Positions 1 to 64,000 of a DNA stretch of 64,000 nucleotides are shown piece by piece. The stretch's first letter is position 1; every line of letters begins with the position of its first letter. A program made the translations under genes and the position numbers. The stretch is taken from NCBI GenBank assembly GCA_017883615.1, contig JADGNF010000014.1:62001-126000 (forward strand), read 5' to 3'. Below the pieces are notes generated by a model. It ran no database searches. It had not been told where the DNA came from and saw only the letters and a program-made list of their open reading frames with translations. The DNA is from Candidatus Bathyarchaeota archaeon. Lineage in GTDB: Archaea; Thermoproteota; Bathyarchaeia; Bathyarchaeales; Bathycorpusculaceae.

Positions 1-1
1 T

Positions 2-220
2 CCGACTCAGCCGGAGCAGTTGGCGAATGCGGCGAAGCTGCAGGATTTGGGCTGTTCAATATTGGCAAAAAACAAATCTCAGCTGGCGGATGCCGTTCGA
101 GCAATCGAAGCTAACCAAGAAAAGTTCAAAGCCAACGTGCAAAGACTGAACAAAGTTTCGAATAAGTTAAACGGGCTAAACCGCGCCGTCGAAATCGTTG
201 AAGAACTTACGCTTCGCTGA
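2..220 (+). CDS. C-terminal part of a helical hypothetical protein (truncated by window edge)
   Basis: The frame is open from the first complete codon, so the gene begins outside the window and only its last 72 residues are seen. A TTG at position 20 lies in frame but is probably internal. The visible part is rich in Gln, Lys, Asn, Leu and Glu, with heptad-like Leu/Val/Ile spacing, and looks like a continuous amphipathic helix or coiled coil. No catalytic motif is visible and I do not recognise the family. Its end overlaps, tail to tail, the last 14 bases of the AMMECR1 gene on the other strand. Confidence 0.5.
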   Translation, partial: PTQPEQLANAAKLQDLGCSILAKNKSQLADAVRAIEANQEKFKANVQRLNKVSNKLNGLNRAVEIVEELTLR

Positions 221-848
221 GGCTTTTGCGTTTTACTTCGCCGTTTGGGGTTTCCTCTTCAAAGACTATAGCACTGAACCGATAAATTTTGGTGCCTTTT
301 GTGAGCCAACTATCCGGTGGCAACCCTGCTTTTACGCAGCATTGGCAGAGAAATTCTTCTTCGCACCAACCCCACTCTACTGGCACTTGTGGCAGCAGTA
401 AACCTTTGTACCCGCCTTTCTCCACGATTAAGCCATGTTCGCCCACCTTAATTTGTTTAAGGTACTCCTGGGGTTTCTCGACATCCACAGGTTCAGGCGG
501 AGTTAGCACGCTAACCTCGAAAACCACCTGGTCCAACTCTGCTTTTTCGAGGGGTTCAAACCTGGGATCCTGCGTAGCCGCGTTTATGGCGTTGTCAATC
601 ACGGCGTTCACAAGCGGGGCGTTTGGGTACGGGTAACCGATGCATCCTCGCAAATCCTTTCGTTTTCCATGAACCGAGTTGATAGTGACGAAAACGCCGC
701 AGTTCTCAAAAAGCTTCTTTGGCGTTTCAGTTGGGGGGTCAAGCGTTTTTCCTGTTTCGAGAAAGGTCTTTGCTGTGTTTCGGGCAAGCTTAACTAAGAA
801 TTTTCCCTCTTCGTCGGATAGTTCAAACGGCAAATGGTTCATCTCCAC
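207..848 (-). CDS. AMMECR1 domain protein
   Basis: A 213-residue protein that matches the AMMECR1 family along its whole length. The diagnostic LRGCIG motif lies at about residues 67-72, followed by the conserved DPRFEPL segment and, near residues 153-160, LLLPQVPVEWGW. The length is normal for the single-domain archaeal form. The biochemical function of the family is unknown; in archaea it is often found fused to or beside MEMO-like proteins and radical SAM enzymes, but no such partner is visible here. It is a stand-alone gene, convergent with the partial gene at the window start and upstream of the proteasome gene on the same strand. The family assignment is secure, the function is not. Confidence 0.9.
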   Translation of the reverse strand: MEMNHLPFELSDEEGKFLVKLARNTAKTFLETGKTLDPPTETPKKLFENCGVFVTINSVHGKRKDLRGCIGYPYPNAPLVNAVIDNAINAATQDPRFEPLEKAELDQVVFEVSVLTPPEPVDVEKPQEYLKQIKVGEHGLIVEKGGYKGLLLPQVPVEWGWCEEEFLCQCCVKAGLPPDSWLTKGTKIYRFSAIVFEEETPNGEVKRKSLSEA

Positions 849-898
849 AGGCGCAGCTCAACGCCGCGCTTGCTATTAAGGTCAAAAGGAAAAGAAAA

Positions 899-1555
899 TT
901 AGAATTTTATGGTTTCTTCGGTTGTGCCTTCTTTGGTGATGAGCAAGAAGTCTATGCCGTCGCCGCTCATGGTGTCTCTGCTGATGGCTGATTTGATAGC
1001 GCGGGTTACTAGTCCTTTAGCTTCTGCAACAGTCATGTCTTTGTTGTAGCTTTCTTCGATGACTGCTATCGCGATTTCTGTTCCTGAGCCAACAACCGCG
1101 TATTCGTCAGGCAAAACTGAGCCCAAAACATCCAGAACCCACAGTGAAGGTCCATCGTCGTCAACTCCACCCACTATAGTTTGGGTGATGAGTGGTGCCA
1201 TTCGGCGGTTGAAGAGAATGTTGCTCATAAGTTTGGCTGCTGCGCGGACGCTGATTTTTCTGCCAACATCCATGCTGAACAGGTTCGCGTTCGCCGCGAC
1301 ATCGCGGGCAAGGACTTGCATGTCGCTTACCAATCCAGCGCATGCTGCGCCGATTTGCTCGGTTATTGGGAACACTTTCTTGCCCCCTTTGCTGGCTATG
1401 AAGAAGCCATAGGAGACACGTTTTTCAGCGGCTAAGATTACGCCGTCTTTGCATACTACGCCAACTGTGGTGGCGCCGGGGATCCAGCTTATTCCGCCTT
1501 GTTGGGCTTGCGATTGTGATTGTGAGGGCTGACTTTGAAGTCCATATCCTTCCAT
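899..1555 (-). CDS. psmB: 20S proteasome beta-type subunit, probably non-catalytic
   Basis: An N-terminal nucleophile hydrolase fold subunit of the archaeal 20S core. Typical beta features are GGVDDDGPSLWVLD and SGDGIDFLLITKEG. The start at 1555 is chosen over 1636 because an AGGTG ribosome site lies 7 bases upstream and the longer form adds an unlikely basic tail. The protein is 218 residues. The expected mature N-terminus reads G-A-T-T-V-G, so the residue aligned with catalytic Thr1 is Ala28, while the Lys33 equivalent (Lys60) and acidic residue 17 (Glu44) are kept. Sulfolobus-type archaea carry a beta1 subunit that resembles this protein and likewise has Ala there, as far as I recall. I infer a structural subunit that needs an active beta partner encoded elsewhere. 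Confidence 0.88.
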   Translation of the reverse strand: MEGYGLQSQPSQSQSQAQQGGISWIPGATTVGVVCKDGVILAAEKRVSYGFFIASKGGKKVFPITEQIGAACAGLVSDMQVLARDVAANANLFSMDVGRKISVRAAAKLMSNILFNRRMAPLITQTIVGGVDDDGPSLWVLDVLGSVLPDEYAVVGSGTEIAIAVIEESYNKDMTVAEAKGLVTRAIKSAISRDTMSGDGIDFLLITKEGTTEETIKF

Positions 1556-1761
1556 AATTTTGCACCTTATCCTATTGGATAACACAAGACGAATTATTAA
1601 GTTTAATCTAGTTGATATTTTTCTATTAGAAGTCACCCTAAAGAGACGTGACTATACTTGCCGTTTGCATGTACTCGCACTTAAAGATAACTCGAATTGA
1701 AGCCCAAAAATACGCAAAGCTTTAGAGCACAACTGGCTAACTCGTCTAAATAGGTGCAAGC

Positions 1762-2364
1762 ATGGAAATTTACGTGAAAAATATCGATGGCGTCTGGTTC
1801 GGAATCGCAAGCGAGGAACATCGAGTTTTAGCCACAACCTTTGGCAGTGACGAAAACGACGTCATACAAAGCCTCAAAGAAACCCTACACCTAACCGGTC
1901 CCATGAAGACCTCGGTACCTTCGGCTTTGGAGGAAAAGGCCTTTTCTGCCATGAAACGCATCCGGGAAGGCAAAGGAACTCCAGACAATGTTTCTTTATG
2001 CATGGATCGCTTGCCCACTTACACTCAGTGCGTGCTCCGGACGGTTTCACAGATCCCAGTCGGCTACGTATCTTCCTACGGCGGCGTCGCAGAAGCTACT
2101 GGTGGAGGCGCAAGAGCAGTCGGCAATGCCATGGCAAAAAACCCGTTCGCACCAATAGTTCCCTGCCACAGGGTCGTCACCTCGAGTTTAGGGCTTGGAG
2201 GTTATACAGGAGGGTTACGCGTCAAGTACGATTTGCTCAAACGGGAAAAACGCGGTTACACCGAGGCAAAAAACATCCAAGTCGAAAGCGGAACGCTGAA
2301 GGTTTTTCCCGTGGAGTTCGTGCTGGGAAAGCTCGAGAAGTTGCTTGCCAAACGCCCTCTGTAG
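1762..2364 (+). CDS. ogt: Methylated-DNA-protein cysteine methyltransferase
   Basis: A suicide enzyme that repairs O6-alkylguanine by moving the alkyl group to its own cysteine. The active-site PCHRVV motif is present (about residues 133-138), preceded by the helix-turn-helix region (VGYVSSYGGVAEATGGGARAVGNAMAKNP is the region, residues about 96-124) and followed by a GGYTGG-like wing. At 200 residues it is slightly longer than minimal forms, because of an N-terminal domain and a short C-terminal tail. The ATG start is preceded by AGGTG at a spacing of 5. It is monocistronic and divergent from the proteasome gene. Confidence 0.93.
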   Translation: MEIYVKNIDGVWFGIASEEHRVLATTFGSDENDVIQSLKETLHLTGPMKTSVPSALEEKAFSAMKRIREGKGTPDNVSLCMDRLPTYTQCVLRTVSQIPVGYVSSYGGVAEATGGGARAVGNAMAKNPFAPIVPCHRVVTSSLGLGGYTGGLRVKYDLLKREKRGYTEAKNIQVESGTLKVFPVEFVLGKLEKLLAKRPL

Positions 2365-2590
2365 CTTTTCAGCGTTTGGACTTTAGAGCAATTTTTCGTT
2401 TCACGAAAAAACCTGTCAGAAGAGCTGGGGCAGATAAAGGAGAACGATCCATGTTGTGAACTCTGGTACAGACGGCGAAGGAGTTTGAGATGGAATAAGG
2501 GACTCCGAAAAGTGAACGAGTTTTTGTGATTAAGGTTTATTGAGGGCTTGCCAAGGAGCTTACTGCAAGCTTCTTATCTTGCCTGCAACA

Positions 2591-3064
2591 ATGAAACCTG
2601 ACGAGGAAGCGGGAACCTTCAGCGAAACCATGGAATTCCCAGAAGCATTAACCGCAATAGGCAACCTCTTGCTTCTAGTTTGGGTTATTCTGGACGGCTA
2701 CGGCATAGGGCTAATCAACGTTGGATACGGTGTGCTTTTCCTCATTATAGCACTCATTGTCGTTTACGTCGTCCTCAAATTCGTCGGTTGCCTCCGACCC
2801 TGCTATCACTGCAAAAGGTGCACCCGAGGCTTCGGAAGAATGGCCGCCTTGTATTTTGGCAAACGCAGCCTCAAAGACCCCAAAGAAACCTACGGCGTCC
2901 CCGCAGCAATCTTCTTCTATACATTCATCGGACCATTCCCGGCTGCGATTCTCCTTGCAAACACTCTTTCAGCATTTTCTGTCGCAAAAATCGCGGTTCT
3001 GGTTCCAATTTTGGTTTTGTCCGTTTACAGCGGGTTAACTTGGCTTCCAGCACAAAAGAAGTAG
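2591..3064 (+). CDS. Small membrane protein with a cytoplasmic Cys cluster
   Basis: A protein of 157 residues when read from the ATG at 2591; the longer frame from a TTG at 2540 has no ribosome site. It has two hydrophobic segments in the first half, then a loop with C-x3-C-x2-C-x2-C followed by basic residues, then two more hydrophobic segments ending in a short basic tail. Four membrane helices with the Cys loop between helices 2 and 3 is the simplest topology. The Cys spacing could bind zinc or a metal cluster, but no family is recognised. It is convergent with nucS, and the 17-base gap between them holds a T-rich stretch that could end both transcripts. A real gene is likely given its length and hydrophobic pattern. 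Confidence 0.65.
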   Translation: MKPDEEAGTFSETMEFPEALTAIGNLLLLVWVILDGYGIGLINVGYGVLFLIIALIVVYVVLKFVGCLRPCYHCKRCTRGFGRMAALYFGKRSLKDPKETYGVPAAIFFYTFIGPFPAAILLANTLSAFSVAKIAVLVPILVLSVYSGLTWLPAQKK

Positions 3065-3081
3065 AAAAACAGTTGTTCTTT

Positions 3082-3873
3082 TTATTCGAAGAATGTTTCC
3101 AGCTTGGTAGTCGCAGTCTTTCTGAGCACTTCAGCGCAGATTTTAGGGTCCAATGCTTTAAACTCCAACCCAAGTGTAACTAAAACTCTCTGCACATCCT
3201 TCCCCAAGCTAGGCGCGGCAAGCACGGCGCGCACCTCCCGATTCACCTTCGCCTTGATAGGCTCAATATACTTTGCCAACTGTAGCGCTGCCTCTTTAGA
3301 AGCAGTCTTGCGTTTTACTTCGACAATGACGAGTTTGCCGTTTTTGTCTTCGCCATAAATGTCCACAAAGCCGGGTTCAACGTGTTTTTCCCAGCTGATG
3401 GGTTTGAAGCCTTCCTCAAGCAAGTCGGGTTTGAGCAGGATGGCTCGGTGCATGTCATCTTCGGTTGCGTGGAGCAGAAATTCTCCTGAGTCAGTGAGAT
3501 TGAGGGTTGAAACCATAAAGATTGAGGAGAAGGTTACGCGGACGTTTTCGCGTGGCTTCTGTCGTATCCCGTGGATCTCGAGGTCGGTTGGTTTGGTTTG
3601 TATGTGGAAGACGCTTCCGGCGGGTTGCCAGTTGACAGGTTCGTATCCGGTTGGTCGATGCACGAGCAGGGAGCCGTCTTCTTTGATGATGAGGAGGCGT
3701 TCTCCAGGTTCAAGCGTGGAGTTTGCGCGTCCAGAATAGTGTACGTGACAGTTGCCTGCGACGAGTAGCGTTCGCCGCTGCGATAGCGCCTTCTCGATTG
3801 CGGCTGCTGCCTTAGGGAGAGTGGGATTGACCTGTACGGTTGCTTTGGCTGGCTGTTGCAAGTTTTCGACCAA
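3082..3873 (-). CDS. nucS: Mismatch-specific endonuclease NucS/EndoMS
   Basis: A 263-residue RecB-like nuclease that in archaea and actinobacteria cuts both strands at mismatched bases, replacing MutS/MutL. The N-terminal beta domain is followed by the catalytic core: GFVDIYGED supplies the active-site Asp (about residue 171), and VIVEVKRK supplies the E-x-K pair (about 183-187). The Gln of the following ALQLAKY helix completes the site. The last residues (TTKLETFF) form a PIP-box-like tail for PCNA, with Thr in place of the usual Gln. The length fits the family. Its 5' end overlaps the longest possible frame of the divergent methyltransferase. Confidence 0.92.
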   Translation of the reverse strand: MVENLQQPAKATVQVNPTLPKAAAAIEKALSQRRTLLVAGNCHVHYSGRANSTLEPGERLLIIKEDGSLLVHRPTGYEPVNWQPAGSVFHIQTKPTDLEIHGIRQKPRENVRVTFSSIFMVSTLNLTDSGEFLLHATEDDMHRAILLKPDLLEEGFKPISWEKHVEPGFVDIYGEDKNGKLVIVEVKRKTASKEAALQLAKYIEPIKAKVNREVRAVLAAPSLGKDVQRVLVTLGLEFKALDPKICAEVLRKTATTKLETFFE

Positions 3874-3948
3874 ACTGTTTTAGAAGCAGCCGCTCTACAT
3901 AAAAGTCTTGAGGCTTTGGCAGTGGCTTGGCGAAATAAGCGTTCGGTG

Positions 3949-4476
3949 ATGCGGCGCTACAATTTGACGACTCTAATGTACGATTCAAGGTACTGCGAGG
4001 AACAGGAAGCCAAGTACGAGGCGGGGTTGGAGGGGTTAAGTTTAGGTTCAGGCAGCGTCGTTTTGGATGTGGGATGCGGGTCAGGCATGTTCTTTAATCA
4101 AGTCGCATGCAAAGCCGAGTCTGTAATCGGTGTGGACATTTCCCGTGGGCTGTTGCACCTGGCGAAGGAACGCGCCAAGACCTGCCACAACATTTTCCTG
4201 ATTCAGGCAGACGCGGACCATCTCCCTCTTAGGGGGAACCTTTTCAGCCACGTTTTCGCCTTCACCGTGCTCCAAAATATGCCGAAACCCGTACAGACCT
4301 TGCAAGAGCTCAAACTTGTTTCCAAAAAAGACGCTTGCTTTGTGGTTACCGGGTTAAAGGCGGCTGTTTCCTTGGAGGCTTTCGGCGAAATTTTGGAAGA
4401 TGCCGGTTTAAGGACGTTTTCTCTTCGGGATGAGGAGGCGCTTCGATGTTACGTTGTCAGGGCCGTTAACAAGTAA
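3949..4476 (+). CDS. Class I SAM-dependent methyltransferase
   Basis: A Rossmann-type methyltransferase with the SAM-binding VLDVGCGSG motif near residue 40, the acidic end of strand 2 (GVDIS), and a motif-II-like QADADHLPL. The substrate is unknown. I favour the ATG at 3949 (175 residues) because the following RYNLTTLMYDSRY segment resembles the normal N-terminus of archaeal relatives. The frame is also open back to 3856, but that would overlap the divergent nucS start by 18 bases. The C-terminal third is shorter than in full-length family members. Divergent pairing with nucS is the only context. Confidence 0.8.
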   Translation: MRRYNLTTLMYDSRYCEEQEAKYEAGLEGLSLGSGSVVLDVGCGSGMFFNQVACKAESVIGVDISRGLLHLAKERAKTCHNIFLIQADADHLPLRGNLFSHVFAFTVLQNMPKPVQTLQELKLVSKKDACFVVTGLKAAVSLEAFGEILEDAGLRTFSLRDEEALRCYVVRAVNK

Positions 4477-4536
4477 GAATGACTTCACGTAAACCTTTTT
4501 GTCGTCGAAACGTGTGAATAGGCGCATTCTTCAAAC

Positions 4537-4556
4537 AATATTTATATCAAAAGGAA
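4537..4556 (+). promoter_or_regulatory. Probable promoter of the polyferredoxin-hdrA operon
   Basis: An AT-rich TATA-like box (ATATTTATAT) followed by AAAAGG lies about 90 bases upstream of the ATG at 4635. It is the best archaeal promoter candidate in the 158-base gap and implies a leader of roughly 65 bases. Inferred from base composition and spacing only. Confidence 0.45.
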
Positions 4557-4634
4557 TGCACTCCAACATCCAATAGGCAATTGCTAGCGTAGAACAGATG
4601 TTTCGCGCATCAACATCATGGTGGAAAAAGACAC

Positions 4635-5570
4635 ATGCCGTTTAAAACCCAAAAACACGATACGGCACAAACCCTAACTTTAGAGTGGATCTTGCAAGTT
4701 AAGAACTACAAATTAGCTTTAGACAAAGACCAATGTGTCGGCTGCCAAATATGCAGCCTAGCATGCCCCAAAGGCGCAATAACTCTGATTAAACAGCCTA
4801 AAGTGACGGGGGAAGCGACGAAGAAGGCTAAAGTGGACATTGACCTTGCGAAATGCAATTTCTGCGGCGTCTGCGACCTAACCTGCCCCTACGGAGCTAT
4901 AAAACTCACGTTCAATGGCGATCATAGTCTCAACGTCGTTGCCAAAGAAACTTTTCCAGAACTCATTCGCGACATCAAAATCGACACCCGCAACTGCCCC
5001 AAAGAATGCGTTGCCTGCAAAGAAGCTTGTCCGCTTGGTCAACTTAAAATTACCAAAGTAACATTCGATGGCAAACCTGTGGCAAATTTCGAAGCGCTGT
5101 CTCCTAGCGAAAGAAAACACGTCGTCGTAAACATAGATATTCCCAAAGATAAGTGCCCGACCTGTCGCGCTTGCGAATACAAGTGCCCGCCAGGAGTCAT
5201 AAAGATGCGCAAAGCTTTCGAGGGCAAAATCGCCGTTAACCAAGCCAAATGTCCCCCTGGCTGCCGCGACTGTGTGGATGTCTGCCCCATGACTGGAACT
5301 TTAACAGTAGGAAATGGGAAAGTTGAGGTTAACGAAGCCACCTGCACCTACTGTGGCGCCTGCAAAGTCGTTTGCCCAGTTCCCGAAGCACTAACACTGA
5401 AGAGAACCAAGGTTTTGCATACTCCAATTCACTCAGGGACCTGGAACAAAACCCTGGAACGCATCACATCGCCCGCAGATGTTGCAAAAGAACTCAAAGC
5501 TGCCAGCGGCTTAAACGCCAAAAAGGCCGTAGCTAAACGTTTTAGCAAACAAGAGGAGTTTATCAGATGA
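4635..5570 (+). CDS. Polyferredoxin with six 4Fe-4S cluster motifs
   Basis: A 311-residue iron-sulfur electron carrier. Six ferredoxin-type Cys groups are visible in order: CVGCQICSLACP, CNFCGVCDLTCP, CPKECVACKEACP, CPTCRACEYKCP, CPPGCRDCVDVCP and CTYCGACKVVCP. Groups 3 and 5 have one extra residue between the first and second Cys. The C-terminal 60 residues have no Cys and are basic. It overlaps the next gene (hdrA) by the four bases ATGA, so the two are translationally coupled and probably form one complex. It resembles MvhB and Hdr-associated polyferredoxins. I infer that it wires HdrA to an external electron donor or acceptor; the partner is not in this window. Confidence 0.85.
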   Translation: MPFKTQKHDTAQTLTLEWILQVKNYKLALDKDQCVGCQICSLACPKGAITLIKQPKVTGEATKKAKVDIDLAKCNFCGVCDLTCPYGAIKLTFNGDHSLNVVAKETFPELIRDIKIDTRNCPKECVACKEACPLGQLKITKVTFDGKPVANFEALSPSERKHVVVNIDIPKDKCPTCRACEYKCPPGVIKMRKAFEGKIAVNQAKCPPGCRDCVDVCPMTGTLTVGNGKVEVNEATCTYCGACKVVCPVPEALTLKRTKVLHTPIHSGTWNKTLERITSPADVAKELKAASGLNAKKAVAKRFSKQEEFIR

Positions 5571-8017
5571 GTCAACCAGAAGCCCCAAAACAGCCACTTC
5601 AACAGCCTGAACCACTTCGAGTAGGTGTCTTTGTTTGCCACTGCGGCTTAAACATTGCAGGAACAGTGGATGTCAAGGCAGTTGCCGAATACGCAAAAAC
5701 GATACCCGACGTCGTCTTTGTCAAAGAAAACCGCTACACCTGCGCAGACCCCGGGCAAGAAGAAATCCGCAAAGCTATCCGCGAACAAAAACTTAACCGC
5801 GTCGTCATAGCTGCCTGCTCACCCAGAATGCACGAACCCACCTTCAGACGCACCGTCTCCGAGGCTGGACTAAATCCGTTCCTCTATGAAATGGCTAACA
5901 TCCGAGAATTCGCTTCATGGTGCCACCAAAATGACCCTCAAGCCGCCACAGAACGCGCCAAAGACTCAGTTCGCATGGCAGTCGCCAAAGCGCGCCTCAT
6001 GATGCCGCTACAAACGCTCGAAGTCCCTGTAACCAACAAGGCGCTCATCATCGGAGGAGGCATCGCGGGCATGAACGCTGCGTTGGATCTTGCGGAGATG
6101 GGCTTCAAAGTTTACATGCTGGAAAACTCGCAAAGCATCGGCGGGCACATGGCAGCGTTGGATAAAACCTTCCCCACCTTGGACTGCAGTATCTGCATCG
6201 AAGGGCCAAAAATGGTGGACTGTGCAAGACACCCGAACATCACGATCTTTGCTTACTCCGACCTCGTCAAAGTGGATGGTTACATCGGCAACTTCAAGGT
6301 GAAAATCCGCAAGAACCCAAGATATGTTATCGCTGAACGCTGCACGGGTTGCGGTGAATGCAAAGACGTCTGCCCTATAGAGTACCCCAACGAGTGGGAC
6401 ATGAACTTGGGCACCCGCAAAGCGATTTCCGTACCATTTGACCAAACCGTGCCCCTAATTTACGCCATCAACAGAGATTACTGCATCGAATGCTTCAAAT
6501 GCACTGACAAATGCAAAGATCGGCAAGCCATAGATTTTGAACAGAAGCCTGAAGAAGTCGAAATCGATGTGGGCGCTATAATCGTAAGCACTGGCTTTGA
6601 CGTTTACTTGCCATATGACATGCCCCTGCTTGGTTACGGGAAATACCCCAACGTAATAACGAGCATGGAATTCGAACGACTTATCCTCGCAGCGGGTCCT
6701 ACAGGCGGCAAAGTCATCCGCCAAAGCGACGGCAAAAAGCCCCACTCCATCGCATTCATTCAATGTGTAGGCAGCCGAGACAAAAACAAGTACCCGTATT
6801 GCAGCAACTTTTGCTGCATGTACACGCTAAAGCACGTCGTACAAATTAAGGAAAAATACAAAGAAGACGTCGAAGTTTATGTTTTCTACATGGATATACG
6901 TAGCCCAGGCAAAGGCTACGAAGAATTCTACGACCGCGCACGCGAACGAGGCGCCAACTTCATCCGGGGACGCGTCAGCCGTATCGACGAAGATCCAATT
7001 ACACACAACCTCATCTTACACAGTGAAGACAGTAACCTTGGGCAACCGATAGAAATCGAAGTCGAAATGGTTGTGCTAGCAACCGCCGCCATTCCCAAGA
7101 AGGGTACCGCAGACATAGCTCGCATTCTCAACCTATCACGGGATGCTAATGGTTTCTTCATGGAAGCGCACCCAAAACTCAAACCAATGGACGCACCGAC
7201 AGACGGCGTCTTCTTCGCAGGCGCGTGCGTAAGCCTGAAAGACATCCCCTTCAGCGTCTCCCAAGGCAGCGGTGCAGCAGCACGTGCAGCCACAGTCATA
7301 AGCAAACCAAAATGGAAAATTGAACCCATCATCTCAATAGTCGACGAAACCAAATGCAAAAGCTGCGGCGTATGCGTTGACAAATGCCCCTACGGCGCTA
7401 TCAGATGGGAAAAAGGCAAACCCGCCAACATCATCACCGCTAGCTGCCACGGATGCGGAACATGCGTCGCTGAATGCCCACAGCACGCAATCACCCAAAT
7501 GCACTTCACTGACGCCCAAATCATGGCGCAAATCCGCTCAGCCCTCCAAGACAAACCAGAAGAAAAAATCCTCGCCATACTTTGCAACTGGTGCAGCTAC
7601 GCAGGCGCAGACCTTGCCGGCATCAGCAGATTCGATTACCCCGCCAGCGTCCGAGCCATACGCGTCATGTGCAGCGGCAGAGTAGACAAAGAATTCATCT
7701 TGGAAGCATTGCGGTTAGGCGCGGGCATGGTTCTCTTGGGAGCTTGCCACTTGCCCTATGACTGTCACTACATCAGCGGCAACTACAAGATGAAAGCAAG
7801 GACAGACGCGCTGAAGACGATGCTGATAAAGCTGGGTATGAGCCCGGAGCGGTTCCGAGTCGAATATGTCTCCGCCGCCGAAGGTATCCGCTACGCCGAA
7901 GTCATCAAAGAAATCGACGCCGAACGCAAAGCAATAGGCAAAGAAAAGATAGAGGCAGAAACCGCCAAGCTAAAGCCAGTCCTTGAGAACATGCTTAAAC
8001 GCTGGAAAAAGCCATAG
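5567..8017 (+). CDS. hdrA: Heterodisulfide reductase subunit A fused to an MvhD-like domain
   Basis: An 816-residue flavin-based electron-bifurcation hub. The N-terminal domain carries FVCHCG and TCADPGQ. A Rossmann FAD site follows (ALIIGGGIAGMNAALDLAEMG, about residues 156-175), then the HdrA segment LDCSICI. Ferredoxin motifs are CTGCGECKDVCP, CIECFKCTDKC, CKSCGVCVDKCP and CHGCGTCVAECP. The last 150 residues resemble MvhD, with ILCNWCSYAGAD, MCSGRVD and GACHLPYDCHY. All relevant positions are Cys, with no in-frame TGA suggesting selenocysteine. HdrB and HdrC are absent from the neighbourhood, so the disulfide-reducing half must be elsewhere or replaced. Family and fusion are clear; the redox partners are inferred. 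Confidence 0.93.
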   Translation: MSQPEAPKQPLQQPEPLRVGVFVCHCGLNIAGTVDVKAVAEYAKTIPDVVFVKENRYTCADPGQEEIRKAIREQKLNRVVIAACSPRMHEPTFRRTVSEAGLNPFLYEMANIREFASWCHQNDPQAATERAKDSVRMAVAKARLMMPLQTLEVPVTNKALIIGGGIAGMNAALDLAEMGFKVYMLENSQSIGGHMAALDKTFPTLDCSICIEGPKMVDCARHPNITIFAYSDLVKVDGYIGNFKVKIRKNPRYVIAERCTGCGECKDVCPIEYPNEWDMNLGTRKAISVPFDQTVPLIYAINRDYCIECFKCTDKCKDRQAIDFEQKPEEVEIDVGAIIVSTGFDVYLPYDMPLLGYGKYPNVITSMEFERLILAAGPTGGKVIRQSDGKKPHSIAFIQCVGSRDKNKYPYCSNFCCMYTLKHVVQIKEKYKEDVEVYVFYMDIRSPGKGYEEFYDRARERGANFIRGRVSRIDEDPITHNLILHSEDSNLGQPIEIEVEMVVLATAAIPKKGTADIARILNLSRDANGFFMEAHPKLKPMDAPTDGVFFAGACVSLKDIPFSVSQGSGAAARAATVISKPKWKIEPIISIVDETKCKSCGVCVDKCPYGAIRWEKGKPANIITASCHGCGTCVAECPQHAITQMHFTDAQIMAQIRSALQDKPEEKILAILCNWCSYAGADLAGISRFDYPASVRAIRVMCSGRVDKEFILEALRLGAGMVLLGACHLPYDCHYISGNYKMKARTDALKTMLIKLGMSPERFRVEYVSAAEGIRYAEVIKEIDAERKAIGKEKIEAETAKLKPVLENMLKRWKKP

Positions 8018-8191
8018 ATGACATCAGCAGCCACAGTAGGCGCTACTTCCTTTTTCAATTTTCTGCCTAAAGTAGAACATGAACTTTTCATTAGAAAACA
8101 AACGTAGAATTCCTGCACTTAATCTAGGATTTGAATGCTTAAGACCTTTCCAAAACAGCAAAAAAAGAAAAGTTGAACTTAGCAGTTTTAG

Positions 8192-9001
8192 CTATGCGGT
8201 ATTTTCAGGAACCTTCTGTACTGCCGCATTTTGTTTCTTTCCGTTGGCAGTGAGAATGTTGTCTTTTCTCCAAAGCCAAGTTGTCCCTTTTAGAGATTGC
8301 ATCAAAGGCACAGCTATAACCATTACAACCGCTGCTTCAATGAGCCTAATAGCCGGATATAAGAACGGAGACGCCAAGAAGGCAGCATGAACAATTGTGA
8401 GGTCGTACCCAAAAATGCCATTGTATACAGCAGGGAAGGAGAACGCGAGAGATCCCCACATGTTGTCGGCTTGGTTTCCTATGAAGCCCAGCAGGAAGAA
8501 GAATGCTGCTCCGTGGGCTACAGACATTTTCTTGCCCCACAAAGCAACCGGCAATATTAATGCAATTGTGATTATTTTATCAAATAATACAGCCAAAGCT
8601 ATGAACCAGTTTTCCGAAAGCGGACTGACGGCAGGCGTGAACAGGAAAATGATGGCCATTGCTCCAAAGGTAAGCATTCCCCACTTCCATTTTCGATAGA
8701 ATATGAATCCCGTTATTAATGCATTGAACATTGGTGCAAGGATAAACGGCAAGCCGTAGGGGCTCATCCCAGTTAATGCCCAAGCGACTGTTGAGCCGAA
8801 GAATGCAGCTCCTGCACCTAAATATGGACCTAGAACCAGGCCGAATATTGAGGCAATTAGGGCTGCGAAGCTTATTTCCAAGGTTCCGCCTAGTGCGGGT
8901 GCTGGGATTTGGACTGGTGCTATGAATGAAAGAACATAGTATAGGGCTGCAAAGACAGCCATGAGGGCGATTTGTTTTGAGGTCACTCTTTTTATTTCCA
9001 T
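8192..9001 (-). CDS. ECF transporter S component (substrate-binding membrane subunit)
   Basis: A polytopic membrane protein of about 269 residues with six or so hydrophobic segments. The opening MEIKRVTSKQIALMAVFAALYYVLSF is typical of ECF S components, and the early Ala-rich helix should contact the EcfT coupling subunit. A long Asn/Gln-containing loop (FIGNQADNMWGSLAF) is likely extracellular. The substrate cannot be read from the sequence; vitamins, metals and queuosine precursors are all transported by this superfamily. No EcfA or EcfT genes lie nearby, so it probably uses a shared energising module. The start could also be the GTG at 9013, four codons upstream. No riboswitch motif was recognised upstream. 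Confidence 0.8.
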   Translation of the reverse strand: MEIKRVTSKQIALMAVFAALYYVLSFIAPVQIPAPALGGTLEISFAALIASIFGLVLGPYLGAGAAFFGSTVAWALTGMSPYGLPFILAPMFNALITGFIFYRKWKWGMLTFGAMAIIFLFTPAVSPLSENWFIALAVLFDKIITIALILPVALWGKKMSVAHGAAFFFLLGFIGNQADNMWGSLAFSFPAVYNGIFGYDLTIVHAAFLASPFLYPAIRLIEAAVVMVIAVPLMQSLKGTTWLWRKDNILTANGKKQNAAVQKVPENTA

Positions 9002-9306
9002 GCTATTTAGCACACTCGCATGTAAGTTACTTCATCGCTGTGTATTTTATTACACTGGGTATAAAAATATTTCCAGAACGACTTTCGGAACCGCCAAAAA
9101 CCCAAAGTTGCAAGTAAACATGGAAACTACATATTTCTTTTCTAAAAAGTTGATCCAAACCACGCAACTATCTGCCATGCGGCGTGCAGAAATGGCTTGT
9201 TTCGTGACTTTTTGACGCGATTCGATTGAAAAAACCTCTATTTTCAGCCTTTAAGACCTTAACGGACGGCATATTCCGCTCCAGTCACAAACCGAGTCTT
9301 TAGCAA

Positions 9307-9317
9307 ATCTTAAATAC
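9307..9317 (+). promoter_or_regulatory. TATA-like box of the mini-gene at 9355
   Basis: ATCTTAAATAC lies about 38-48 bases upstream of the GTG at 9355, which places transcription initiation near 9340 and leaves a short leader carrying the ribosome site. Confidence 0.4.
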
Positions 9318-9354
9318 AAAAAGCGTACAAAGGTTTATTCCCGAGGTTAATCTC

Positions 9355-9417
9355 GTGGCCAAGAAACCAGCAAAGAAAGAAGAGAAAAAAGCGGCACCAG
9401 CAGCAAAGAAAAAGTAA
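9355..9417 (+). CDS. 20-residue Lys/Ala-rich mini-protein
   Basis: GTG start, 20 codons, TAA stop. The product is almost entirely Lys, Ala, Pro and Glu (10 Lys, 5 Ala, 2 Pro, 2 Glu), with AKKPAKKEEKKAAPAAKKK after the start residue, so it is extremely basic and disordered, like an isolated histone-tail or ribosomal-protein extension. It has every part of a real gene: a TATA-like box, GAGGT seven bases before the start, and a hairpin plus T-rich stretch just after the stop. I know of no family. It could bind nucleic acid (inference). The alternative is a regulatory leader or a remnant of a longer gene. Confidence 0.5.
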   Translation: MAKKPAKKEEKKAAPAAKKK

Positions 9418-9430
9418 ATAGCCCTAACAT

Positions 9431-9460
9431 AGGCATATTTGCCTCTCATTTTTCTTTTTA
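9431..9460 (+). terminator. Hairpin plus T-rich terminator after the mini-gene
   Basis: AGGCA and TGCCT (9431-9435 and 9440-9444) form a perfect 5-bp stem with loop TATT, followed by a T-rich run (ATTTTTCTTTTTATC) up to about 9460. It begins 14 bases after the mini-gene stop. Confidence 0.6.
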
Positions 9461-9760
9461 TCTGCGATAAGACGGTTTCCTCTTTCGCTTTCAGGATTTG
9501 GGAATAAAAGCCTTTTACACTTTTTCATTATAATTTTTGTCCTACAATGACCTATATTCTTGCTCTGCTTGAACAAATCTACATAGTTTTACACAATCGA
9601 ACAAGCCCAACTTACGTCATGGAGGCTGAACTTACCCCGAATAGGTTCCATGGGAAAAGTGAGGGCTTATGCTGATGAGGGTAGCGGTAACAAGAATTCA
9701 CAACAAGTCTTTTATACCAAAGTCCACACACTTCATAACAGATTTTGGTAAGTGATTATA
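9461..9760. other. Intergenic region with ferritin-like gene promoter
   Basis: No open frame with a plausible start and composition was found in these 300 bases. A TATA-like CTTTTATACC near 9709-9718 is a good promoter for the downstream ferritin-like gene. The stretch 9600-9690 has mixed composition and could hold a small RNA, but I see no tRNA or box C/D pattern that would support one. The 340 bases between the ECF gene and the mini-gene (9014-9354) likewise show only AT-rich promoter-like sequence. Confidence 0.4.
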
Positions 9761-10747
9761 ATGGCAGCTAAAACTACACCCGAATATCTTGAGCTTTTGA
9801 ACCACGCTGTTTCACGGGAAATCCAAGTATCCCTACAATACATGCTCCAACACGCGAAAATGGAGAAACTCATCCGCAAAATCATCCCAGAAAACATCCT
9901 CCTAGACAAAACCACATACGACGCCGTTGGCAAGTTTCTGCGAGAAATCGCTATCCAAGAAATGAAACATGCCGCAGCCATCGAAGAACGCATCTACTAC
10001 CTTGGGGGATCAGCAACCACAAAGGCGGATAAGCCCTATATCGGCAACAGCTTAAGCGAATTCGCCAAGAACGGCGTGAAAGCCGAAGAAGAGGCCCTCA
10101 CTCTATACAGAAAAATCATCGTCGAAGCGGGAAAAATGGACGATTGGGAAACTCGTGAAATATTCGAGAAAATTTACGGCGAAGAAGAACAACACCTCTT
10201 CAAATTCCAAGAATACGTTAACTTCCAAGATGAACCCGAAGAATCAGGCCCATTGGCTGTTCCGCTTTCGGAATGGCGCAAAATCTTCACCGACGACTAC
10301 TTCGCGTTGCTCAACAAAGCGGTCGCCGCGGAAATCTCCGCTATAATCCAGTACACCAACCAACATGAAAAAGCCAGCTTCCTACGCCTACGCATTAAGA
10401 ACACGCCACTGGAAGTCGTGAAAGAAACCAACAAAGCCAAAGTCGTCAGCGATCTGCTTAAACCCATCTTCATGATGGAAATGGACCACCTCGAGAAGAT
10501 CAGTGAACGCATCTACCTACTAGAAGGCGAAGCCACATACAACCCTGATCCATTGCCCAAAGTAGGCGAAACAGCAGATGACTTTCTCAAACTAGACCAC
10601 GAAGCGGAAAACTACGCAATTGTGCTTTACAGACAAATAATCAACGAAGCCATGAAACGTGGAGACAGCAAAACGCGCCGTCTGTTCGAGGACATCGTGA
10701 GCCAGGAAGAAGACCACTACTGGACATTTGACGACTACCTTAGATAA
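9761..10747 (+). CDS. Tandem two-domain ferritin-like di-iron protein
   Basis: A 328-residue protein made of two consecutive ferritin-like four-helix bundles. Each half shows the full set of di-iron ligands: a first-helix Glu (SREIQVSLQY and AAEISAIIQY), an E-x-x-H in helix 2 (EMKHA and EMDHL), a third-helix Glu (KAEEEALTLY and DHEAENYAIVLY) and a last E-x-x-H (EEEQH and QEEDH). Single-domain bacterioferritin-like proteins are about 160 residues, so this is an internal duplication. Likely roles are iron storage or peroxide/oxygen detoxification. The start at 9761 follows GTAAGTGA-like sequence. It is monocistronic, and a T-rich stretch after the stop (10751-10771) probably terminates it. Confidence 0.85.
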   Translation: MAAKTTPEYLELLNHAVSREIQVSLQYMLQHAKMEKLIRKIIPENILLDKTTYDAVGKFLREIAIQEMKHAAAIEERIYYLGGSATTKADKPYIGNSLSEFAKNGVKAEEEALTLYRKIIVEAGKMDDWETREIFEKIYGEEEQHLFKFQEYVNFQDEPEESGPLAVPLSEWRKIFTDDYFALLNKAVAAEISAIIQYTNQHEKASFLRLRIKNTPLEVVKETNKAKVVSDLLKPIFMMEMDHLEKISERIYLLEGEATYNPDPLPKVGETADDFLKLDHEAENYAIVLYRQIINEAMKRGDSKTRRLFEDIVSQEEDHYWTFDDYLR

Positions 10748-10850
10748 ACCTCTTTCTTTCTCCTTTTTGTAAACACACTTCCTATCTGAAATCCAACATT
10801 CTTCTATTCCTGCAGTTGCATCGAAAAAAACACTCAAAAACCTGCAAAGA

Positions 10851-10858
10851 ACTTTAAA
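10851..10858 (+). promoter_or_regulatory. TATA box of a leaderless transcript
   Basis: ACTTTAAA is followed only about 17-24 bases later by the ATG at 10875, the spacing expected when transcription starts at or next to the start codon. No ribosome site is visible, which fits leaderless expression of the RPA gene. Confidence 0.5.
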
Positions 10859-10874
10859 CCACGCCCATCAAGTT

Positions 10875-12053
10875 ATGCTGATGGCAACCGAAAAAGAAGT
10901 CACAGCTGAAACAGTAATTCAGCAAATCATAGACAAAAAACCTGAAATCGCAAAAGAACAGATCCTAGTAAGATTGTCTGTTGCTAGAAACATGACAGGC
11001 GGGTTAATCGCTGACGTATCACTACTACGGATGATCGCCGCGGAACTTGGCGTGGAAGTTGCCAACGAAGATGGCGTTTTCACACATAAGCTTTCAATTG
11101 GGCACTTAGTCGCAGGGTTGAATAACGCCACTGTTACTGGGCGCGTGGTAGCTGTTTACCCAGTTAAGACTTTTGACGGCGCGAAACCCGGTAAATTTGG
11201 CAGCGTAACCATCGCCGACAACGATGGAGTTGTCCGCGTTATTTTGTGGAACGAAAAAGCAAACTTTGTTGAGTCAGGAGAACTCAAAACTGGGCAAATT
11301 GTCAAGTTCATGCATGGTTACACGAAAGCAGACAAGTTTGGCACAGCGGAGTTGCATCTGGGTGACCGAAGCCAGATAGAACTTAACCCCGAAAACACCA
11401 ACGAAGAAGATTACCCATCTCTAAGCAAACTCGCCGTAAAAGTCGGTGAAGTGACGTTAGAGCATAAAACCGTCAACTTGGAAGGAACAGTGAAAGACGT
11501 TTATGCTTCATCAACCTTCACCCGAAGCGACCAAACCGCAGGAAAAGTCCTCCGAATAAAAGTCGCCGATGAAACTGGCGAAGTTGTTGTGGTTTTTTGG
11601 AACGAGACAGCTGAGGAAACGGAACCCAAGTTGACGAGAGGCTCACAAATCCAAATCGCAAATGCGCGGGTAAAGCCAAGCCAGAACGGGGCAGTGGAAG
11701 TTCATGTGGATTCTGGGACATACGTTAACGTTTCTGAAGCGCCCAGAAACGTAGTCAAGATTGGTTGTTTGATAGAAAGTTCAAGTGACATTTGGGTGGA
11801 AGGTGAAGTGGCTTCTTTACCTGTTTCCCGCGAAGTAAAAACGGGGAAAGGCGAAATGGTGAAGCTAACATCATTTGATTTACAAGATGAAACTGGTGTT
11901 GTGCGGGTGACAGCTTGGCGAGAACACTCCGAAACCGCAGCGGAGTTGATGATGGGAGAAAATATCACGTTGCAAAACGTTTACTCAAAGATGGGGTATA
12001 ATGGGAAGGTGGAGTTGTCGACTCGTTCGGCAACTGTCATAACGCGCGTTTAG
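10875..12053 (+). CDS. rpa: Replication protein A-like ssDNA-binding protein
   Basis: A 392-residue protein with a short helical N-terminal region and three OB-fold repeats. The repeats are recognisable by their similar strand patterns: ATVTGRVVAVYPVKTF...VVRVILWNE, VNLEGTVKDVYASSTF...VVVVFWNE and IWVEGEVASLPVSREV...VVRVTAWRE. This arrangement is that of archaeal RPA, which coats single-stranded DNA in replication and repair. No C-terminal zinc finger is seen. The gene appears leaderless, so either the ATG at 10875 or the one at 10881 could be used. Its stop overlaps by four bases the end of the convergent dehydrogenase gene. Confidence 0.88.
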   Translation: MLMATEKEVTAETVIQQIIDKKPEIAKEQILVRLSVARNMTGGLIADVSLLRMIAAELGVEVANEDGVFTHKLSIGHLVAGLNNATVTGRVVAVYPVKTFDGAKPGKFGSVTIADNDGVVRVILWNEKANFVESGELKTGQIVKFMHGYTKADKFGTAELHLGDRSQIELNPENTNEEDYPSLSKLAVKVGEVTLEHKTVNLEGTVKDVYASSTFTRSDQTAGKVLRIKVADETGEVVVVFWNETAEETEPKLTRGSQIQIANARVKPSQNGAVEVHVDSGTYVNVSEAPRNVVKIGCLIESSSDIWVEGEVASLPVSREVKTGKGEMVKLTSFDLQDETGVVRVTAWREHSETAAELMMGENITLQNVYSKMGYNGKVELSTRSATVITRV

Positions 12054-13072
12054 CTACGAATTTTTTGGACGATAGCTTCCGCCATTTCCATTGTGGTTGC
12101 GTTTCCACCAAGGTCTGCAGTTCGGATTTTGCCTTCACTGAGAACAGCAATGACCGCTTTCTCGACTCTTGCCGCTGCCGCTTCTTCACCAAGGTTTCTT
12201 AGCATCAAAGCTGCTGCCATGATGATAGCGATAGGGTTGACGCGGTTTTGTCCACTGTACTTAGGTGCGGAGCCGTGAACGGGTTCGAACATGCCGTATT
12301 TGTCGCCTATGTTTGCTCCTGCTGCTAAGCCCAATCCTCCAGTAACTTGGGCTGCTTCATCACTTAGGATGTCACCGAACAGGTTGGTGGTTACGATGAC
12401 GTCGAATACTTCGGGTTTCTTGATGAGTTGCATAGTAGCTGCGTCTACATGCAAGTCATCGACTTCTATGTCTGGGTAGTTTTTGGCTACGGCTTTGACT
12501 GCGTCTTTGAAGATGCCATCTGTTATGCGTAGGATGTTGCCTTTGTGGACGTATGTCACGTGCTTTTTGCGTGTCTGTGCTAGTTTAAATGCGAATTCTG
12601 ATACTCGTGTGGATGCTTCTGTAGTGATTATTCGATACGCGATTCCGACTCCGGGTGCGACGGCAAATTCTGCACCTGCATACAAGCCTTCAGTATTTTC
12701 CCTGACCACCACAAAATCCAAATTTGGCTTTAGGGATTCGACACCTGGAAGGGTTTTGCAGGGTCGGACGTTTGCGTAGAGGTTGAAGAGCTTGCGGATT
12801 TTCACAGCGACGCTAACAGGTGCACCTGCCTCTTCAGGCGTCGTCATCGGTCCTTTGAGGCATGCGTCAGTTTGCTTGAGGAGCTGGATAGTTTGGTCCG
12901 GCAAGTTGGTCCCGTACTTCTCGATGCAATATAATCCTGCTTCGCCGTATTGCAGATTGAGTTTGAAGTCTGCTTTTTCCTGAACGGCTTGAAGAACTTT
13001 GATAGTTGCTTCGGTGATTTCGGGTCCAATTCCGTCACCCTTGAGGACTGCGATATTGTAAGTTTTAGGCAT
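12050..13072 (-). CDS. Isopropylmalate/homoisocitrate-type beta-decarboxylating dehydrogenase
   Basis: A 340-residue member of the isocitrate/isopropylmalate dehydrogenase family. It has the N-terminal VLKGDGIGPE, the substrate-binding YANVRP, VVVRENTEGLYAG, the catalytic Tyr/Lys region, metal-binding DILSDEAAQ and the NAD-binding loop FEPVHGSAPKYSG. NVRPCK resembles the broad-specificity archaeal enzymes that serve leucine synthesis and 2-oxoacid chain elongation. The synthase-like gene and ilvD at the right end of the window suggest a branched-chain role. I prefer the start at 13072 because the family usually begins with this segment; the ATG at 13093 is possible. Confidence 0.85.
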   Translation of the reverse strand: MPKTYNIAVLKGDGIGPEITEATIKVLQAVQEKADFKLNLQYGEAGLYCIEKYGTNLPDQTIQLLKQTDACLKGPMTTPEEAGAPVSVAVKIRKLFNLYANVRPCKTLPGVESLKPNLDFVVVRENTEGLYAGAEFAVAPGVGIAYRIITTEASTRVSEFAFKLAQTRKKHVTYVHKGNILRITDGIFKDAVKAVAKNYPDIEVDDLHVDAATMQLIKKPEVFDVIVTTNLFGDILSDEAAQVTGGLGLAAGANIGDKYGMFEPVHGSAPKYSGQNRVNPIAIIMAAALMLRNLGEEAAAARVEKAVIAVLSEGKIRTADLGGNATTMEMAEAIVQKIRS

Positions 13073-13255
13073 ACTGGTAACCGCCTTTTTCATTTGTGGG
13101 CTGGTAGATATTTCTTTACTTGCCTGAGCGTCTGTTTTTATTTGGAAATACCGTGTTTTGGGTGTGTTTGGTGATGCTTTTGTATACAGCGCTAGTTCGT
13201 GCGAAGAATGGTTTTATCTGAAACAATGTAATATGAAATTGACGGAGCGAGTGAT

Positions 13256-13564
13256 TTGCCCCTATTCATGGCTAAAAAGGAAGTCTTCGCATGGATCAAA
13301 GCTGGAACCAAAACAATCGACGTAAGAAAAGGTGTTCCGCGGAGGGGTGAAGTCGCTGTTTTTCAGTCGGGCGCCAACTATCTAGAACTGCCCATAATCA
13401 AGAAGGAAACGGGTTTGCTTATCGAAGTCATCAGGCAAGATAATTTCACATTAATTATTCCAACCGCCACAACTCTTAAAGAAGCAATAGATTACCTGCA
13501 AGCAATATACGGCTCAGATGTTGGAGTTTTCACTGCTTACCATTTGGATCAACCAAAAAAATAG
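13256..13564 (+). CDS. ASCH domain-like small protein
   Basis: A 102-residue protein that opens with a stretch typical of ASCH/PUA-like domains (MAKKEVFAWIKAGTKTIDVR, then a G-x-x-V-x-F-type strand). Such domains bind RNA or modified nucleosides. The TTG at 13256 is favoured because GGAG lies nine bases upstream; the ATG at 13268 would leave 21 bases. The ends of this gene and of the Lrp-like regulator are convergent, 12 bases apart. Substrate and role are unknown. Confidence 0.65.
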   Translation: MPLFMAKKEVFAWIKAGTKTIDVRKGVPRRGEVAVFQSGANYLELPIIKKETGLLIEVIRQDNFTLIIPTATTLKEAIDYLQAIYGSDVGVFTAYHLDQPKK

Positions 13565-13576
13565 TGAATTAGAGAA

Positions 13577-13987
13577 TTACCAACTGCGTAGCACTATCAT
13601 GGTGTTTGTTTTCATTATGCCTTCGACGCGACGGATTTTCTCTAAGCACTCGTTCACTTCGACGACGTTCATGCCGCCGATGACTGCGACGATGTCATAC
13701 TCTCCTGTGACTTCGTAGATAGTTTCCACGTTGGGGATTCCCTGAATCCTCTTTGACACTTCCTGGGTGGGTAGAGCCGGATTCACTGAAAGCAACGCGA
13801 TGGCTTCAGCTCCTTCAGCCACGCCTATTTTGACTGTGAACTTTCGAATAACGCCTGCATCTGAGAGGACTTTAATTCTTTTTCTGACGGCGCCCTCTGA
13901 CAAGCCGATTTGTCTGCCAATGGTTATGTATCCTGCTCTGCCGTCGTCTTTGAGGATCTTGAGGATTCTCCTATCAACATCATCCAT
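13577..13987 (-). CDS. Lrp/AsnC-family regulator, LysM-like
   Basis: A 136-residue transcription regulator with an N-terminal helix-turn-helix (VDRRILKILKDDGRAGYITI, then IGRQIGLSEGAVRKRIKVL) and a C-terminal RAM effector domain (VETIYEVTGEYDIVAVIGG). The start at 13987 is supported by GAGG eight bases upstream; a TTG at 14020 gives 11 extra residues. It is divergent from lysW. In Sulfolobus an Lrp-type protein, LysM, controls the lysWXJK promoter, so this is the natural candidate to bind the element at 14136-14185. The ligand is unknown; lysine or arginine is my inference from the context. Confidence 0.85.
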   Translation of the reverse strand: MDDVDRRILKILKDDGRAGYITIGRQIGLSEGAVRKRIKVLSDAGVIRKFTVKIGVAEGAEAIALLSVNPALPTQEVSKRIQGIPNVETIYEVTGEYDIVAVIGGMNVVEVNECLEKIRRVEGIMKTNTMIVLRSW

Positions 13988-14135
13988 GGAATTAGCCTCT
14001 GAATACTGTTGTTGGGTCAAGATTTAACGATTTCGTAATCTGGAGCCTGAAAAGATGCGGATTCCGTTGCATTATGCCTTGACATTTGTACTTTTCGTAA
14101 TGTTGACCAAAAACAATCGTCCAATATTGTACCGT

Positions 14136-14185
14136 TTGGAACATTAGAAGTCCAATATGTTACAAATAAGTCGCAACATTTAAAA
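14136..14185 (+). promoter_or_regulatory. lysW promoter/operator, matching the argG element
   Basis: This 50-base segment aligns without gaps to 26511-26560 upstream of argG, with 37 of 50 positions identical. The shared core is TATGTTACAA, two variable bases, then AAGTCG, ending in the TATA-like TTTAAAA (14179-14185). An upstream block GAACATT is shared too. It sits between the divergent Lrp-like regulator and lysW, so it is probably both operator and promoter. Confidence 0.75.
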
Positions 14186-14284
14186 GTTGGGCGGGTCCTT
14201 CCAAAAGATATTTCCGATAAAATAAAGTGAGATAGAAAAATGAGTAAACAAACCCAAACTTTGGATAACCAAGAGGTGAAGGCC

Positions 14285-14458
14285 ATGAAAGCTAAATGCC
14301 CAGATTGCGACGCCGACCTCAATGTTCCACAGGACACAGCAAAAGGAGAAATCCTTAGCTGCCCCGGATGCGGACTAGAACTCGAAGTTAAAAAGGTAAA
14401 CGGCGGATGTGTCGACCTTCAGGAACTAACTCTGGAAGGAGAAGACTGGGGCGAATAA
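14285..14458 (+). CDS. lysW: Amino-group carrier protein LysW
   Basis: A 57-residue acidic carrier whose C-terminal Glu is linked to the amino group of aminoadipate or glutamate during lysine or ornithine synthesis. The two zinc-binding pairs (CPDC and CPGC) and the diagnostic C-terminal EDWGE are present. The start at 14285 is chosen because GAGGTG lies six bases upstream and LysW proteins usually begin right before the first Cys pair. An in-frame ATG at 14240 would add 15 hydrophilic residues. It is the first gene of the lysW-X-Y-Z-J-K cluster, and the 105-base gap to lysX may hold a second promoter (CCTTTAAAGC near 14502). Confidence 0.95.
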   Translation: MKAKCPDCDADLNVPQDTAKGEILSCPGCGLELEVKKVNGGCVDLQELTLEGEDWGE

Positions 14459-14563
14459 ACAGTATCCACCAAAACCTACAAACTCCCTTTTCAAAATACC
14501 CCTTTAAAGCTCATCTCCCAAAAGTTTGTTTAATTAAACTTCTTGTGCAGAGGCGAACCATGG

Positions 14564-15742
14564 ATGAGCATAGGGCTTCTTTATGAACGCTCCGAAAACG
14601 ACGAAAACGGCATTAAACTCACCGCAGAACAACTCGGCATAGACCTAACCTTCATCCCCTTTCGCAAAATCGCCGTCTCCATCGGCAAAAGCGGCTTTTG
14701 CATAACAAGCAAAGGCAAAAACTACACCGACATCATCAAAAACGTTGCCGTTGTCCTAAACCGCGCCCAAAGCAAAAACCGCCGCCTCTACGCCGCCAAT
14801 ACAATGGAAGTCGTCGGAAAAAAAGTCATCAACCCCTCCAGCATAGAATTCATGTGTTATAGCAAATTCCGAACCCTAATGCATCTGTGGGCGGTGGGTT
14901 TGCCCATTCCCAAAACGGTCTACGTTCCCTGCGACCCCTTCGACACGACCAAAGACGGCAGAAAAATCCGCAACGAATCCGACATAGCCGACCTGCTCGA
15001 ACAGGAAATCGGTAGCGAAATCGTCATTAAACCAGACGCAGGCACCCACGGCAAAGGCATTGTTCTCTCCAAAAACCGAGAAGAACTTCTCGCCAACATC
15101 GGGCAAACTGAACAATCCATAATTAACCCAGTGGGCGTAGTAGCCCAAGAACTCATCGAGAAATGGTTCTACGACCTCCGAATCATCGTTTACAAAGAAA
15201 AAAACAGAGACCCCGTTTGCCACCCCATCGCGATGGCACGCGCGGGCTTTAGCGACTTTCGCACCAACACATTCCTTGGTAACCTCGTCTTCGATGCCAA
15301 ACTGCCCCAACACATCCGCGAATTAACCGTGAGATGCGGCAAAGCGTTGGGCAGAGAACATGAAGCATGGGTGTTCGCGATGGACGCCATGATTAACGTG
15401 GGCAAAAACAAGAGCGCAGACGACGATACCCTTAAAGCGGAACTATCCAAGGCGGGTGCGTCTTGGGAGCCGGTGAAGAAGGTGAAGCGAGATGATCTGC
15501 GGCTTCAGAATTTCAAAGCCTGGAATACACAACTCGAAGCGGCAGTCAACAACTACAAGGCTACAGAGCCCTACGCAAAAATCAAGGGAATCATTGAGGA
15601 AAACATCGAGGCTAACCGAACCCACATAGTTTTCCACGAGGCGAATTCGTGCCCCGAGTTCTGGGAGCAAACACGAACCATCATAGGCATGAACGTGGCG
15701 ATTCCCTTATTGAAGGGCGCACAAAGCCTAATCGATCAGTAA
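14564..15742 (+). CDS. lysX: LysX/ArgX-type ATP-grasp ligase with a large insertion
   Basis: It ligates LysW to the amino group of alpha-aminoadipate (LysX) or glutamate (ArgX), using ATP. ATP-grasp elements are visible: EIVIKPDAGTHGKGI, VAQELIEKWFYDLRIIV, and the late metal-binding HEANSCPEF. The protein is 392 residues, while usual family members are near 280. About 80 extra residues (roughly 275-355), rich in Lys and Asp, lie between the FAMDAMI strand and HIVFHEANS. GAGGCG ten bases before the ATG supports the start; the first seven codons of the longer TTG frame are not needed. Which amino acid it uses cannot be read directly. Confidence 0.9.
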   Translation: MSIGLLYERSENDENGIKLTAEQLGIDLTFIPFRKIAVSIGKSGFCITSKGKNYTDIIKNVAVVLNRAQSKNRRLYAANTMEVVGKKVINPSSIEFMCYSKFRTLMHLWAVGLPIPKTVYVPCDPFDTTKDGRKIRNESDIADLLEQEIGSEIVIKPDAGTHGKGIVLSKNREELLANIGQTEQSIINPVGVVAQELIEKWFYDLRIIVYKEKNRDPVCHPIAMARAGFSDFRTNTFLGNLVFDAKLPQHIRELTVRCGKALGREHEAWVFAMDAMINVGKNKSADDDTLKAELSKAGASWEPVKKVKRDDLRLQNFKAWNTQLEAAVNNYKATEPYAKIKGIIEENIEANRTHIVFHEANSCPEFWEQTRTIIGMNVAIPLLKGAQSLIDQ

Positions 15743-15768
15743 TATGGACACAAGGAGAAAAAAGGATA

Positions 15769-16821
15769 TTGCGAATAGGAATAATTGGCGGAACAGGATA
15801 CGTTGGCGGAGAACTCCTGCGAATACTGCTTCTCCACCCACAAGCAGAAGTAACGATGGTTACGAGTCGGCAGAGCGCGGGCGAATACGTCTTCAACATA
15901 CACCCAAACCTCCGGGGACTAACCCAACTAAAATTTGTTCCCCAAGACATAGCAGAACTGCAGAAGAACTGCGACTTTATCTTCACAGCTACACCCCACG
16001 GCGGCAGCCAAAACTTGGTGCCCCAGCTTCTTGAAGCGGGATTGAAAGTAATCGACATGAGCGCAGACTTCCGCCTCAAAAACCCCGCGGATTATGAAAC
16101 TTATTATGGCTGGAAACACGCCCAACCCGAACTGCTCAAGGAAGCGGCTTATGGGCTGCCTGAGTTGCATCGGGAAGAAATCAAGAAAGCTCGCCTCGTT
16201 GGTTGTCCGGGATGCATGGCAACTGCAACCATCCTCGCACTCGTTCCGATCGTTAAAGCCGGGTTAGTCGACCAAAGCCACCTCATAGCAGACCTTAAAG
16301 TGGGAAGCAGCGGTGGAGGAAGCAAACCCACTGTAGCGTCACATCACCCAGAGCGAGCAGGCGGCGTAAGACCCTACCAAGTCGTAGGTCACCGCCACAT
16401 AGGTGAAGTCGAACAGGAAATCAACGCCGTCTCAAACGGCCCCGTCACAATTTCGTTTACGCCCCACGCAGTCAACATGGTCCGAGGTATACTTGTAACG
16501 ATTCACGCTTTTCCCAAACAACCCATCGAAGCCAAAGATGTCTGGAAAGCCCTTCGCGGGACATATGGCTCTGAACCGTTCATCCGCCTCGTCAAATACC
16601 AGAAAGGCTGCTATCAGCTCCCCGACCCAAAAGTCACCCAGGGCACCAACTTCTGCGATGTCGGTTTCGAAATTGACCCACACGCCAAACGACTCTTGAT
16701 GTTCAGCGCAATCGATAACATGGTGAAAGGTGCCTCTGGCCAAGGCGTTCAATGTCTAAACCTCATGATGGGCATCGACGAAACGACAGGTCTAAAAAGT
16801 ACCGGTTTCCACCCGATGTGA
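15769..16821 (+). CDS. lysY: LysW-aminoadipyl/glutamyl phosphate reductase
   Basis: An NADPH-dependent reductase of the ArgC/LysY family, acting on the LysW-bound acyl phosphate to give the semialdehyde. It has the N-terminal nucleotide motif IGIIGGTGYVGGELLR, the active-site Cys in VGCPGCMAT (about residue 146), and the conserved HRHIGEVEQE segment. The protein is 350 residues, normal for the family. The TTG at 15769 is the only start that gives the usual N-terminus; AAGGAG precedes it at a spacing of about 11, and the gap to lysX is 26 bases. Confidence 0.92.
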   Translation: MRIGIIGGTGYVGGELLRILLLHPQAEVTMVTSRQSAGEYVFNIHPNLRGLTQLKFVPQDIAELQKNCDFIFTATPHGGSQNLVPQLLEAGLKVIDMSADFRLKNPADYETYYGWKHAQPELLKEAAYGLPELHREEIKKARLVGCPGCMATATILALVPIVKAGLVDQSHLIADLKVGSSGGGSKPTVASHHPERAGGVRPYQVVGHRHIGEVEQEINAVSNGPVTISFTPHAVNMVRGILVTIHAFPKQPIEAKDVWKALRGTYGSEPFIRLVKYQKGCYQLPDPKVTQGTNFCDVGFEIDPHAKRLLMFSAIDNMVKGASGQGVQCLNLMMGIDETTGLKSTGFHPM

Positions 16822-16827
16822 TCTGCC

Positions 16828-17634
16828 ATGCTACTTGTTATTAAGATGGGCGGAAGTATCCTCAAAGAAGGCGCATCGAGCGATTTAATCAGCGACCTCA
16901 AAGCAGTCCTCGCAGAAAACCAAGTGGTCCTTGTTCATGGCGGTGGCGCAGAAGTCACTGAAATCGCGAGCAAACTTGGCAAACCGCAGCAATTCATCAT
17001 GTCGCCTGAAGGCTTCCGAAGCCGCTACACTGACAAGGAAACCGTTGAAATCTACACGATGGTCATGGCGGGCAAAATCAACAAACAGATCGTGTTGGCG
17101 CTCGAAAGCCAAGGTATCTCTGCTGTGGGTTTGTCGGGGTTGGATGCAGGAATTTTGCGGGCGGATCGTAAAGAGCGTCTTATTGCCGTTGACGAAAAAG
17201 GGCGCAAGCGCGTCATGGATGGCGGGTACACGGGAAAAATAAAAACCGTAAACACTGACCTGCTCAATTTGCTGCTAAGTAAAGGGTACGTCCCAATCGT
17301 AACGCCTATAGCCCTAAGCGAAGGCTTTGAGGCCCTTAACGTGGACGGCGACCGAACCGCAGCAAACATCGCAGCCGCGTTAAAAGCCGACAAACTCATC
17401 CTCCTAACAGACGTCGAAGGCTTAATTCTCAAAGGCGAACGCATCCCCAAACTCAGCGCCCTCGAAGTCAAAGAGGTCCTCGGAAGCATCGGTGGGGGTA
17501 TGAGTACCAAAGTTCACGCGGGATGCGAAGCTCTTAGTGGAGGCGTCGGAGAAATACTGATAACCGCGGGTACGGGGAAAAACCCGATTTCCGCAGCTTT
17601 GAAACATGAAACTGGCACCGTGATTACGCAATGA
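16828..17634 (+). CDS. lysZ: LysW-aminoadipate/glutamate kinase
   Basis: An amino acid kinase of the ArgB/LysZ family that phosphorylates the side-chain carboxylate of the LysW-linked substrate. Visible features are the N-terminal VIKMGGSIL, the VLVHGGGAEV phosphate loop, and the C-terminal ATP-site stretch LILLTDVEGL followed by GGGMSTKVHA. At 268 residues it is normal. It starts six bases after lysY and overlaps lysJ by ATGA, which indicates translational coupling within the cluster. Confidence 0.92.
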   Translation: MLLVIKMGGSILKEGASSDLISDLKAVLAENQVVLVHGGGAEVTEIASKLGKPQQFIMSPEGFRSRYTDKETVEIYTMVMAGKINKQIVLALESQGISAVGLSGLDAGILRADRKERLIAVDEKGRKRVMDGGYTGKIKTVNTDLLNLLLSKGYVPIVTPIALSEGFEALNVDGDRTAANIAAALKADKLILLTDVEGLILKGERIPKLSALEVKEVLGSIGGGMSTKVHAGCEALSGGVGEILITAGTGKNPISAALKHETGTVITQ

Positions 17635-18848
17635 ACGAAAAAGAAGTAATAGATGCAGAGAACCGTTTAATGGCAAACGTCTTTGGCAAACGCCAAATCG
17701 TTATAACCAAAGGCAAAGCGGCTACGCTATGGGATATAAATGGCAAAGAATACGTGGATTGCATGGGCAGCTACGGCGTCGCGTTGCTTGGTCACTGCCA
17801 CCCAAAAGTCGTCGCCGCCATCCAGCAGCAGGCGGAACAGCTGATCTGTTGTCATGCAAGCCTCTATAACGACCGAAGAAGTGAATTCCTCCAAAAACTA
17901 ACCTCCATAACACCGAAGGGTTTGGACAAGGCATTTTTGTCCAACAGCGGCGCCGAATCCGTCGAATGTGCTATAAAACTCGCCCGCAAATACTCAGGCA
18001 AACCCGAAATAATCGCCATGATGGGCGCGTTTCACGGCAAAACCATGGGTGCACTCTCTGCGACGTGGGACAAGAAGTACCGAGAGCCCTTCCAACCGCT
18101 CGTGCCCGAATTCATACATGTGCCGCCAGACAACTTGGATAAGGTCAAAGAAGCGATTTCCGAGAAAACAGCTGCAGTTCTTTTGGAGCCTATCCGCGGT
18201 GAAGGAGGCGTACGCGTCCCACCAGATGGCTACCTCCAAGGACTACGCGAACTATGCACAGAAAAAGGTGTCCTTCTAATCTTCGACGAAGTCCAAACCA
18301 GCTTTGGCAGAACCGGCAAGCTGTTCGGATGCCAAAACTGGGATGTCACCCCAGACATCATGACCCTGGCAAAACCGTTTGCGGGTGGCTTGCCAATTGG
18401 CATAACCGTCGCTAAAGAAAACATCATGGCCGCTCTCAAAGTGGGCGAGCACTCAACCACATTTAGCGGCGGCCCGCTTGTTTGTGCTGCCGGATGCGCC
18501 GCCATAGACGCACTCATTGAGGAAAACCTCACCGAGCAAGCAGCAACGAAAGGCAAATACTTCAAAACCCAACTCGAATCACTCCAAGCTAAACACGGAA
18601 TAATCAAGGAAGTCCGCGGCTTAGGCTTAATGCTAGGCATGGAACTCCGCTTTGACGTTTATAACATCGTTCAGAAATGCGCTAAAAACGGCGTGCTCAT
18701 CTTGGACGCGGGGCGTAACGTGTTGCGGTTCCTACCGCCCATACCAATCACCAAAGAGCAAATCGACAAAGCAATCGTCGTCCTCGACGCGGTTTTGGAG
18801 GAAGAAGAACATGCAAGAGCAAACCAAGGCAATCCGGTTCCTAACTAA
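17631..18848 (+). CDS. lysJ: LysW-aminoadipate/glutamate semialdehyde aminotransferase
   Basis: A class III PLP aminotransferase (ArgD/LysJ type) of 405 residues that converts the LysW-bound semialdehyde to the amine. Visible are the N-terminal YVDCMGSYGVALLGHCHP, NSGAESVECAIKLAR, the FDEVQTSFGRTG aspartate motif and the PLP lysine in TLAKPFAGGLPIG. It overlaps lysZ by ATGA at its start and lysK by 38 bases at its end, the latter an unusually long overlap for this cluster. Confidence 0.92.
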   Translation: MNEKEVIDAENRLMANVFGKRQIVITKGKAATLWDINGKEYVDCMGSYGVALLGHCHPKVVAAIQQQAEQLICCHASLYNDRRSEFLQKLTSITPKGLDKAFLSNSGAESVECAIKLARKYSGKPEIIAMMGAFHGKTMGALSATWDKKYREPFQPLVPEFIHVPPDNLDKVKEAISEKTAAVLLEPIRGEGGVRVPPDGYLQGLRELCTEKGVLLIFDEVQTSFGRTGKLFGCQNWDVTPDIMTLAKPFAGGLPIGITVAKENIMAALKVGEHSTTFSGGPLVCAAGCAAIDALIEENLTEQAATKGKYFKTQLESLQAKHGIIKEVRGLGLMLGMELRFDVYNIVQKCAKNGVLILDAGRNVLRFLPPIPITKEQIDKAIVVLDAVLEEEEHARANQGNPVPN

Positions 18849-19974
18849 CCTTTTGGGCATTTACAGTCCCAGCGGCAAAGAACAAGACATAGCCAACTTT
18901 TTGGCCTTAGAAATGAAAAAAATGGGCTACCAAGTCGGTATAGACGCCATCGGAAACGTTATTGGCGTAGTTGGCGACGGCGAACCCACAATCCTTCTAT
19001 GCGGACACATGGACACAGTCGCAGGGTACCTGCCATTGCGCGTTGAAGAAGGCAAAATCTACGCCCGAGGAGCCGTCGACGCTAAAGGACCCCTCGCCGC
19101 AATGGTCATGGCAGCCGCCGAACTCGCCCGAGAACCCGCCTTCAAGGGCAAAGGCAAAATCCTCATCGCCAGCGTAGTTGAAGAAGAAGCCACTAGTCGA
19201 GGCGTCAAACACCTAATCACCCAAGGCATCAAAGCAGACTACGCAATGTTCGGGGAACCTAGCGGCGCCGAAAACATAACTGTCGGCTACAAAGGCCAAA
19301 TTCAACTTGAAATCAGGTGCCGAACCGAAACCGGTCACGCCTCCACCCCATGGCTGTACGAGAACGCTTTGGAGAAAGCGTACGAAATTTGGCAGCAAAT
19401 CAAAAACGCGTCCGCATACCCCTCGTTGGACCCATCAGAGAGCCCGTTTAACGCTCTCACAGTCTGTCTGGTTAAAATAACCGGTGGCAGAGCAACATCA
19501 GTTGTGCCTTTTGAAGCTGAGATGAACATTGACATCCGAGTGCCGATTCAGTTTACAACTGCACAGGTTTTTGAACAGATACGGAAAATTATTGCAAAAT
19601 ATCAGGCTGCGAACCCCAAAGTAGTTGTTAAAGCTACCGTTCTTGACACCGTTGAGCCATTTGAAGTGAACAAGTCTTCGCCACTTGTGCATTTACTGTC
19701 CTCTTCTGTTCGCAAGGTCCTCAACAAGCCCGCCACGCTTATCCGAAAGACGGGCACAGGCGACATGAACATTCTGGGGCACGCCATGAACCTGCCCATC
19801 GTCACGTACGGACCAGGCGACAGCCACCTAGACCACACCGTCGAAGAACACATAGACATCGCCGAATACCTCGCAAGCATCGAAGTCTACAAAGAAACCA
19901 TCCTGAAACTGTCGGAGCTGCACAACAACAAAAACTTGAAAAACGGAAACATCTACGAAAACGGAACCATCTAA
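18811..19974 (+). CDS. lysK: LysW-lysine/ornithine carboxypeptidase
   Basis: An M20-family metallopeptidase that releases lysine or ornithine from LysW in the last step. Metal-site motifs are CGHMDTV, ARGAVDAKGPLAAMV and VVEEEATSRG, with a C-terminal GDSHLDHTVEEH. GGAGG about eight bases before the ATG at 18811 fixes the start inside the end of lysJ. It has 387 residues, some 30-40 more than typical relatives, partly from a hydrophilic Asn-rich tail. Last gene of the cluster; the next gene is convergent. Confidence 0.92.
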   Translation: MQEQTKAIRFLTNLLGIYSPSGKEQDIANFLALEMKKMGYQVGIDAIGNVIGVVGDGEPTILLCGHMDTVAGYLPLRVEEGKIYARGAVDAKGPLAAMVMAAAELAREPAFKGKGKILIASVVEEEATSRGVKHLITQGIKADYAMFGEPSGAENITVGYKGQIQLEIRCRTETGHASTPWLYENALEKAYEIWQQIKNASAYPSLDPSESPFNALTVCLVKITGGRATSVVPFEAEMNIDIRVPIQFTTAQVFEQIRKIIAKYQAANPKVVVKATVLDTVEPFEVNKSSPLVHLLSSSVRKVLNKPATLIRKTGTGDMNILGHAMNLPIVTYGPGDSHLDHTVEEHIDIAEYLASIEVYKETILKLSELHNNKNLKNGNIYENGTI

Positions 19975-19985
19975 CATTAAACACA

Positions 19986-20618
19986 TTACTTCTTCTTTGT
20001 CTTTAAACTTGTTTTTGCGTCCACAAGCCGTGCCGTTGTCAATTCGCCTAAAATTGCCAAGTCTTCAGTGGGTAAAAAGCTGCTTGCCGACGAATCATAA
20101 AGTATACTGGCAGACGCTGGAAACTCGTGCGATCCCCAAACAATGCATACTACAGGCAAGCCTTCCAAAGCAGAAATCTCCGCGGAAGCATCACCGTAAC
20201 CCAAAGGCTTCCCTCCAAGAAGTTGAGCCGCTTCGACGAGTTCTGCCGGATTGTCCCCGAAAGCTTGTGCGATTGGCTGGATGGCTCTTTGGTTGAATGC
20301 CCGTTCGTAAGCATATCCGCCTGGCAAATCGGTGAATTTCGTCAGGTTGCCTGTTTTTGGAGTTTGAGTTGCCTGTGAATAATGCTGCAGAAGGACTGAT
20401 ATCATTTGGATTTGCCATTCAGTGATTTTTGCATCTTTGCTCAGGAGGTCGCGCAAATAGCTTGTTTCCAAATCAAGCGCGAAACCTAGGAACTCGTAGC
20501 GTTTGCCTTCTTTGGCGTTTGTGAGCGTTTTGAGTTTCTCTATGTGTTCCGGTTTTAGGTTTAATTTGGTCAAAAGTCTGTTCCGCCGTTCTGTGCTATC
20601 ATATTGGGAAAAGGTCAT
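19986..20618 (-). CDS. DUF3786-family protein
   Basis: A 210-residue soluble protein. The stretch FTDLPGGYAYERAFNQRAI, followed by an LGG...GDAS segment and SHEFPASASILYDSSASSFLPTEDLAILGEL, fits my recollection of the DUF3786 family, found mostly in anaerobes. The function is unknown. No Cys motif or membrane segment is visible. It is convergent with lysK, 11 bases from its stop. Confidence 0.7.
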   Translation of the reverse strand: MTFSQYDSTERRNRLLTKLNLKPEHIEKLKTLTNAKEGKRYEFLGFALDLETSYLRDLLSKDAKITEWQIQMISVLLQHYSQATQTPKTGNLTKFTDLPGGYAYERAFNQRAIQPIAQAFGDNPAELVEAAQLLGGKPLGYGDASAEISALEGLPVVCIVWGSHEFPASASILYDSSASSFLPTEDLAILGELTTARLVDAKTSLKTKKK

Positions 20619-20678
20619 TATATTCGTACAGTTGACGCATTACTAAAGTTTCGCTATTTCCTTTTCACTCGGAATCAA

Positions 20679-21140
20679 TCAGAGCAATAGGCGCATGCTG
20701 TAACCAGCTTTGAACCCCAGCTTTTCATACAGCAACTTGCCCGATTCGGAAGCGTCAAGGTTAATTCTCTCATACCCGCGACTTCGGCACCAAACTACCG
20801 CAGTTTCGGCTATGAGCTTTGCCACACCTCTCCTCCTAAACGCCTCTTCCGTGAACATCGACATGAGATAAGGCGTCTCCAGGTGAGAGGTCATGGGTAA
20901 GGGCGGCTGCTCTCTAAGCCAAATGCAACCGCTACCCGCTACTTGCCCATCGCGCGTTTTGGCTATGAAACCGATGAGTCTACACGCTGACAACTTTTCC
21001 TTAATCCACATGCGTGTTCGTTCCTCTGTTCCGGGCACTGGGTCTCCAAATTCAGGATGAATGTCCCGCCACATGCTCAGCCTATGTCTTACTAAGAGCT
21101 CGATATCTTCCATTGTGGCGCGGTAAATGCTGAAGTCCAC
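20679..21140 (-). CDS. GNAT-family N-acetyltransferase
   Basis: A 153-residue acetyl-CoA-dependent transferase. The acetyl-CoA loop reads RRRGVAKLIAETAV (Arg/Gly pattern, about residues 101-114), preceded by the beta-strand block YLMSMFTEEA and followed by NLDASESGKLLYEKLGFK, the usual GNAT ending. The GTG start is preceded by AGGGTG. The substrate is unknown. It is downstream of, and on the same strand as, the threonine operon, 46 bases after the aspartate kinase stop, so it might be read through from it. Confidence 0.8.
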   Translation of the reverse strand: MDFSIYRATMEDIELLVRHRLSMWRDIHPEFGDPVPGTEERTRMWIKEKLSACRLIGFIAKTRDGQVAGSGCIWLREQPPLPMTSHLETPYLMSMFTEEAFRRRGVAKLIAETAVVWCRSRGYERINLDASESGKLLYEKLGFKAGYSMRLLL

Positions 21141-21186
21141 TTCAAAACACCCTGTTTATCTTGAAAATAAAAAGAAGTGTTAAGTT

Positions 21187-22593
21187 TTAAATTTTGTCCA
21201 ACGCAAATTCTTTATGAATTGCGCGAACAACAGCTGCCCCATCTTTCTCTTTTACAACGAAGCTGATGTTGAGTTCGGAGCTGCCCTGTGCTATCATGCG
21301 GATGTTTATGCCCGCGTTTGCCACTGTTGCAAATATTCTTGATGCGACACCTGTTGTCCCTTTCATGTTCGCGCCCATAACCGCCACAACAGCAACGTCA
21401 TCTTCAGCCGTGACCTCGCTTACTGTTCCTCTGCCCAGCAAAGCGATTTCCAGAGTGCTCAGTGCCCTGCCCACGAGGCTTCTGCGGATAATCATGGAGA
21501 TGTTTGCTTCCGAAACCGCCGTGGATACCATCATGATGTTAATGCCATTCTTGCCCAGTACATCAAAAACCTTAGCGTAACTGCCAGGCGCGCCCACCAT
21601 GCCTGCACCGTTAACATTCACCATCGCAACATCTTTGATTAAGGCGACAGCTTTGACGGCACTTGTTGACTTGGCACTATCCGCGTCGGTTATGAGGGTG
21701 CCCAGATTTTCAGAGTGCATAGTGCTGCGGATCCTAACGGGGATTTTTGCCTCGATGACTGGCTCAAGCGCACGTGGATGCATGGCTTTTGCGCCGAAAA
21801 TCGCCATCTCAGCCGCCTCCTGATAGCTAAGTTCAGGCAGCATCCTTGCCGAAGGAATAATTCTTGGATCCGCCGTCATTATGCCGTCCACGTCAGTCCA
21901 AATCCACACCTCGTCCACGGACAACGCAACTCCAAGGATAGTGGCAGTGTAATCTGAACCTCCACGTCCAACCGTGGTAACGACTCCATTCTGATCAGCA
22001 GCAATGAACCCAGTCACTATAGGAATAACGCCTTTCTCAACTATTGGTCCGAGACGTTCCCGAATCAGGTGGGTTGTGTAATTCATCAACGGCTCAGCTT
22101 CACCAAAGTTCGAGTCTGTAACTATGCCCGCTTCTTTGCCAGTGAAGCACTGTGTTTCAGCTTTATGGTCTTTTAGAGCACCCCAAACGATAGGCGCAGA
22201 CAACCGTTCTCCAAAAGAAGCGACATAGTCCTTGGATTTTGGGGTGAGTTCGCCGACGTAACATATGCCTGTTAAAACTTTTTCCAGTTCAGAAATTGTA
22301 TTTTCTGTGATTTGATTAACTTCTTTTTGGATTACTTTGCTCTTGATGGCGATTGAAATCGCTTTCAGATGTTTCTGGAGTAGTTCTTTTGTAAATGCTT
22401 CAATGTGTTTTGCATCGCTTTTTTTGGCTTGGCAAGCAACCTCCATCAAACTATTAGTGACGCCTGCCAATGCCGAAACCACGACGGCAACTCTGCAATC
22501 GTTCTTAGCGTATTCTGTAACTAAATCGGCAACGTGGCGTATGTTTTCGCCTGTGCCAACGCTGGTTCCACCGAACTTCATCACTATCTTCAT
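21187..22593 (-). CDS. lysC: Aspartate kinase (threonine operon copy)
   Basis: A 468-residue enzyme that phosphorylates aspartate, the first step to aspartate semialdehyde. It opens with KFGGTSVGTGENI, carries GRGGSDYTATILG and TDVDGIMTADPR, and ends with two ACT domains (VNVNGAGMVGAPG... and VAVMGANMKGTTG...), which normally bind the feedback inhibitor. It is the last gene of the minus-strand ACT-thrB-thrC-hom-lysC operon, 12 bases after hom. A second, shorter aspartate kinase heads the shikimate operon at 38995. Confidence 0.93.
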   Translation of the reverse strand: MKIVMKFGGTSVGTGENIRHVADLVTEYAKNDCRVAVVVSALAGVTNSLMEVACQAKKSDAKHIEAFTKELLQKHLKAISIAIKSKVIQKEVNQITENTISELEKVLTGICYVGELTPKSKDYVASFGERLSAPIVWGALKDHKAETQCFTGKEAGIVTDSNFGEAEPLMNYTTHLIRERLGPIVEKGVIPIVTGFIAADQNGVVTTVGRGGSDYTATILGVALSVDEVWIWTDVDGIMTADPRIIPSARMLPELSYQEAAEMAIFGAKAMHPRALEPVIEAKIPVRIRSTMHSENLGTLITDADSAKSTSAVKAVALIKDVAMVNVNGAGMVGAPGSYAKVFDVLGKNGINIMMVSTAVSEANISMIIRRSLVGRALSTLEIALLGRGTVSEVTAEDDVAVVAVMGANMKGTTGVASRIFATVANAGINIRMIAQGSSELNISFVVKEKDGAAVVRAIHKEFALDKI

Positions 22594-22605
22594 TTCAAAT
22601 CAGTC

Positions 22606-23634
22606 CTATGCCAGTATTTTTGTTGCTAACTTATGTCTTATGTCTAAGAGGTCCCTTAAAACTGCACTGGCAGTTTCTATCCCGCCCGCGCCTTTACCCA
22701 CAAGTGTTTGTTCACCAGCAAATTCGGTGAAGAAGGTTATCGCGTTTAAGACTCCGCTGACGCATATAGGGTTGTTTTTCGGTATTTCAGTCGGCTTTAC
22801 AGTTGCTTTGTCGCCGTCGATTGAACCGATTAGCTTTATGGTATTGCCACGCTTTGAAGCTTCATCAAGAGCTTGCAACGATACGTCTCGGATGCCTGTT
22901 CTGTCAACATCTTTTAAAGTAATTTTCTTGTTCAATATCCAGTTCGCCAAAATGACTACTTTGCAGGCGGTGTCAAATCCGTCAATGTCCATTGATGGTT
23001 CTCTCTCCGCGTAACCGAGCTTCTGTGCGTTTGCCAATGCTTCTTGGAAGGTTACGCGGTTTTGGGACATTTCTGTTAATATGTAGTTAGTTGTGCCGTT
23101 TAATATGCCCCTTATAGCGAGAATTTTGTCCCCTGCAAGGCATTTTTTGGCGAACTCGAGCATGGGTGTTCCACCACCGACTGTGCCGCTGAATCGAAGG
23201 TAAACGTTGTTGTACTCCGCCAATTCTGTTAATGCAGGCATGGCTAAAGCTAATGGCCCTTTATTAGTTGTGACAACGTGCTTCCCTGTTTTAAACGCTC
23301 TAGTTATGTGAGAAAGGGCTGGTTCACCGTTTTTGATGTTGACGGGTGTGACTTCAACAACCACTTCCGCTTCAACCGATTCAATAACATCCAACGCCGG
23401 CATTCCTTTGTGGCCAAATTCAGGATCTGCAGATATCGGATAACCACGTTGTCTAATCGCTTCCAGCTTTTCAGGGCTAAGCCCTCTCGGGTTTATGACC
23501 GCCCCATCTATATCAGCGATAGCAACGATCTTTGGACTAAACCCATTGTCCTTAACCTTCTCAGTGTATTTGCGAGCAAGGATTGTAGTTACGCCTTTTC
23601 CAACTACGCCGTAGCCAACTAGAATAATCCTCAT
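22606..23634 (-). CDS. hom: Homoserine dehydrogenase
   Basis: Reduces aspartate semialdehyde to homoserine with NAD(P)H. The N-terminal nucleotide motif is VGYGVVGKGV, the middle contains TTNKGPLALAMPAL and RFSGTVGGGTPML, and the substrate region has GTTNYILTEM and YAEREPSMDIDGFD. It is 342 residues without a C-terminal ACT domain, as in archaea. The ATG follows thrC by seven bases. Confidence 0.93.
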   Translation of the reverse strand: MRIILVGYGVVGKGVTTILARKYTEKVKDNGFSPKIVAIADIDGAVINPRGLSPEKLEAIRQRGYPISADPEFGHKGMPALDVIESVEAEVVVEVTPVNIKNGEPALSHITRAFKTGKHVVTTNKGPLALAMPALTELAEYNNVYLRFSGTVGGGTPMLEFAKKCLAGDKILAIRGILNGTTNYILTEMSQNRVTFQEALANAQKLGYAEREPSMDIDGFDTACKVVILANWILNKKITLKDVDRTGIRDVSLQALDEASKRGNTIKLIGSIDGDKATVKPTEIPKNNPICVSGVLNAITFFTEFAGEQTLVGKGAGGIETASAVLRDLLDIRHKLATKILA

Positions 23635-23641
23635 GTAAATA

Positions 23642-24892
23642 TCACCGCTCTAGAATTGCCACTTGCCGCTTTAAGCCTAGCGCCTCTTCAATAGCTGACA
23701 TTTCAGCGTCGACTTCGATGGGTTTCTCACTGGACTTGATGGCCGTGTCTGGGTCTTTGAGTCCGTGTCCTGTGGTTACACAAACAACACGCTCGCCCTT
23801 GCCGATTACTCCCGCATTAACCAGTTTAATCAAGCCTGCGATAGACGACGCACTTGCAGGCTCAACAAATATGCCTTCGACGCGAGCCAGCATCTTCTGA
23901 GCAGCCAGAATTTCGTCGTCAGTAACGGTCTCCGCAGTGCCTCCACTGTTTCGGATAGCAGACACGGCTTTCTTCCAGCTGACAGGCGCGCCGATTCGAA
24001 TGGCAGTCGCCAACGTCTCAGGTGCCACAACAGGAATCATCTCTTTGCTGCCGCTTTTAATCATCTGAGCAATAGGCGCGGACCCCGCAGCTTGAATGCC
24101 CGTCATCTTCGGAAGTTTCTTGATGAAACCTAGTCTGTGGTATTCGGTGAAGCCTTTCCAGATGGCGCTGATGTTTCCCGCATTTCCTACCGGAACAACG
24201 ATTCGGTCCGGGGCTTCACCGTCTAACTGGTCACAGATTTCGAAACCCAACGACTTTTGGCCCTCTACTCGGAAGGGGTTGATACTGTTAAGCAAGTAAA
24301 TGCTGGGATGCATCTCTGCCAACTTCAAAACCATGTCTAGGGATTGGTCAAAATTGCCCCGAACTTGCAGAACCTTCGCGCCGTAAATCATAGCTTGCGA
24401 AAGTTTGCCAAACGCGATTTTGCCCGACGGAATCAGAACCGTACACTGCATTCCAGCTTTTGCCGCGTAAGCCGCCAAAGCAGCAGAAGTATTCCCCGTG
24501 GAGGCACATATGACATTTTTAACATTAAGCTCATTGGCTTTAGAGACGCCAACGGTCATGCCGCGGTCTTTGAAGCTGCCAGTTGGATTTTCACCCTCGT
24601 TCTTGACATATAACTGCAAAAGACCTAGCTGTTTACCCAGTTTATGGCAGCTATGAAGCCCCGTGCCCCCCTCATTTAACGAAACGATTTTGCTAACGTC
24701 ATCAATGGGCATGAAATCCTTGTACCGCCACACCGACAAGGACACATTTCGCCAATTGCTCTTCTCCAACTTCTCTGCGAGTTCACCAAAATCGTACTTG
24801 ACCTCTAAGAGGTCCCCGCATTTCTTGCAGAAATACACAATCTCATTTATGCCGTAATTCGATCCACAATTTATGCATTCTTGATGTGTCAT
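23642..24892 (-). CDS. thrC: Threonine synthase
   Basis: A PLP enzyme of 416 residues that converts phosphohomoserine to threonine. An N-terminal zinc-ribbon-like Cys set (CINCG...CKKCG) precedes the fold, as in archaeal threonine synthases. The PLP lysine lies in NPTGSFKDRGM, and the phosphate-binding glycines lie in PVGNAGNISAIWKG. The start at 24892 is preferred over 24916, because the longer form overlaps thrB and GGAG lies before the shorter one. It starts five bases after the thrB stop. Confidence 0.93.
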   Translation of the reverse strand: MTHQECINCGSNYGINEIVYFCKKCGDLLEVKYDFGELAEKLEKSNWRNVSLSVWRYKDFMPIDDVSKIVSLNEGGTGLHSCHKLGKQLGLLQLYVKNEGENPTGSFKDRGMTVGVSKANELNVKNVICASTGNTSAALAAYAAKAGMQCTVLIPSGKIAFGKLSQAMIYGAKVLQVRGNFDQSLDMVLKLAEMHPSIYLLNSINPFRVEGQKSLGFEICDQLDGEAPDRIVVPVGNAGNISAIWKGFTEYHRLGFIKKLPKMTGIQAAGSAPIAQMIKSGSKEMIPVVAPETLATAIRIGAPVSWKKAVSAIRNSGGTAETVTDDEILAAQKMLARVEGIFVEPASASSIAGLIKLVNAGVIGKGERVVCVTTGHGLKDPDTAIKSSEKPIEVDAEMSAIEEALGLKRQVAILER

Positions 24893-24897
24893 CTTTT

Positions 24898-25848
24898 TCA
24901 GTTCTCCATTAAACATACGCCTTTGCCAGGTTTCGTAGAAAACGCTGTTGCTTCAAAACCGGCAGACTTGAAACCCAACTTCATCGCATCCGCAACCTTC
25001 GCCGAATCCGCTTTCTTTTTGTTAACCACCGCAAGCATAGCTGGTCCAGCGCCGCTAATGGTGACGCCGCAAGCACCCGCCTTCAAAGCGTTCTCCTTAA
25101 CCTTCTGGTAACCAGGAATCAATGATGCACGCGCAGGCTCAACCACCGCATCTAACATCGACTGCCCAATCAAATCAACGTTGCCCGACGCGAATCCGCT
25201 AACCATAGCCGCCGCATTTCCAACGTTTCTCACCATTTTCTCAATTGGGATCATCCTTGGCACGACCGAACGGGCTTGAGCAGTTTTATGAGGCGGAGTA
25301 ACCATGTGAGGGAAAGATACAGAAACCTCCATGTCCAGAGGCGCCTTCAAGTTAACGATTTCTAGCGGATCATAGGATTTGAGGATGACAAAGTTTCCAC
25401 AGATGGCGGCCGAAACGTTATCGGCATGCTCAATACCGGCTGAGGCGACTTCGCCCTTTGCTGCACACCGAACAAGTTGTCTATTGTCCAAGTTAAGGCT
25501 AAACATTTCATTAAGTCCATAAGCAACGGCTGCCGCCGAGGCGGCACTGCTACCCAAACCCTTGCTTGGCCAAACCCCCTTCTCAATCTGAATCGACAAG
25601 CCCGCTTTCAACGAGAACTCCCGAATCATGTATTTTGCCACAACACCCGCGGTATTCCTCTCGGGTATCCTTGAGATAGATTCCGATTTGACACCAGAAA
25701 CTTTGATCCCGATTTCTCCGTTCTCTTCAAGAGTCAACGTTACTTTATCGACGGGGAATTCTAAAGCCAACCCGAAAACGTCGTATCCGGGTCCCAAGTT
25801 AGCACTTGTAGCTGGAGACCTAAGGATAACTTGGCGTTTGGGTGACAT
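24898..25848 (-). CDS. thrB: Homoserine kinase
   Basis: A GHMP-family kinase of 316 residues. It has the N-terminal SPATSANLGPGYDVFGLAL, the ATP loop PSKGLGSSAASAAA, and the C-terminal CGVTISGAGPAMLAVV. It phosphorylates homoserine for threonine synthase, encoded directly downstream. There is a gap of 66 bases from the ACT-domain gene upstream, enough for a ribosome site but probably not for a separate promoter. Confidence 0.93.
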   Translation of the reverse strand: MSPKRQVILRSPATSANLGPGYDVFGLALEFPVDKVTLTLEENGEIGIKVSGVKSESISRIPERNTAGVVAKYMIREFSLKAGLSIQIEKGVWPSKGLGSSAASAAAVAYGLNEMFSLNLDNRQLVRCAAKGEVASAGIEHADNVSAAICGNFVILKSYDPLEIVNLKAPLDMEVSVSFPHMVTPPHKTAQARSVVPRMIPIEKMVRNVGNAAAMVSGFASGNVDLIGQSMLDAVVEPARASLIPGYQKVKENALKAGACGVTISGAGPAMLAVVNKKKADSAKVADAMKLGFKSAGFEATAFSTKPGKGVCLMEN

Positions 25849-25914
25849 GGCTTCATCTCAAACCTGGACTATTTCTCTGCGAATCTTAAGATTATTGTGG
25901 TTAACCATAGCGGC

Positions 25915-26493
25915 TTAACCCACCAAGTTAGTTAGTGCTTCATAAGCCTTGAGACTGTCTTTCTTTTCTACCACAATGATTGTTTCAGTCCAGCAGGAAA
26001 TGAACTCAACGATGTTCACATTTTGCTCCGCTAAAAGCGTTGTCAAGAAAGCAACGACCCCCACGGTGGCTTCCAATTCCTCGGGCGAATTAACCACGAT
26101 CATCGTGCAGTTATCATGTTTAATTAGAGTGCTAACCCGCTCAGGCAAATCTGCGCGGTCCAGTAAATACACGAATTTGTCAGGCAAATCCACCCTCATG
26201 CCACTTTTCACAGCGATTTCCTTAGCAGTAATGATTACCGCTTTGCGGTCGTATACTGCAATGCCACTGCGTTTGAGGACATATAGAACCTTTTCTTCCC
26301 GTTTCTGCTTGTGTTTTTGCAATTCTTCCGCGAATCGACGTAGAGCAGCTTTAGTGGCAGTTATGTTGCGGGTTTTCAGTTCTATTTGGATTTGACGGCT
26401 GAGTTCGCTTAGGTTTACTATACCTTTCTCTAAGGCTTCCAACAGGTACGGCTTGTTACGTAAATAGTTGCGGACGTCCTGGGCGGTTGTCAT
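25915..26493 (-). CDS. Probable amino-acid-responsive regulator with a C-terminal ACT-like domain
   Basis: A 192-residue protein. The N-terminal half is helical and basic and includes a possible winged-helix (LLEALEKGIVNLSELSRQIQ...ATKAALRRFAEEL). The C-terminal half resembles ACT repeats of aspartate kinases (VVAFLTTLLAEQNVNIVEFISCWTETIIVVE). As the first gene of the threonine operon, it is a good candidate for a regulator sensing threonine or a related amino acid, but this is inference. A TATA-like CTTTAAATG about 25-33 bases before the ATG suggests a leaderless transcript. That box lies inside the element that also serves argG on the other strand. Confidence 0.7.
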   Translation of the reverse strand: MTTAQDVRNYLRNKPYLLEALEKGIVNLSELSRQIQIELKTRNITATKAALRRFAEELQKHKQKREEKVLYVLKRSGIAVYDRKAVIITAKEIAVKSGMRVDLPDKFVYLLDRADLPERVSTLIKHDNCTMIVVNSPEELEATVGVVAFLTTLLAEQNVNIVEFISCWTETIIVVEKKDSLKAYEALTNLVG

Positions 26494-26510
26494 GGACCAA
26501 AATGTATCAT

Positions 26511-26560
26511 TTAGAACATTTAAAGCTTGTTATGTTACAACGAAGTCGTAAAGTTTAAAA
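26511..26560 (+). promoter_or_regulatory. argG promoter/operator, matching the lysW element
   Basis: It aligns without gaps to 14136-14185 (37 of 50 identical). The shared core TATGTTACAA, then AAGTCG two bases later, ends in TTTAAAA (26554-26560), the likely argG TATA box. The left part (ACATTTAAAGC) also holds the minus-strand TATA of the ACT-domain regulator gene, so the element may control both directions. Confidence 0.75.
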
Positions 26561-26615
26561 ACACTGCGTGTAACCTAAGGGGAACAATTCCAAATTCAAA
26601 AACGGGTGAGCAAGC

Positions 26616-27839
26616 ATGGGAGAAAAACTCGTCTTAGCATACAGCGGCGGACTAGACACATCAGTCCTAATCAAGTACCTCCAAGAAAGAAACAACGCCC
26701 AAGTCATAACCGTCACCGTCGACGTTGGGCAACAAGAAGACTTGATGGGAGCAGCAGAGAAAGCCAAGAAACTTGGAGTTTTCAAACATTACCACATCGA
26801 CGCCAAAGACGAATTCGTCACCAATTACATTTTCCCAGCAATAAAAGCCAACGGATTATACGAGGGCAAATACCCCATAAGCACCGCCCTAAGCCGCCCA
26901 CTAATCGCCAAAAAGATGGTGGAAATCGCAGAGAAAGAAGGTGCAACTGGTTTAGTTCACGGATGTACTGGTCGGGGAAACGACCAAGTCCGCTTCGACA
27001 TAACCCTAGGCTCCTTGGCACCCGACATGAAAATTATTGCTCCAGTACGCGATTGGGGTTTGACTCGCGAAGAAGAAATCGAATACGCCAAAACCAAAGG
27101 CATTCCAGTTTCCACTGCAGCAAAAATGTTCAGCATCGACGCCAGCGTTTGGGGACGCGCCATCGAATGCGGTTTGCTGGAAGACGCAAGCCAGGAACCG
27201 CCCGCAGAAGCTTATCTTTGGACAGTTGCAGCCGAGAAAGCGCCCGACAAGCCTGAATACGTGACCATACAGTTTGAAGCAGGCGTACCTGTTGCTGTAA
27301 ACGGCAAGAAAATGAAACCCCTTGATATCATCCAAACAGTGAATGAAATTGCCGGGAAGAACGGTGTTGGGCGCATAGACCATATTGAAGACCGCTTAGT
27401 CGGTATCAAATCCCGCGAAGTCTACGAGTGCCCCGCCGCAACCGTCATTCTTGAAGCTCACAAAGACCTCGAAAAGATGGTTATGACCCGAAACGAAGTT
27501 CTCTTCAAGGCACAAGTCGACGCCCAATGGGTTTTCTTAGCATACGCTGGCTTATGGGTTGATCCGCTCAAAGATGACCTCGACGCATTCATCAACAAAT
27601 CCCAGGAAAACGTGACTGGCGAAGTTCGGCTAAAGCTGTTCAAAGGAGGACTCCAAGTTGTCGGACGCTCCTCACCGATGTCGCTATACGACAAGAACCT
27701 GGCAAACTACAACATCAAAACATCGTTTAACCAGTCGTACTCTAAAGGCTTCATCGAACTTTGGGGTTTGCAGACCAGAATGTACAACGCACTGAAACAG
27801 TCTACAACCAAAAAGCGGAAACCAACCAAAAAAGCTTAA
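26616..27839 (+). CDS. argG: Argininosuccinate synthase
   Basis: A 407-residue enzyme that joins citrulline and aspartate using ATP. The N-terminal LAYSGGLDTSVLIKYL is the ATP pyrophosphatase loop, followed by VTVDVGQQEDL and, further on, HGCTGRGNDQVRFD. The length is normal. GGTGA lies six bases before the ATG. First gene of argG-argH-carA-carB, with the promoter element directly upstream. Confidence 0.95.
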   Translation: MGEKLVLAYSGGLDTSVLIKYLQERNNAQVITVTVDVGQQEDLMGAAEKAKKLGVFKHYHIDAKDEFVTNYIFPAIKANGLYEGKYPISTALSRPLIAKKMVEIAEKEGATGLVHGCTGRGNDQVRFDITLGSLAPDMKIIAPVRDWGLTREEEIEYAKTKGIPVSTAAKMFSIDASVWGRAIECGLLEDASQEPPAEAYLWTVAAEKAPDKPEYVTIQFEAGVPVAVNGKKMKPLDIIQTVNEIAGKNGVGRIDHIEDRLVGIKSREVYECPAATVILEAHKDLEKMVMTRNEVLFKAQVDAQWVFLAYAGLWVDPLKDDLDAFINKSQENVTGEVRLKLFKGGLQVVGRSSPMSLYDKNLANYNIKTSFNQSYSKGFIELWGLQTRMYNALKQSTTKKRKPTKKA

Positions 27840-27876
27840 ACTGAAACAATCGGTAACAACTAGTTGGAGAAATTAG

Positions 27877-29382
27877 ATGTCTAAAATCTTGCATGGCGGC
27901 AGGCTCGGAAACATACGCGAAGACGTAGCCCGCTTCACTTCATCAATTAAAGACGACTTCCGCCTGCTTGATTCGGTTGTAGCAATTAACAAAGCCCATG
28001 TTGTCATGCTAACCGAACAGAAAATTCTCGCTAAGCAAGACAGCGCCGCCCTCCTGGCAGCCTTAGCCAATGCCTCGGATATTCAGCTGGATAGCTCCAT
28101 GGAAGACGTCCACATGGCAGTCGAAGAAGTCGTCCTCAAAGAAGCAGGGACCGAAGCAGGGGGAAACCTACACATCGCGAAAAGCCGTAACGACCAAGTT
28201 GCCACAGCCATTCGCATGACCCTTCGCACTGACCTCTTAACCCTTATGCGTTCCCTATCTCACGTTCAAGAACATCTAGCAGAAGTTGCGGAAGATCACC
28301 TAGAAACGGTGATTCTAGAGTATACCCATCTGCAGCCCGCCCAGCCAGTAACCTTCGCTCATTACCTGCTTTCATATGTCGATGCGTTTCAGCGGGACAT
28401 GCAAAGAATTCAAAGTGCTTACACACGAATCAACTTGAGCCCGCTAGGGGCAGGCGCTTTAGCTACAACCAGTTTCCCTATAAACCGAGATCGAACTGCA
28501 GAGCTATTGGGCTTCAGGGGCTTAGTTGAAAACTCTATCGATGCCGTAGGCAGCCGAGACTTCATAGAAGAAACTCTTGCATCACTTACATTAACCGCCG
28601 TGAACCTTAGCCGGTTTGCGGAAGATCTCATAATCTGGAGCAGCCCCGATTTCGGCGTCGTACAACTTCCAGACGAATTCACGAGCACAAGCAGCATAAT
28701 GCCACAGAAAAAAAACCCTGAAGTCTTAGAAATTATCCGCGCACACGCCAGCAACGTCTTGGGAAACTTTGTAACAGTAACAGCTACTGTGAAAAGCCTA
28801 CCCTCAACCTACAACTTGGACTTTCAGGAAATCACGCCTAAGCTTTGGGAATCTATCGACAACGTCCGAGCCTCATTGGACATGATTCACAAACTGGCAC
28901 CCAAACTCAAAGTCACCTCTGATGTTTCCGAAAAAGCCCTCAAAAGTTTCGTAGCGGCAACCGAGCTGGCTAACTTGCTGGTCCGCAAATATAACATCCC
29001 ATTCCGTTCTGCGCACAAAATTGTCGGCGCCTTGGTCAAGTCACTAATCGAAGCAAAACTAACTTTTGCGGATGCGACTCCAAAGTTGCTCGCGAAGGCT
29101 GCAGAGGATTCCACAAGCATAAAGCTCAACGTGAAAACTGAAGATATCAAGGTACTTGCAGACCCTCTCAAACTCGTGGAAGCATGCAAGGTCAAAGGCG
29201 GACCCGCACCCGCGGAAGTTAAAAGAATGCTTTGTGAGCGTGAAAAAATCATCTTGATAACCAAATCGGATATATCCAAGATGGACAAGGAACTTGAGGA
29301 AGCCGGGAACAAGCTTGACATGGTAGTCCAACAGTTCACAGCAAAAACGAGCAAAAACACAACGTTTAAAAATTCAACCTGA
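27877..29382 (+). CDS. argH: Argininosuccinate lyase
   Basis: Splits argininosuccinate to arginine and fumarate. The family signature GSSIMPQKKNP appears as TSSIMPQKKNPEV (about residues 270-282), with the early DVHMAVEE and SRNDQVATAIRM segments. It has 501 residues, 30-40 longer than many relatives because of a helical, Lys-rich C-terminal tail. It starts 37 bases after argG. Confidence 0.94.
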   Translation: MSKILHGGRLGNIREDVARFTSSIKDDFRLLDSVVAINKAHVVMLTEQKILAKQDSAALLAALANASDIQLDSSMEDVHMAVEEVVLKEAGTEAGGNLHIAKSRNDQVATAIRMTLRTDLLTLMRSLSHVQEHLAEVAEDHLETVILEYTHLQPAQPVTFAHYLLSYVDAFQRDMQRIQSAYTRINLSPLGAGALATTSFPINRDRTAELLGFRGLVENSIDAVGSRDFIEETLASLTLTAVNLSRFAEDLIIWSSPDFGVVQLPDEFTSTSSIMPQKKNPEVLEIIRAHASNVLGNFVTVTATVKSLPSTYNLDFQEITPKLWESIDNVRASLDMIHKLAPKLKVTSDVSEKALKSFVAATELANLLVRKYNIPFRSAHKIVGALVKSLIEAKLTFADATPKLLAKAAEDSTSIKLNVKTEDIKVLADPLKLVEACKVKGGPAPAEVKRMLCEREKIILITKSDISKMDKELEEAGNKLDMVVQQFTAKTSKNTTFKNST

Positions 29383-29398
29383 TAGGTAGAATAGGGCT

Positions 29399-30544
29399 TT
29401 GGTCCAAGAACTTAACTCCTGCAAAAGCAAGAAAGCGGCTCTGGTTTTAGAAGATGGCACCTTTTTCCTCGGGAAAGGGTTCGGAGCAGCAAAGAAACTT
29501 ACCGGTGAAGTAGTCTTTTCAACATCTATGGTTGGATATCCAGAAGCGTTGACTGATCCATCCTACAAAGGGCAGATTTTGGCTTTAACATACCCGCTTG
29601 TAGGTAACTACGGCGTTCCGGCTTGCGACTTGAACTTGGGTTTGCCGCTTTACTTTGAATCTGACCACATTCAAACCTCGGGGCTCATTATACATGAACT
29701 CTGCGAGCACCCTCACCATTGGGCATCAACACGCACTCTCGATAAGTGGTTGCGGGATGAGGGTATTCCAGGAATCAGCGGCATAGACACTAGACGATTA
29801 ACAAAAAAACTTCGAACTCACGGCGTTATGCTCGGCATTATCAAGGTTTGCGCAGAAGGTGAGGAACTCAATCTTGACGCTCTGGTCAACGAAGCTAAAA
29901 ATATTCCTGACCCGAATGCGACTGATTTGGTGGCTGAAGTCTGCGTGAAAGAACCCGTCCAATACAAAGTTGACGGAAAACGCACCGTTGTCCTAATCGA
30001 CTGCGGAGTCAAAAACAGCATAATCCGCAACCTTCTGCGACGCGGCATCAGCGTCATCCGAGTACCCTATAACACCTCGGCCGAGGACATACTTCTCTAC
30101 AAGCCTGACGGCATTTTCGTAAGTAATGGTCCCGGAGATCCCAAACGCTGCACTAAGACTGTAGAAACAGTCAAAGAACTGGTTGAAAAAGTACCGCTGA
30201 TGGGTATTTGCTTAGGCGCTCAGATTCTGGCGCTTTCTCAAGGCGGGGATACTTACAAGCTAAAGTTTGGGCATCGCAGTCAAAACCAGCCGGCGCTAGA
30301 CCTAAAGACTAACCGGTGCTACATCACCACCCAAAACCACGGTTACGCTGTCGACGTAGATTGCTTCTCTAAAACGTCGCTGCAATGCTGGTTCATAAAC
30401 GCCAACGACAAAACAGTCGAGGGGATGCGGCACAAAACCAAGCCTGTTTTCGCTGTGCAGTGGCATCCTGAAGCGTCACCAGGACCCTACGACACTGAAT
30501 TCCTCTTTGACGAGTTCGCGAAGAACATGGAGGCAAAACAGTAA
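29399..30544 (+). CDS. carA: Carbamoyl-phosphate synthase small (glutaminase) subunit
   Basis: Provides ammonia from glutamine for carbamoyl phosphate. The class I amidotransferase triad is visible: Cys in MGICLGAQILA (about residue 272), and His and Glu in WHPEAS. The N-terminal half has the CarA-specific GEVVFSTSMVGYPEALTDPS. It begins at a TTG, since no ATG gives the proper N-terminus; AGGTAG lies about 11 bases upstream. Its stop overlaps the carB ATG by one base. Present between argH and carB, so it serves arginine synthesis at least. Confidence 0.93.
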   Translation: MVQELNSCKSKKAALVLEDGTFFLGKGFGAAKKLTGEVVFSTSMVGYPEALTDPSYKGQILALTYPLVGNYGVPACDLNLGLPLYFESDHIQTSGLIIHELCEHPHHWASTRTLDKWLRDEGIPGISGIDTRRLTKKLRTHGVMLGIIKVCAEGEELNLDALVNEAKNIPDPNATDLVAEVCVKEPVQYKVDGKRTVVLIDCGVKNSIIRNLLRRGISVIRVPYNTSAEDILLYKPDGIFVSNGPGDPKRCTKTVETVKELVEKVPLMGICLGAQILALSQGGDTYKLKFGHRSQNQPALDLKTNRCYITTQNHGYAVDVDCFSKTSLQCWFINANDKTVEGMRHKTKPVFAVQWHPEASPGPYDTEFLFDEFAKNMEAKQ

Positions 30545-33500
30545 TGCCAAAGCTCGACTGGATTAAGAAAGTGCTGGTTCTGGGAAGTGGTGCCATCAAA
30601 ATCGGCGAAGCAGCCGAATTCGACTACAGTGGTAGTCAATGCCTCAAGGCCCTGATGGAAGAAGGCATACAGACTGTTCTCATTAACCCCAACATCGCAA
30701 CTATCCAGACCGACCCGAGGCTTTCGGGCAAAGTATACCTGTTACCAGTTACTCCCGAATATGTGGAGAAAGTCATCGCGAAAGAACGTCCAGACGGTAT
30801 TTTGTTAGGTTTTGGCGGGCAAACCGCGTTAAACTGCGGCATCGAATTGTATAAGGGAGGGATCCTTGAAAAATATAACGTTAAGGTTCTCGGTACCCCC
30901 GTTCAAGCTATAGAAGACACCGGTGATCGTGAACGTTTCCGGGAAGCCATGCTCAAAGCTGGCGTTCCCCCGCTGAGAAGCAAAGCCGCAGTCACTGTTG
31001 AGGAAGCATTGGCGGTGGCAAAAGAAATCGGATACCCAGTTATTCTCCGAGTCGCTTACACGCTTGGCGGCAAAGGCGCCGGTGTAGCCCACAATGCGTG
31101 GGAACTCAGAGACATTGCCACCCGCGGCTTAGCACAAAGCAGAATCCACCAAGTCCTCGTCGAAGAATACGTGGGACATTGGAAAGAAGTCGAATACGAA
31201 GTCGTGCGGGACTACAACGATAACTGCTTAACTATCTGCAACATGGAAAACTTCGACCCCATGGGCGTCCACACGGGCGACAGCATAGTGGTAGCTCCAT
31301 CGCAGACTATGACCAACCGCGAATACCACCTCATCCGCAGCACATCGATAAACGCTATCCGAGCGTTGGGTATCGTGGGCGAATGCAACATTCAGTGGGC
31401 GTTGCATCCGAAAAGCGAAGAGTATCGTGTTATAGAAGTCAACAGCCGCATGTCCCGCAGCTCTGCGTTAGCCAGCAAAGTCACAGGTTACCCACTCGCG
31501 TACATAGCCACGAAATTGACAATTGGCTACACGCTTCCCGAACTCGTAAACAAAGTCACCGAAGTTACAACCGCCTGCTTTGAACCCGCGCTAGACTACA
31601 TCACAGTCAAAATCCCCCGATGGGATCTGCAGAAGTTTCGGTACGCAGACCGCCACATCGGACCCCAAATGCGCAGCGTGGGCGAAGTCATGTCCATCGG
31701 ACGCTGCTTAGAGGAGGCCCTACAAAAAGCCGTTCGCATGCTGGATAACGGCAAACTGGGCTTAGTCTGCAACACCGACGACTCAGAACCCGAAACGCCT
31801 GATCGCATAAAAGACGCATTGGCAAACCCAACCGACGAACGCCTTTACAAAATAGTAAAAGCCCTAAAAATGGGGTTATCCATCGAGGAAATTTACCGGT
31901 TAAGCGGGGTAGACCCGTTTTTCCTGCATAAAATCCAGAACGTTATCGACATGGAAACTCAACTATGCTCCCTCCAACTCAAAGACAGCGCGGCAAAGGA
32001 TACCGTACGGGAAGCAAAACGTCTGGGCTTCTCCGATGAACAAATCGCAATCTGCACCAACACAACTGAGCCAGAAGTGCGACAATTCCGCAAAACAGCA
32101 GGCATTATTCCAGCAATCAAACAAATAGATACTTTGGCAGCTGAATATCCAGCTAAAACTAATTATCTCTACTTGACTTACGGCGGAGATGAGGACGACA
32201 TCGAGCTGAGTAAGAGCAAAAGCAAAGTCCTCGTTTTGGGTGCCGGCGTTTTCCGTATTGGCTCAAGCGTCGAATTCGACTGGTGCGGAGTTAACACCGT
32301 TTGGGCACTAAAGAAGTACGGCGTCCAAGAAGCCATTATGGTTAACTATAACCCTGAAACTGTCAGCACCGACTACGATGTCTCCGATAAACTGTACTTT
32401 GAAGAGTTAACTCCCGAAAGAATATTGGACATCTACGAGAAAGAAAACCCGCAGGGCCTTATAGCAAGCGTAGGTGGCCAAATCCCAAACACGTTAGCAA
32501 TGAAGTTGGCTCATTCCGGCGTCAAACTGCTGGGCACAGCAGCAGAAGACATCGACCGAGCTGAGGATCGATCCAAATTCAGTGAACTACTTGACAAACT
32601 CGATATCCCACAGCCGCCATGGAGCAAACTCGCCTCCATAGAAGGTGCCAAACTATTTGCTGAGAAAATCGGGTATCCAGTAATAGTGCGACCCAGTTAC
32701 GTTCTCTCCGGCTCAGCTATGCGTGTGGCATACGACGAAGTTTCATTGGATAACTTCCTCAAATTAGCTGCGAAAGTCAGCCGAGACCAACCAGTCGTTA
32801 TCTCCAAATTCATCGAGGGCGCAAAAGAAGTAGAAGCAGACGGCGTTTCAGACGGCGAAACCTGCCTTATTGGCGCAGTAATCGAACACATCGAAAACGC
32901 AGGCGTGCACAGTGGCGATGCAACTATGACCATCCCAACACAGACGCTAAGCCCAGAAATCCTCAAGAAAGTCGAAAACGCCACCCAGAAAATCGTAAAA
33001 GCGCTCAGAATCAAGGGTCCCTACAACATCCAGTACCTCGTCAAAGACGGCGAAGTCAGCGTAATCGAATGTAACCTTCGTGCTTCACGGTCCATGCCCT
33101 TCGTGAGCAAAACCCGGGGGGTAAACCTTATCGAACTCGCTACGTTAGCGATGCTTGACAAGAAATTCAGCGTTGCACTTAAAACCTGCGAACTACCTCC
33201 CATTCGGCACGTAGGAGTGAAAGTTCCGCAGTTCAGCTTCATGAGATTAAGCGGCGCCGACCCAGTTTTGGGCGTGGAAATGCTAAGCACAGGCGAAGTC
33301 GCTTGCTTGGGCGAAAACTTCGCGGATGCATTCTCCAAGGCACTTCAGTCAGCAGAATTCCGCATGCCACCAAAAAATGGCTCAGTTCTAATAACAGTCG
33401 GCGGCGAGGAACCCAAACACCGTGCAGTAGCATTAGCCAAAGCATTCGAGGAAATGGGTTTCACGATCTACGCGACAAAGCACACTGCTGAAATCATGCG

Positions 33501-33819
33501 GGCTGAAGGCGTTAAGACTGTTCAAGCTCTCTACAAAGTCAAAGAAGCAACCGCGAACCCCGAAAACATCTTGGATTACTTGCAGGACCACAAAATCGAT
33601 CTAGTTATTAACGTGCCCATGCCCAACAAACGCGTAAGCTACACCGACGTGCTTACTGACGGGTACATAATCAGGCGGCAAGCAGTAGAATTCAACGTGC
33701 CTGTGATCGTAAACCTCGAGTTAGCTTCGGCGCTTGCAAGAGTCCTCAAACAGCACAACGGCACCACAATTCGGTCCCTTAACGAATACATGGACGCGTT
33801 GCCTTGGAAATTCTGGTAG
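30544..33819 (+). CDS. carB: Carbamoyl-phosphate synthase large subunit
   Basis: A 1091-residue protein of two homologous ATP-grasp halves. The first half begins VLVLGSGAIKIGEAAEFDYSG and the second, near residue 560, VLVLGAGVFRIGSSVEFDW. A helical oligomerisation region sits between them, and a methylglyoxal-synthase-like allosteric domain (about residues 950-1091) follows. The first half makes carboxyphosphate and carbamate, the second phosphorylates carbamate. Full length with no breaks. It is last in the arginine operon. Confidence 0.95.
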   Translation: MPKLDWIKKVLVLGSGAIKIGEAAEFDYSGSQCLKALMEEGIQTVLINPNIATIQTDPRLSGKVYLLPVTPEYVEKVIAKERPDGILLGFGGQTALNCGIELYKGGILEKYNVKVLGTPVQAIEDTGDRERFREAMLKAGVPPLRSKAAVTVEEALAVAKEIGYPVILRVAYTLGGKGAGVAHNAWELRDIATRGLAQSRIHQVLVEEYVGHWKEVEYEVVRDYNDNCLTICNMENFDPMGVHTGDSIVVAPSQTMTNREYHLIRSTSINAIRALGIVGECNIQWALHPKSEEYRVIEVNSRMSRSSALASKVTGYPLAYIATKLTIGYTLPELVNKVTEVTTACFEPALDYITVKIPRWDLQKFRYADRHIGPQMRSVGEVMSIGRCLEEALQKAVRMLDNGKLGLVCNTDDSEPETPDRIKDALANPTDERLYKIVKALKMGLSIEEIYRLSGVDPFFLHKIQNVIDMETQLCSLQLKDSAAKDTVREAKRLGFSDEQIAICTNTTEPEVRQFRKTAGIIPAIKQIDTLAAEYPAKTNYLYLTYGGDEDDIELSKSKSKVLVLGAGVFRIGSSVEFDWCGVNTVWALKKYGVQEAIMVNYNPETVSTDYDVSDKLYFEELTPERILDIYEKENPQGLIASVGGQIPNTLAMKLAHSGVKLLGTAAEDIDRAEDRSKFSELLDKLDIPQPPWSKLASIEGAKLFAEKIGYPVIVRPSYVLSGSAMRVAYDEVSLDNFLKLAAKVSRDQPVVISKFIEGAKEVEADGVSDGETCLIGAVIEHIENAGVHSGDATMTIPTQTLSPEILKKVENATQKIVKALRIKGPYNIQYLVKDGEVSVIECNLRASRSMPFVSKTRGVNLIELATLAMLDKKFSVALKTCELPPIRHVGVKVPQFSFMRLSGADPVLGVEMLSTGEVACLGENFADAFSKALQSAEFRMPPKNGSVLITVGGEEPKHRAVALAKAFEEMGFTIYATKHTAEIMRAEGVKTVQALYKVKEATANPENILDYLQDHKIDLVINVPMPNKRVSYTDVLTDGYIIRRQAVEFNVPVIVNLELASALARVLKQHNGTTIRSLNEYMDALPWKFW

Positions 33820-33913
33820 CCTGAAAGAAAACGCTACTTAGATATTCCGGTGACAATACCGTTCTTAACAAAAATCGAACATAGTTAAAAGCGTGTTTCA
33901 GGATGGACGTTAC

Positions 33914-35131
33914 TTGAAATATCTGTTGGTTGTTGGCGACGGAATGGCAGATTATCCAGTTCCCGAACTTGGAAACCGGACTCCTTTGCAGGTTGCTTAT
34001 AAGCCAAACATGGATGCCATCTCCGCTCAGGGTAAGAGCGGGCTCATCAAAAACGTGCCCGATGACATGCACCCAGGTAGCGAAACCGCCATTTTATCCT
34101 TGCTGGGATACGACCCACACCTGTACTGTACTGGTCGGGGTCCTTTGGAAGCGCCTGCAAGAGGCATTAAACTTGGAAAAAACGATGCAGCGTTCCGATG
34201 CAACCTCATAACCGAGAAAAATGGTGCCATCGCCGATTACTCCGCCGGCCACATCAGCACCGACGAAGCAAAACAGCTGATTCAAGCTGTAAACAAGTTT
34301 TTTGGAAAGCCGGGGAAAATCGAGTTCTACTCCGGATTAGACTACCGGCACTTCCTGATTTTGCGCAACATTCCTGATTCCCGCCAAATCGACTGCACTC
34401 CACCACACGATGCGATCGGAGAAAAAATCTCCACGGTTCTGCCGAAGGCAAAATCCAAGGAAGTTCAAGAAACGGCGGTCAATCTTGGGGAGATGATTTT
34501 GAAGTCAAAGGTGCTTCTGTCTTCACATCCTGTTAATGTTGCCAGAGTGAATGCCGGAAAAAATCCTGGAAACATGATTTGGCCTTGGGGAGGCGGACCA
34601 AAACCGTCTATGCCTTCCTTCAAGGAAAAATATGGGCTAAAAGCAGCGGTTATTTCAGCGGTGGATTTAGTAAAGGGCATCGGAGCTTACGCGGGGATGG
34701 AGGTCATCACAGTTTCGGGTGCAACTGGTTTGGCGAACACTAATTACGAGGGCAAAGCCGACGCTGCTTTAAAGGCGCTGAAGACTAACGATTTGGTTTT
34801 TGTCCATGTTGAGGCTCCTGACGAAGCGGGTCACGTAAAGGACGCGCAGTTGAAAGTGAAAACAATCGAAGATCTCGACAGCAGGCTGCTTGGAAGGATT
34901 CTTAAGGGGATCAAAGAGCCTTGTTCAATTGCTGTTTTGCCTGATCATCCCACTCCGATTCCGGTTGGAACCCACACACGGGAGCCTGTGCCCTTTGCCA
35001 TTAGGGTTCCCGGTAGGCGCACAGACGGGGTTGAACGATTCGACGAGGATTCAGCTAAGACTGGAGCTTATGGTTTGGTTACGGAGCAGTTTTTTATGTC
35101 ACTTTTTGTTTCATCTAAATTTCCCGCTTAG
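33914..35131 (+). CDS. apgM: Cofactor-independent phosphoglycerate mutase, archaeal type
   Basis: Interconverts 3- and 2-phosphoglycerate. An alkaline-phosphatase-fold metalloenzyme with the N-terminal LLVVGDGMADYP metal site and PGSETAILSLLGYDP carrying the catalytic Ser region. Further metal ligands are in HVEAPDEAGH and LPDHPTPIPVGTH. The TTG at 33914 is chosen because AGGATGG lies seven bases upstream and homologs begin at this residue; a GTG at 33893 would add seven residues. It has 405 residues, normal for ApgM. Confidence 0.92.
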   Translation: MKYLLVVGDGMADYPVPELGNRTPLQVAYKPNMDAISAQGKSGLIKNVPDDMHPGSETAILSLLGYDPHLYCTGRGPLEAPARGIKLGKNDAAFRCNLITEKNGAIADYSAGHISTDEAKQLIQAVNKFFGKPGKIEFYSGLDYRHFLILRNIPDSRQIDCTPPHDAIGEKISTVLPKAKSKEVQETAVNLGEMILKSKVLLSSHPVNVARVNAGKNPGNMIWPWGGGPKPSMPSFKEKYGLKAAVISAVDLVKGIGAYAGMEVITVSGATGLANTNYEGKADAALKALKTNDLVFVHVEAPDEAGHVKDAQLKVKTIEDLDSRLLGRILKGIKEPCSIAVLPDHPTPIPVGTHTREPVPFAIRVPGRRTDGVERFDEDSAKTGAYGLVTEQFFMSLFVSSKFPA

Positions 35132-35228
35132 TTTGCTGAGTGCGAATAACAGTTAGGTTGACTTGTGGAGGCTTCGATTGGGCTGCAAAAGCTATTAATA
35201 CGCAGAAAACCTATTCGGTTGACATTGG

Positions 35229-36749
35229 TTGGAGGAAAAAGCGCTCAACCCTCAAAAAAACACCCGCACAGTCGCGGAAATTAACGAGAAAATCCGCAAA
35301 GGCGACGCTCAAGTTTTAACCGCTGAAGAAATGAAACGGCTTGTCGAAAGCAGCGGTGTCGAGGTGGCTTTTAAAGAAGTAGATGTTGTTACCACCGGCA
35401 CGTTTGGCGCTATGTGCAGCTCCGGAGCCATCATAAATGTTGGGCACTCTGATCCGCCTATAAAGATCGATAATGCCTGGATTAACAACGTGCCGATTTG
35501 TCATCCTGGTGCTGCTGTGGATTTGTACATTGGGGCTACGGCGATGTCGGAAACCGAGCCTTTCGAGTATGGCGGCGGGCACCTAATTGAAGATCTAGTT
35601 AACGGTGAGGAGGTTGAATTAAGGGCAACCGCTTACGGCACAGACTGCTATCCTAGAACGCAATTGAAGACGAATTTGACGAAGGATGATTTGAACCAAT
35701 TTTACTTGCTTAATTTCCGCAATTGTTACCAGCATTATAATTGTGCCGTGAACGGAAGGGACGAAACCATTTACACTTACATGGGTAAGTTGCTGCCTCG
35801 GATGAAGAATGCGACTTATTCTGGTGCAGGCGAACTTAACCCTTTGATGAATGACCCAGACTACGAAACCATAGGCATCGGAACCAGAATTTTCCTTGGA
35901 GGCGGGCAAGGCTACGTTATCGGGGAAGGAACCCAGCATGAAGCATCAAGCCAGAATGGCACGTTGATGGTTCGGGGTGACGCCAAAAAGATGAACACAG
36001 AGTTTCTGCGGGGTGCAAGTTTCACTCGATATGGTACGACACTTTACATCGGTTTAGGTATTCCCATTCCGATTTTGAATGAAGGATTGGTAAAGAAAAC
36101 AGCGATTCGTGACGAAGAGATTTTCACCAACGTTGTGGATTATGGTGTTCCAAGAAGGGACAGACCTAAACTGGCTAAGGTCAGCTACAAAGAGTTGAAG
36201 TCTGGAAGCGTAACGGTTGGCGACAGGAAAATCCGAGTGAGTTCGCTTTCTAGTTTGAAGACTGCTCGTAGTGTTGCGTCTACGCTTAAAGCTTGGATTG
36301 ATGAGGGCGAGTTCTTTTTGTCTGCACCAGTTGAAACTTTGCCTCTGGATACCAAGTTTAAAGGTATGAAACAGACGGAAGCTACTGCCTACGTGGCCAA
36401 CGTGATGCAGGCGGCGGTAACTTGCAAGGAAACGGAAGAGGTTAGTGCCATAGCCAAACGCATCGTGACTAAATCAGTCAACCACATAATGGTCGTGGAT
36501 GATCAAGGGAGGCTTAATGGTATCGTAACTTCTTGGGACATCACACGTGCGCTTGCGGAAGGAAAAACTGTGCTTTCAGACATTGTTACTAGGCGTGTGT
36601 TTACTGCTAAGCTGGATGAGCCGTTGGAGACGGCCTCAAAACGGATGGCTCAGCACCATATTTCTGCGCTCCCAGTTATCGACAACGAACAGAAAGTGCT
36701 TGGCATTGTTACCTCAGAGGATGTGTCTAAGCTGTTGGGGAGGAGCTAA
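35229..36749 (+). CDS. Aspartate-semialdehyde sulfurtransferase (homocysteine synthesis) with CBS pair
   Basis: A 506-residue protein combining a DUF39/COG1900 domain (residues about 15-370) with two CBS domains at the C-terminus. The Cys residues expected to carry sulfur are in TFGAMCSSGA and NNVPICHPGA. Related methanogen proteins (MA1821 type) make homocysteine from aspartate semialdehyde and sulfide together with a NIL-ferredoxin protein and a COG2122 protein. Both of those genes follow here directly. The CBS pair may sense adenosyl ligands. The start is a TTG with no strong ribosome site, so leaderless or weak initiation is possible. Confidence 0.88.
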   Translation: MEEKALNPQKNTRTVAEINEKIRKGDAQVLTAEEMKRLVESSGVEVAFKEVDVVTTGTFGAMCSSGAIINVGHSDPPIKIDNAWINNVPICHPGAAVDLYIGATAMSETEPFEYGGGHLIEDLVNGEEVELRATAYGTDCYPRTQLKTNLTKDDLNQFYLLNFRNCYQHYNCAVNGRDETIYTYMGKLLPRMKNATYSGAGELNPLMNDPDYETIGIGTRIFLGGGQGYVIGEGTQHEASSQNGTLMVRGDAKKMNTEFLRGASFTRYGTTLYIGLGIPIPILNEGLVKKTAIRDEEIFTNVVDYGVPRRDRPKLAKVSYKELKSGSVTVGDRKIRVSSLSSLKTARSVASTLKAWIDEGEFFLSAPVETLPLDTKFKGMKQTEATAYVANVMQAAVTCKETEEVSAIAKRIVTKSVNHIMVVDDQGRLNGIVTSWDITRALAEGKTVLSDIVTRRVFTAKLDEPLETASKRMAQHHISALPVIDNEQKVLGIVTSEDVSKLLGRS

Positions 36750-36753
36750 AACG

Positions 36754-37179
36754 GTGGCACGAATTCTTCTTAAATTCTCCGAGCACATCGTAAGTAAACC
36801 CATAGTTTCAGAGGTCATTCTTGAGTTGGAGGTTCCTATAACCATCGTTACTGCCCAGTTGAACAGCAAAGGCGGAGAAGTTCTGGCTGAAGTTCCTGAG
36901 GAAACGTTGGATAAAGTTGTGGAGGCTTTCCGCAAGAAAGGCGTAGAAGTTAGGTTGCCCAAACTTATCGAGGTGGACAAAGAGAAATGCATCAACTGCG
37001 GTTCCTGTGTTGCTCTGTGTCCAGTTGAAGCGATTACGTTGATTGAGGATTGTTCCATAGTTTTTAACAAAGAGAAATGTGTGGGTAGCACGTGTAGTGC
37101 GTGTGTGGATGCTTGTCCTGCAAGAGCCATCAAATCGGTAAAGCAGAACAACCACGAAGTTCACAGCAACAGACCTTAG
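36754..37179 (+). CDS. NIL domain plus 2x[4Fe-4S] ferredoxin, homocysteine synthesis partner
   Basis: A 141-residue protein: an N-terminal NIL ligand-binding domain (about 1-75), then two cluster motifs (CINCGSCVALCP and CVGSTCSACVDACP). It corresponds to the MA1822 type that supplies electrons to the sulfurtransferase encoded four bases upstream. The start is the GTG at 36754, with GGGGAGGAG ending 8 bases before it. The C-terminus is short and hydrophilic. Confidence 0.88.
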   Translation: MARILLKFSEHIVSKPIVSEVILELEVPITIVTAQLNSKGGEVLAEVPEETLDKVVEAFRKKGVEVRLPKLIEVDKEKCINCGSCVALCPVEAITLIEDCSIVFNKEKCVGSTCSACVDACPARAIKSVKQNNHEVHSNRP

Positions 37180-37200
37180 CAAGTTGACCGTGAAAACAAA

Positions 37201-37911
37201 ATGAAGAACTTGTTTAAGCAAGAGTTCTCCTACAAAGACTCCAATTGTACATTAATTGCGGATAAAAAGGAAGGCATTGAAGCCGCACAAGAATCTATTA
37301 AGCGCAACAGAATCCAACTCGAAGAGTATATTGTTGCTCACCCAAAATTCGAGTGGACTCTCAAGCCTTTTCCAGCACCAGAGGAACCTTTAGTGGCTAA
37401 GCTGATGGCGGAAGCGTCACAGAAAGCCAACGTGGGTCCGATGGCTGCTGTGGCTGGCGTTTTGGCTGATTTAGCTGTGAAAGACATCGTTGAGTTTGGC
37501 TGCGATGTTGCTGTGGTTGAAGATGGAGGGGAAGTTTCTGCTGTTTCGAATGTGCCGATTGATGTTGCGTTTGCTGCCGGAGAAGAGCCTTTGTCGCGTC
37601 GGTTTGGTTTTCGGCTATGCGAGTTTCCGGTTGGGGTTGCGACGAGTTCGGGGCGGTTTAGTCATGCATTGAGTTTTGGGGATGCGGAGGCTGCGACGGT
37701 TTTTTGTGTTGACGCTGGGTTGGCGGATGCTGTGGCCACTGCTGTAGGGAACGTGGTGAAGGGCGATGACCCAAATGCAGGGATTCAATGTGGCATTGAT
37801 CTCGCCAAATCTATCGTAGGCGTTGAAGGTGTGTTAATTGTGTACAAGGGATGCGTGGGGACTTGGGGGAAGATTCCTCAGATAATCAAAATAGAACCCA
37901 AAGAGCTCTAG
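37201..37911 (+). CDS. UPF0280/COG2122 protein, probable homocysteine synthesis factor
   Basis: A 236-residue protein of the UPF0280 family, related in fold to ApbE flavin transferases. Conserved stretches are PMAAVAGVLADLAV, VATSSGRFSHALSFGDAEAATVF, and ADAVATAVGNVV. In methanogens the COG2122 gene is needed with the two preceding ones for homocysteine formation, as I recall, though its reaction is not settled. It begins 21 bases after the ferredoxin gene, so it is part of the same operon. Confidence 0.85.
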   Translation: MKNLFKQEFSYKDSNCTLIADKKEGIEAAQESIKRNRIQLEEYIVAHPKFEWTLKPFPAPEEPLVAKLMAEASQKANVGPMAAVAGVLADLAVKDIVEFGCDVAVVEDGGEVSAVSNVPIDVAFAAGEEPLSRRFGFRLCEFPVGVATSSGRFSHALSFGDAEAATVFCVDAGLADAVATAVGNVVKGDDPNAGIQCGIDLAKSIVGVEGVLIVYKGCVGTWGKIPQIIKIEPKEL

Positions 37912-38051
37912 CGTAGGCTGGTTCTGAAAATTGCTCAAAGCATCTATCCCCTTTCTGAGCGAAAGTCCGAATTCGAAGCTACTCGATTTTTGGTTATAAT
38001 GTAAAACTATTAAAACGAAGGTGCATATTTAGAAATCAATCGGTGAATCAG

Positions 38052-38726
38052 ATGGAGAAATCGATTAAAACCCACGTATACCTAGCAATTTGTACTGTTC
38101 TGTTTTTATCGGTGTTTCTCATCGCAGGGTCTTCTTCATCCGTTTCGGCTGGGTCCCAAAGTTTCGGATATGCCCAGATTGGCAACTCATCTAACTCGAC
38201 ATTTGGTGGACTTTTGATTTCTAACTTTACTTCTCCCGGTAATGTTGGGGGCATCACCCGGGTTGAGGTTTACATGGCGACAGGCGGAGGAATAGTTCAA
38301 GCGGTCATTTACTCAGATGCCAACGGCGCGCCGGTGTCCCTGATAGCCAGCAGCGAAACAGTTAATGTTGAAGCAACTAACGGCAGTTGGGTCAGCTTTA
38401 ATGTTAACTACACTGCTCTCCCGAAATTCACTTATTGGATAGGAGTGGTTTTCCAGAACGCAGCGACCTATTATTATAGTTCGGGCATGAACGAGACTGC
38501 AGTCTACTCAGCCTCCAGTTCGGTGGCATCTACGGTTTGTCCATCGGGAACGGCAACGACAGGTAACGTCTTAAGTGTTTATGCTGTTTACACGCCAGCG
38601 TCGAATGGAAATCAAAGCAACCCATGGCTCCTAACAGTGCTAATTTCAATTGCAATTATAGGTATCGTTTTAGCCATTATCTTGGCGGTAGTGTACGCGT
38701 TAAGAAAAAGCCAAAAGGAAAGTTAA
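38052..38726 (+). CDS. Exported protein with a C-terminal membrane anchor
   Basis: A 224-residue protein starting with a signal peptide (basic start, hydrophobic VYLAICTVLFLSVFLIAG, then small residues before GSQSF). A Ser/Thr/Asn-rich beta-type ectodomain with about eight N-x-S/T sequons follows, typical of glycosylated archaeal surface proteins. It ends in one hydrophobic helix (LLTVLISIAIIGIVLAIILAV) and a basic tail. The ATG at 38052 follows GGTGA. Preceded by a TATA-like TTATAATG. No functional family recognised. Confidence 0.8.
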   Translation: MEKSIKTHVYLAICTVLFLSVFLIAGSSSSVSAGSQSFGYAQIGNSSNSTFGGLLISNFTSPGNVGGITRVEVYMATGGGIVQAVIYSDANGAPVSLIASSETVNVEATNGSWVSFNVNYTALPKFTYWIGVVFQNAATYYYSSGMNETAVYSASSSVASTVCPSGTATTGNVLSVYAVYTPASNGNQSNPWLLTVLISIAIIGIVLAIILAVVYALRKSQKES

Positions 38727-38811
38727 TGAAAACTTCATATTCAACGACTAACAGCGGGAAAAGTAACTGTTGAATCCTGTTTTGAGGCTGTTTTGGCGGC
38801 TATTTTCCGAA

Positions 38812-38825
38812 ACGCTTTTATTTTT
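38812..38825 (+). promoter_or_regulatory. Candidate promoter of the shikimate operon
   Basis: ACGCTTTTATTTTT is the only TATA-like block between the previous gene and the leader frame. Its spacing puts the transcript start near 38845, about 20 bases before the leader ATG. Inferred from composition and spacing only. Confidence 0.4.
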
Positions 38826-38863
38826 GGAGGGCTCTGTGGATTAACAGATTCGGGGCTATACCT

Positions 38864-38944
38864 ATGAACGTCGCGCTTCAGGCGAGAAATATTTCTATCC
38901 ACTTCTATAGCTTCGAGTACAGCTTCTATTATTACTTTAACTAA
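38864..38944 (+). CDS. Putative Phe/Tyr-rich leader peptide of the shikimate/tyrosine operon
   Basis: A 26-codon frame from ATG 38864 to TAA 38942. The second half reads FYSFEYSFYYYFN, so 9 of the last 13 codons are Phe (4) or Tyr (5). The genes that follow make chorismate and tyrosine. The stop codon is followed immediately by a perfect 9-bp inverted repeat. This is the architecture of bacterial attenuation leaders such as those of phe operons, where ribosome stalling at scarce aminoacyl-tRNAs changes RNA folding. No strong ribosome site precedes the ATG. Expression and function are inferred; such control is not established in archaea as far as I know. Confidence 0.65.
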   Translation: MNVALQARNISIHFYSFEYSFYYYFN

Positions 38945-38978
38945 GCCCAGAACAGAAAACTTTTGGAAAGTTCTGGGC
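38945..38978 (+). promoter_or_regulatory. Perfect hairpin after the leader peptide, before the aspartate kinase gene
   Basis: GCCCAGAAC (38945-38953) and GTTCTGGGC (38970-38978) are perfectly complementary with a 16-base loop. The left arm begins at the base after the leader stop, so a ribosome finishing the leader would cover it while one stalled earlier would not. No T-run follows, so it is not a classical intrinsic terminator. A possible alternative pairing is GGGCT (38853-38857) with AGCCC (38944-38948). Confidence 0.65.
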
Positions 38979-38994
38979 GCGGGATGAATGACTT

Positions 38995-40239
38995 ATGAAA
39001 AGTGCAAAACCTTGCAAAAAAATTGTGGTCAAATTCGGCGGTTCTAGTCTAGGTGACCCTGAAAGGCTATCCAAAGCCGTAGCTTCGGTGGTTAACGAGG
39101 CAAAAAGAGGAACAAAGATTGCCGTAGTAGTTTCAGCCATGGGCAAAACAACCGATGTCCTTATGAACACCGCAAAAAACTCTTCGAACGGCAAACTTGA
39201 AAAACACGAACTCGACGATATCCTGTCCATGGGTGAACGAACCAGCGTACGCATATTCAGCGCTGCTTTGCGAACAAACGGCGTGGAATCCCGCTACTTC
39301 GATCCCCGAGACGATGACTGGCCAATAATTACAGACGCTTGTTTCTCCAACGCAAACCCTAGCCGAGACCAATGTGAGCAAAGAATCCAAAGACTAGTGT
39401 TGCCCCTTGTTGAGAAAGGCGTGGTTCCCGTCATAGCTGGTTTTGTGGGCAGAACTGTGGAAGGCAAAGTTACTACTTTGGGACGCGGCGGAAGCGATAC
39501 AACAGCTTTCTTATTGGCTGAAGCGCTCAAGGCAGACGAAGTTGTATTAGCCACCGATGCCGATGGCATAATGTCTGGAGACCCCAAAGTCGTCGTTAAC
39601 CCCCGGCGGTTGGCAGAAATCGACGTTAACACGCTTGTTGGACTTGCGGATTCAGGGGCAAAATTCATCCATTCCAAGGCTCTAAAATACAAGCCATTGT
39701 CGGTGGATGTCCGAGTGATCAGTAGCGCGCACGGTGACTTAACCCGTGAAGGAACAGTTATCAAAGGCGCCTTAGCTTCAGAGCTCGACGTTGAACAAGC
39801 GAGTCAGTCGCCTATCGCTGAAATAACAGTTGTTGGACAGAAAATTATCGACAACCCTCAAATAATCGAGGACATGCTTACAAAAGCCAAGAAGCATTCG
39901 CAATTGGTGGGTATGTCCACAAACACGAATTCCGCCATACTTTATGTCTCCGCGGAAAAACCGTTGGACGATTTTTTCAATGATATCCATCAAACCGTTT
40001 TGGCGAATTCTGAAGCCAAGGCAATGGCGGTAAAAAAAGATTTGGTGTTCCTGAAAATTCGCGGTGTTGGCTTAGAGGAAACGCAGGGCATCATCGGCAA
40101 AATTAGCGAAGTTCTCCGTGTAAACGGCATTAACATAGCCGGTATTCTCACTATTGCGTCAAGTATTCTGCTGTTTGTAGATTGGAACCAACGGGAAAAA
40201 GCATTGGAACTAATAAGAAAATCCTTAAGGAGCCAATAA
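38995..40239 (+). CDS. Aspartate kinase (shikimate operon copy)
   Basis: A 414-residue aspartate kinase with VVKFGGSSLGDPERL, GRGGSDTTAFLLAEAL and TDADGIMSGDPK, plus C-terminal ACT repeats (IAEITVVGQKI... and FLKIRGVGLEETQGIIG). It is about 54 residues shorter than the copy in the threonine operon. As head of the shikimate operon it should supply aspartyl phosphate, and thus semialdehyde, to the next enzyme, AroA'. Its ACT domains could bind an aromatic amino acid, but that cannot be read. A four-codon frame (ATG 38984) ends on the start codon through an ATGA overlap. Confidence 0.9.
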   Translation: MKSAKPCKKIVVKFGGSSLGDPERLSKAVASVVNEAKRGTKIAVVVSAMGKTTDVLMNTAKNSSNGKLEKHELDDILSMGERTSVRIFSAALRTNGVESRYFDPRDDDWPIITDACFSNANPSRDQCEQRIQRLVLPLVEKGVVPVIAGFVGRTVEGKVTTLGRGGSDTTAFLLAEALKADEVVLATDADGIMSGDPKVVVNPRRLAEIDVNTLVGLADSGAKFIHSKALKYKPLSVDVRVISSAHGDLTREGTVIKGALASELDVEQASQSPIAEITVVGQKIIDNPQIIEDMLTKAKKHSQLVGMSTNTNSAILYVSAEKPLDDFFNDIHQTVLANSEAKAMAVKKDLVFLKIRGVGLEETQGIIGKISEVLRVNGINIAGILTIASSILLFVDWNQREKALELIRKSLRSQ

Positions 40240-40283
40240 CATGACCTCAGCTTGGATTCGAACAACAACTGGGTGGTACTAGC

Positions 40284-41072
40284 ATGGAAGGCAAACAACG
40301 AAGATTAAACCGCATTTTCCGATCTGATAATCGAACTGTAATCGTACCCATAGACCACGGCGTAACCATAGGTCCCTGCAAAGGAATAGAAAACATGCAA
40401 ACCACCATCAACGGTTTAATCAAAGGCGGAGCAGACGCAGTCTTAGTGCATAAAGGCATCGCTAAACACGTCGATGCGGGAAACGCGGGGTTAATCATTA
40501 TGCTTTCTGGAGCTTCAAATCTTAATCCGAATCCCAACAACAAAGTTCAAGTCTGCAGCGTACAGGAAGCCGTTCGGTTAGGTGCAGACGCTGTTTCCGT
40601 TCACGTTAACTTGGGAGCGCAAGAAGAGGACAAGATGCTGATTAAACTGGGCAAAGTGGCTGAAGAATGCGATCTGTTCGGCGTTCCCCTTCTTGCCATG
40701 ATGTACCCTCGAGGACCAAAAATAACTAATGAACACGCATCTGACCTGGTTGCTCACGCAGCTCGATTAGGTGCAGAACTGGGTGCGGATATTATCAAGA
40801 CTAACTACACTGGCGATCTTGAATCCTTTAAAGCGGTTGTAGAATGCTGCCCTGTTCCAGTCGTGATCGCAGGGGGCCCCAAAGCCAAAACCGCAAAAGA
40901 CATCTTGGAAATGACAGTTGACGCCTTAAAGGCGGGTGGCGCTGGACTATCCATAGGGCGTAACGTGTTCCAGCATGAAAACCCCACAGCTATGACCAAA
41001 GCACTTTCAGCAATTGTTCACAAAAGCGCCTCTTTGGAGGCGGCGCAGAAAATTTTGGGTGCAACCAATTGA
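40284..41072 (+). CDS. aroA': 2-amino-3,7-dideoxy-D-threo-hept-6-ulosonate synthase (AroA')
   Basis: A class I aldolase-fold enzyme of 262 residues that condenses aspartate semialdehyde with a C6 sugar phosphate, replacing the DAHP synthase step in archaea. Visible are VPIDHGVTIGP, the phosphate-binding GGPKAKTAKDILEM and GAGLSIGRNVFQHENP, and the active-site Lys in IIKTNYTGD. GGTGG precedes the ATG. It overlaps the next gene, and the two act consecutively. Confidence 0.93.
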   Translation: MEGKQRRLNRIFRSDNRTVIVPIDHGVTIGPCKGIENMQTTINGLIKGGADAVLVHKGIAKHVDAGNAGLIIMLSGASNLNPNPNNKVQVCSVQEAVRLGADAVSVHVNLGAQEEDKMLIKLGKVAEECDLFGVPLLAMMYPRGPKITNEHASDLVAHAARLGAELGADIIKTNYTGDLESFKAVVECCPVPVVIAGGPKAKTAKDILEMTVDALKAGGAGLSIGRNVFQHENPTAMTKALSAIVHKSASLEAAQKILGATN

Positions 41073-42100
41073 AAGAACTTTGGATTCAAATAGCAGAAAA
41101 CTCACCAGAAAGAGAAAAATTGGCCAGGTTAGCCGCTGACCTGAGCGATGCTGTATTAAAAGGAAAAATCGCCCTCACATCAGTGAAACGCGAAATCATC
41201 ATAACTGATAAGTTCGACGAACGTGCCATCAGAGATTTGAAACGTGAAGGAAAAAACGTCGCCCTCAAAGTAACTATTCGTGGAAAAGAAGATGAAAACA
41301 CTGCTGTTAAAGCCGCCGAATCCGGCGTTGATTATGTAATCATCAATTGTCTTGATTGGCGGGTTATTCCATTGGAAAACCTCATCGCGAGGGTATGTGG
41401 CAAAAGTAAACTTATCGCGGAAGTCAAAAGCGCAAAAGACGCTCAACTTGTTCTCGAAGCGTTGGAGTTAGGCACAGACGGAGTTCTGTTAACCACGGAT
41501 TCGGCGGCGGAAATTTCCAAAACCGCCGCCGTAGTCAAACGGCAAATTCCAAAAATTCCGTTGGTTCCCGCAAGAATCACTGCAGTTAATCAAATCGGTA
41601 CAGGTGCAAGGGTTTGCGTCGATACCTGTGACCTAATGGAGCCTGGCGAAGGCATTCTGGTGGGCTCTCAAAGCGCGGGGCTATTCCTTGTCGAAGCGGA
41701 GGTTCATGAAAACCCATATGTGGCGGCGCGTCCGTTCAGGGTTAACGCGGGCTCAATCTCTATGTACACACTGGGATCACTGCAGAACACCCGTTACCTC
41801 TCTGAGTTAAAAGCGGGCGAAGAAGTCCTCATACTAACCCGGGAAGGCAAAGTCCGCAAAGCTAACGTGGGCAGAAGCAAAACCGAGTTCCGCCCCCTCA
41901 TCCTTATCGAAGCCGAAGTAGAGGGTAAAAAAATAAAAACCGTCCTCCAAAACGCCGAAACCATTCGCTTAGTCACCCCAAAAGGATCCACACCCGTGAC
42001 CGAACTAAAACCGGGCGACGAAGTGCTGGTTCACGTTGCGGCGAAAGGCGGCAGACATTTCGGCGTTTCCGTGCCAGAAGAAAAGGTGATTGAACGTTGA
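41069..42100 (+). CDS. aroB': 3-dehydroquinate synthase II (AroB')
   Basis: A 343-residue enzyme that oxidatively deaminates and cyclises the AroA' product to 3-dehydroquinate. Conserved segments include GTGARVCVDTCDLMEPGEG, LVGSQSAGLFLVEAEV, and VNAGSISMYTL. It starts at a TTG overlapping the AroA' stop and ends in a TTGA overlap with aroD, indicating tight coupling. Confidence 0.93.
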   Translation: MKELWIQIAENSPEREKLARLAADLSDAVLKGKIALTSVKREIIITDKFDERAIRDLKREGKNVALKVTIRGKEDENTAVKAAESGVDYVIINCLDWRVIPLENLIARVCGKSKLIAEVKSAKDAQLVLEALELGTDGVLLTTDSAAEISKTAAVVKRQIPKIPLVPARITAVNQIGTGARVCVDTCDLMEPGEGILVGSQSAGLFLVEAEVHENPYVAARPFRVNAGSISMYTLGSLQNTRYLSELKAGEEVLILTREGKVRKANVGRSKTEFRPLILIEAEVEGKKIKTVLQNAETIRLVTPKGSTPVTELKPGDEVLVHVAAKGGRHFGVSVPEEKVIER

Positions 42101-42759
42101 CCCCAAAAATCTGTGTTTCAATTCTTCCGTATAACTTGACCGACGCCCTCAAAATGTTAGTGAAGGCAGAACTCTTAGGTGCAAATTTCATTGAGGTTCG
42201 TCTGGATGAACTCGACATGGACTGCGACCTCAATGTTTTGTTAGCGAACCGAAAAGTACCCCTTATCGCCACGGATAAGGCAGTGCGGGAATCCATAGAA
42301 CATCGGTTTCTGGCACTTAACGCGGCGAAAAGCGGCTTTCCATATGTCGACCTCGACTTGGCAACACCAAGACTAAGCGAACTTGTTAGAGAAGTTAAGG
42401 TATCAGGTGCCAAATGTGTAATCAGCTTCCATAACAACAACGGTACTCCCACCCTCGTCGAACTTCATGAAACTCTCCAAAAACAAATCCAAGCCGGAGC
42501 AGACGTTTGCAAACTCGTCGCAACCCCTGCTCAGATGCAAGATAACCTGACGCTTCTGCAGTTTACTTCGGAAGCTTCTGCGAAGGTCAAGGTGGTCTGT
42601 TTTGGTATGGGTGACCTTGGCAGAACTTCTCGGTTGCTGTCGCCGGTTTTCGGTGGCTTCTTCACTTTTGCGGCGCTTGATGTTGGCAGCGAGACGGCTC
42701 CGGGGCAGATGACTCTTCCAGATATGCGTTTGGCGTACGAGTTACTGAGGCTCCAATAA
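42097..42759 (+). CDS. aroD: 3-dehydroquinate dehydratase, type I
   Basis: A 220-residue class I aldolase-type dehydratase making 3-dehydroshikimate. EVRLDEL is the early Glu/Arg site, CVISFHN carries the catalytic His region, VCKLVATP holds the Schiff-base Lys, and VVCFGMGDLGRTSRLL with a late APGQ completes the family pattern. It starts at a TTG in a TTGA overlap. Followed by aroE after three bases. Confidence 0.92.
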   Translation: MTPKICVSILPYNLTDALKMLVKAELLGANFIEVRLDELDMDCDLNVLLANRKVPLIATDKAVRESIEHRFLALNAAKSGFPYVDLDLATPRLSELVREVKVSGAKCVISFHNNNGTPTLVELHETLQKQIQAGADVCKLVATPAQMQDNLTLLQFTSEASAKVKVVCFGMGDLGRTSRLLSPVFGGFFTFAALDVGSETAPGQMTLPDMRLAYELLRLQ

Positions 42760-42762
42760 GAC

Positions 42763-43623
42763 ATGAACGTATCAGGGAAAACGGCTGTGTACGGCGTGAT
42801 AGGCGACCCTATAGCACACTCCCTGAGTCCCACAATGCAGAATGCGGCTTTTCACGAGCTGAAGTTGGACAACGTTTTCTTGGCTTTCAAAGTCCCAACA
42901 ACCGGCGTTGAGAACGCCCTACGTGGCATGCGCGGTCTCAGCATCCAAGGCTTAAACGTAACCATGCCCAACAAAGCCGCAGTAATTCCATTTCTGGACG
43001 AAGTTGACGAAACAGCCAAATTCCTTGGCTCAGTCAACACGATCCTAAACGAAAACGGCAACCTCCGCGGCTTCAGCACCGACGGCGCAGGGGCCCACCA
43101 CGCTCTCGAAGAAAACGACGTCGACCTAAAAGGGAAAAAGCTGGTTTTGCTCGGCGCAGGAGGCGCAGCCAAAGCCATAGTGTTCATCCTCGCAAAAGAA
43201 GTCAACGAATTGGTTCTTCTCAACAGGACAGCCGGAAAAACCGACGCTTTAGCTGAATCCATAAACCTGAAATTCCACAAAAAAGTCACAGTCAAAACTC
43301 TTTCATCCAGCACGGTTCAAGAAAGCCTGCAGGATGCCGACATCCTCATCAACGCCACCAACGTTGGCATGAACCCCCACTCTAACGAAAGCCTCGTCAA
43401 ACCCGCCTCGATAAAACCAAGTCTCGTCGTTATGGACATAGTTTACAACCCGAGGGAAACAAAACTAGCAAAAGACGCGAAAGATGCTGGCGCCAAAGTT
43501 GTCGACGGTTTAGAAATGCTCATTTACCAAGGCGCGGCGTCGTTTGAAATCTGGACTGGCAAAGCGGCACCCGTAGAAGTTATGAGGCAGGCAGTACTAA
43601 AACAATTAGAATGTGGCAGGTGA
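42763..43623 (+). CDS. aroE: Shikimate dehydrogenase
   Basis: Reduces 3-dehydroshikimate to shikimate with NADPH; 286 residues. The substrate site is GDPIAHSLSPTMQNAAF, the catalytic Lys lies in GLNVTMPNKAAV, the nucleotide site is LVLLGAGGAAKAI, and the Asn/Arg segment LLNRTAGK follows. The C-terminal YQGAASFEIWTG is typical. Ends just before the shikimate kinase ribosome site. Confidence 0.94.
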   Translation: MNVSGKTAVYGVIGDPIAHSLSPTMQNAAFHELKLDNVFLAFKVPTTGVENALRGMRGLSIQGLNVTMPNKAAVIPFLDEVDETAKFLGSVNTILNENGNLRGFSTDGAGAHHALEENDVDLKGKKLVLLGAGGAAKAIVFILAKEVNELVLLNRTAGKTDALAESINLKFHKKVTVKTLSSSTVQESLQDADILINATNVGMNPHSNESLVKPASIKPSLVVMDIVYNPRETKLAKDAKDAGAKVVDGLEMLIYQGAASFEIWTGKAAPVEVMRQAVLKQLECGR

Positions 43624-43627
43624 AAGC

Positions 43628-44503
43628 GTGACTCAAGGATCAGCAACCGCGGTAGCCTACGGGGCAGCTACAATCGTAAACGCGATGGCTACCGGTCAGG
43701 GTGCGGCGTTCGGCGTGGATCTGTGGACGAAGGCAGAAGTCAAACTCACGAGCGACCCCAAAGTCATAATTGGCGAAATCCAATCTGACCCCACCGAGAA
43801 CACTGCACTGATTGAGGGAGCGGTAGCGCGTGTATTGGAAACCTTCAAAGTGGAAAAACGATTCGGCGCTAAAGTAAAAACCGACTCAAATATCCCAATC
43901 GCACGCGGACTGAAAAGCAGCAGCGTCGCCGCAAACGCAGTCGCATTGGCTACTATTGCCGCTCTTGGAAAATCCCTTGACGATTTAGCGGTTATCAACT
44001 TAGGCGTGGACGCCGCTTTTGACGCGAAAGTCACAGTGACGGGCGCGTTTGACGATGCATGCGCCAGTTACTTCGGGGGAGTCGTAGTAACCGATAACAC
44101 TAAACGAGCCCTCCTTACACGAGCGTCACTTCCTGAAGGCTTGTCGGTTCTGTTTCATGTTCCCCAAAAAAAGGCATATTCAGCCAAATCCAACGTGAAT
44201 CGTCTAAAAACTATTGCTCCGCTAGTCAAAATCGCATATCGGGAAGCAGAAAAAGCCAACTTTTGGGAGGCTCTCACGCTCAATGGAATAATTTATTCCT
44301 CAGTACTCGGTTTTAATGCTTCGATCGCGTTGGATGCTTTGCAGTCGGGGGCAGTTACTGCTGGATTGTGCGGTAAGGGACCTGCAGTGACCGCAGTGGT
44401 TCCAGATGATCGACTTGACGCGGTGAAGGTTACCCTCCAAAAGTACGAAGGCGAAATAATCCAAGCCAAGTTTAACCAACAAAAAGCAAGTGTAGTGAAA
44501 TAA
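43628..44503 (+). CDS. aroK: Shikimate kinase, archaeal GHMP type
   Basis: A 291-residue GHMP-superfamily kinase, not related to bacterial AroK. The ATP loop is PIARGLKSSSVAANAVALA, preceded by GQGAAFGVDL, with DDACASYFGGV and GLCGKGPAVTAVV further on. I take the GTG at 43628, with AGGTG five bases upstream; a GTG at 43613 would overlap aroE. The next gene starts two bases after its stop. Confidence 0.92.
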   Translation: MTQGSATAVAYGAATIVNAMATGQGAAFGVDLWTKAEVKLTSDPKVIIGEIQSDPTENTALIEGAVARVLETFKVEKRFGAKVKTDSNIPIARGLKSSSVAANAVALATIAALGKSLDDLAVINLGVDAAFDAKVTVTGAFDDACASYFGGVVVTDNTKRALLTRASLPEGLSVLFHVPQKKAYSAKSNVNRLKTIAPLVKIAYREAEKANFWEALTLNGIIYSSVLGFNASIALDALQSGAVTAGLCGKGPAVTAVVPDDRLDAVKVTLQKYEGEIIQAKFNQQKASVVK

Positions 44504-44504
44504 A

Positions 44505-45809
44505 ATGGCAGACGTAAGAATTCGGAAAACAGAAAACCTGAAGGGGCAAGTTTGTGCTCCTCCGTCAAAACCTTACACTCAAAGGATGACCATAGCAGCG
44601 GCGTTGTCAAACGGATCCTCAAAGTTGTCTAACCCGCTTCTTTCGGGAGACACCGAAGCAACTCTTCGCGCGGTCGAGGCGTTAGGTGCCAAAGTCGAGG
44701 AGACCGGCGACTGCTGGACTATTGAAGGGGCTGCCCCAGTTAAAGCTGCCAAAAAGCCCATTGACTGTGGTGAATCTGGTGCCACTTTACGTTTCATGAT
44801 TCCGGTTGCAGCCCTAGCGGTCAAGCCTTCCGTTTTTGTTCTCGGCGAAGGCTTAGCAAAACGACCCGTAAAACCCCTGCTAGACAGTCTCAAACAAATT
44901 GGCGCTCAAGCCACAGTTAAAACGGTCCGTGGCAAGACCTCCGTTCGCGTCGAAGGTGGCGGTATACAGGGAGGAAAAACAACTATGCCTGGCGATGTCA
45001 GCAGTCAATTCGTCTCGGGTCTCATGTTCGCCTGCCCCCTCGCAAAAGCCGACACAAACCTCACCCTAACCTCGCTCCTCGAATCTAAGAGCTATGTTCT
45101 GATGACCGAAAATGTCCTAAGCAAACACGGTATCAGAGTAGACATATCTGAGGATTTCAACAAAATTAAAATCCCCTCAAAACAAACTTACCAGCCAGTC
45201 GACAGCAAGGTTCCCGGAGACTTCTCTTCCGCCTCGTTCCTCCTCGCAGCCTCTGCCATTACCAATTCGAAAGTAACCTTGAAGAATCTAGATTACGGCA
45301 GCATTCAAGGCGACAAAATAATCATGCGCATCCTTCAGCAGATGGGTGTGAACGGCAAAGTGTGTGTGGATCAAATTGAAATCGATGGCAGCGGCGAATT
45401 ACTGAATGCTGCGGATATCGATGCGAGAGATATCCCTGACCTAGTTCCCGTCTGCGCTGCATTAGCTTGTTACGCGAAAGGTACTACCAAGATCCACGAC
45501 GCCGAGCGCCTCAAACTCAAAGAATCTGACAGGTTGGAATCGTTGTTTTTGGAGCTGCGCAAGATGGGCGCGGACATAACCGCAGATGAAAGCAGCTTAA
45601 CTATAAACGGACCCTGCAGCCTACACGGAGCAACCATCGATTCTCATAACGATCACCGAATCGCCATGGCATGCTCTGTTGCGGCGCTACGTGCGGAAGG
45701 TGAAACCATTATTCAGGGCGCAGAATGCGTTAGAAAGTCTTATCCGCAGTTCTTCTCTGATTTACATGCGTTGGGAGTCGAGGTAGTTGGCTGGGAATTC
45801 GATAGGTAA
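44505..45809 (+). CDS. aroA: 5-enolpyruvylshikimate-3-phosphate synthase
   Basis: A 434-residue two-domain enzyme adding enolpyruvate to shikimate 3-phosphate. It shows CGESGATLRFMIPVAAL, PGDVSSQFVSGLMFA, KVPGDFSSASFLLAASA and the C-terminal LKESDRLESL and SHNDHRIAMACSVAAL. Length and motif order are normal. Its 3' end overlaps aroC by 23 bases. Confidence 0.94.
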   Translation: MADVRIRKTENLKGQVCAPPSKPYTQRMTIAAALSNGSSKLSNPLLSGDTEATLRAVEALGAKVEETGDCWTIEGAAPVKAAKKPIDCGESGATLRFMIPVAALAVKPSVFVLGEGLAKRPVKPLLDSLKQIGAQATVKTVRGKTSVRVEGGGIQGGKTTMPGDVSSQFVSGLMFACPLAKADTNLTLTSLLESKSYVLMTENVLSKHGIRVDISEDFNKIKIPSKQTYQPVDSKVPGDFSSASFLLAASAITNSKVTLKNLDYGSIQGDKIIMRILQQMGVNGKVCVDQIEIDGSGELLNAADIDARDIPDLVPVCAALACYAKGTTKIHDAERLKLKESDRLESLFLELRKMGADITADESSLTINGPCSLHGATIDSHNDHRIAMACSVAALRAEGETIIQGAECVRKSYPQFFSDLHALGVEVVGWEFDR

Positions 45810-46896
45810 AGAGTTCGTGTTTACTTCGTTTGGGGAAAGTCATGGAAAACTCGTTGGTGCAATCGTTGACGGTTGTCCAGCCGGGTTGCCGTTCTCTGAG
45901 GTTGATGTTCAGGCGGATTTGGATCGGCGGATTCCGCTACAAAAGCCTGAACTTGTCTCAGGTAGGGTTGAAAAAGACTTTGCCCAAATCCAGGCAGGGG
46001 TCTTCGACGGGTTCACGTCGGGCGCTCCAATCTGCATGACTGTAGAGAATAAGGAGACCAATAGTAGCGACTATGAAGCAATCAGGGACCTGCCACGTCC
46101 AGCACATGCCGACTACACCTCACGTGTCAAATATGGTGGCTTTAACGACCCACGCGGAGGCGGACGCTTCTCGGGAAGAATTACAGTTGCAACAATTATG
46201 GCAGGTGCATTGGCTAAGAAGCTGCTAAGCCAATTTGACGTGGACGTTATGGCGTACACGCGATCAATAGGCAAAATAAGAACAGAAAAACAACTTGGCT
46301 TCGACCAAATCCGCAATAGTCGATACGAATCTGCCGTTCGGTGCCCCGACATAGCTTGCGCAGAGAAGATGGAAGATGACATATTAGAAGCGCGCAAGAA
46401 AGGTGAGAGTTTAGGCGGAACAGTTGAATGTATTGTCCTTAATGTTCCCGCTGGAATCGGCGAACCGTTGTTTGATTCTTTAGACGGGGACTTGGCTAAA
46501 GCGCTTTTCACGGTTCCTGCAGTAAAAGGAATTGAGTTTGGCGGCGGCTTCAGCTTAGCCGAAATGCAGGGCTCAGAAGCAAACGACGCTTTCCAAATAC
46601 AAAAAGGCAAAGTCACCACCGCCACGAACCTCTCAGGCGGCATCTTAGGCGGCATATCATCAGGCATGCCAATCATAATCCGCGTAGCTATAAAACCCAC
46701 GCCGTCCATCGCGAAGGAGCAGCACACGGTGAATTTGTCTAAACTTGAGAACGCCAAAATCAAGGTTAGCGGTAGACACGACCCTTGTGTGGTGCCTAAA
46801 GCCGTTCCTGCAGTGGAAGCAGCTGTTGCCGTAACTTTAGCCGATCATATGATTAGGGCAGGTTTCATATCGAAAATCATCAAGAGGAAAGAATAA
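45787..46896 (+). CDS. aroC: Chorismate synthase
   Basis: An FMN-dependent enzyme making chorismate; 369 residues. FTSFGESHGKLVGAIVDGCPAG is the family start signature, followed by RPAHADYTSRVKYG, RGGGRFSGRITVATIMAGALA, and the late GRHDPCVVPKAVPAVEA. A TTG at 45787 gives the usual N-terminus (MAGNSIGKEF). GAGGT lies just upstream inside aroA. Confidence 0.94.
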   Translation: MAGNSIGKEFVFTSFGESHGKLVGAIVDGCPAGLPFSEVDVQADLDRRIPLQKPELVSGRVEKDFAQIQAGVFDGFTSGAPICMTVENKETNSSDYEAIRDLPRPAHADYTSRVKYGGFNDPRGGGRFSGRITVATIMAGALAKKLLSQFDVDVMAYTRSIGKIRTEKQLGFDQIRNSRYESAVRCPDIACAEKMEDDILEARKKGESLGGTVECIVLNVPAGIGEPLFDSLDGDLAKALFTVPAVKGIEFGGGFSLAEMQGSEANDAFQIQKGKVTTATNLSGGILGGISSGMPIIIRVAIKPTPSIAKEQHTVNLSKLENAKIKVSGRHDPCVVPKAVPAVEAAVAVTLADHMIRAGFISKIIKRKE

Positions 46897-47156
46897 TGGT
46901 TAACCTCAAAGAACTCCGCAGAGAAATCGACGAAGTTGACGAGCAAATTATCCGTTTCTTAGCTGACCGAGTAAAAGTGTGTCAAACAATAGGTGCCGCC
47001 AAAAAGGCACAAGGACTGCCTGTGAAAGACGTGGTACGGGAAAGAGACGTTTACCAGCTTGTCCGCAAGCAGGCCACAAATTTAGGGTTGGATCCCGTTC
47101 AGGTTGAGGCTGTTTACCGCGAAATAGTTAATATGTGCAGTTCCGTTCAAGAGTAG
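46896..47156 (+). CDS. aroQ: Chorismate mutase, AroQ type
   Basis: An 86-residue helical enzyme turning chorismate into prephenate. It has LRREIDEVDEQIIRFLADRV, then the catalytic helix with AAKKAQGLPVKDVVRERDV. It is a free-standing domain rather than fused to a dehydratase or dehydrogenase. Its ATG overlaps the aroC stop by one base. Confidence 0.92.
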   Translation: MVNLKELRREIDEVDEQIIRFLADRVKVCQTIGAAKKAQGLPVKDVVRERDVYQLVRKQATNLGLDPVQVEAVYREIVNMCSSVQE

Positions 47157-47189
47157 AAAAACAGACTCTTCACGGAGAGTTAACCTAGT

Positions 47190-48269
47190 ATGCTGTATGA
47201 GATAAACGAGAAAGCCCTGAAACTTGAAGCTGAAGGCAAAAAAATCATCCGTTTAAACCTTGGCGACCCAGACTTGGAAACTCCGCCTGAAATCGTGGAA
47301 GCCGCATACCAAGCTATGAAAGCTGGGAAAACCAAGTATTCTTCTGCATACGGAGAAAACAAACTTCGGGTCAAATTGGCTGAAGTCCACGACGTCAAAC
47401 CTGAAAACGTGGTGATTACTCCTGGATCCAAATGGGGCGTCTTTGCCACTATGTATTTGATGTTAAAGGGCGGCGGCAATGTTATCATCCCAACTCCGTA
47501 CTGGACAGCGTATGAGTTAATCGCCAAAAGCATAGGTGCCAAAGTCAAACTTCTAAGAACCGAGTTAGAAAATGACTGGAAAATAGACCCGGCGGAATTG
47601 GAAGCCCTCATAGACAAAGAAACTAAGATGATTATTCTAAACAACCCAAACAATCCAACAAGCAAAGTCATTGACGACAAAACCCTTGATGGGATAGTTG
47701 AGATAGCTAACAAGAAAGGCATCACAATACTTTCCGACGAAGTTTACGGCACCATAGCCTTCACAAAAACCAAAAGCATACTCGATTACAACGGCGGCTG
47801 CAAACATATCTTGAGCAACGGTTTCTCCAAAACTTTCACCATGACGGGTTGGCGCATCGGCTACATAATCGCCGACAAACTCCTTGTCGATAACATAACA
47901 AAACTTAACCAGATAACGATAAACAACGTGCCCGTCTTTATTCAGGAAGCTGCGTTGAAAGGACTGGAACTGCGCAAACAAATCGCCAACGCCATAAAGA
48001 AAGAATACAAAGAACGCGCGGATATGGCATGCAAAATCCTCTCTAAAGATGGCTTATCCTTCACCAAACCCGAAGCCCCCTTCTACGTGTTCCCCAAGCA
48101 TCCTGGCTTAGATTCAGAAAAATTCACTCTGGACCTACTGGACAAAGGTGTAGCTGTAGCGCCAGGCACTTCATTTGGAGATTATCGTGAACACTTCCGC
48201 ATTTCCCTGACTGCGCCCAGACCCAAAATTAAGACTTCGCTAAACATAATTTGTGAGGCACTGAAATGA
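47190..48269 (+). CDS. Class I aminotransferase, probably aromatic amino acid specific
   Basis: A 359-residue PLP aminotransferase of the aspartate/aromatic family, with LNLGDPDLETP, NNPNNPTSKV, and the PLP lysine in SNGFSKTFTMTGWRIGY. It lies between chorismate mutase and prephenate dehydrogenase, so it probably makes the last transamination to tyrosine and phenylalanine. It starts a few residues later than typical relatives, but an in-frame stop excludes a longer form. GGAGAG precedes the ATG by about 11 bases. Confidence 0.85.
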   Translation: MLYEINEKALKLEAEGKKIIRLNLGDPDLETPPEIVEAAYQAMKAGKTKYSSAYGENKLRVKLAEVHDVKPENVVITPGSKWGVFATMYLMLKGGGNVIIPTPYWTAYELIAKSIGAKVKLLRTELENDWKIDPAELEALIDKETKMIILNNPNNPTSKVIDDKTLDGIVEIANKKGITILSDEVYGTIAFTKTKSILDYNGGCKHILSNGFSKTFTMTGWRIGYIIADKLLVDNITKLNQITINNVPVFIQEAALKGLELRKQIANAIKKEYKERADMACKILSKDGLSFTKPEAPFYVFPKHPGLDSEKFTLDLLDKGVAVAPGTSFGDYREHFRISLTAPRPKIKTSLNIICEALK

Positions 48270-49138
48270 AAACCGCGATTTTAGGCGCGGGAAAAATGGG
48301 TATTTGGTTTGCGAAATTCTGCAAAGAAAACGGCGACAAAGTTATCTTAGCTGACCGAAAACAAGAGAAGTTGATAAAACTGGGCTCGGAACTGGCCGTG
48401 GAAACCGCTGGCTTGATCGAAGCCGTCAAAGAAGCCGACAGAATCATGATTTGTGTTTCCATAAGCAGTTTCGAAGAGGTGGTCAAAAAGATCGCTCCCG
48501 CCATCAAAGATGGGCAAGTAGTCATGGATATTTGCTCCATCAAAGAGTTCCCAGTTAAAGTCATGCACGAAAACATAAAACACGGCTTGATTCTGGGCAC
48601 GCATCCTCTTTTTGGTCCCGGAAGCAAAGACGTTAAACATAAAACCTACATTTTGACGCCCACAAACGAGGCTGAGGCCAAATACGCGGATAGTTTCAAG
48701 AGGTGGCTCGACAAAATGGACGCCCACGTTTTCATTATGGCACCCAAGAAACATGACGAGCTTATGTCTGTAGTTTTGGGAATGCCCCATTTTCTAGGCT
48801 TAGTCGCTTGCGAAACCTTGCTCGAACAGAAAAACTTTCCAGAAACTAAGGAAGTCGCCGGCACAACTTACAGAATGCTATTCACTTTGGCAGAAGCGAC
48901 AGCACTAGAGACACCTGATCTTTTCGCTAACTTGCAGATGAACCTCCCTGAGATGGGAAAAATCGAGGATCAATTCATCCGGAAAGCCGAAGAATGGCTC
49001 AACTTAATCAAGAATAAGAATCCGCAAGCTATCATGGATAAAATGGAACAGTTGAAAGCGAAGCTTCTAAAAATCGATCCCGACTTCGCCAAATCTTACG
49101 AAGTCATGTATAAGATGCTGGAATCTACTGAAAAGTGA
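48266..49138 (+). CDS. tyrA: Prephenate dehydrogenase
   Basis: An NAD(P)-dependent enzyme converting prephenate to 4-hydroxyphenylpyruvate, the tyrosine precursor. The nucleotide motif is AILGAGKMGIWFAKF, with DICSIKEFPV, LGTHPLFGPGSK (the catalytic His segment) and VLGMPHFLGLVACETLL. It is 290 residues and overlaps the aminotransferase by ATGA. Last gene of the operon; no prephenate dehydratase is present here. Confidence 0.9.
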   Translation: MKTAILGAGKMGIWFAKFCKENGDKVILADRKQEKLIKLGSELAVETAGLIEAVKEADRIMICVSISSFEEVVKKIAPAIKDGQVVMDICSIKEFPVKVMHENIKHGLILGTHPLFGPGSKDVKHKTYILTPTNEAEAKYADSFKRWLDKMDAHVFIMAPKKHDELMSVVLGMPHFLGLVACETLLEQKNFPETKEVAGTTYRMLFTLAEATALETPDLFANLQMNLPEMGKIEDQFIRKAEEWLNLIKNKNPQAIMDKMEQLKAKLLKIDPDFAKSYEVMYKMLESTEK

Positions 49139-49200
49139 CTTTCTGAGAACCCATTCATCAATCGTAATTTTCCGTCATGTTTGGTGCCTATTATTCGATG

Positions 49201-49267
49201 TATGCAGGGGAGGGGGAGGGGGGTAGGTCAAGGGGCTGTTTTTGGCGAAAAAGGTAGGGGTAGGGTC
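49201..49267 (+). repeat. G-tract element upstream of the mtdA/B-like gene
   Basis: The 321-base gap 49139-49459 holds no open gene. It contains TATGCAG followed by G-runs of 4, 5, 6 and 4 at 49207-49210, 49212-49216, 49218-49223 and 49232-49235, then GGTAGGGGTAGGG (49254-49266). The runs fit a G-quadruplex pattern with short loops. A related TATGCAG plus G-tract element lies on the other side of the gene at 50629-50662. A TATA-like CTTAAATGG near 49410 is a promoter candidate for the next gene. Confidence 0.6.
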
Positions 49268-49459
49268 GCTATTGACAATTTTTAGCCCAATAGCATGTTC
49301 AATAGACGATTTTCGTTCATACTTGCTTGATTTGAATGCTAACTCCACCGAGAACTGCTGAAGACTTAGGAAAGGAAGAGCGTGTGGTGAAAGCCTCTGA
49401 GAGTGGTAATTCTTAAATGGGGCATTTGCATCAACAAAGATATTCAGGTGTAACGTAAA

Positions 49460-50428
49460 ATGTCACAACCAACCTTCAAAACAGTTTTCATTTTCCTAGA
49501 CACAGACAAATTCTGCAGCCCGTTCGACATGCTTGTCGCCACCGACGCTTTTCCAGACAGCAACATATTCAAGTACGAAAACGTCACAGGCGACGACGCG
49601 TCAAAAATCGTTTTCGACGCCCTATTCCCACGCGGACCTCTAGGCGCGGCGCACACAAAAATCTTCATCAACGGCACCAACTTCGAAATGGTGGAAAAAG
49701 TCGTTGAAGCCACCCAAAAAAGCATGGCTTCCGCACCTTGGGGAACCAGCATAATTGTGGACCCACGCGGCGCATACAGCACAGCCGCAGGCGCAGTCGC
49801 AAAAAGCTTAGGGCTTTCGCTTGAGAAGGGCTTTGGGACTCTTGAAGGCAAGAATGTCACCGTACTCGCGGGTACCGGGCCAGTCGGGCAAACAGCCGCC
49901 AGAATCTTCGCCTCCGAGAAAGCCAACGTCGTTATAACCTCACGTGCACTATCAAAAGGACAGGCAGTCGCCGACAAAATCAACAAAGAAGTTGGCGCGG
50001 AAAGAGTCAAAGTCGTCGAAGTCACTAAACCCGAACAAACCGCAGTGGCCGTGAAAGACGCCGAAATTATCCTCTCTGCAGGCGCAGGCGGCATCCAACT
50101 ACTCAGCCAAGAAGACCTCAAAAAAGCCAAGAAATGCAAAATCGTCGCCGACATCAACGCCATCAAACCCGTCGGCGTGGAAGGCTTAGACAGCAACGAC
50201 GACGGCAAAGAAATCGCCAAAGGCGTGCTTGGCATTGGTGCGTTGGCGATTGGCAAGCTTAAGATCAAAGTCGAAACTAGCATGATTAAGAAAGCAACTG
50301 AGGCATCCTCAGGCTTATTCGACTATGCAATGGCATACGACGCGGCGAAAACGGACATACTCAAGAAACTCGCCAAAGCAAAAGCCGCAGCGGGACCCAA
50401 AGAGCAACCAAAACACTGGCTGCCATAA
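49460..50428 (+). CDS. Methylene-tetrahydromethanopterin dehydrogenase-like (MtdA/MtdB type)
   Basis: A 322-residue protein with the two-part layout of bacterial MtdA/MtdB. The N-terminal pterin-binding domain opens FLDTDKFCSPFDMLVATDAF and includes YENVTGDDASK. The Rossmann domain has VTVLAGTGPVGQTAARIFASE and later VADINAIKPVGVEGLD, GVLGIGALAIGKLKIKV. This NAD(P)-dependent family oxidises methylene-H4MPT or H4F and differs from the F420-dependent archaeal Mtd. AGGTG lies nine bases before the ATG. It is a single-gene unit between the shikimate and DAP operons. Cofactor and pterin are not proven by sequence. Confidence 0.78.
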   Translation: MSQPTFKTVFIFLDTDKFCSPFDMLVATDAFPDSNIFKYENVTGDDASKIVFDALFPRGPLGAAHTKIFINGTNFEMVEKVVEATQKSMASAPWGTSIIVDPRGAYSTAAGAVAKSLGLSLEKGFGTLEGKNVTVLAGTGPVGQTAARIFASEKANVVITSRALSKGQAVADKINKEVGAERVKVVEVTKPEQTAVAVKDAEIILSAGAGGIQLLSQEDLKKAKKCKIVADINAIKPVGVEGLDSNDDGKEIAKGVLGIGALAIGKLKIKVETSMIKKATEASSGLFDYAMAYDAAKTDILKKLAKAKAAAGPKEQPKHWLP

Positions 50429-50628
50429 CAAGCAACCAATCTTTCTTTTTCTTTTCAGTTTTTTCGAAAACTGCATTGAGCAAACTTAACCTAGGCTCGA
50501 TTCTGCGTTAAGTTCACTTTACACAAAATAAAGCTAAAGCATTTGTTGAGTTTTCATGACCGAATTTGGGCATTTTTGTGCGTCTGTATAGTTTCTGAGG
50601 GGTCATATTTGGATCCTAATATCAATAG

Positions 50629-50662
50629 TATGCAGAAAGGGTAGGGGGATGTAGGGGTGAGG
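50629..50662 (+). repeat. G-tract element downstream of the mtdA/B-like gene
   Basis: TATGCAG (50629-50635) followed by G-runs of 3, 5 and 4 (50639-50641, 50644-50648, 50654-50657) and a final GG. It resembles the element at 49201, including the TATGCAG start, a TAGG step and a closing GGCTG-like end. It lies just after the dapL stop on the opposite strand. Confidence 0.5.
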
Positions 50663-50691
50663 CTGCAACTGTTGAATCAGCCCCGGCGGGT

Positions 50692-51855
50692 TCACTTGTA
50701 TAGGTTTCTGATTCTTTCGCAGGCTTCGGCTATGCGTTCCTTCGGCTGCGTGAACGTTATTCGCGCGTAGCCTTCGCCGTGTTCGCCAAAGCCGACGCCC
50801 GGTGTAACCGCGACACCGACATTGAGGAGTTTGGCGGCGAATTCCATGCTGCTGCCTTTGCAGTTTACCCAGACATAGAAGGTGGCTTTGGGTTTTTCGC
50901 ATGGGAAGCCGATGTCGCAGAGCGTGTTCACTAATAGGTCACGCCGTTCTTGCATAATCTGGTTGTTTTTTCGCAGGAACTCCGGTGGCTCCGCACTCTT
51001 GTATGCGCCCAGGGCTTTGACGGCGACTTTTTGCGTGTAAACCGGCAGACCGGAGTCAATTTGGGATTTGACTTTGGTTAATCCTGTGACAAGTTGTTTG
51101 CAGCCCACCGCGAAGCCGATGCGGTCGCCTGTCATGTTGAAGGTTTTGGAGAGCGAATGGAATTCGATGGCGCAATCCATAGCTCCGTCAATCTCTAAGA
51201 TGCTTGGCGCTTTGTAGCTGTCGTAGCTGATTTCGCTGTACGCGTTATCATAGCAGAGGATGTTATTGTTGTCTCTGGCGAAATCAACTGCTTCTTTTAG
51301 GAACGCTTTATCGACGGTGGCTGCTGTAGGGTTATTGGGATAGTTTAGGAACATCATCTTGGCTTTCTTTGCTTTTACTCCGTTGAAGTCGGGTTTGAAA
51401 CCATTCTTCTCCAGAAGCGGCATTGCCACTGGGATACCATCGCAGAGAATTGTGCTGCCATTAGCGTAGACTGGGTAAGCGGGGTCAGGAACCAGCACAT
51501 TGTCTCCAGGGTTGACAAAAGCCCTTGCGACGTTAGCGATGCCTTCCTTGCTGCCCAAAAGCGCAACCACTTGGTCCTGCGCCAAATCCACGCCGAACCG
51601 TTTCTTGTACCATTCTGTGACCGCCGCGCGGAAGTCGGGTTCACCCTGGCTGAAGCTGTAATTGTGATTCTTCGGATTAGCCGTTTCCTCTTTAAGTGTG
51701 TCTAGCACGATTTTTGGGGGCGGAAGATCAGGATCCCCTATACTTAAAGAGATTAAGTCTACTCCTGCCGCTTTCTTTTCTTTGATTTGTTTCTCAATTT
51801 CGGCGAACAGGTAAGGCGGAAGTCTCTTAATTCGGTCGGCGAATTCTGTGTTCAT
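50692..51855 (-). CDS. dapL: LL-diaminopimelate aminotransferase
   Basis: A 387-residue class I PLP aminotransferase. It makes LL-diaminopimelate directly from tetrahydrodipicolinate, which fits a DAP operon that lacks dapD, dapC and dapE. Visible are SLSIGDPDLPPP, FLNYPNNPTAA and the PLP lysine in FHSLSKTFNMTGDRIGF. Last gene of the minus-strand operon dapA-dapB-asd-lysA-dapF-dapL. The family assignment rests partly on this context; similarity to the MTH52-type DapL is from memory. Confidence 0.82.
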   Translation of the reverse strand: MNTEFADRIKRLPPYLFAEIEKQIKEKKAAGVDLISLSIGDPDLPPPKIVLDTLKEETANPKNHNYSFSQGEPDFRAAVTEWYKKRFGVDLAQDQVVALLGSKEGIANVARAFVNPGDNVLVPDPAYPVYANGSTILCDGIPVAMPLLEKNGFKPDFNGVKAKKAKMMFLNYPNNPTAATVDKAFLKEAVDFARDNNNILCYDNAYSEISYDSYKAPSILEIDGAMDCAIEFHSLSKTFNMTGDRIGFAVGCKQLVTGLTKVKSQIDSGLPVYTQKVAVKALGAYKSAEPPEFLRKNNQIMQERRDLLVNTLCDIGFPCEKPKATFYVWVNCKGSSMEFAAKLLNVGVAVTPGVGFGEHGEGYARITFTQPKERIAEACERIRNLYK

Positions 51856-51875
51856 TTTAGGTCACATTGTATCTT

Positions 51876-52709
51876 TTAAAAGAGTTTGCCTTCAAAAACC
51901 TTCTCTGCTGTTCCGCTCAAAAACATTGTTTTTCCTACCTCTACTAAGAGGACACCACCGGGAACATACACGGTAACTTTGTCTTTGACCTTTCCCAGCT
52001 TGTTTGCCGCAGCTACGGCAGCGCACGTTCCAGTTCCACACGCGAGAGTTTCTCCACATCCCCTTTCCCAGACGCGGAGCTTCATTTCGGTCTTGCTGAT
52101 GACTTGTGCGAAGCCGACATTTGTCCGGTTGGGAAAGTCTTTATGGTTTTCGACCATGGGTCCGATGTATTCAACCGGGAACTCGTTCGCGTTTTCGACA
52201 AATATGGTGCAATGTGGGTTTCCCATTGATAGACAGGTGACTTTGTAAGTTTCATCTTCGTCAACTTGTAGATCTTCGTTAATGCACGGACCGTTCCCGA
52301 GCATAGGAAGAGCTTTGCGATCCCAAATAGGCGCCCCCATATCTACCCTAACCGATATGACTACATCATCTTTCACGTTCAACCAAACATGCTTAACACC
52401 AGCGTTGGTTTCCACTTTAAATTGCGCTTTCTTAACGATGCTATTTTCGTAGCAGAATTTTGCGAAGCATCGAATTCCATTTCCACACATTTCCGCTTCA
52501 CTACCATCTGCGTTGAAAATCCTCATTCGAGCATCTGCGACGTCTGAATTAAGAACGAGAAGAAGCCCGTCTGCGCCAATGCCGAATCGTCGTTCGCAAA
52601 GCTTTAACGCAATGGCGGATGTTTGGCTGTTTGCGACTTGGTCATCTCGGTTGTCGATGACCACGTAGTCGTTGCCTAAGCCATGCATTTTCCAGAAGTT
52701 TATTGCCAT
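51876..52709 (-). CDS. dapF: Diaminopimelate epimerase
   Basis: A cofactor-free racemase of 277 residues turning LL- into meso-diaminopimelate. Both catalytic cysteines are in place, in EMCGNGIRCFAKF and ETLACGTGTCAAV. The N-terminal FWKMHGLGNDYVVID is the family start. It overlaps lysA by ten bases and precedes dapL by 20. Confidence 0.94.
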   Translation of the reverse strand: MAINFWKMHGLGNDYVVIDNRDDQVANSQTSAIALKLCERRFGIGADGLLLVLNSDVADARMRIFNADGSEAEMCGNGIRCFAKFCYENSIVKKAQFKVETNAGVKHVWLNVKDDVVISVRVDMGAPIWDRKALPMLGNGPCINEDLQVDEDETYKVTCLSMGNPHCTIFVENANEFPVEYIGPMVENHKDFPNRTNVGFAQVISKTEMKLRVWERGCGETLACGTGTCAAVAAANKLGKVKDKVTVYVPGGVLLVEVGKTMFLSGTAEKVFEGKLF

Positions 52710-53986
52710 TCTATCGCCTGCTGTTGTCCCTGCATCAAATCGTCAAGCTGCTCTCGCTCTCGGACTAGTTTGTATTTGCCCTCTTTCACGAGGACTTCGG
52801 CTGCTCTTGGCCTTGCGTTGTATTGGCTGCTCATGCTAAATCCGTAGGCGCCGGCGTTTAGAACAGCGAGCAAATCGCCCTCCTCAATCCTTGGTAAGCA
52901 TCTGTCTTTTGCCAGGAGGTCACCGGATTCGCAGATTGGACCTGCAACATCGTACTTCTCTTCTTCAGTTGCAACGAGTTTGTTGGCTACAATAATGTGG
53001 TGGTAAGAGCCATACATTGCGGGGCGAATCAGAGTGTTGAACCCTGCGTCGACACCAACGAATTTTCTGTAAGGCGTGACTTTCAAGGTGTTAACCGCAG
53101 TCAAAAGGATAGAGGCATCGGCGACTAAGTATCTGCCTGGTTCTATGTGCAATGTTGGTTCACCCAAGTCATATTGGCTCATTTTCGCCTTGAAAGCTGA
53201 GAGAACCTTGTCGGAGTATGCTTGCAGATCAAGTGGCTTATCTTCAGGTCCGTAAGGTACGCCCAAGCCGCCGCCGATGTCGATGAATTCGAAATTGACT
53301 TTTGCCTGGTCATGAACTTTCTTTGCAACCGCCAGTAACCTCTCAAGGGCGTCTAAGTATGGTTTTGAATCGAGAATACCTGAGCCTATGTGCATATGAA
53401 TGCCGAATTTCTCTACGCCTGCCTCCTTAGCCGTTGTGTAAGCTTTAACAGCGTCTTGTTCCCAAACCCCGAACTTGGATTCTTTACCCGCCGTTATGCA
53501 ATGTTCATGGTGTCCGGCGCCGATTTCAGGGTTAATCCTAACTGACAGCGTTTTTGGAACATTGATTTTTAGAAGCCTGATCAACTGTGATTGGGAGTCC
53601 ACGTTAATGATGACATTGGAATCTGAAAGAAATTTTAGCTCGTCGTTGCGCACGCTTGTTCCGGTAAAAAGAATGCGCTCAGGCGTAAAACCGCTTGTTA
53701 GTGCCATGAACACTTCGCCAGGGCTAACAGCGTCTACGCAGACACCCTCCGATTCCAGCACCTTTAGAACGGCGAGGTTCGAGTTAGCTTTCATGGCATA
53801 GTAGATTTTGAACTTTGAATAGTTACGAGTCAACGCGGCCTTGAGGCGCTGATAATTATTTCGGATTCTTCGTTCGCTAATGACGTAAAGAGGCGTGTCA
53901 AACTTTTCAACAAGAGTTTGGGCGGAAACTCCATCAATGAAAAGTTGACCGTTCCTATTTTCTAAGGGGTCATTAAGAGTATTCAC
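52700..53986 (-). CDS. lysA: Diaminopimelate decarboxylase
   Basis: A fold III PLP decarboxylase making lysine from meso-DAP; 428 residues. The PLP lysine lies in IYYAMKANSNLAVL, the phosphate site includes FIDIGGGLGVPYG and HIEPGRYLVADA, and the active-site Cys lies in GPICESGD. Together with dapA, dapB, dapL, dapF and asd it completes the DAP lysine pathway. Confidence 0.95.
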   Translation of the reverse strand: MNTLNDPLENRNGQLFIDGVSAQTLVEKFDTPLYVISERRIRNNYQRLKAALTRNYSKFKIYYAMKANSNLAVLKVLESEGVCVDAVSPGEVFMALTSGFTPERILFTGTSVRNDELKFLSDSNVIINVDSQSQLIRLLKINVPKTLSVRINPEIGAGHHEHCITAGKESKFGVWEQDAVKAYTTAKEAGVEKFGIHMHIGSGILDSKPYLDALERLLAVAKKVHDQAKVNFEFIDIGGGLGVPYGPEDKPLDLQAYSDKVLSAFKAKMSQYDLGEPTLHIEPGRYLVADASILLTAVNTLKVTPYRKFVGVDAGFNTLIRPAMYGSYHHIIVANKLVATEEEKYDVAGPICESGDLLAKDRCLPRIEEGDLLAVLNAGAYGFSMSSQYNARPRAAEVLVKEGKYKLVREREQLDDLMQGQQQAIEWQ

Positions 53987-54034
53987 TCATTCTCACCAGT
54001 GTAGTGTATATTCAGATAGTATATTACTTTTCTT

Positions 54035-55093
54035 TTAAGCTAATCCCTTAGCCACAGCAAACTCCGCACTCAAGATTCCTCCACCCGCGGCGCCCCTGAT
54101 AGTGTTATGACCTAAACACATGTACTTCATAGTGAGGATGGGGTCGCTTCTGATTCTTCCAACGGTTACGCTCATGCCATTGCCTGCATCACGGTCGAAC
54201 CGCGGTTGCGGGCGGTTAGCTTCTTTTCGCACAACTATTGGATTCTCAGGCGCAGAGGGAAGTTTGAGCTTTTGGGGTTCGCCCTTGAAGTTGCTGAACG
54301 CCTCTTCCACTTGGGCAACAGAGGGTTTCTTTTCGAGCTTAACATAAATCGACTCCAAATGACCATCTTTGACATGCACGCGATTGCAGCTTGCACTTAC
54401 AGCGAAACTGGCGTTCTTCACAGTTTTGCCGTCGAAAACGCCCAGTATCTTATTGGATTCAGACTCCATCTTTTCCTCTTCTTTGCCGATATAAGGGACG
54501 ACGTTATCAAGTATGTCGAGAGAAGGAACGCCTGGGTAACCTGCCCCGCTGAGCGCCTGCATTGTGGTCACCATGACCTGGCTAAGTCCAAACTGCATGA
54601 GTGGCTTAAGCGTAATTGCCATTTGGATGGTGCTGCAGTTAGGGTCTGTTGATATGAAGCCTTTCCATCCACGGTTTTTTTGCTGGATCGGAATTAACTG
54701 CAAGTGGTCAGGATTAACTTCAGGAATGATTAAGGGAACGTCTTTTTCCATGCGATGAGCGGATGCCTTGCTAAACACTGGGTAGAGTGCTGCAAACTGT
54801 TCTTCCACTGGACCCGCAAGATCTCCGGGGAGCGAAGTGAAAATGAAGTCAACGTCGCCTGCCTTCTCAACTGCTTCTACATTGGCGTCTGCTATGGTCA
54901 TGTTGCCGATTTCTTTTGGCAGCTCGGATTCCATGACCCAGTTGCATGCCTCCTTGTATTTTTTGCCTGCTGAACGCTCGGATGCTGCTAAAACTTCAAT
55001 TTCGAACCATGGGTGCCCCTGCAGCAGCTGTATGTATCTTTGTCCAACTGCTCCTGTGGCGCCAAGTATTGCAACTTTACGTTTCTGAGACAT
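54035..55093 (-). CDS. asd: Aspartate-semialdehyde dehydrogenase
   Basis: Reduces aspartyl phosphate to the semialdehyde. It has VAILGATGAVGQRYIQLL, the active-site Cys in STDPNCSTIQM (about residue 151), and the C-terminal GHNTIRGAAGG. A 352-residue archaeal/fungal-type enzyme. It lies in the DAP operon, but its product is also needed by the threonine, homocysteine and shikimate genes in this window. There is a gap of 114 bases to dapB, which could hold an internal promoter. Confidence 0.94.
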   Translation of the reverse strand: MSQKRKVAILGATGAVGQRYIQLLQGHPWFEIEVLAASERSAGKKYKEACNWVMESELPKEIGNMTIADANVEAVEKAGDVDFIFTSLPGDLAGPVEEQFAALYPVFSKASAHRMEKDVPLIIPEVNPDHLQLIPIQQKNRGWKGFISTDPNCSTIQMAITLKPLMQFGLSQVMVTTMQALSGAGYPGVPSLDILDNVVPYIGKEEEKMESESNKILGVFDGKTVKNASFAVSASCNRVHVKDGHLESIYVKLEKKPSVAQVEEAFSNFKGEPQKLKLPSAPENPIVVRKEANRPQPRFDRDAGNGMSVTVGRIRSDPILTMKYMCLGHNTIRGAAGGGILSAEFAVAKGLA

Positions 55094-55207
55094 TTTCTAT
55101 CGCTTTCCTTGCACTTTTCAGTTTATTTCCCACAATAAAAATGTTGATGGTTGGCTGCTCATTGTGACCTCAAGAATGTTGATGCTTGCCCTGCACTTAT
55201 TCCCCGA

Positions 55208-55999
55208 CTAGAGTCCCAGCACTGTTGCCATGCTGTAAATTCCGGGGTTTGCCTGTTTGCTTAGCCAATCCGCAGCATATACTGCTCCTTGGGCAAACAC
55301 GTTTCGGGAAAACGCGGTATGCTCTATGCGGAGCATTTCGTAGGGTCCAGCCACTATGAGGTCATGGATTCCTGGAACGCCGCCTGCACGCATCGCGACG
55401 ATTTCTAGTTCGTCGGCTTTTCGGACGCTGATGCCTTCTCTACCGTGAACGGTTGCAGTGTAGCCTCGGATGCCCGAAACGATTTCGCCCAGCTTCACGG
55501 CTGTGCCACTTGGCGCATCTTTCTTGGCTGTGTGGTGTATCTCGCTTATGCTGAAATTGTATTCTGCTGGGAAAGCTTTGAGGACTTCGGCGAGTTTGAA
55601 GAGCACGTTAACGCCGACGCTGTAGTTGGGTGAGAACACGGCGGGAACTTTTTTTTCGACGGCGGCGCGGATTTTGTTATTCTGTTCCTCAGTGAAACCT
55701 GTGGTGCCAAGGATTATTCTCTTTCCCAGATCAGCAACAATTGGGAGATTCTGAACTTCCGCCGCGGGTGAAGTGAATGTTACATAAACGTCCGCGTTTT
55801 TTATTGCGTCGCTGAGTTTGTCAGGTCCCATAATGCAGGTTTCACTATCAGCTATGCCTTGTTGTCTGAGGCTTCTGCCGATGGCTGGGTTGCCTGCGGC
55901 TTCGAGTGCGCCTACGATTCGGTGGCCTTTAGCAATGCCTTCTTGGATGATGGCGTTTCCCATCTTGCCCGCGGCGCCAGCTACACAGAGCTTAAGCAT
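55208..55999 (-). CDS. dapB: 4-hydroxy-tetrahydrodipicolinate reductase
   Basis: A 263-residue NAD(P)H enzyme. The nucleotide motif is VAGAAGKMGNAIIQE, the substrate site includes SEIHHTAKKDAPSGTAVKLGE, and ILGTTGFTEEQ is conserved. It overlaps dapA by eight bases. Confidence 0.94.
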   Translation of the reverse strand: MLKLCVAGAAGKMGNAIIQEGIAKGHRIVGALEAAGNPAIGRSLRQQGIADSETCIMGPDKLSDAIKNADVYVTFTSPAAEVQNLPIVADLGKRIILGTTGFTEEQNNKIRAAVEKKVPAVFSPNYSVGVNVLFKLAEVLKAFPAEYNFSISEIHHTAKKDAPSGTAVKLGEIVSGIRGYTATVHGREGISVRKADELEIVAMRAGGVPGIHDLIVAGPYEMLRIEHTAFSRNVFAQGAVYAADWLSKQANPGIYSMATVLGL

Positions 56000-57029
56000 A
56001 GAACAATCCCTCCAAGTACTGCTCGTTGTTCAACCTGTCCATTAAGTCTATATCAAACGATTGTTCGATTGGGTGGAGGATTTCTGGGTGGGCTTCGTAG
56101 ACTTTTCTTGCGGCTTGTAGGACTGCTTCCAGTCCGCTGCGGGTCATTTTTCCGAGTGGTTGTCTGCATGGACCAGCTGGCATTCCCAGAACATTCATCA
56201 GGGTTTTTGTTGCCAATGGATTCCTTGCCCTGCAAGTGATGGGCCCAAACGGCGTTTGCTCCTGGGTCTTCACAGTGATTACTGAGAAGAGGGGTTGGAG
56301 GATTTCAGAGAGAATTTTTGCCTCTTTTAGATTGCGGTCTAAGATGTAGTGGGCCATGTCACTTATGGCGCGGGGGACGACATTGCTCATGACTGAGATA
56401 ACGCCGGTGGCTGCAATTTCAGGTAGCGTCATCATGGCGAAAGTCTTGTCGTCGTCGCCTGAGAGTATGTCAAAGTCCTCACCACACAGTCGGCGGGTTA
56501 TGCGCATGTTTTCCAAGTCGCCTGTCGCCTCTTTCACACATCGGACGTTCGGATAGTCTTCGGCGAGTTGGGCGATGTCTTGGGGCAGCAGTTGTGTGCC
56601 TGTCCTGCCAGGTATAACATAGGGAATCATCTGGATTTGGGGAAATTGCTTGGCGAGAGGTTCGATGTATTCTCGACGAATCTCCATCGAGCTGGGTCCA
56701 TTGTAATAGGGGTCCACGAGGAGAACGGCGGTGATGCCAGTATGGGCAGCATGGACTGTGCCTTCGATGGCTTCTTGGGTGCTGTTGCTGCCTGTTCCAG
56801 CGATGGTTAAGCCTTTACTGTGGGTGTATTCGTGGACACGTTCGGTGACTTTGTTGTGTTCGTTCCAATCTAAGGTTGGGCTTTCGCCTGTGGTGCCGCA
56901 GGCTAAGATGCCGCTAACGCCTTGGCTAAGCTGGAATTCTACCAGTTTTTGTAAGCCCTCGTAGTCTACTTCACGGTTTGCGCGGAAGGGCGTGATAAGG
57001 GCAGTGTAGCAACCGCTGAATAATGTCAT
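55992..57029 (-). CDS. dapA: 4-hydroxy-tetrahydrodipicolinate synthase
   Basis: A Schiff-base aldolase condensing pyruvate with aspartate semialdehyde. GTTGESPTL is the substrate loop, PYVIPGRTG carries the Tyr/Arg pair, and the pyruvate-binding Lys lies in CVKEATGD. At 345 residues it is about 50 longer than usual, the extra being a C-terminal tail (from about residue 318) ending in DIDLMDRLNNEQYLEGLFYA. AGAGGT eight bases upstream supports the ATG. First gene of the DAP operon. Confidence 0.93.
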   Translation of the reverse strand: MTLFSGCYTALITPFRANREVDYEGLQKLVEFQLSQGVSGILACGTTGESPTLDWNEHNKVTERVHEYTHSKGLTIAGTGSNSTQEAIEGTVHAAHTGITAVLLVDPYYNGPSSMEIRREYIEPLAKQFPQIQMIPYVIPGRTGTQLLPQDIAQLAEDYPNVRCVKEATGDLENMRITRRLCGEDFDILSGDDDKTFAMMTLPEIAATGVISVMSNVVPRAISDMAHYILDRNLKEAKILSEILQPLFSVITVKTQEQTPFGPITCRARNPLATKTLMNVLGMPAGPCRQPLGKMTRSGLEAVLQAARKVYEAHPEILHPIEQSFDIDLMDRLNNEQYLEGLFYA

Positions 57030-57260
57030 TTGGTTTTACCTCTTGCGAAGATTATTCTTACGGGCGATTATTTAAGCTTTTCCGTTTTCATTACTTTTTT
57101 TACGTATTTCGTATAAACTTCGCTTGTAAATAATCAACTGCGATTACTATTTCACGTTTTACGGAATCACATCAGAACCCCAACAAGAATTAAACCTTGG
57201 GAACCTAACAGATTTAGTAAAACAAATTAATACCCTAAACGTTGTGAATACCGATAAACC

Positions 57261-57482
57261 GTGCCACACAGCAAACAAACCAAATCCAAAGAGACCCTCA
57301 AAGCAGGCGCCCTCCTCTGCCCAGTCTGCTGCGTTGAGTACATTGAGATTGAAGTTGATTTTGACGTCGACGGTACAATCCTCAACAACATCAAACTGCT
57401 CAAATGCCCCATATGCCAGGACGAGCAGTTCACTCCTGAACAACAAAAGGAAATTGAAAAACGACTGCTCAATCTGGGTTAG
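57261..57482 (+). CDS. Small zinc-ribbon protein
   Basis: A 73-residue protein with two CxxC pairs (LCPVCCVEY at about residues 19-27 and LKCPICQDEQF at about 48-58) and a helical, charged C-terminal end. This is a rubredoxin-like zinc-ribbon layout. A GTG start is preceded by AT-rich promoter-like sequence. The role is unknown. It is divergent from dapA and convergent with the LigB-type gene. The overlapping Ser/Lys-rich frame is a shadow. Confidence 0.6.
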   Translation: MPHSKQTKSKETLKAGALLCPVCCVEYIEIEVDFDVDGTILNNIKLLKCPICQDEQFTPEQQKEIEKRLLNLG

Positions 57483-57509
57483 CGCGCAGTTTGCCGTTGA
57501 TTTGTAATC

Positions 57510-58316
57510 TTAACCAATTTGGAACGCACGCATAGAAACCGAACCATTCTGGAAACCTTCATGAATAAACTTCAACGGCTCGCCTTTCTGTTGCATTGCG
57601 ATGACGTAAATCATAGGTAGATAGTGGTCAATCGTCGGCACTGCGTAATGCGCTTCCTGTCCCAAGGCAAGATAATCTAGAAGAGCTTTGTGATTTGTAT
57701 TTTCTAAGGCGGTTCTGACTTTCTCGTCAAATTTCTTCGCCCACTCAACCGGTTTGGCGTCAGTGTCGAAATCTATGAGTCCGAGGTTGTGGACAATGTT
57801 TCCGCTGCCGATAATGAGGATGCCTTGTTCTCTGAGTGGGGCAAGTTCTGCCGCTAAACGATAATGATATTCTATGGGTTTTGGGTGCCAGTCGTTGTAA
57901 GGCGAGTAATCCAAGCTCATCTCAAAGACGGGCACGTCGGCTTTGGGGTACATGTGTTTGAGGACTGCCCAGGAAGCGTGATCCAAACCCCATTTTTCGT
58001 CATAATTGACTTGGGTACTCTTAATTAGCCTAATTACTTGTGCAGCCTCTTCTGGTGATCCCGGGCAAGGATAGCGGATTTTGTACAGTTCATCGGGGAA
58101 TCCGTAGAAATCGTAAATTGTCCGCGGCTTTTCCAGGCCGCAAACGCAGGTTCCTTCCGTGAGCCAATGGGCCGAAACCACCAAAATCGCTTTGGGTTTG
58201 GGCAGCTCTTTTGCTGTTCGCGCCAAGTCTTCAGTGTAACTGTTGTGGGCAACGATGTTCATTGGGGACCCGTGCCCGACAAACAAAACCGGCATACGTT
58301 CAGAACGTGCAATCAT
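57510..58316 (-). CDS. LigB-family (YgiD-like) extradiol dioxygenase
   Basis: A 268-residue non-haem metal enzyme of the class III extradiol dioxygenase fold. The metal ligands appear in VGHGSPMN, VVSAHWLTE, LDHASWAVLKHMYP and GSGNIVHNLG, with a late PTIDHYLPMIY. Relatives open catechol-type rings such as DOPA. The natural substrate in an anaerobe is unclear, as oxygen would be needed; a different reaction is possible. Confidence 0.87.
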   Translation of the reverse strand: MIARSERMPVLFVGHGSPMNIVAHNSYTEDLARTAKELPKPKAILVVSAHWLTEGTCVCGLEKPRTIYDFYGFPDELYKIRYPCPGSPEEAAQVIRLIKSTQVNYDEKWGLDHASWAVLKHMYPKADVPVFEMSLDYSPYNDWHPKPIEYHYRLAAELAPLREQGILIIGSGNIVHNLGLIDFDTDAKPVEWAKKFDEKVRTALENTNHKALLDYLALGQEAHYAVPTIDHYLPMIYVIAMQQKGEPLKFIHEGFQNGSVSMRAFQIG

Positions 58317-58486
58317 AAACCAAACTCCAATAATTAATGGCCGCTGACTTCTACAAATCTTTTCCCATTTTCGTTTTCAATTCTGTTTCGTCAAAATCTA
58401 CAGCAACGCTTTAATCGATACAAACCCCATACCCGTCAGGGATAAGCACGTCGAGCATCCAAGAAAACCGCAAACGAAACTTAATC

Positions 58487-58663
58487 ATGCTAATGTTCGC
58501 AGCCATCTACATCGCTGCAGGAGTCTTGCTGATTTACTGGAACTTCACAGGGACCATTTCAAGTGCAACTTTTGGCATCGGCATCTTCATCCTGATAGCT
58601 GCCAGCCTAATTTTCAGGTTCGTCACCGACTACTTGAACAGACGCAGAATGAGACATCTGTAA
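58487..58663 (+). CDS. Small two-helix membrane protein
   Basis: A 58-residue frame with two hydrophobic segments (MFAAIYIAAGVLLIYW and FGIGIFILIAASLIF) and a strongly basic C-terminus (LNRRRMRHL), fitting a hairpin membrane protein with its tail in the cytoplasm. A TATA-like GCTTTAATCG lies near 58409. The frame is open upstream with Lys/Arg/Asn residues but no normal start codon, so the true start is uncertain. No family recognised. Confidence 0.5.
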   Translation: MLMFAAIYIAAGVLLIYWNFTGTISSATFGIGIFILIAASLIFRFVTDYLNRRRMRHL

Positions 58664-58719
58664 ACCTGAAGACTATTAGTAAAGTGGTTTCCAAAAGAAA
58701 AAGAAAGTTTTTGCGTTTA

Positions 58720-59493
58720 CTAGTGAGTTACTATGTAGGCGTGTTGCAGGGTGATGGTTTGTGTTGGTTGAGATTTTTCGCCCATCGCATTCGTTGTTAC
58801 CGATACTTGTGAAATTTTCATCACTATATCCATGCCGCCTATGACTTGACCAAACACTGTGTATTTGGTGTCGAATTTTGTGCCTTGCTGGTCTATTTCG
58901 TTGTTTCCGTTGTTAGCGACGTTTATGAAGAATTGGCTTGTTGCAGAATTGGCGGCGCCTGTATTTGCCATTGCTATAGTGCCGTTGTAGTTGACGTTGT
59001 CATTTCCGATCTCATCGTGAATGTTGGATGCTGAACTTGAAAGTTGGCCGCCTTGAATCATGAAACCCGCCATTACTCGGTGGAAAATCGTATCATCATA
59101 CAAGCCATGCTGAGTTAGGCTTACAAAGTTGGCGGTGGTAATGGGTTTGTCGTCACGCATTTGGATAGTGATGTTACCCATGGAGGTTTGGAACAGTATT
59201 ATGACTCCACTAGAGCTGTATTCACCTGCAGGCGAAGTTAGGGGTGTTACACCGGCGGGAAGGTAAACTGGAGCTGGTGATGCGGCAGGCGTGGCACTCG
59301 GGGAAGGACTGCTGGAAACCCCAGAGAGCAAGCCATTTGGAACCAGAACAAAGAACGCAGCAATAGCGACTGCAGCAACAGCTATTGCACCTATGATTAA
59401 CATCATTTTCTTGTTTTTAGCTTTCGTCTGGGGATTATTCTTGCCCCATTGAGGCTTATCTTGATTTTTGCGGGATCTACGTGAACGCGGCAT
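58720..59493 (-). CDS. Membrane-anchored cyclophilin-type peptidyl-prolyl isomerase
   Basis: A 257-residue protein: a very basic cytoplasmic start (PRSRRSRKNQDKPQ), one membrane helix (MMLIIGAIAVAAVAIAAFFV), a Ser/Pro/Ala-rich linker (about residues 60-90), then a cyclophilin domain with FHRVMAGFMIQGG, the Asn-Gly-Thr strand region, and SQFFINV. The catalytic Arg of FHRV is present. It should act on the outer face of the membrane, assisting folding of exported proteins. The start at 59493 is the second Met of the longer frame. Confidence 0.88.
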   Translation of the reverse strand: MPRSRRSRKNQDKPQWGKNNPQTKAKNKKMMLIIGAIAVAAVAIAAFFVLVPNGLLSGVSSSPSPSATPAASPAPVYLPAGVTPLTSPAGEYSSSGVIILFQTSMGNITIQMRDDKPITTANFVSLTQHGLYDDTIFHRVMAGFMIQGGQLSSSASNIHDEIGNDNVNYNGTIAMANTGAANSATSQFFINVANNGNNEIDQQGTKFDTKYTVFGQVIGGMDIVMKISQVSVTTNAMGEKSQPTQTITLQHAYIVTH

Positions 59494-59680
59494 ATCCAAA
59501 ATGAACGATTGTTTTTTTATTTAAACGTTTCAATTTTTCTGCCTTTTCAGACATGATCAATTGGAAAGCAATTTGGCGATCTCTTTGGGGGGCAAAGCGT
59601 TTATTTCTGAATCCGCTTGATATAGAACAGAACTTCTCAACATCTCATGAGATAGAAACAGATTGTTTGGTTTGGTAAGA

Positions 59681-60274
59681 ATGAGCAACGGGTTTATTAT
59701 CCACACGGACTTCGATGAAATCTTCACTGAAGTGGGCAAGCTTCAGGAAGTCGACAAGAAAATAGTGGATGAAATCACATCTTTTGTGGACAACATAAGA
59801 GACTTGACCTTTAAAGTGGAACCTGCCCTCAAAATGGACACGAGGGATGAAAGACAACTGTGGAATGAATACCGCGAGCTTCAGCAAGAAAAGCTGGTTT
59901 TGCTAGATTTGTCCCACGAGTATGAGTCGCTGCAAGAAAACGTGAAACAATACAATCCCAGGCTGGATTTCCTAATTAAAGATGCGTTAGACGAATTGAA
60001 AGACCACATCGAAGTGCTCGCTGAAGCTCAGAGGGCTCACATAGACATCCTTGAAATCTTTAACACACGCAGAATCGAAGTCTTGGCTCTAATAATAACC
60101 GCCGTGATTTCATACTTGGCTGTATGGGAATTCTTTGTCAGAGACTTGCTAACAGGTATCGTCTTTCCCTTCAATCTGAGCCCAAACCTGAATTATTCGC
60201 TAGTATTCCTAACTCTGCTTCCAGTTTTTATTGCAATTGTATGGGCTTGGCTGAACCGCGGAAAACGTTTCTAA
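59681..60274 (+). CDS. Coiled-coil protein with two C-terminal membrane helices
   Basis: A 197-residue protein with a long Glu/Lys/Leu-rich helical region (about 1-140) and two hydrophobic segments at the end (VLALIITAVISYLAVWEFFV and YSLVFLTLLPVFIAIVWAW), closing with a basic tail. The layout recalls CorA or RMD1-type proteins, but no GMN motif is present and I do not assign a function. It is convergent with ilvD across a terminator-like hairpin. Confidence 0.65.
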   Translation: MSNGFIIHTDFDEIFTEVGKLQEVDKKIVDEITSFVDNIRDLTFKVEPALKMDTRDERQLWNEYRELQQEKLVLLDLSHEYESLQENVKQYNPRLDFLIKDALDELKDHIEVLAEAQRAHIDILEIFNTRRIEVLALIITAVISYLAVWEFFVRDLLTGIVFPFNLSPNLNYSLVFLTLLPVFIAIVWAWLNRGKRF

Positions 60275-60308
60275 AAAGTTTCCTTCTGGGCTACTATCCG
60301 TAGACATG

Positions 60309-60344
60309 GTTGGAAAAGCCAACTATTTCCGCTGTTCTTTTTTT
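60309..60344 (+). terminator. Hairpin and T-run after the coiled-coil gene
   Basis: GTTGG (60309-60313) and CCAAC (60319-60323) form a 5-bp stem with a five-base loop; a run of seven T follows at 60338-60344. It lies 35 bases after the stop and in the convergent gap with ilvD. Confidence 0.5.
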
Positions 60345-60377
60345 AAATTGAATAAAGAAAATTGGGTAATTTGGGAT

Positions 60378-62006
60378 TTATTCTGCGGGTGTGGGTTGGT
60401 ATCTGGCGAGGTAGCCTTTAGTTATTTTTGGAGGTCTAGGCTTCCATTTTGATAGACGATTCTTTAGCTCCTGCTCAGATAAATCCACGTTTATAATGCG
60501 GTTGGGGACATCTATGGTTATGCTGTCGCCGTTTTGGATTACGGCTATGGGTCCACCTTCCGCGGCTTCTGGTGCAACGTGTCCGATGCAGCCTCCGCGT
60601 GTCGCGCCCGAGAAGCGTCCGTCGGTGATTAGGGCGACAGATTCGCTTAGTCCCATTCCCGAGATTGTGGCGGTTGGGATTAGCATTTCTGGCATTCCCG
60701 GTCCGCCTTTGGGTCCCTCGTATCGGATGACGACGACATCGCCTGCTTTGACTTCGAGGCGTTTCATGGCTGCTTCCGCTTCGTGCTCGGAGTCGTAGAC
60801 TTTGGCTGGTCCGGTGTGTTTTAGCATTTTGGGTGAGACGGCAACGGCTTTGACTACAGCGCCTTTGGGTGCGAGGTTGCCTTTGAGTATGGCTATGCCG
60901 CCCTCTTTGTGCACTGGGTTGGTTAGGGGTCGGATGACTTCGGCGTCTACGACTTGGGCGTCTTTAATGTTTTCCCAAACTGTCTTTTCAGTAACCGTTA
61001 AGGCGTCAATGTGCAGGAATTTTTTGAGTTCCTTCATGATGGCTGGGATTCCGCCTGCGTTGTCGAGTTCTTCCATGTCGTGGGGTCCGCTGGGAACCAT
61101 GCTGGCTAAATGAGGTACTTTGCGGCTAATGTCATCAAAAGTCATGATAGGCAATGAAATACCCGCTTCTTTAGCTATTGCTGACAGGTGCAGCACGGTG
61201 TTTGAGGAGCCGCCGAGTGCGGTGTCGACGACGACGGCGTTCATGAAAGCCTCCTTGGTCATGATGGTGGAGGGCTTGACGCCGTTGCGAACGAGTTCAA
61301 CGATTTTAGAGCCTGACTCTTTCGCTATTCTCTGTTTTGCCGCACTCACTGCTAACGAAGTGGCACAGTAGGGCAGCGACATACCTAATGCTTCGGTTAA
61401 GCATGCCATAGTGTTGGCGGTGAACAAGCCATTACAGCTCCCGCATCCTGGGCAGGCAACTTCTTCCAGTTTAGCCAGTTCTTCGTCGCTGATTTTTCCT
61501 GCAAACGCTTGACCCGTGGCTTCGAAGACTTGGTCTACGCCGACTTTTCTTCCGTTCAGGACGCCTGACTTCATGGCGCCGCCTGTTACCGAAATTGCTG
61601 GCACATCTATGCGTGATGCTGCCATGAGCATGCCTGGGGTAACTTTGTCGCAGTTAGAAATCATGACCATGCCGTCCAGGCGGTGGGCTTGCATCATAAC
61701 TTCGACGGAATCAGCAATTAATTCGCGGCTAGGCAGAGAATACCTCATGCCTTCGTGTCCCATGGCTATGCCGTCGCATACGGCTATGGTGTTGAATTCG
61801 AAGGGGGTGCCGCCTGCGGCTAAGATGCCTTCTTTGACGGCTTCGCCTAACCGTTGCAGGTGGATGTGTCCTGGCACGACGGATGTGTAGCTGTTAGCTA
61901 TGCCTATGAAAGGTTTAGAAAAATCTTTGCGTGTTAATCCTAACGATTGGAGCAGTGCCCTGTGGGCTGCGCGTTCTACTCCGCATTTAACTTCGTCGCT
62001 TCGCAT
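60378..62006 (-). CDS. ilvD: Dihydroxy-acid dehydratase
   Basis: An iron-sulfur dehydratase of 542 residues in valine, isoleucine and leucine synthesis. Cluster cysteines lie in [10 protein letters not shown] and [16 protein letters not shown], and C-terminal [21 protein letters not shown] is the second family signature. GAGGT nine bases upstream supports the ATG. Single gene on the minus strand, near the branched-chain synthase at the window end. Confidence 0.95.
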
Positions 62007-62168
62007 ACTTTCAAACCTCTAATGAAATTCTGTGCGTAGCAGACTATTGAAGCAGATGCTGTTAAGTCTTTTGCGGCAATTGCGATTAAAAACAAGTGAG
62101 CAGCGATTTGCTCTATTTCATCAAAATTCGGCAGCCGTTGATTTTGGGCGTAGTATCCAATTGTCGGT

Positions 62169-62570
62169 TTAAATGACTTTTTTGATTTCGACTAACACTT
62201 CGGAGAAATCGGCTGGTTGTTCGGGCTTCATGCCTTTTTTTGAAACCTTCAGAATTGTTTCGTAGCCTTTGTCTGCGAGCTTCTTCTGCATGTTCTTGAG
62301 AGTTCGGGCGTTTCCGAATAAGCGATAAGTGCAGAACAGAATGGTCTTTTTGCCTTCTGTTTCGGGCAAACGTTCGATGAAGGCTAACGTTTCCTTTGCG
62401 GGGTTGGCGCCTTCAACAGGTGTTCCTAAGATTATGGTACTATAAGCATCAACGATTGAAGGCTCGGATGAGGATATGCTGAAGATGGGTACTTTGATCT
62501 GGTTAGCAATGGCTTCTGCTAATCGCTTGGTGTTTCCCGTTCGGGAGAAATATATTACGCAGGGGTTCAT
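62169..62570 (-). CDS. Flavodoxin-like protein
   Basis: A 133-residue protein with the FMN phosphate loop FSRTGNTKRLAEAIA right after the first strand, and ILGTPVEGANPAKETLAF as the second FMN-binding loop. The ATG at 62570 gives the usual flavodoxin N-terminus; an upstream start at 62642 would add 24 residues. Probably an electron carrier or NAD(P)H-linked flavoprotein. Divergent from the branched-chain synthase. Confidence 0.8.
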   Translation of the reverse strand: MNPCVIYFSRTGNTKRLAEAIANQIKVPIFSISSSEPSIVDAYSTIILGTPVEGANPAKETLAFIERLPETEGKKTILFCTYRLFGNARTLKNMQKKLADKGYETILKVSKKGMKPEQPADFSEVLVEIKKVI

Positions 62571-62696
62571 GGCCAGATATGTCGGCGCTCCGTTAATATG
62601 ACTTTGGTACAGTTTGCCGCTGAAAAGGAGTGGCTGGGACAAAAACCTCTACTCAAACGTACAAACGGCAAAACTAACAGAACGTCACACCATAAA

Positions 62697-62705
62697 TTAT
62701 ATATT
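62697..62705 (+). promoter_or_regulatory. TATA box of the branched-chain synthase gene
   Basis: TTATATATT is a strong TATA match. Transcription would begin near 62728, within a few bases of GTG 62731 and ATG 62734, suggesting a leaderless transcript. This spacing is why the start near 62734 is taken seriously despite the broken frame. Confidence 0.6.
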
Positions 62706-62733
62706 TAAGCATAACTCTCTGAAAAAGAAAGTG

Positions 62734-64000
62734 ATGATAAATGAGGAATCGCTTTATCCAACCCTAATTGTTTCCCAAAGAAGATACGAATTTTAGACAC
62801 CACCCTTCGAGATGGCGAACAAACACCTGGAGTTAGCTTGACTCCTGAAAACAAACTTCGAATAGCCCAGCGACTAGACGAACTTGGCGTAACTATAATC
62901 GAAGCCGGGTTTGCGGCGGTTTCTGAAGGCGAAATGGAAGCCGTCAAATTAATTGCCAACGCAGGTTTGAAGGCGGAAATCTGTAGCTGCAGTCGAGGCG
63001 TTCGCGGCGACATCGACGCAGTAGCTAAATCCGGTGCCGATAGCATCCACCTAGTTATCCCAACCAGCGACATCCACATAGACTGGAAACTCAAGAAAAC
63101 CCGAGACCAAGTCGTTGAAATCGCCAAGAACTGCGTAAAGCACGCGAAGGACTGCGGGTTGATTGTGGAGCTTTCCGCCGAAGATTCCACTCGGAGTAAT
63201 CGGGATTATCTTAAGAAAATCTTCAAGACGGGCATCGATGCGGGAGCTGACCGCGTTGTTGCATGCGACACCGTCGGCATACTAACGCCTGAGAAAGCCT
63301 ACGAGTTCTACGGCGACCTAGTCAATAGCCTCGCCGTTCCAGTAAGCGTACACTGCCATAACGATTTTGGCCAAGCAGTCGCCAACTCAATCGCCGCACT
63401 ACGAGCAGGCTGTAGCGAAGTCCACTGCACCATCAACGGTATAGGCGAACGCGCAGGAAACGCATCGCTGGAAGAAATCGTGGTCTCACTCAAAGCCCTC
63501 TATAACATCGACACGGGTATCAAAACTGAGATGCTCTATAGCATCAGTCAGCTCGTCTCCCGTTTAACAGGCATTCAGGTGCAGCCTAACAAAGCCATCG
63601 TGGGTCAGAATGCTTTCACGCACGAATCTGGTATCCACACTCAGGGGCTGCTGGAAAATCCAATCACATATGAGCCTTACGACCCTAGCATGGTCGGCAT
63701 CGCAAGACGTATCACGCCGGGCAAACACAGCGGGACCCACGCCATACGCGCTTCCATCGAAGCAATGGGCCTGCACCCAACTGAAGATCAGCTGAAAGAA
63801 ATTTGGCTCCGAGTCAAGAGCATTGGCGATAAAGGCAAAGCCGTCACCGACGCCGATTTGCTGGCAATTGGTGAAGCCGTCACGGGTCTGGCAAAACCCA
63901 AAGCAATCCAACTCCAAGAAGTCACCGTTGTAAGCGGCAACACCGTCACCGCAACCGCATCCGTCCGCCTCAAAGTCAACGGCAAAGAGATGACAGGCGC
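62734..64000 (+). CDS. 2-isopropylmalate/citramalate synthase-like protein, 5' frame broken, 3' end outside window
   Basis: A DRE-TIM metallolyase that condenses acetyl-CoA with a 2-oxoacid. LDTTLRDGEQTPGVSLTPEN is the substrate/metal start, HCHNDFGQAVANS the metal site, and NGIGERAGNASLEE the family signature; the regulatory LeuA domain begins near 63890. The frame is clear from about 62784, but between an in-frame TGA (62742) and that point there is no ATG, GTG or TTG. The leaderless ATG at 62734 is in another frame ending at 62796. One extra base in the CCC at 62774-62776 would join them. Either an error, a frameshift or a non-standard start. Leucine, isoleucine or homocitrate specificity is not decided. 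Confidence 0.82.

Follow-up and report, generated by a model that had tools for sequence, protein, structure and literature searches.

Ribosome-mediated attenuation is a familiar mode of control in the phe, trp and his operons of bacteria, and the E. coli pheL type is the system with which the element described here is compared. In archaea, translation is coupled to transcription, yet the RNA polymerase is eukaryote-like and termination is of the FttA type. According to the portion of Blombach et al. (2021) cited here, archaea have no known case of attenuation or antitermination (PMC8448881), and among the papers listed from the open-licence PMC literature none describes archaeal leader-peptide attenuation in its title or abstract. 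In Haloferax volcanii, long 5'-UTRs carry uORFs of 23 aa before a Trp-tRNA ligase gene and of 26 aa before pheS (PMC4983044). Like these uORFs, the element reported here is a short archaeal 5'-UTR ORF before an aromatic-amino-acid-linked gene; it differs from them in lineage and genes, and the cited portion of that report gives no peptide sequence, aromatic content or mechanism (PMC4983044).

This study concerns a leader upstream of a shikimate/tyrosine operon in the window, namely the whole analyzed stretch of 64,000 nucleotides of Candidatus Bathyarchaeota DNA. Like pheL-type attenuators, it has a short leader ORF rich in codons for the pathway product between the predicted promoter and the first biosynthetic gene, and its helices lie within reach of the leader ribosome, one over the leader start region and one after the stop. 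Unlike them, it belongs to an archaeal host, the main clade has neither a conserved antiterminator helix nor a U-run terminator, and the hairpin abuts the stop, so that a ribosome at the stop would melt it. As these two defining structural features of the bacterial leader-peptide attenuators were not found, we do not file the element in that family. Of the attenuator-like reading in the preliminary description, the aromatic leader frame and the post-stop hairpin before the operon are borne out, being conserved in codons as well as in structure; a bacterial-type terminator/antiterminator switch is not evident from the data. Judging from sequence comparison, we consider it likely that the element is a ribosome-mediated attenuator that would sense charged tRNA-Phe and tRNA-Tyr via its leader peptide.

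The leader peptide ORF occupies positions 38864..38944 of the forward strand, on which all features given below also lie. It consists of 26 codons with a Phe/Tyr run near the end and the stop TAA at 38942-38944, and is translated as MNVALQARNISIHFYSFEYSFYYYFN-stop. Re-reading of the frame bore out the earlier count of 9 Phe or Tyr residues among its 13 final codons. A perfect 9-bp hairpin starting at the base right after the stop, with the kinase ATG 16 bases 3' of it, had likewise been described, and both agree with the sequence: the 5' arm GCCCAGAAC (38945-38953, segment 3) pairs with the 3' arm GTTCTGGGC (38970-38978, segment 4) of what is here called P2, and the ATG lies at 38995. Two competing pairings named in the preliminary description (GGGCT at 38853 with AGCCC at 38944, and CGCGC at 38872 with GCGCG at 38977) and a four-codon frame at 38984 are present but unconserved among relatives, and were dropped as regulatory parts on this ground. 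The conserved partner helix, P1, differs from both of these pairings and links the 5' end with the first codons of the aromatic run: its 5' strand (38848..38860, segment 1), close to where the transcript is predicted to begin, forms 13 bp with 38906..38918 (segment 2), which comprises the codons Y-S-F-E and the first base of the next Y.

The first gene of the operon encodes a protein of the aspartate kinase family (38995..40239; AA_kinase, PF00696, 4.3e-49), and genes 2-11 follow at 40284..49138, nine of these ten with Pfam assignments. Overall, 10 of the 11 frames between 38995 and 49138 were scanned, and all had Pfam matches: AA_kinase, DeoC-type aldolase, DHQS II, DHquinase I, shikimate DH, GHMP kinase, EPSP synthase, chorismate mutase, aminotransferase and prephenate dehydrogenase. 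The frame at 45787-46896, outside the Pfam scan, is presumably chorismate synthase, judging from its N-terminus. Phe and Tyr had been named as end products of the operon; Tyr fits its gene content, and Phe is a putative end product, no prephenate dehydratase (PF00800) having been detected in the window's genome (G000), an assembly of 1.73 Mb that is 95% complete. The leader contains Phe besides Tyr codons even so, and the gene may be missing from the assembly.

The distribution of the leader was followed by searching for the kinase protein in 90 genomes of the family, 162 of the order and 256 of the class, and the upstream DNA was taken from the order members with a usable contig. A kinase orthologue at E <= 1e-90 was present in 76 genomes of the order, and G125 was excluded because its contig begins inside the kinase gene. 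The aromatic leader frame was kept in 75/75 testable loci (73 complete and 2 cut by contig ends), which belong to families f1 (52), f4 (14), f5 (6) and f3 (3). Outside the order, 5 of the 20 examined loci had a leader (two in f12 and one each in f13, f14 and f19), and none was found in the other 15 (f10, f15, f18 and f21), where the best Phe/Tyr count was 1 to 4. Eight further f10 genomes as well as G207, G208 and G222 are kinase-positive and lie outside these 20 loci. Beyond L001-L054, the leader was defined as the frame richest in aromatic residues before the kinase; examples are SFDYYFYYYYFS in L015, FYSFGYFFYR in L104, FFTYFSGYYTTF in L110, FFGSFGYFGYRG in L111 and NPYYYYYYYCFF in L128. 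The sequence is wholly different between families and the same anatomy recurs, in the order promoter, 5' strand, short ORF with a terminal Phe/Tyr run, stop, abutting hairpin, Shine-Dalgarno (SD) and kinase.

The named loci with a kinase relative number 41 and are assigned to Candidatus Bathyarchaeota (24, including the closest relative, 85% identical), Candidatus Bathycorpusculum (8), Nitrososphaerota (5), Crenarchaeota (2), the miscellaneous Crenarchaeota group (1) and a chance bacterial match (1). A Bathyarchaeota-type host may be deduced from these names. Among 40 named relatives, the aldolase-type gene of the pathway follows the kinase in 38 and DHQS II does so in 37; the exceptions are L094, which ends soon after the kinase, L061, which is cut before DHQS, and L086, which has neither. 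This last locus, in G053, retains leader and kinase with no aldolase or DHQS within 3 kb downstream, and no DHQS was found in its 75%-complete genome. The kinase frame of L086 matches just to residue 354-355 of 414. Conversely, G057, a member of the window's genus, has kept the aldolase and DHQS genes and lost both kinase and leader, and genus g4 (G005-G008) has DHQS without this kinase, with no leader evident in the stretches from G005, G007 (746 bases) and G008. These counter-cases indicate that the presence of the leader is tied to that of the kinase, almost always the first gene of the aromatic operon. The G057 locus (L197), an aromatic cluster without kinase or leader that still has the promoter-like CCGAAATGCTTT upstream, amounts to a natural deletion.

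To score the aromatic run, Phe and Tyr were counted over the final 13 codons of every short ORF and the highest count was used, and the controls were scored by the same best-frame rule. This score was at least 5 in 77/77 complete leader regions (of 79 loci entered, the 2 contig-cut ones score 0) and 10 in L201, which was added later. It did not exceed 4 in any of the 52 same-family control regions, 24 upstream of trpE and 28 upstream of hisG, with controls L143 and L180 sitting at a wrong offset owing to contig ends. Scores of at least 5 occurred in 4.4% of dinucleotide shuffles and in 22/2550 tiles of the window, where the 4 tiles scoring 9 are consistent with the leader.

Conservation at the codon level was seen in the 45-sequence alignment of the main clade, as the preliminary description had expected of a translated leader. 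Within the body of the ORF, every gap has a length divisible by three, and single-base gaps are confined to positions 5' of the ATG, the last part of the run or the junction of stop and hairpin. Nearest pairs differ by single bases at 35 places in aromatic codons, of which 22 remain Phe/Tyr (13 synonymous and 9 F<->Y) and 13 lead to other residues; 2 of the 9 possible single-base changes would keep Phe/Tyr. A test of frame by anchor distance was weak, since 28/45 rows could be measured, of which 21 shared one phase and 7 another, and 17 rows had no anchor. The 7 off-phase rows look like a subclade in which the hairpin starts one base inside the stop.

The C-terminus of the peptide is conserved within the main clade, as would be expected if the ORF encoded a small functional peptide acting in trans, with the hairpins as mere mRNA stabilisers. 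We regard this explanation as very unlikely, because the N-terminal half and the length of the peptide are free, and across families the aromatic content is kept but the order of residues is not. Moreover, the Ser-Phe codons in the P1 3' strand are nearly invariant at the nucleotide level (AGC in 42/45 and TTC in 44/45), as P1 requires, and the covariance-model matches presented below are in cis to this kinase.

Both helices were recovered de novo by RNAalifold from the 45 main-clade sequences, which yielded the P1 core and P2 and no other helix, and compensatory changes of the kind anticipated for the hairpin were seen in P1 as well as in P2. For P1 and P2 together, 90.1% of cells were paired versus at most 46.1% in slid controls, the covariation score was 0.129 versus at most 0.044, and none of the five measures was reached by any of 500 shuffles; the both-sided pair count was without discrimination, being 7 for P1 and P2 and also 7 in two slid versions. 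P1 formed more pairs than in synonymously recoded leaders in 60/75 loci, a set without L096, L119, L099 and L115 (f1 43/51, f4 11/12, f5 3/5 and f3 1/2), and was not above the recodes in the single f13, f14 and f19 loci. In L053, L054 and L118, P1 is rebuilt with an unrelated helix of 11-15 bp. The post-stop region, which contains P2, folds with z < -2 in 71/79 loci, and the first stem begins -3 to +4 nt from the leader stop in 76/79; this stem is the first in the best fold and may differ from the conserved hairpin, as it does in L052.

A core promoter (BRE and TATA) is predicted at 38807..38825 (CCGAAACGCTTTTATTTTT), and the motif GAAANNCTTWTAT or a near form of it lies upstream in 45/45 main-clade loci. 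The distance from the TATA centre to the P1 5' strand is 27-30 nt in 45/45, and that from TATA to the leader ATG is variable (37-47 nt in 41 of the 44 measured). As the 5' strand is fixed relative to TATA while the ATG floats, P1 probably involves the very first bases of the transcript together with the ribosome entry site of the leader. With the frame kept throughout the order, its gaps in threes and a predicted promoter upstream, the element withstands, so far as sequences can tell, the refuting conditions named in the preliminary description. In most relatives the P1 5' strand is GGTTCGAAGC, which is semi-palindromic and may also act as DNA near the start site; we also take it to resemble the tRNA T-loop consensus.

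The fixed distance to TATA, and the perfect inverted repeats formed by the P2 arms in the window, could also be read as DNA operators for a repressor, with the ORF being incidental. In that case, it would be difficult to account for a P2 loop whose length varies between relatives, for sequence that changes wholly between families and for pairs that covary as RNA; the conservation of aromatic codons would also be left unexplained. We consider such operators very unlikely.

A covariance model built on the main clade matched 51 of the 256 class genomes (46 in f1, four in f4 and one in f12), and in 50 of these 51 the match was single and lay directly 5' of this kinase. The held-out f1 genome G015 gave a match of 2.1e-30 beside its truncated kinase, and the four f4 genomes and the one f12 genome, all held out, gave weak matches of 6.3e-5 to 0.0048 in the right place. 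G100 had a second weak match away from the kinase (C159:3554-3649, E 0.0064). With its stricter filters, the model missed 29 of the 80 genomes in which inspection and frame scanning had revealed a leader (6 f1, 10 f4, 6 f5, 3 f3 and one each of f12, f13, f14 and f19), which indicates that it is specific to the main clade. When Rfam 15 was run over window positions 38700-39100, it returned 5 matches at E up to 10, none of them near the gathering score.

The arrangement of leader and helices suggests how a ribosome could act as a switch. By geometry, a ribosome paused on the run would cover the P1 3' strand, so that P1 would open and P2 stay formed, and a ribosome at the stop would cover the 5' arm of P2, so that P2 would melt and P1 could close behind it. 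Masking was performed with an assumed footprint of 15 nt upstream and 14 nt downstream of the A-site codon on 74 loci, a set without L096 and L119 (leader start off the contig) and L099, L115 and L136 (kinase start doubtful or masked). With the ribosome stalled on the run, P1 was open and P2 formed; with the ribosome at the stop, P1 was largely closed and P2 open, though this loss of P2 mostly follows from the choice of footprint, which spans its 5' arm. The geometry itself is the conserved feature.

These folds also bear on classic enterobacterial four-segment attenuation, in which P2 would be the terminator and a freed segment 1 or 2 would pair with 3 or 4 as antiterminator. Individual loci are suggestive of such a design: a U5 run follows P2 in f12 (L128 and L129) and in some f5 loci (L110 and L113), and in f4 a 5' CUGGGCC is complementary to the GGCCCAG of P2 (L099). 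The expected number of pairs that the 5' part forms with the post-stop region also rose from 3.4 without a ribosome to 5.3 when stalled, but was higher still, at 8.6, with the ribosome at the stop. In addition, stalling left P2 unweakened (13.1 expected pairs versus 12.7 without a ribosome), and no mutually exclusive terminator/antiterminator helices were conserved in the 45 main-clade sequences, in which P1 and P2 do not overlap. The earlier observation that a T-run is absent 3' of the hairpin was confirmed in the window, and the main clade has no U-run after P2 either, so that the GC hairpin plus U-run of an intrinsic terminator is not found. In the gap between stop and kinase, T5 runs showed a modest excess, given here without a significance figure (37/74 versus 26.8 expected), and T6 runs showed none (9 versus 14.3 expected, 74 loci). 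To our knowledge, archaeal termination is not hairpin-dependent, which also counts against this explanation, and we consider it unlikely.

A purely translational form of attenuation deserves more weight. It would have the run and the hairpin close the SD and start of the kinase in the default fold, and a stalled ribosome would free the SD. ErmC-type translational attenuators are comparable in that a stalled leader ribosome alters the RNA just upstream of the SD of the next gene. The hairpin is indeed wedged between the leader stop and the SD: the probable kinase SD of the window, GGGATG, lies at 38981..38986, an SD-like motif precedes the chosen kinase start in 68/79 loci, the leader stop is 44-74 nt from the kinase start in 77/79 (the chosen starts of L099 and L136 are doubtful), and the hairpin is 14-22 nt from it in the 17 loci printed. 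In the main clade, however, the SD lies outside P2, which argues against this form. The SD/AUG was more accessible when stalled than without a ribosome in 52/74 loci (0.468 versus 0.387), as such control predicts, but synonymously recoded leaders gave the same change (0.081 versus 0.084, p = 1). Compared with the ribosome at the stop, accessibility was higher when stalled in 33/74 loci, and in f1 it was slightly lower when stalled (higher in 19/51, p = 0.012, a value that, like all p-values here, is optimistic since the sequences are related), again contrary to this form.

The leader end of L052 is complementary to the kinase start, and in f1 the pairing of the run with the SD exceeded that of swapped partners in 37/49 loci, but this excess was not seen in f4 (7/13), f5 (2/5), f3 (0/3) and f12 (0/2), in a swap set without L099, L115, L136, L051 and L052. 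Sequestration of the SD by the aromatic run was rejected as a candidate, because the pairing is no stronger than in synonymous recodes and no selection was detected. Unlike in the ermC type, SD sequestration is thus neither consistently predicted nor selected here, and purely translational attenuation is, in our estimation, a possibility to be taken seriously but a rather doubtful one.

Returning to the ribosome-mediated attenuator that would sense charged tRNA, we propose the following mechanism. P1 would restrict translation of the leader to the pioneer ribosome behind RNA polymerase. When Phe/Tyr is scarce, this ribosome would lag and P2 would form behind the polymerase, with read-through into the operon. 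When Phe/Tyr is plentiful, the ribosome would reach the stop, hold P2 open and then release, leaving naked RNA behind the polymerase; such RNA would be subject to factor-dependent termination of the FttA type or to poor initiation at the kinase, and expression would be lowered. Several results count against this mechanism: after release the fold is identical to the default one although a signal would have to persist, no alternative helix is conserved and stalling leaves P2 as strong as before, the T5 excess is modest, the SD/AUG is not more accessible when stalled than with the ribosome at the stop, P1 does not surpass recodes in some families, and G057 and G053 are counter-cases. In archaea, termination depends on factors and responds to coupled translation. 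This property, and the limitation of leader translation to the pioneer ribosome that P1 would impose, would favour a co-transcriptional decision. The portion of the FttA literature cited here states polarity by this factor as likely (PMC12548453). On the level of output, we lean slightly toward transcription, and translation falls just short of an even chance.

Conserved leaders of the same design were found neither before hisG nor before trpE, where scattered single matches for His leaders (28 loci, L180 at a wrong offset) and Trp leaders (27 loci, with L143, L156, L161 and L163 at a wrong offset) were obtained. Inspection of the trpE set (L141-L167 minus L143 and L156; the window genome's own copy is L158, G000:C31) revealed another feature: in 25 f1 genomes, translation of trpE seems to depend on a +1 frameshift at a Trp codon. 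The short frame that starts at the ATG reads M-[GR]-x-x-[LIV]-W; an SD-like motif precedes this ATG in 21/25, and trpE lies in the +1 frame relative to it in 25/25. All 25 starts match ATGRGR-N(5-7)-TTTGG, and in 15/25 there is no ATG, GTG or TTG in the trpE frame before the conserved domain. The site resembles the shift site of E. coli prfB, and no paper on programmed frameshifting at archaeal trpE was among those listed from the open-licence PMC literature.

A related observation was made at the f10/f15 kinase loci L121-L125, L131-L133, L135 and L137, which are 10 of the 15 loci without an aromatic leader. In these, the kinase frame continues 5' into a conserved stretch, within which lies an overlapping mini-frame, e.g., MGDHLFGDGVY or MGGHLYW, with Phe/Tyr codons after NTT. 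The mini-frames could be a similar Phe/Tyr-dependent frameshift; all 10 loci have a GTG start in the kinase frame, so a frameshift is not forced.

Taken together, the data point to attenuation of a kind previously unknown in archaea. Our fullest interpretation, advanced tentatively and at somewhat less than even probability, is that this would be the first archaeal leader-peptide attenuator, in which the position of the ribosome decides whether P2 forms behind the polymerase, and P2 would be an ON structure that protects the growing transcript from termination of the FttA type and would not itself act as a terminator; ribosome-based sensing of aromatic amino acids in Bathyarchaeia, including the apparent reading of Trp scarcity by the trpE frameshift, may then be a general theme. 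With coupling that involves a eukaryote-like polymerase and FttA-type termination, the question is whether the position of a ribosome can control an archaeal operon. The element makes this question directly testable, since natural variants are available by the dozen, the cis module is short, the signal is defined, and the arms of the conserved structures can be mutated and restored. If the mechanism holds as we infer it, a regulatory logic known from bacteria would have been kept across a whole archaeal order.
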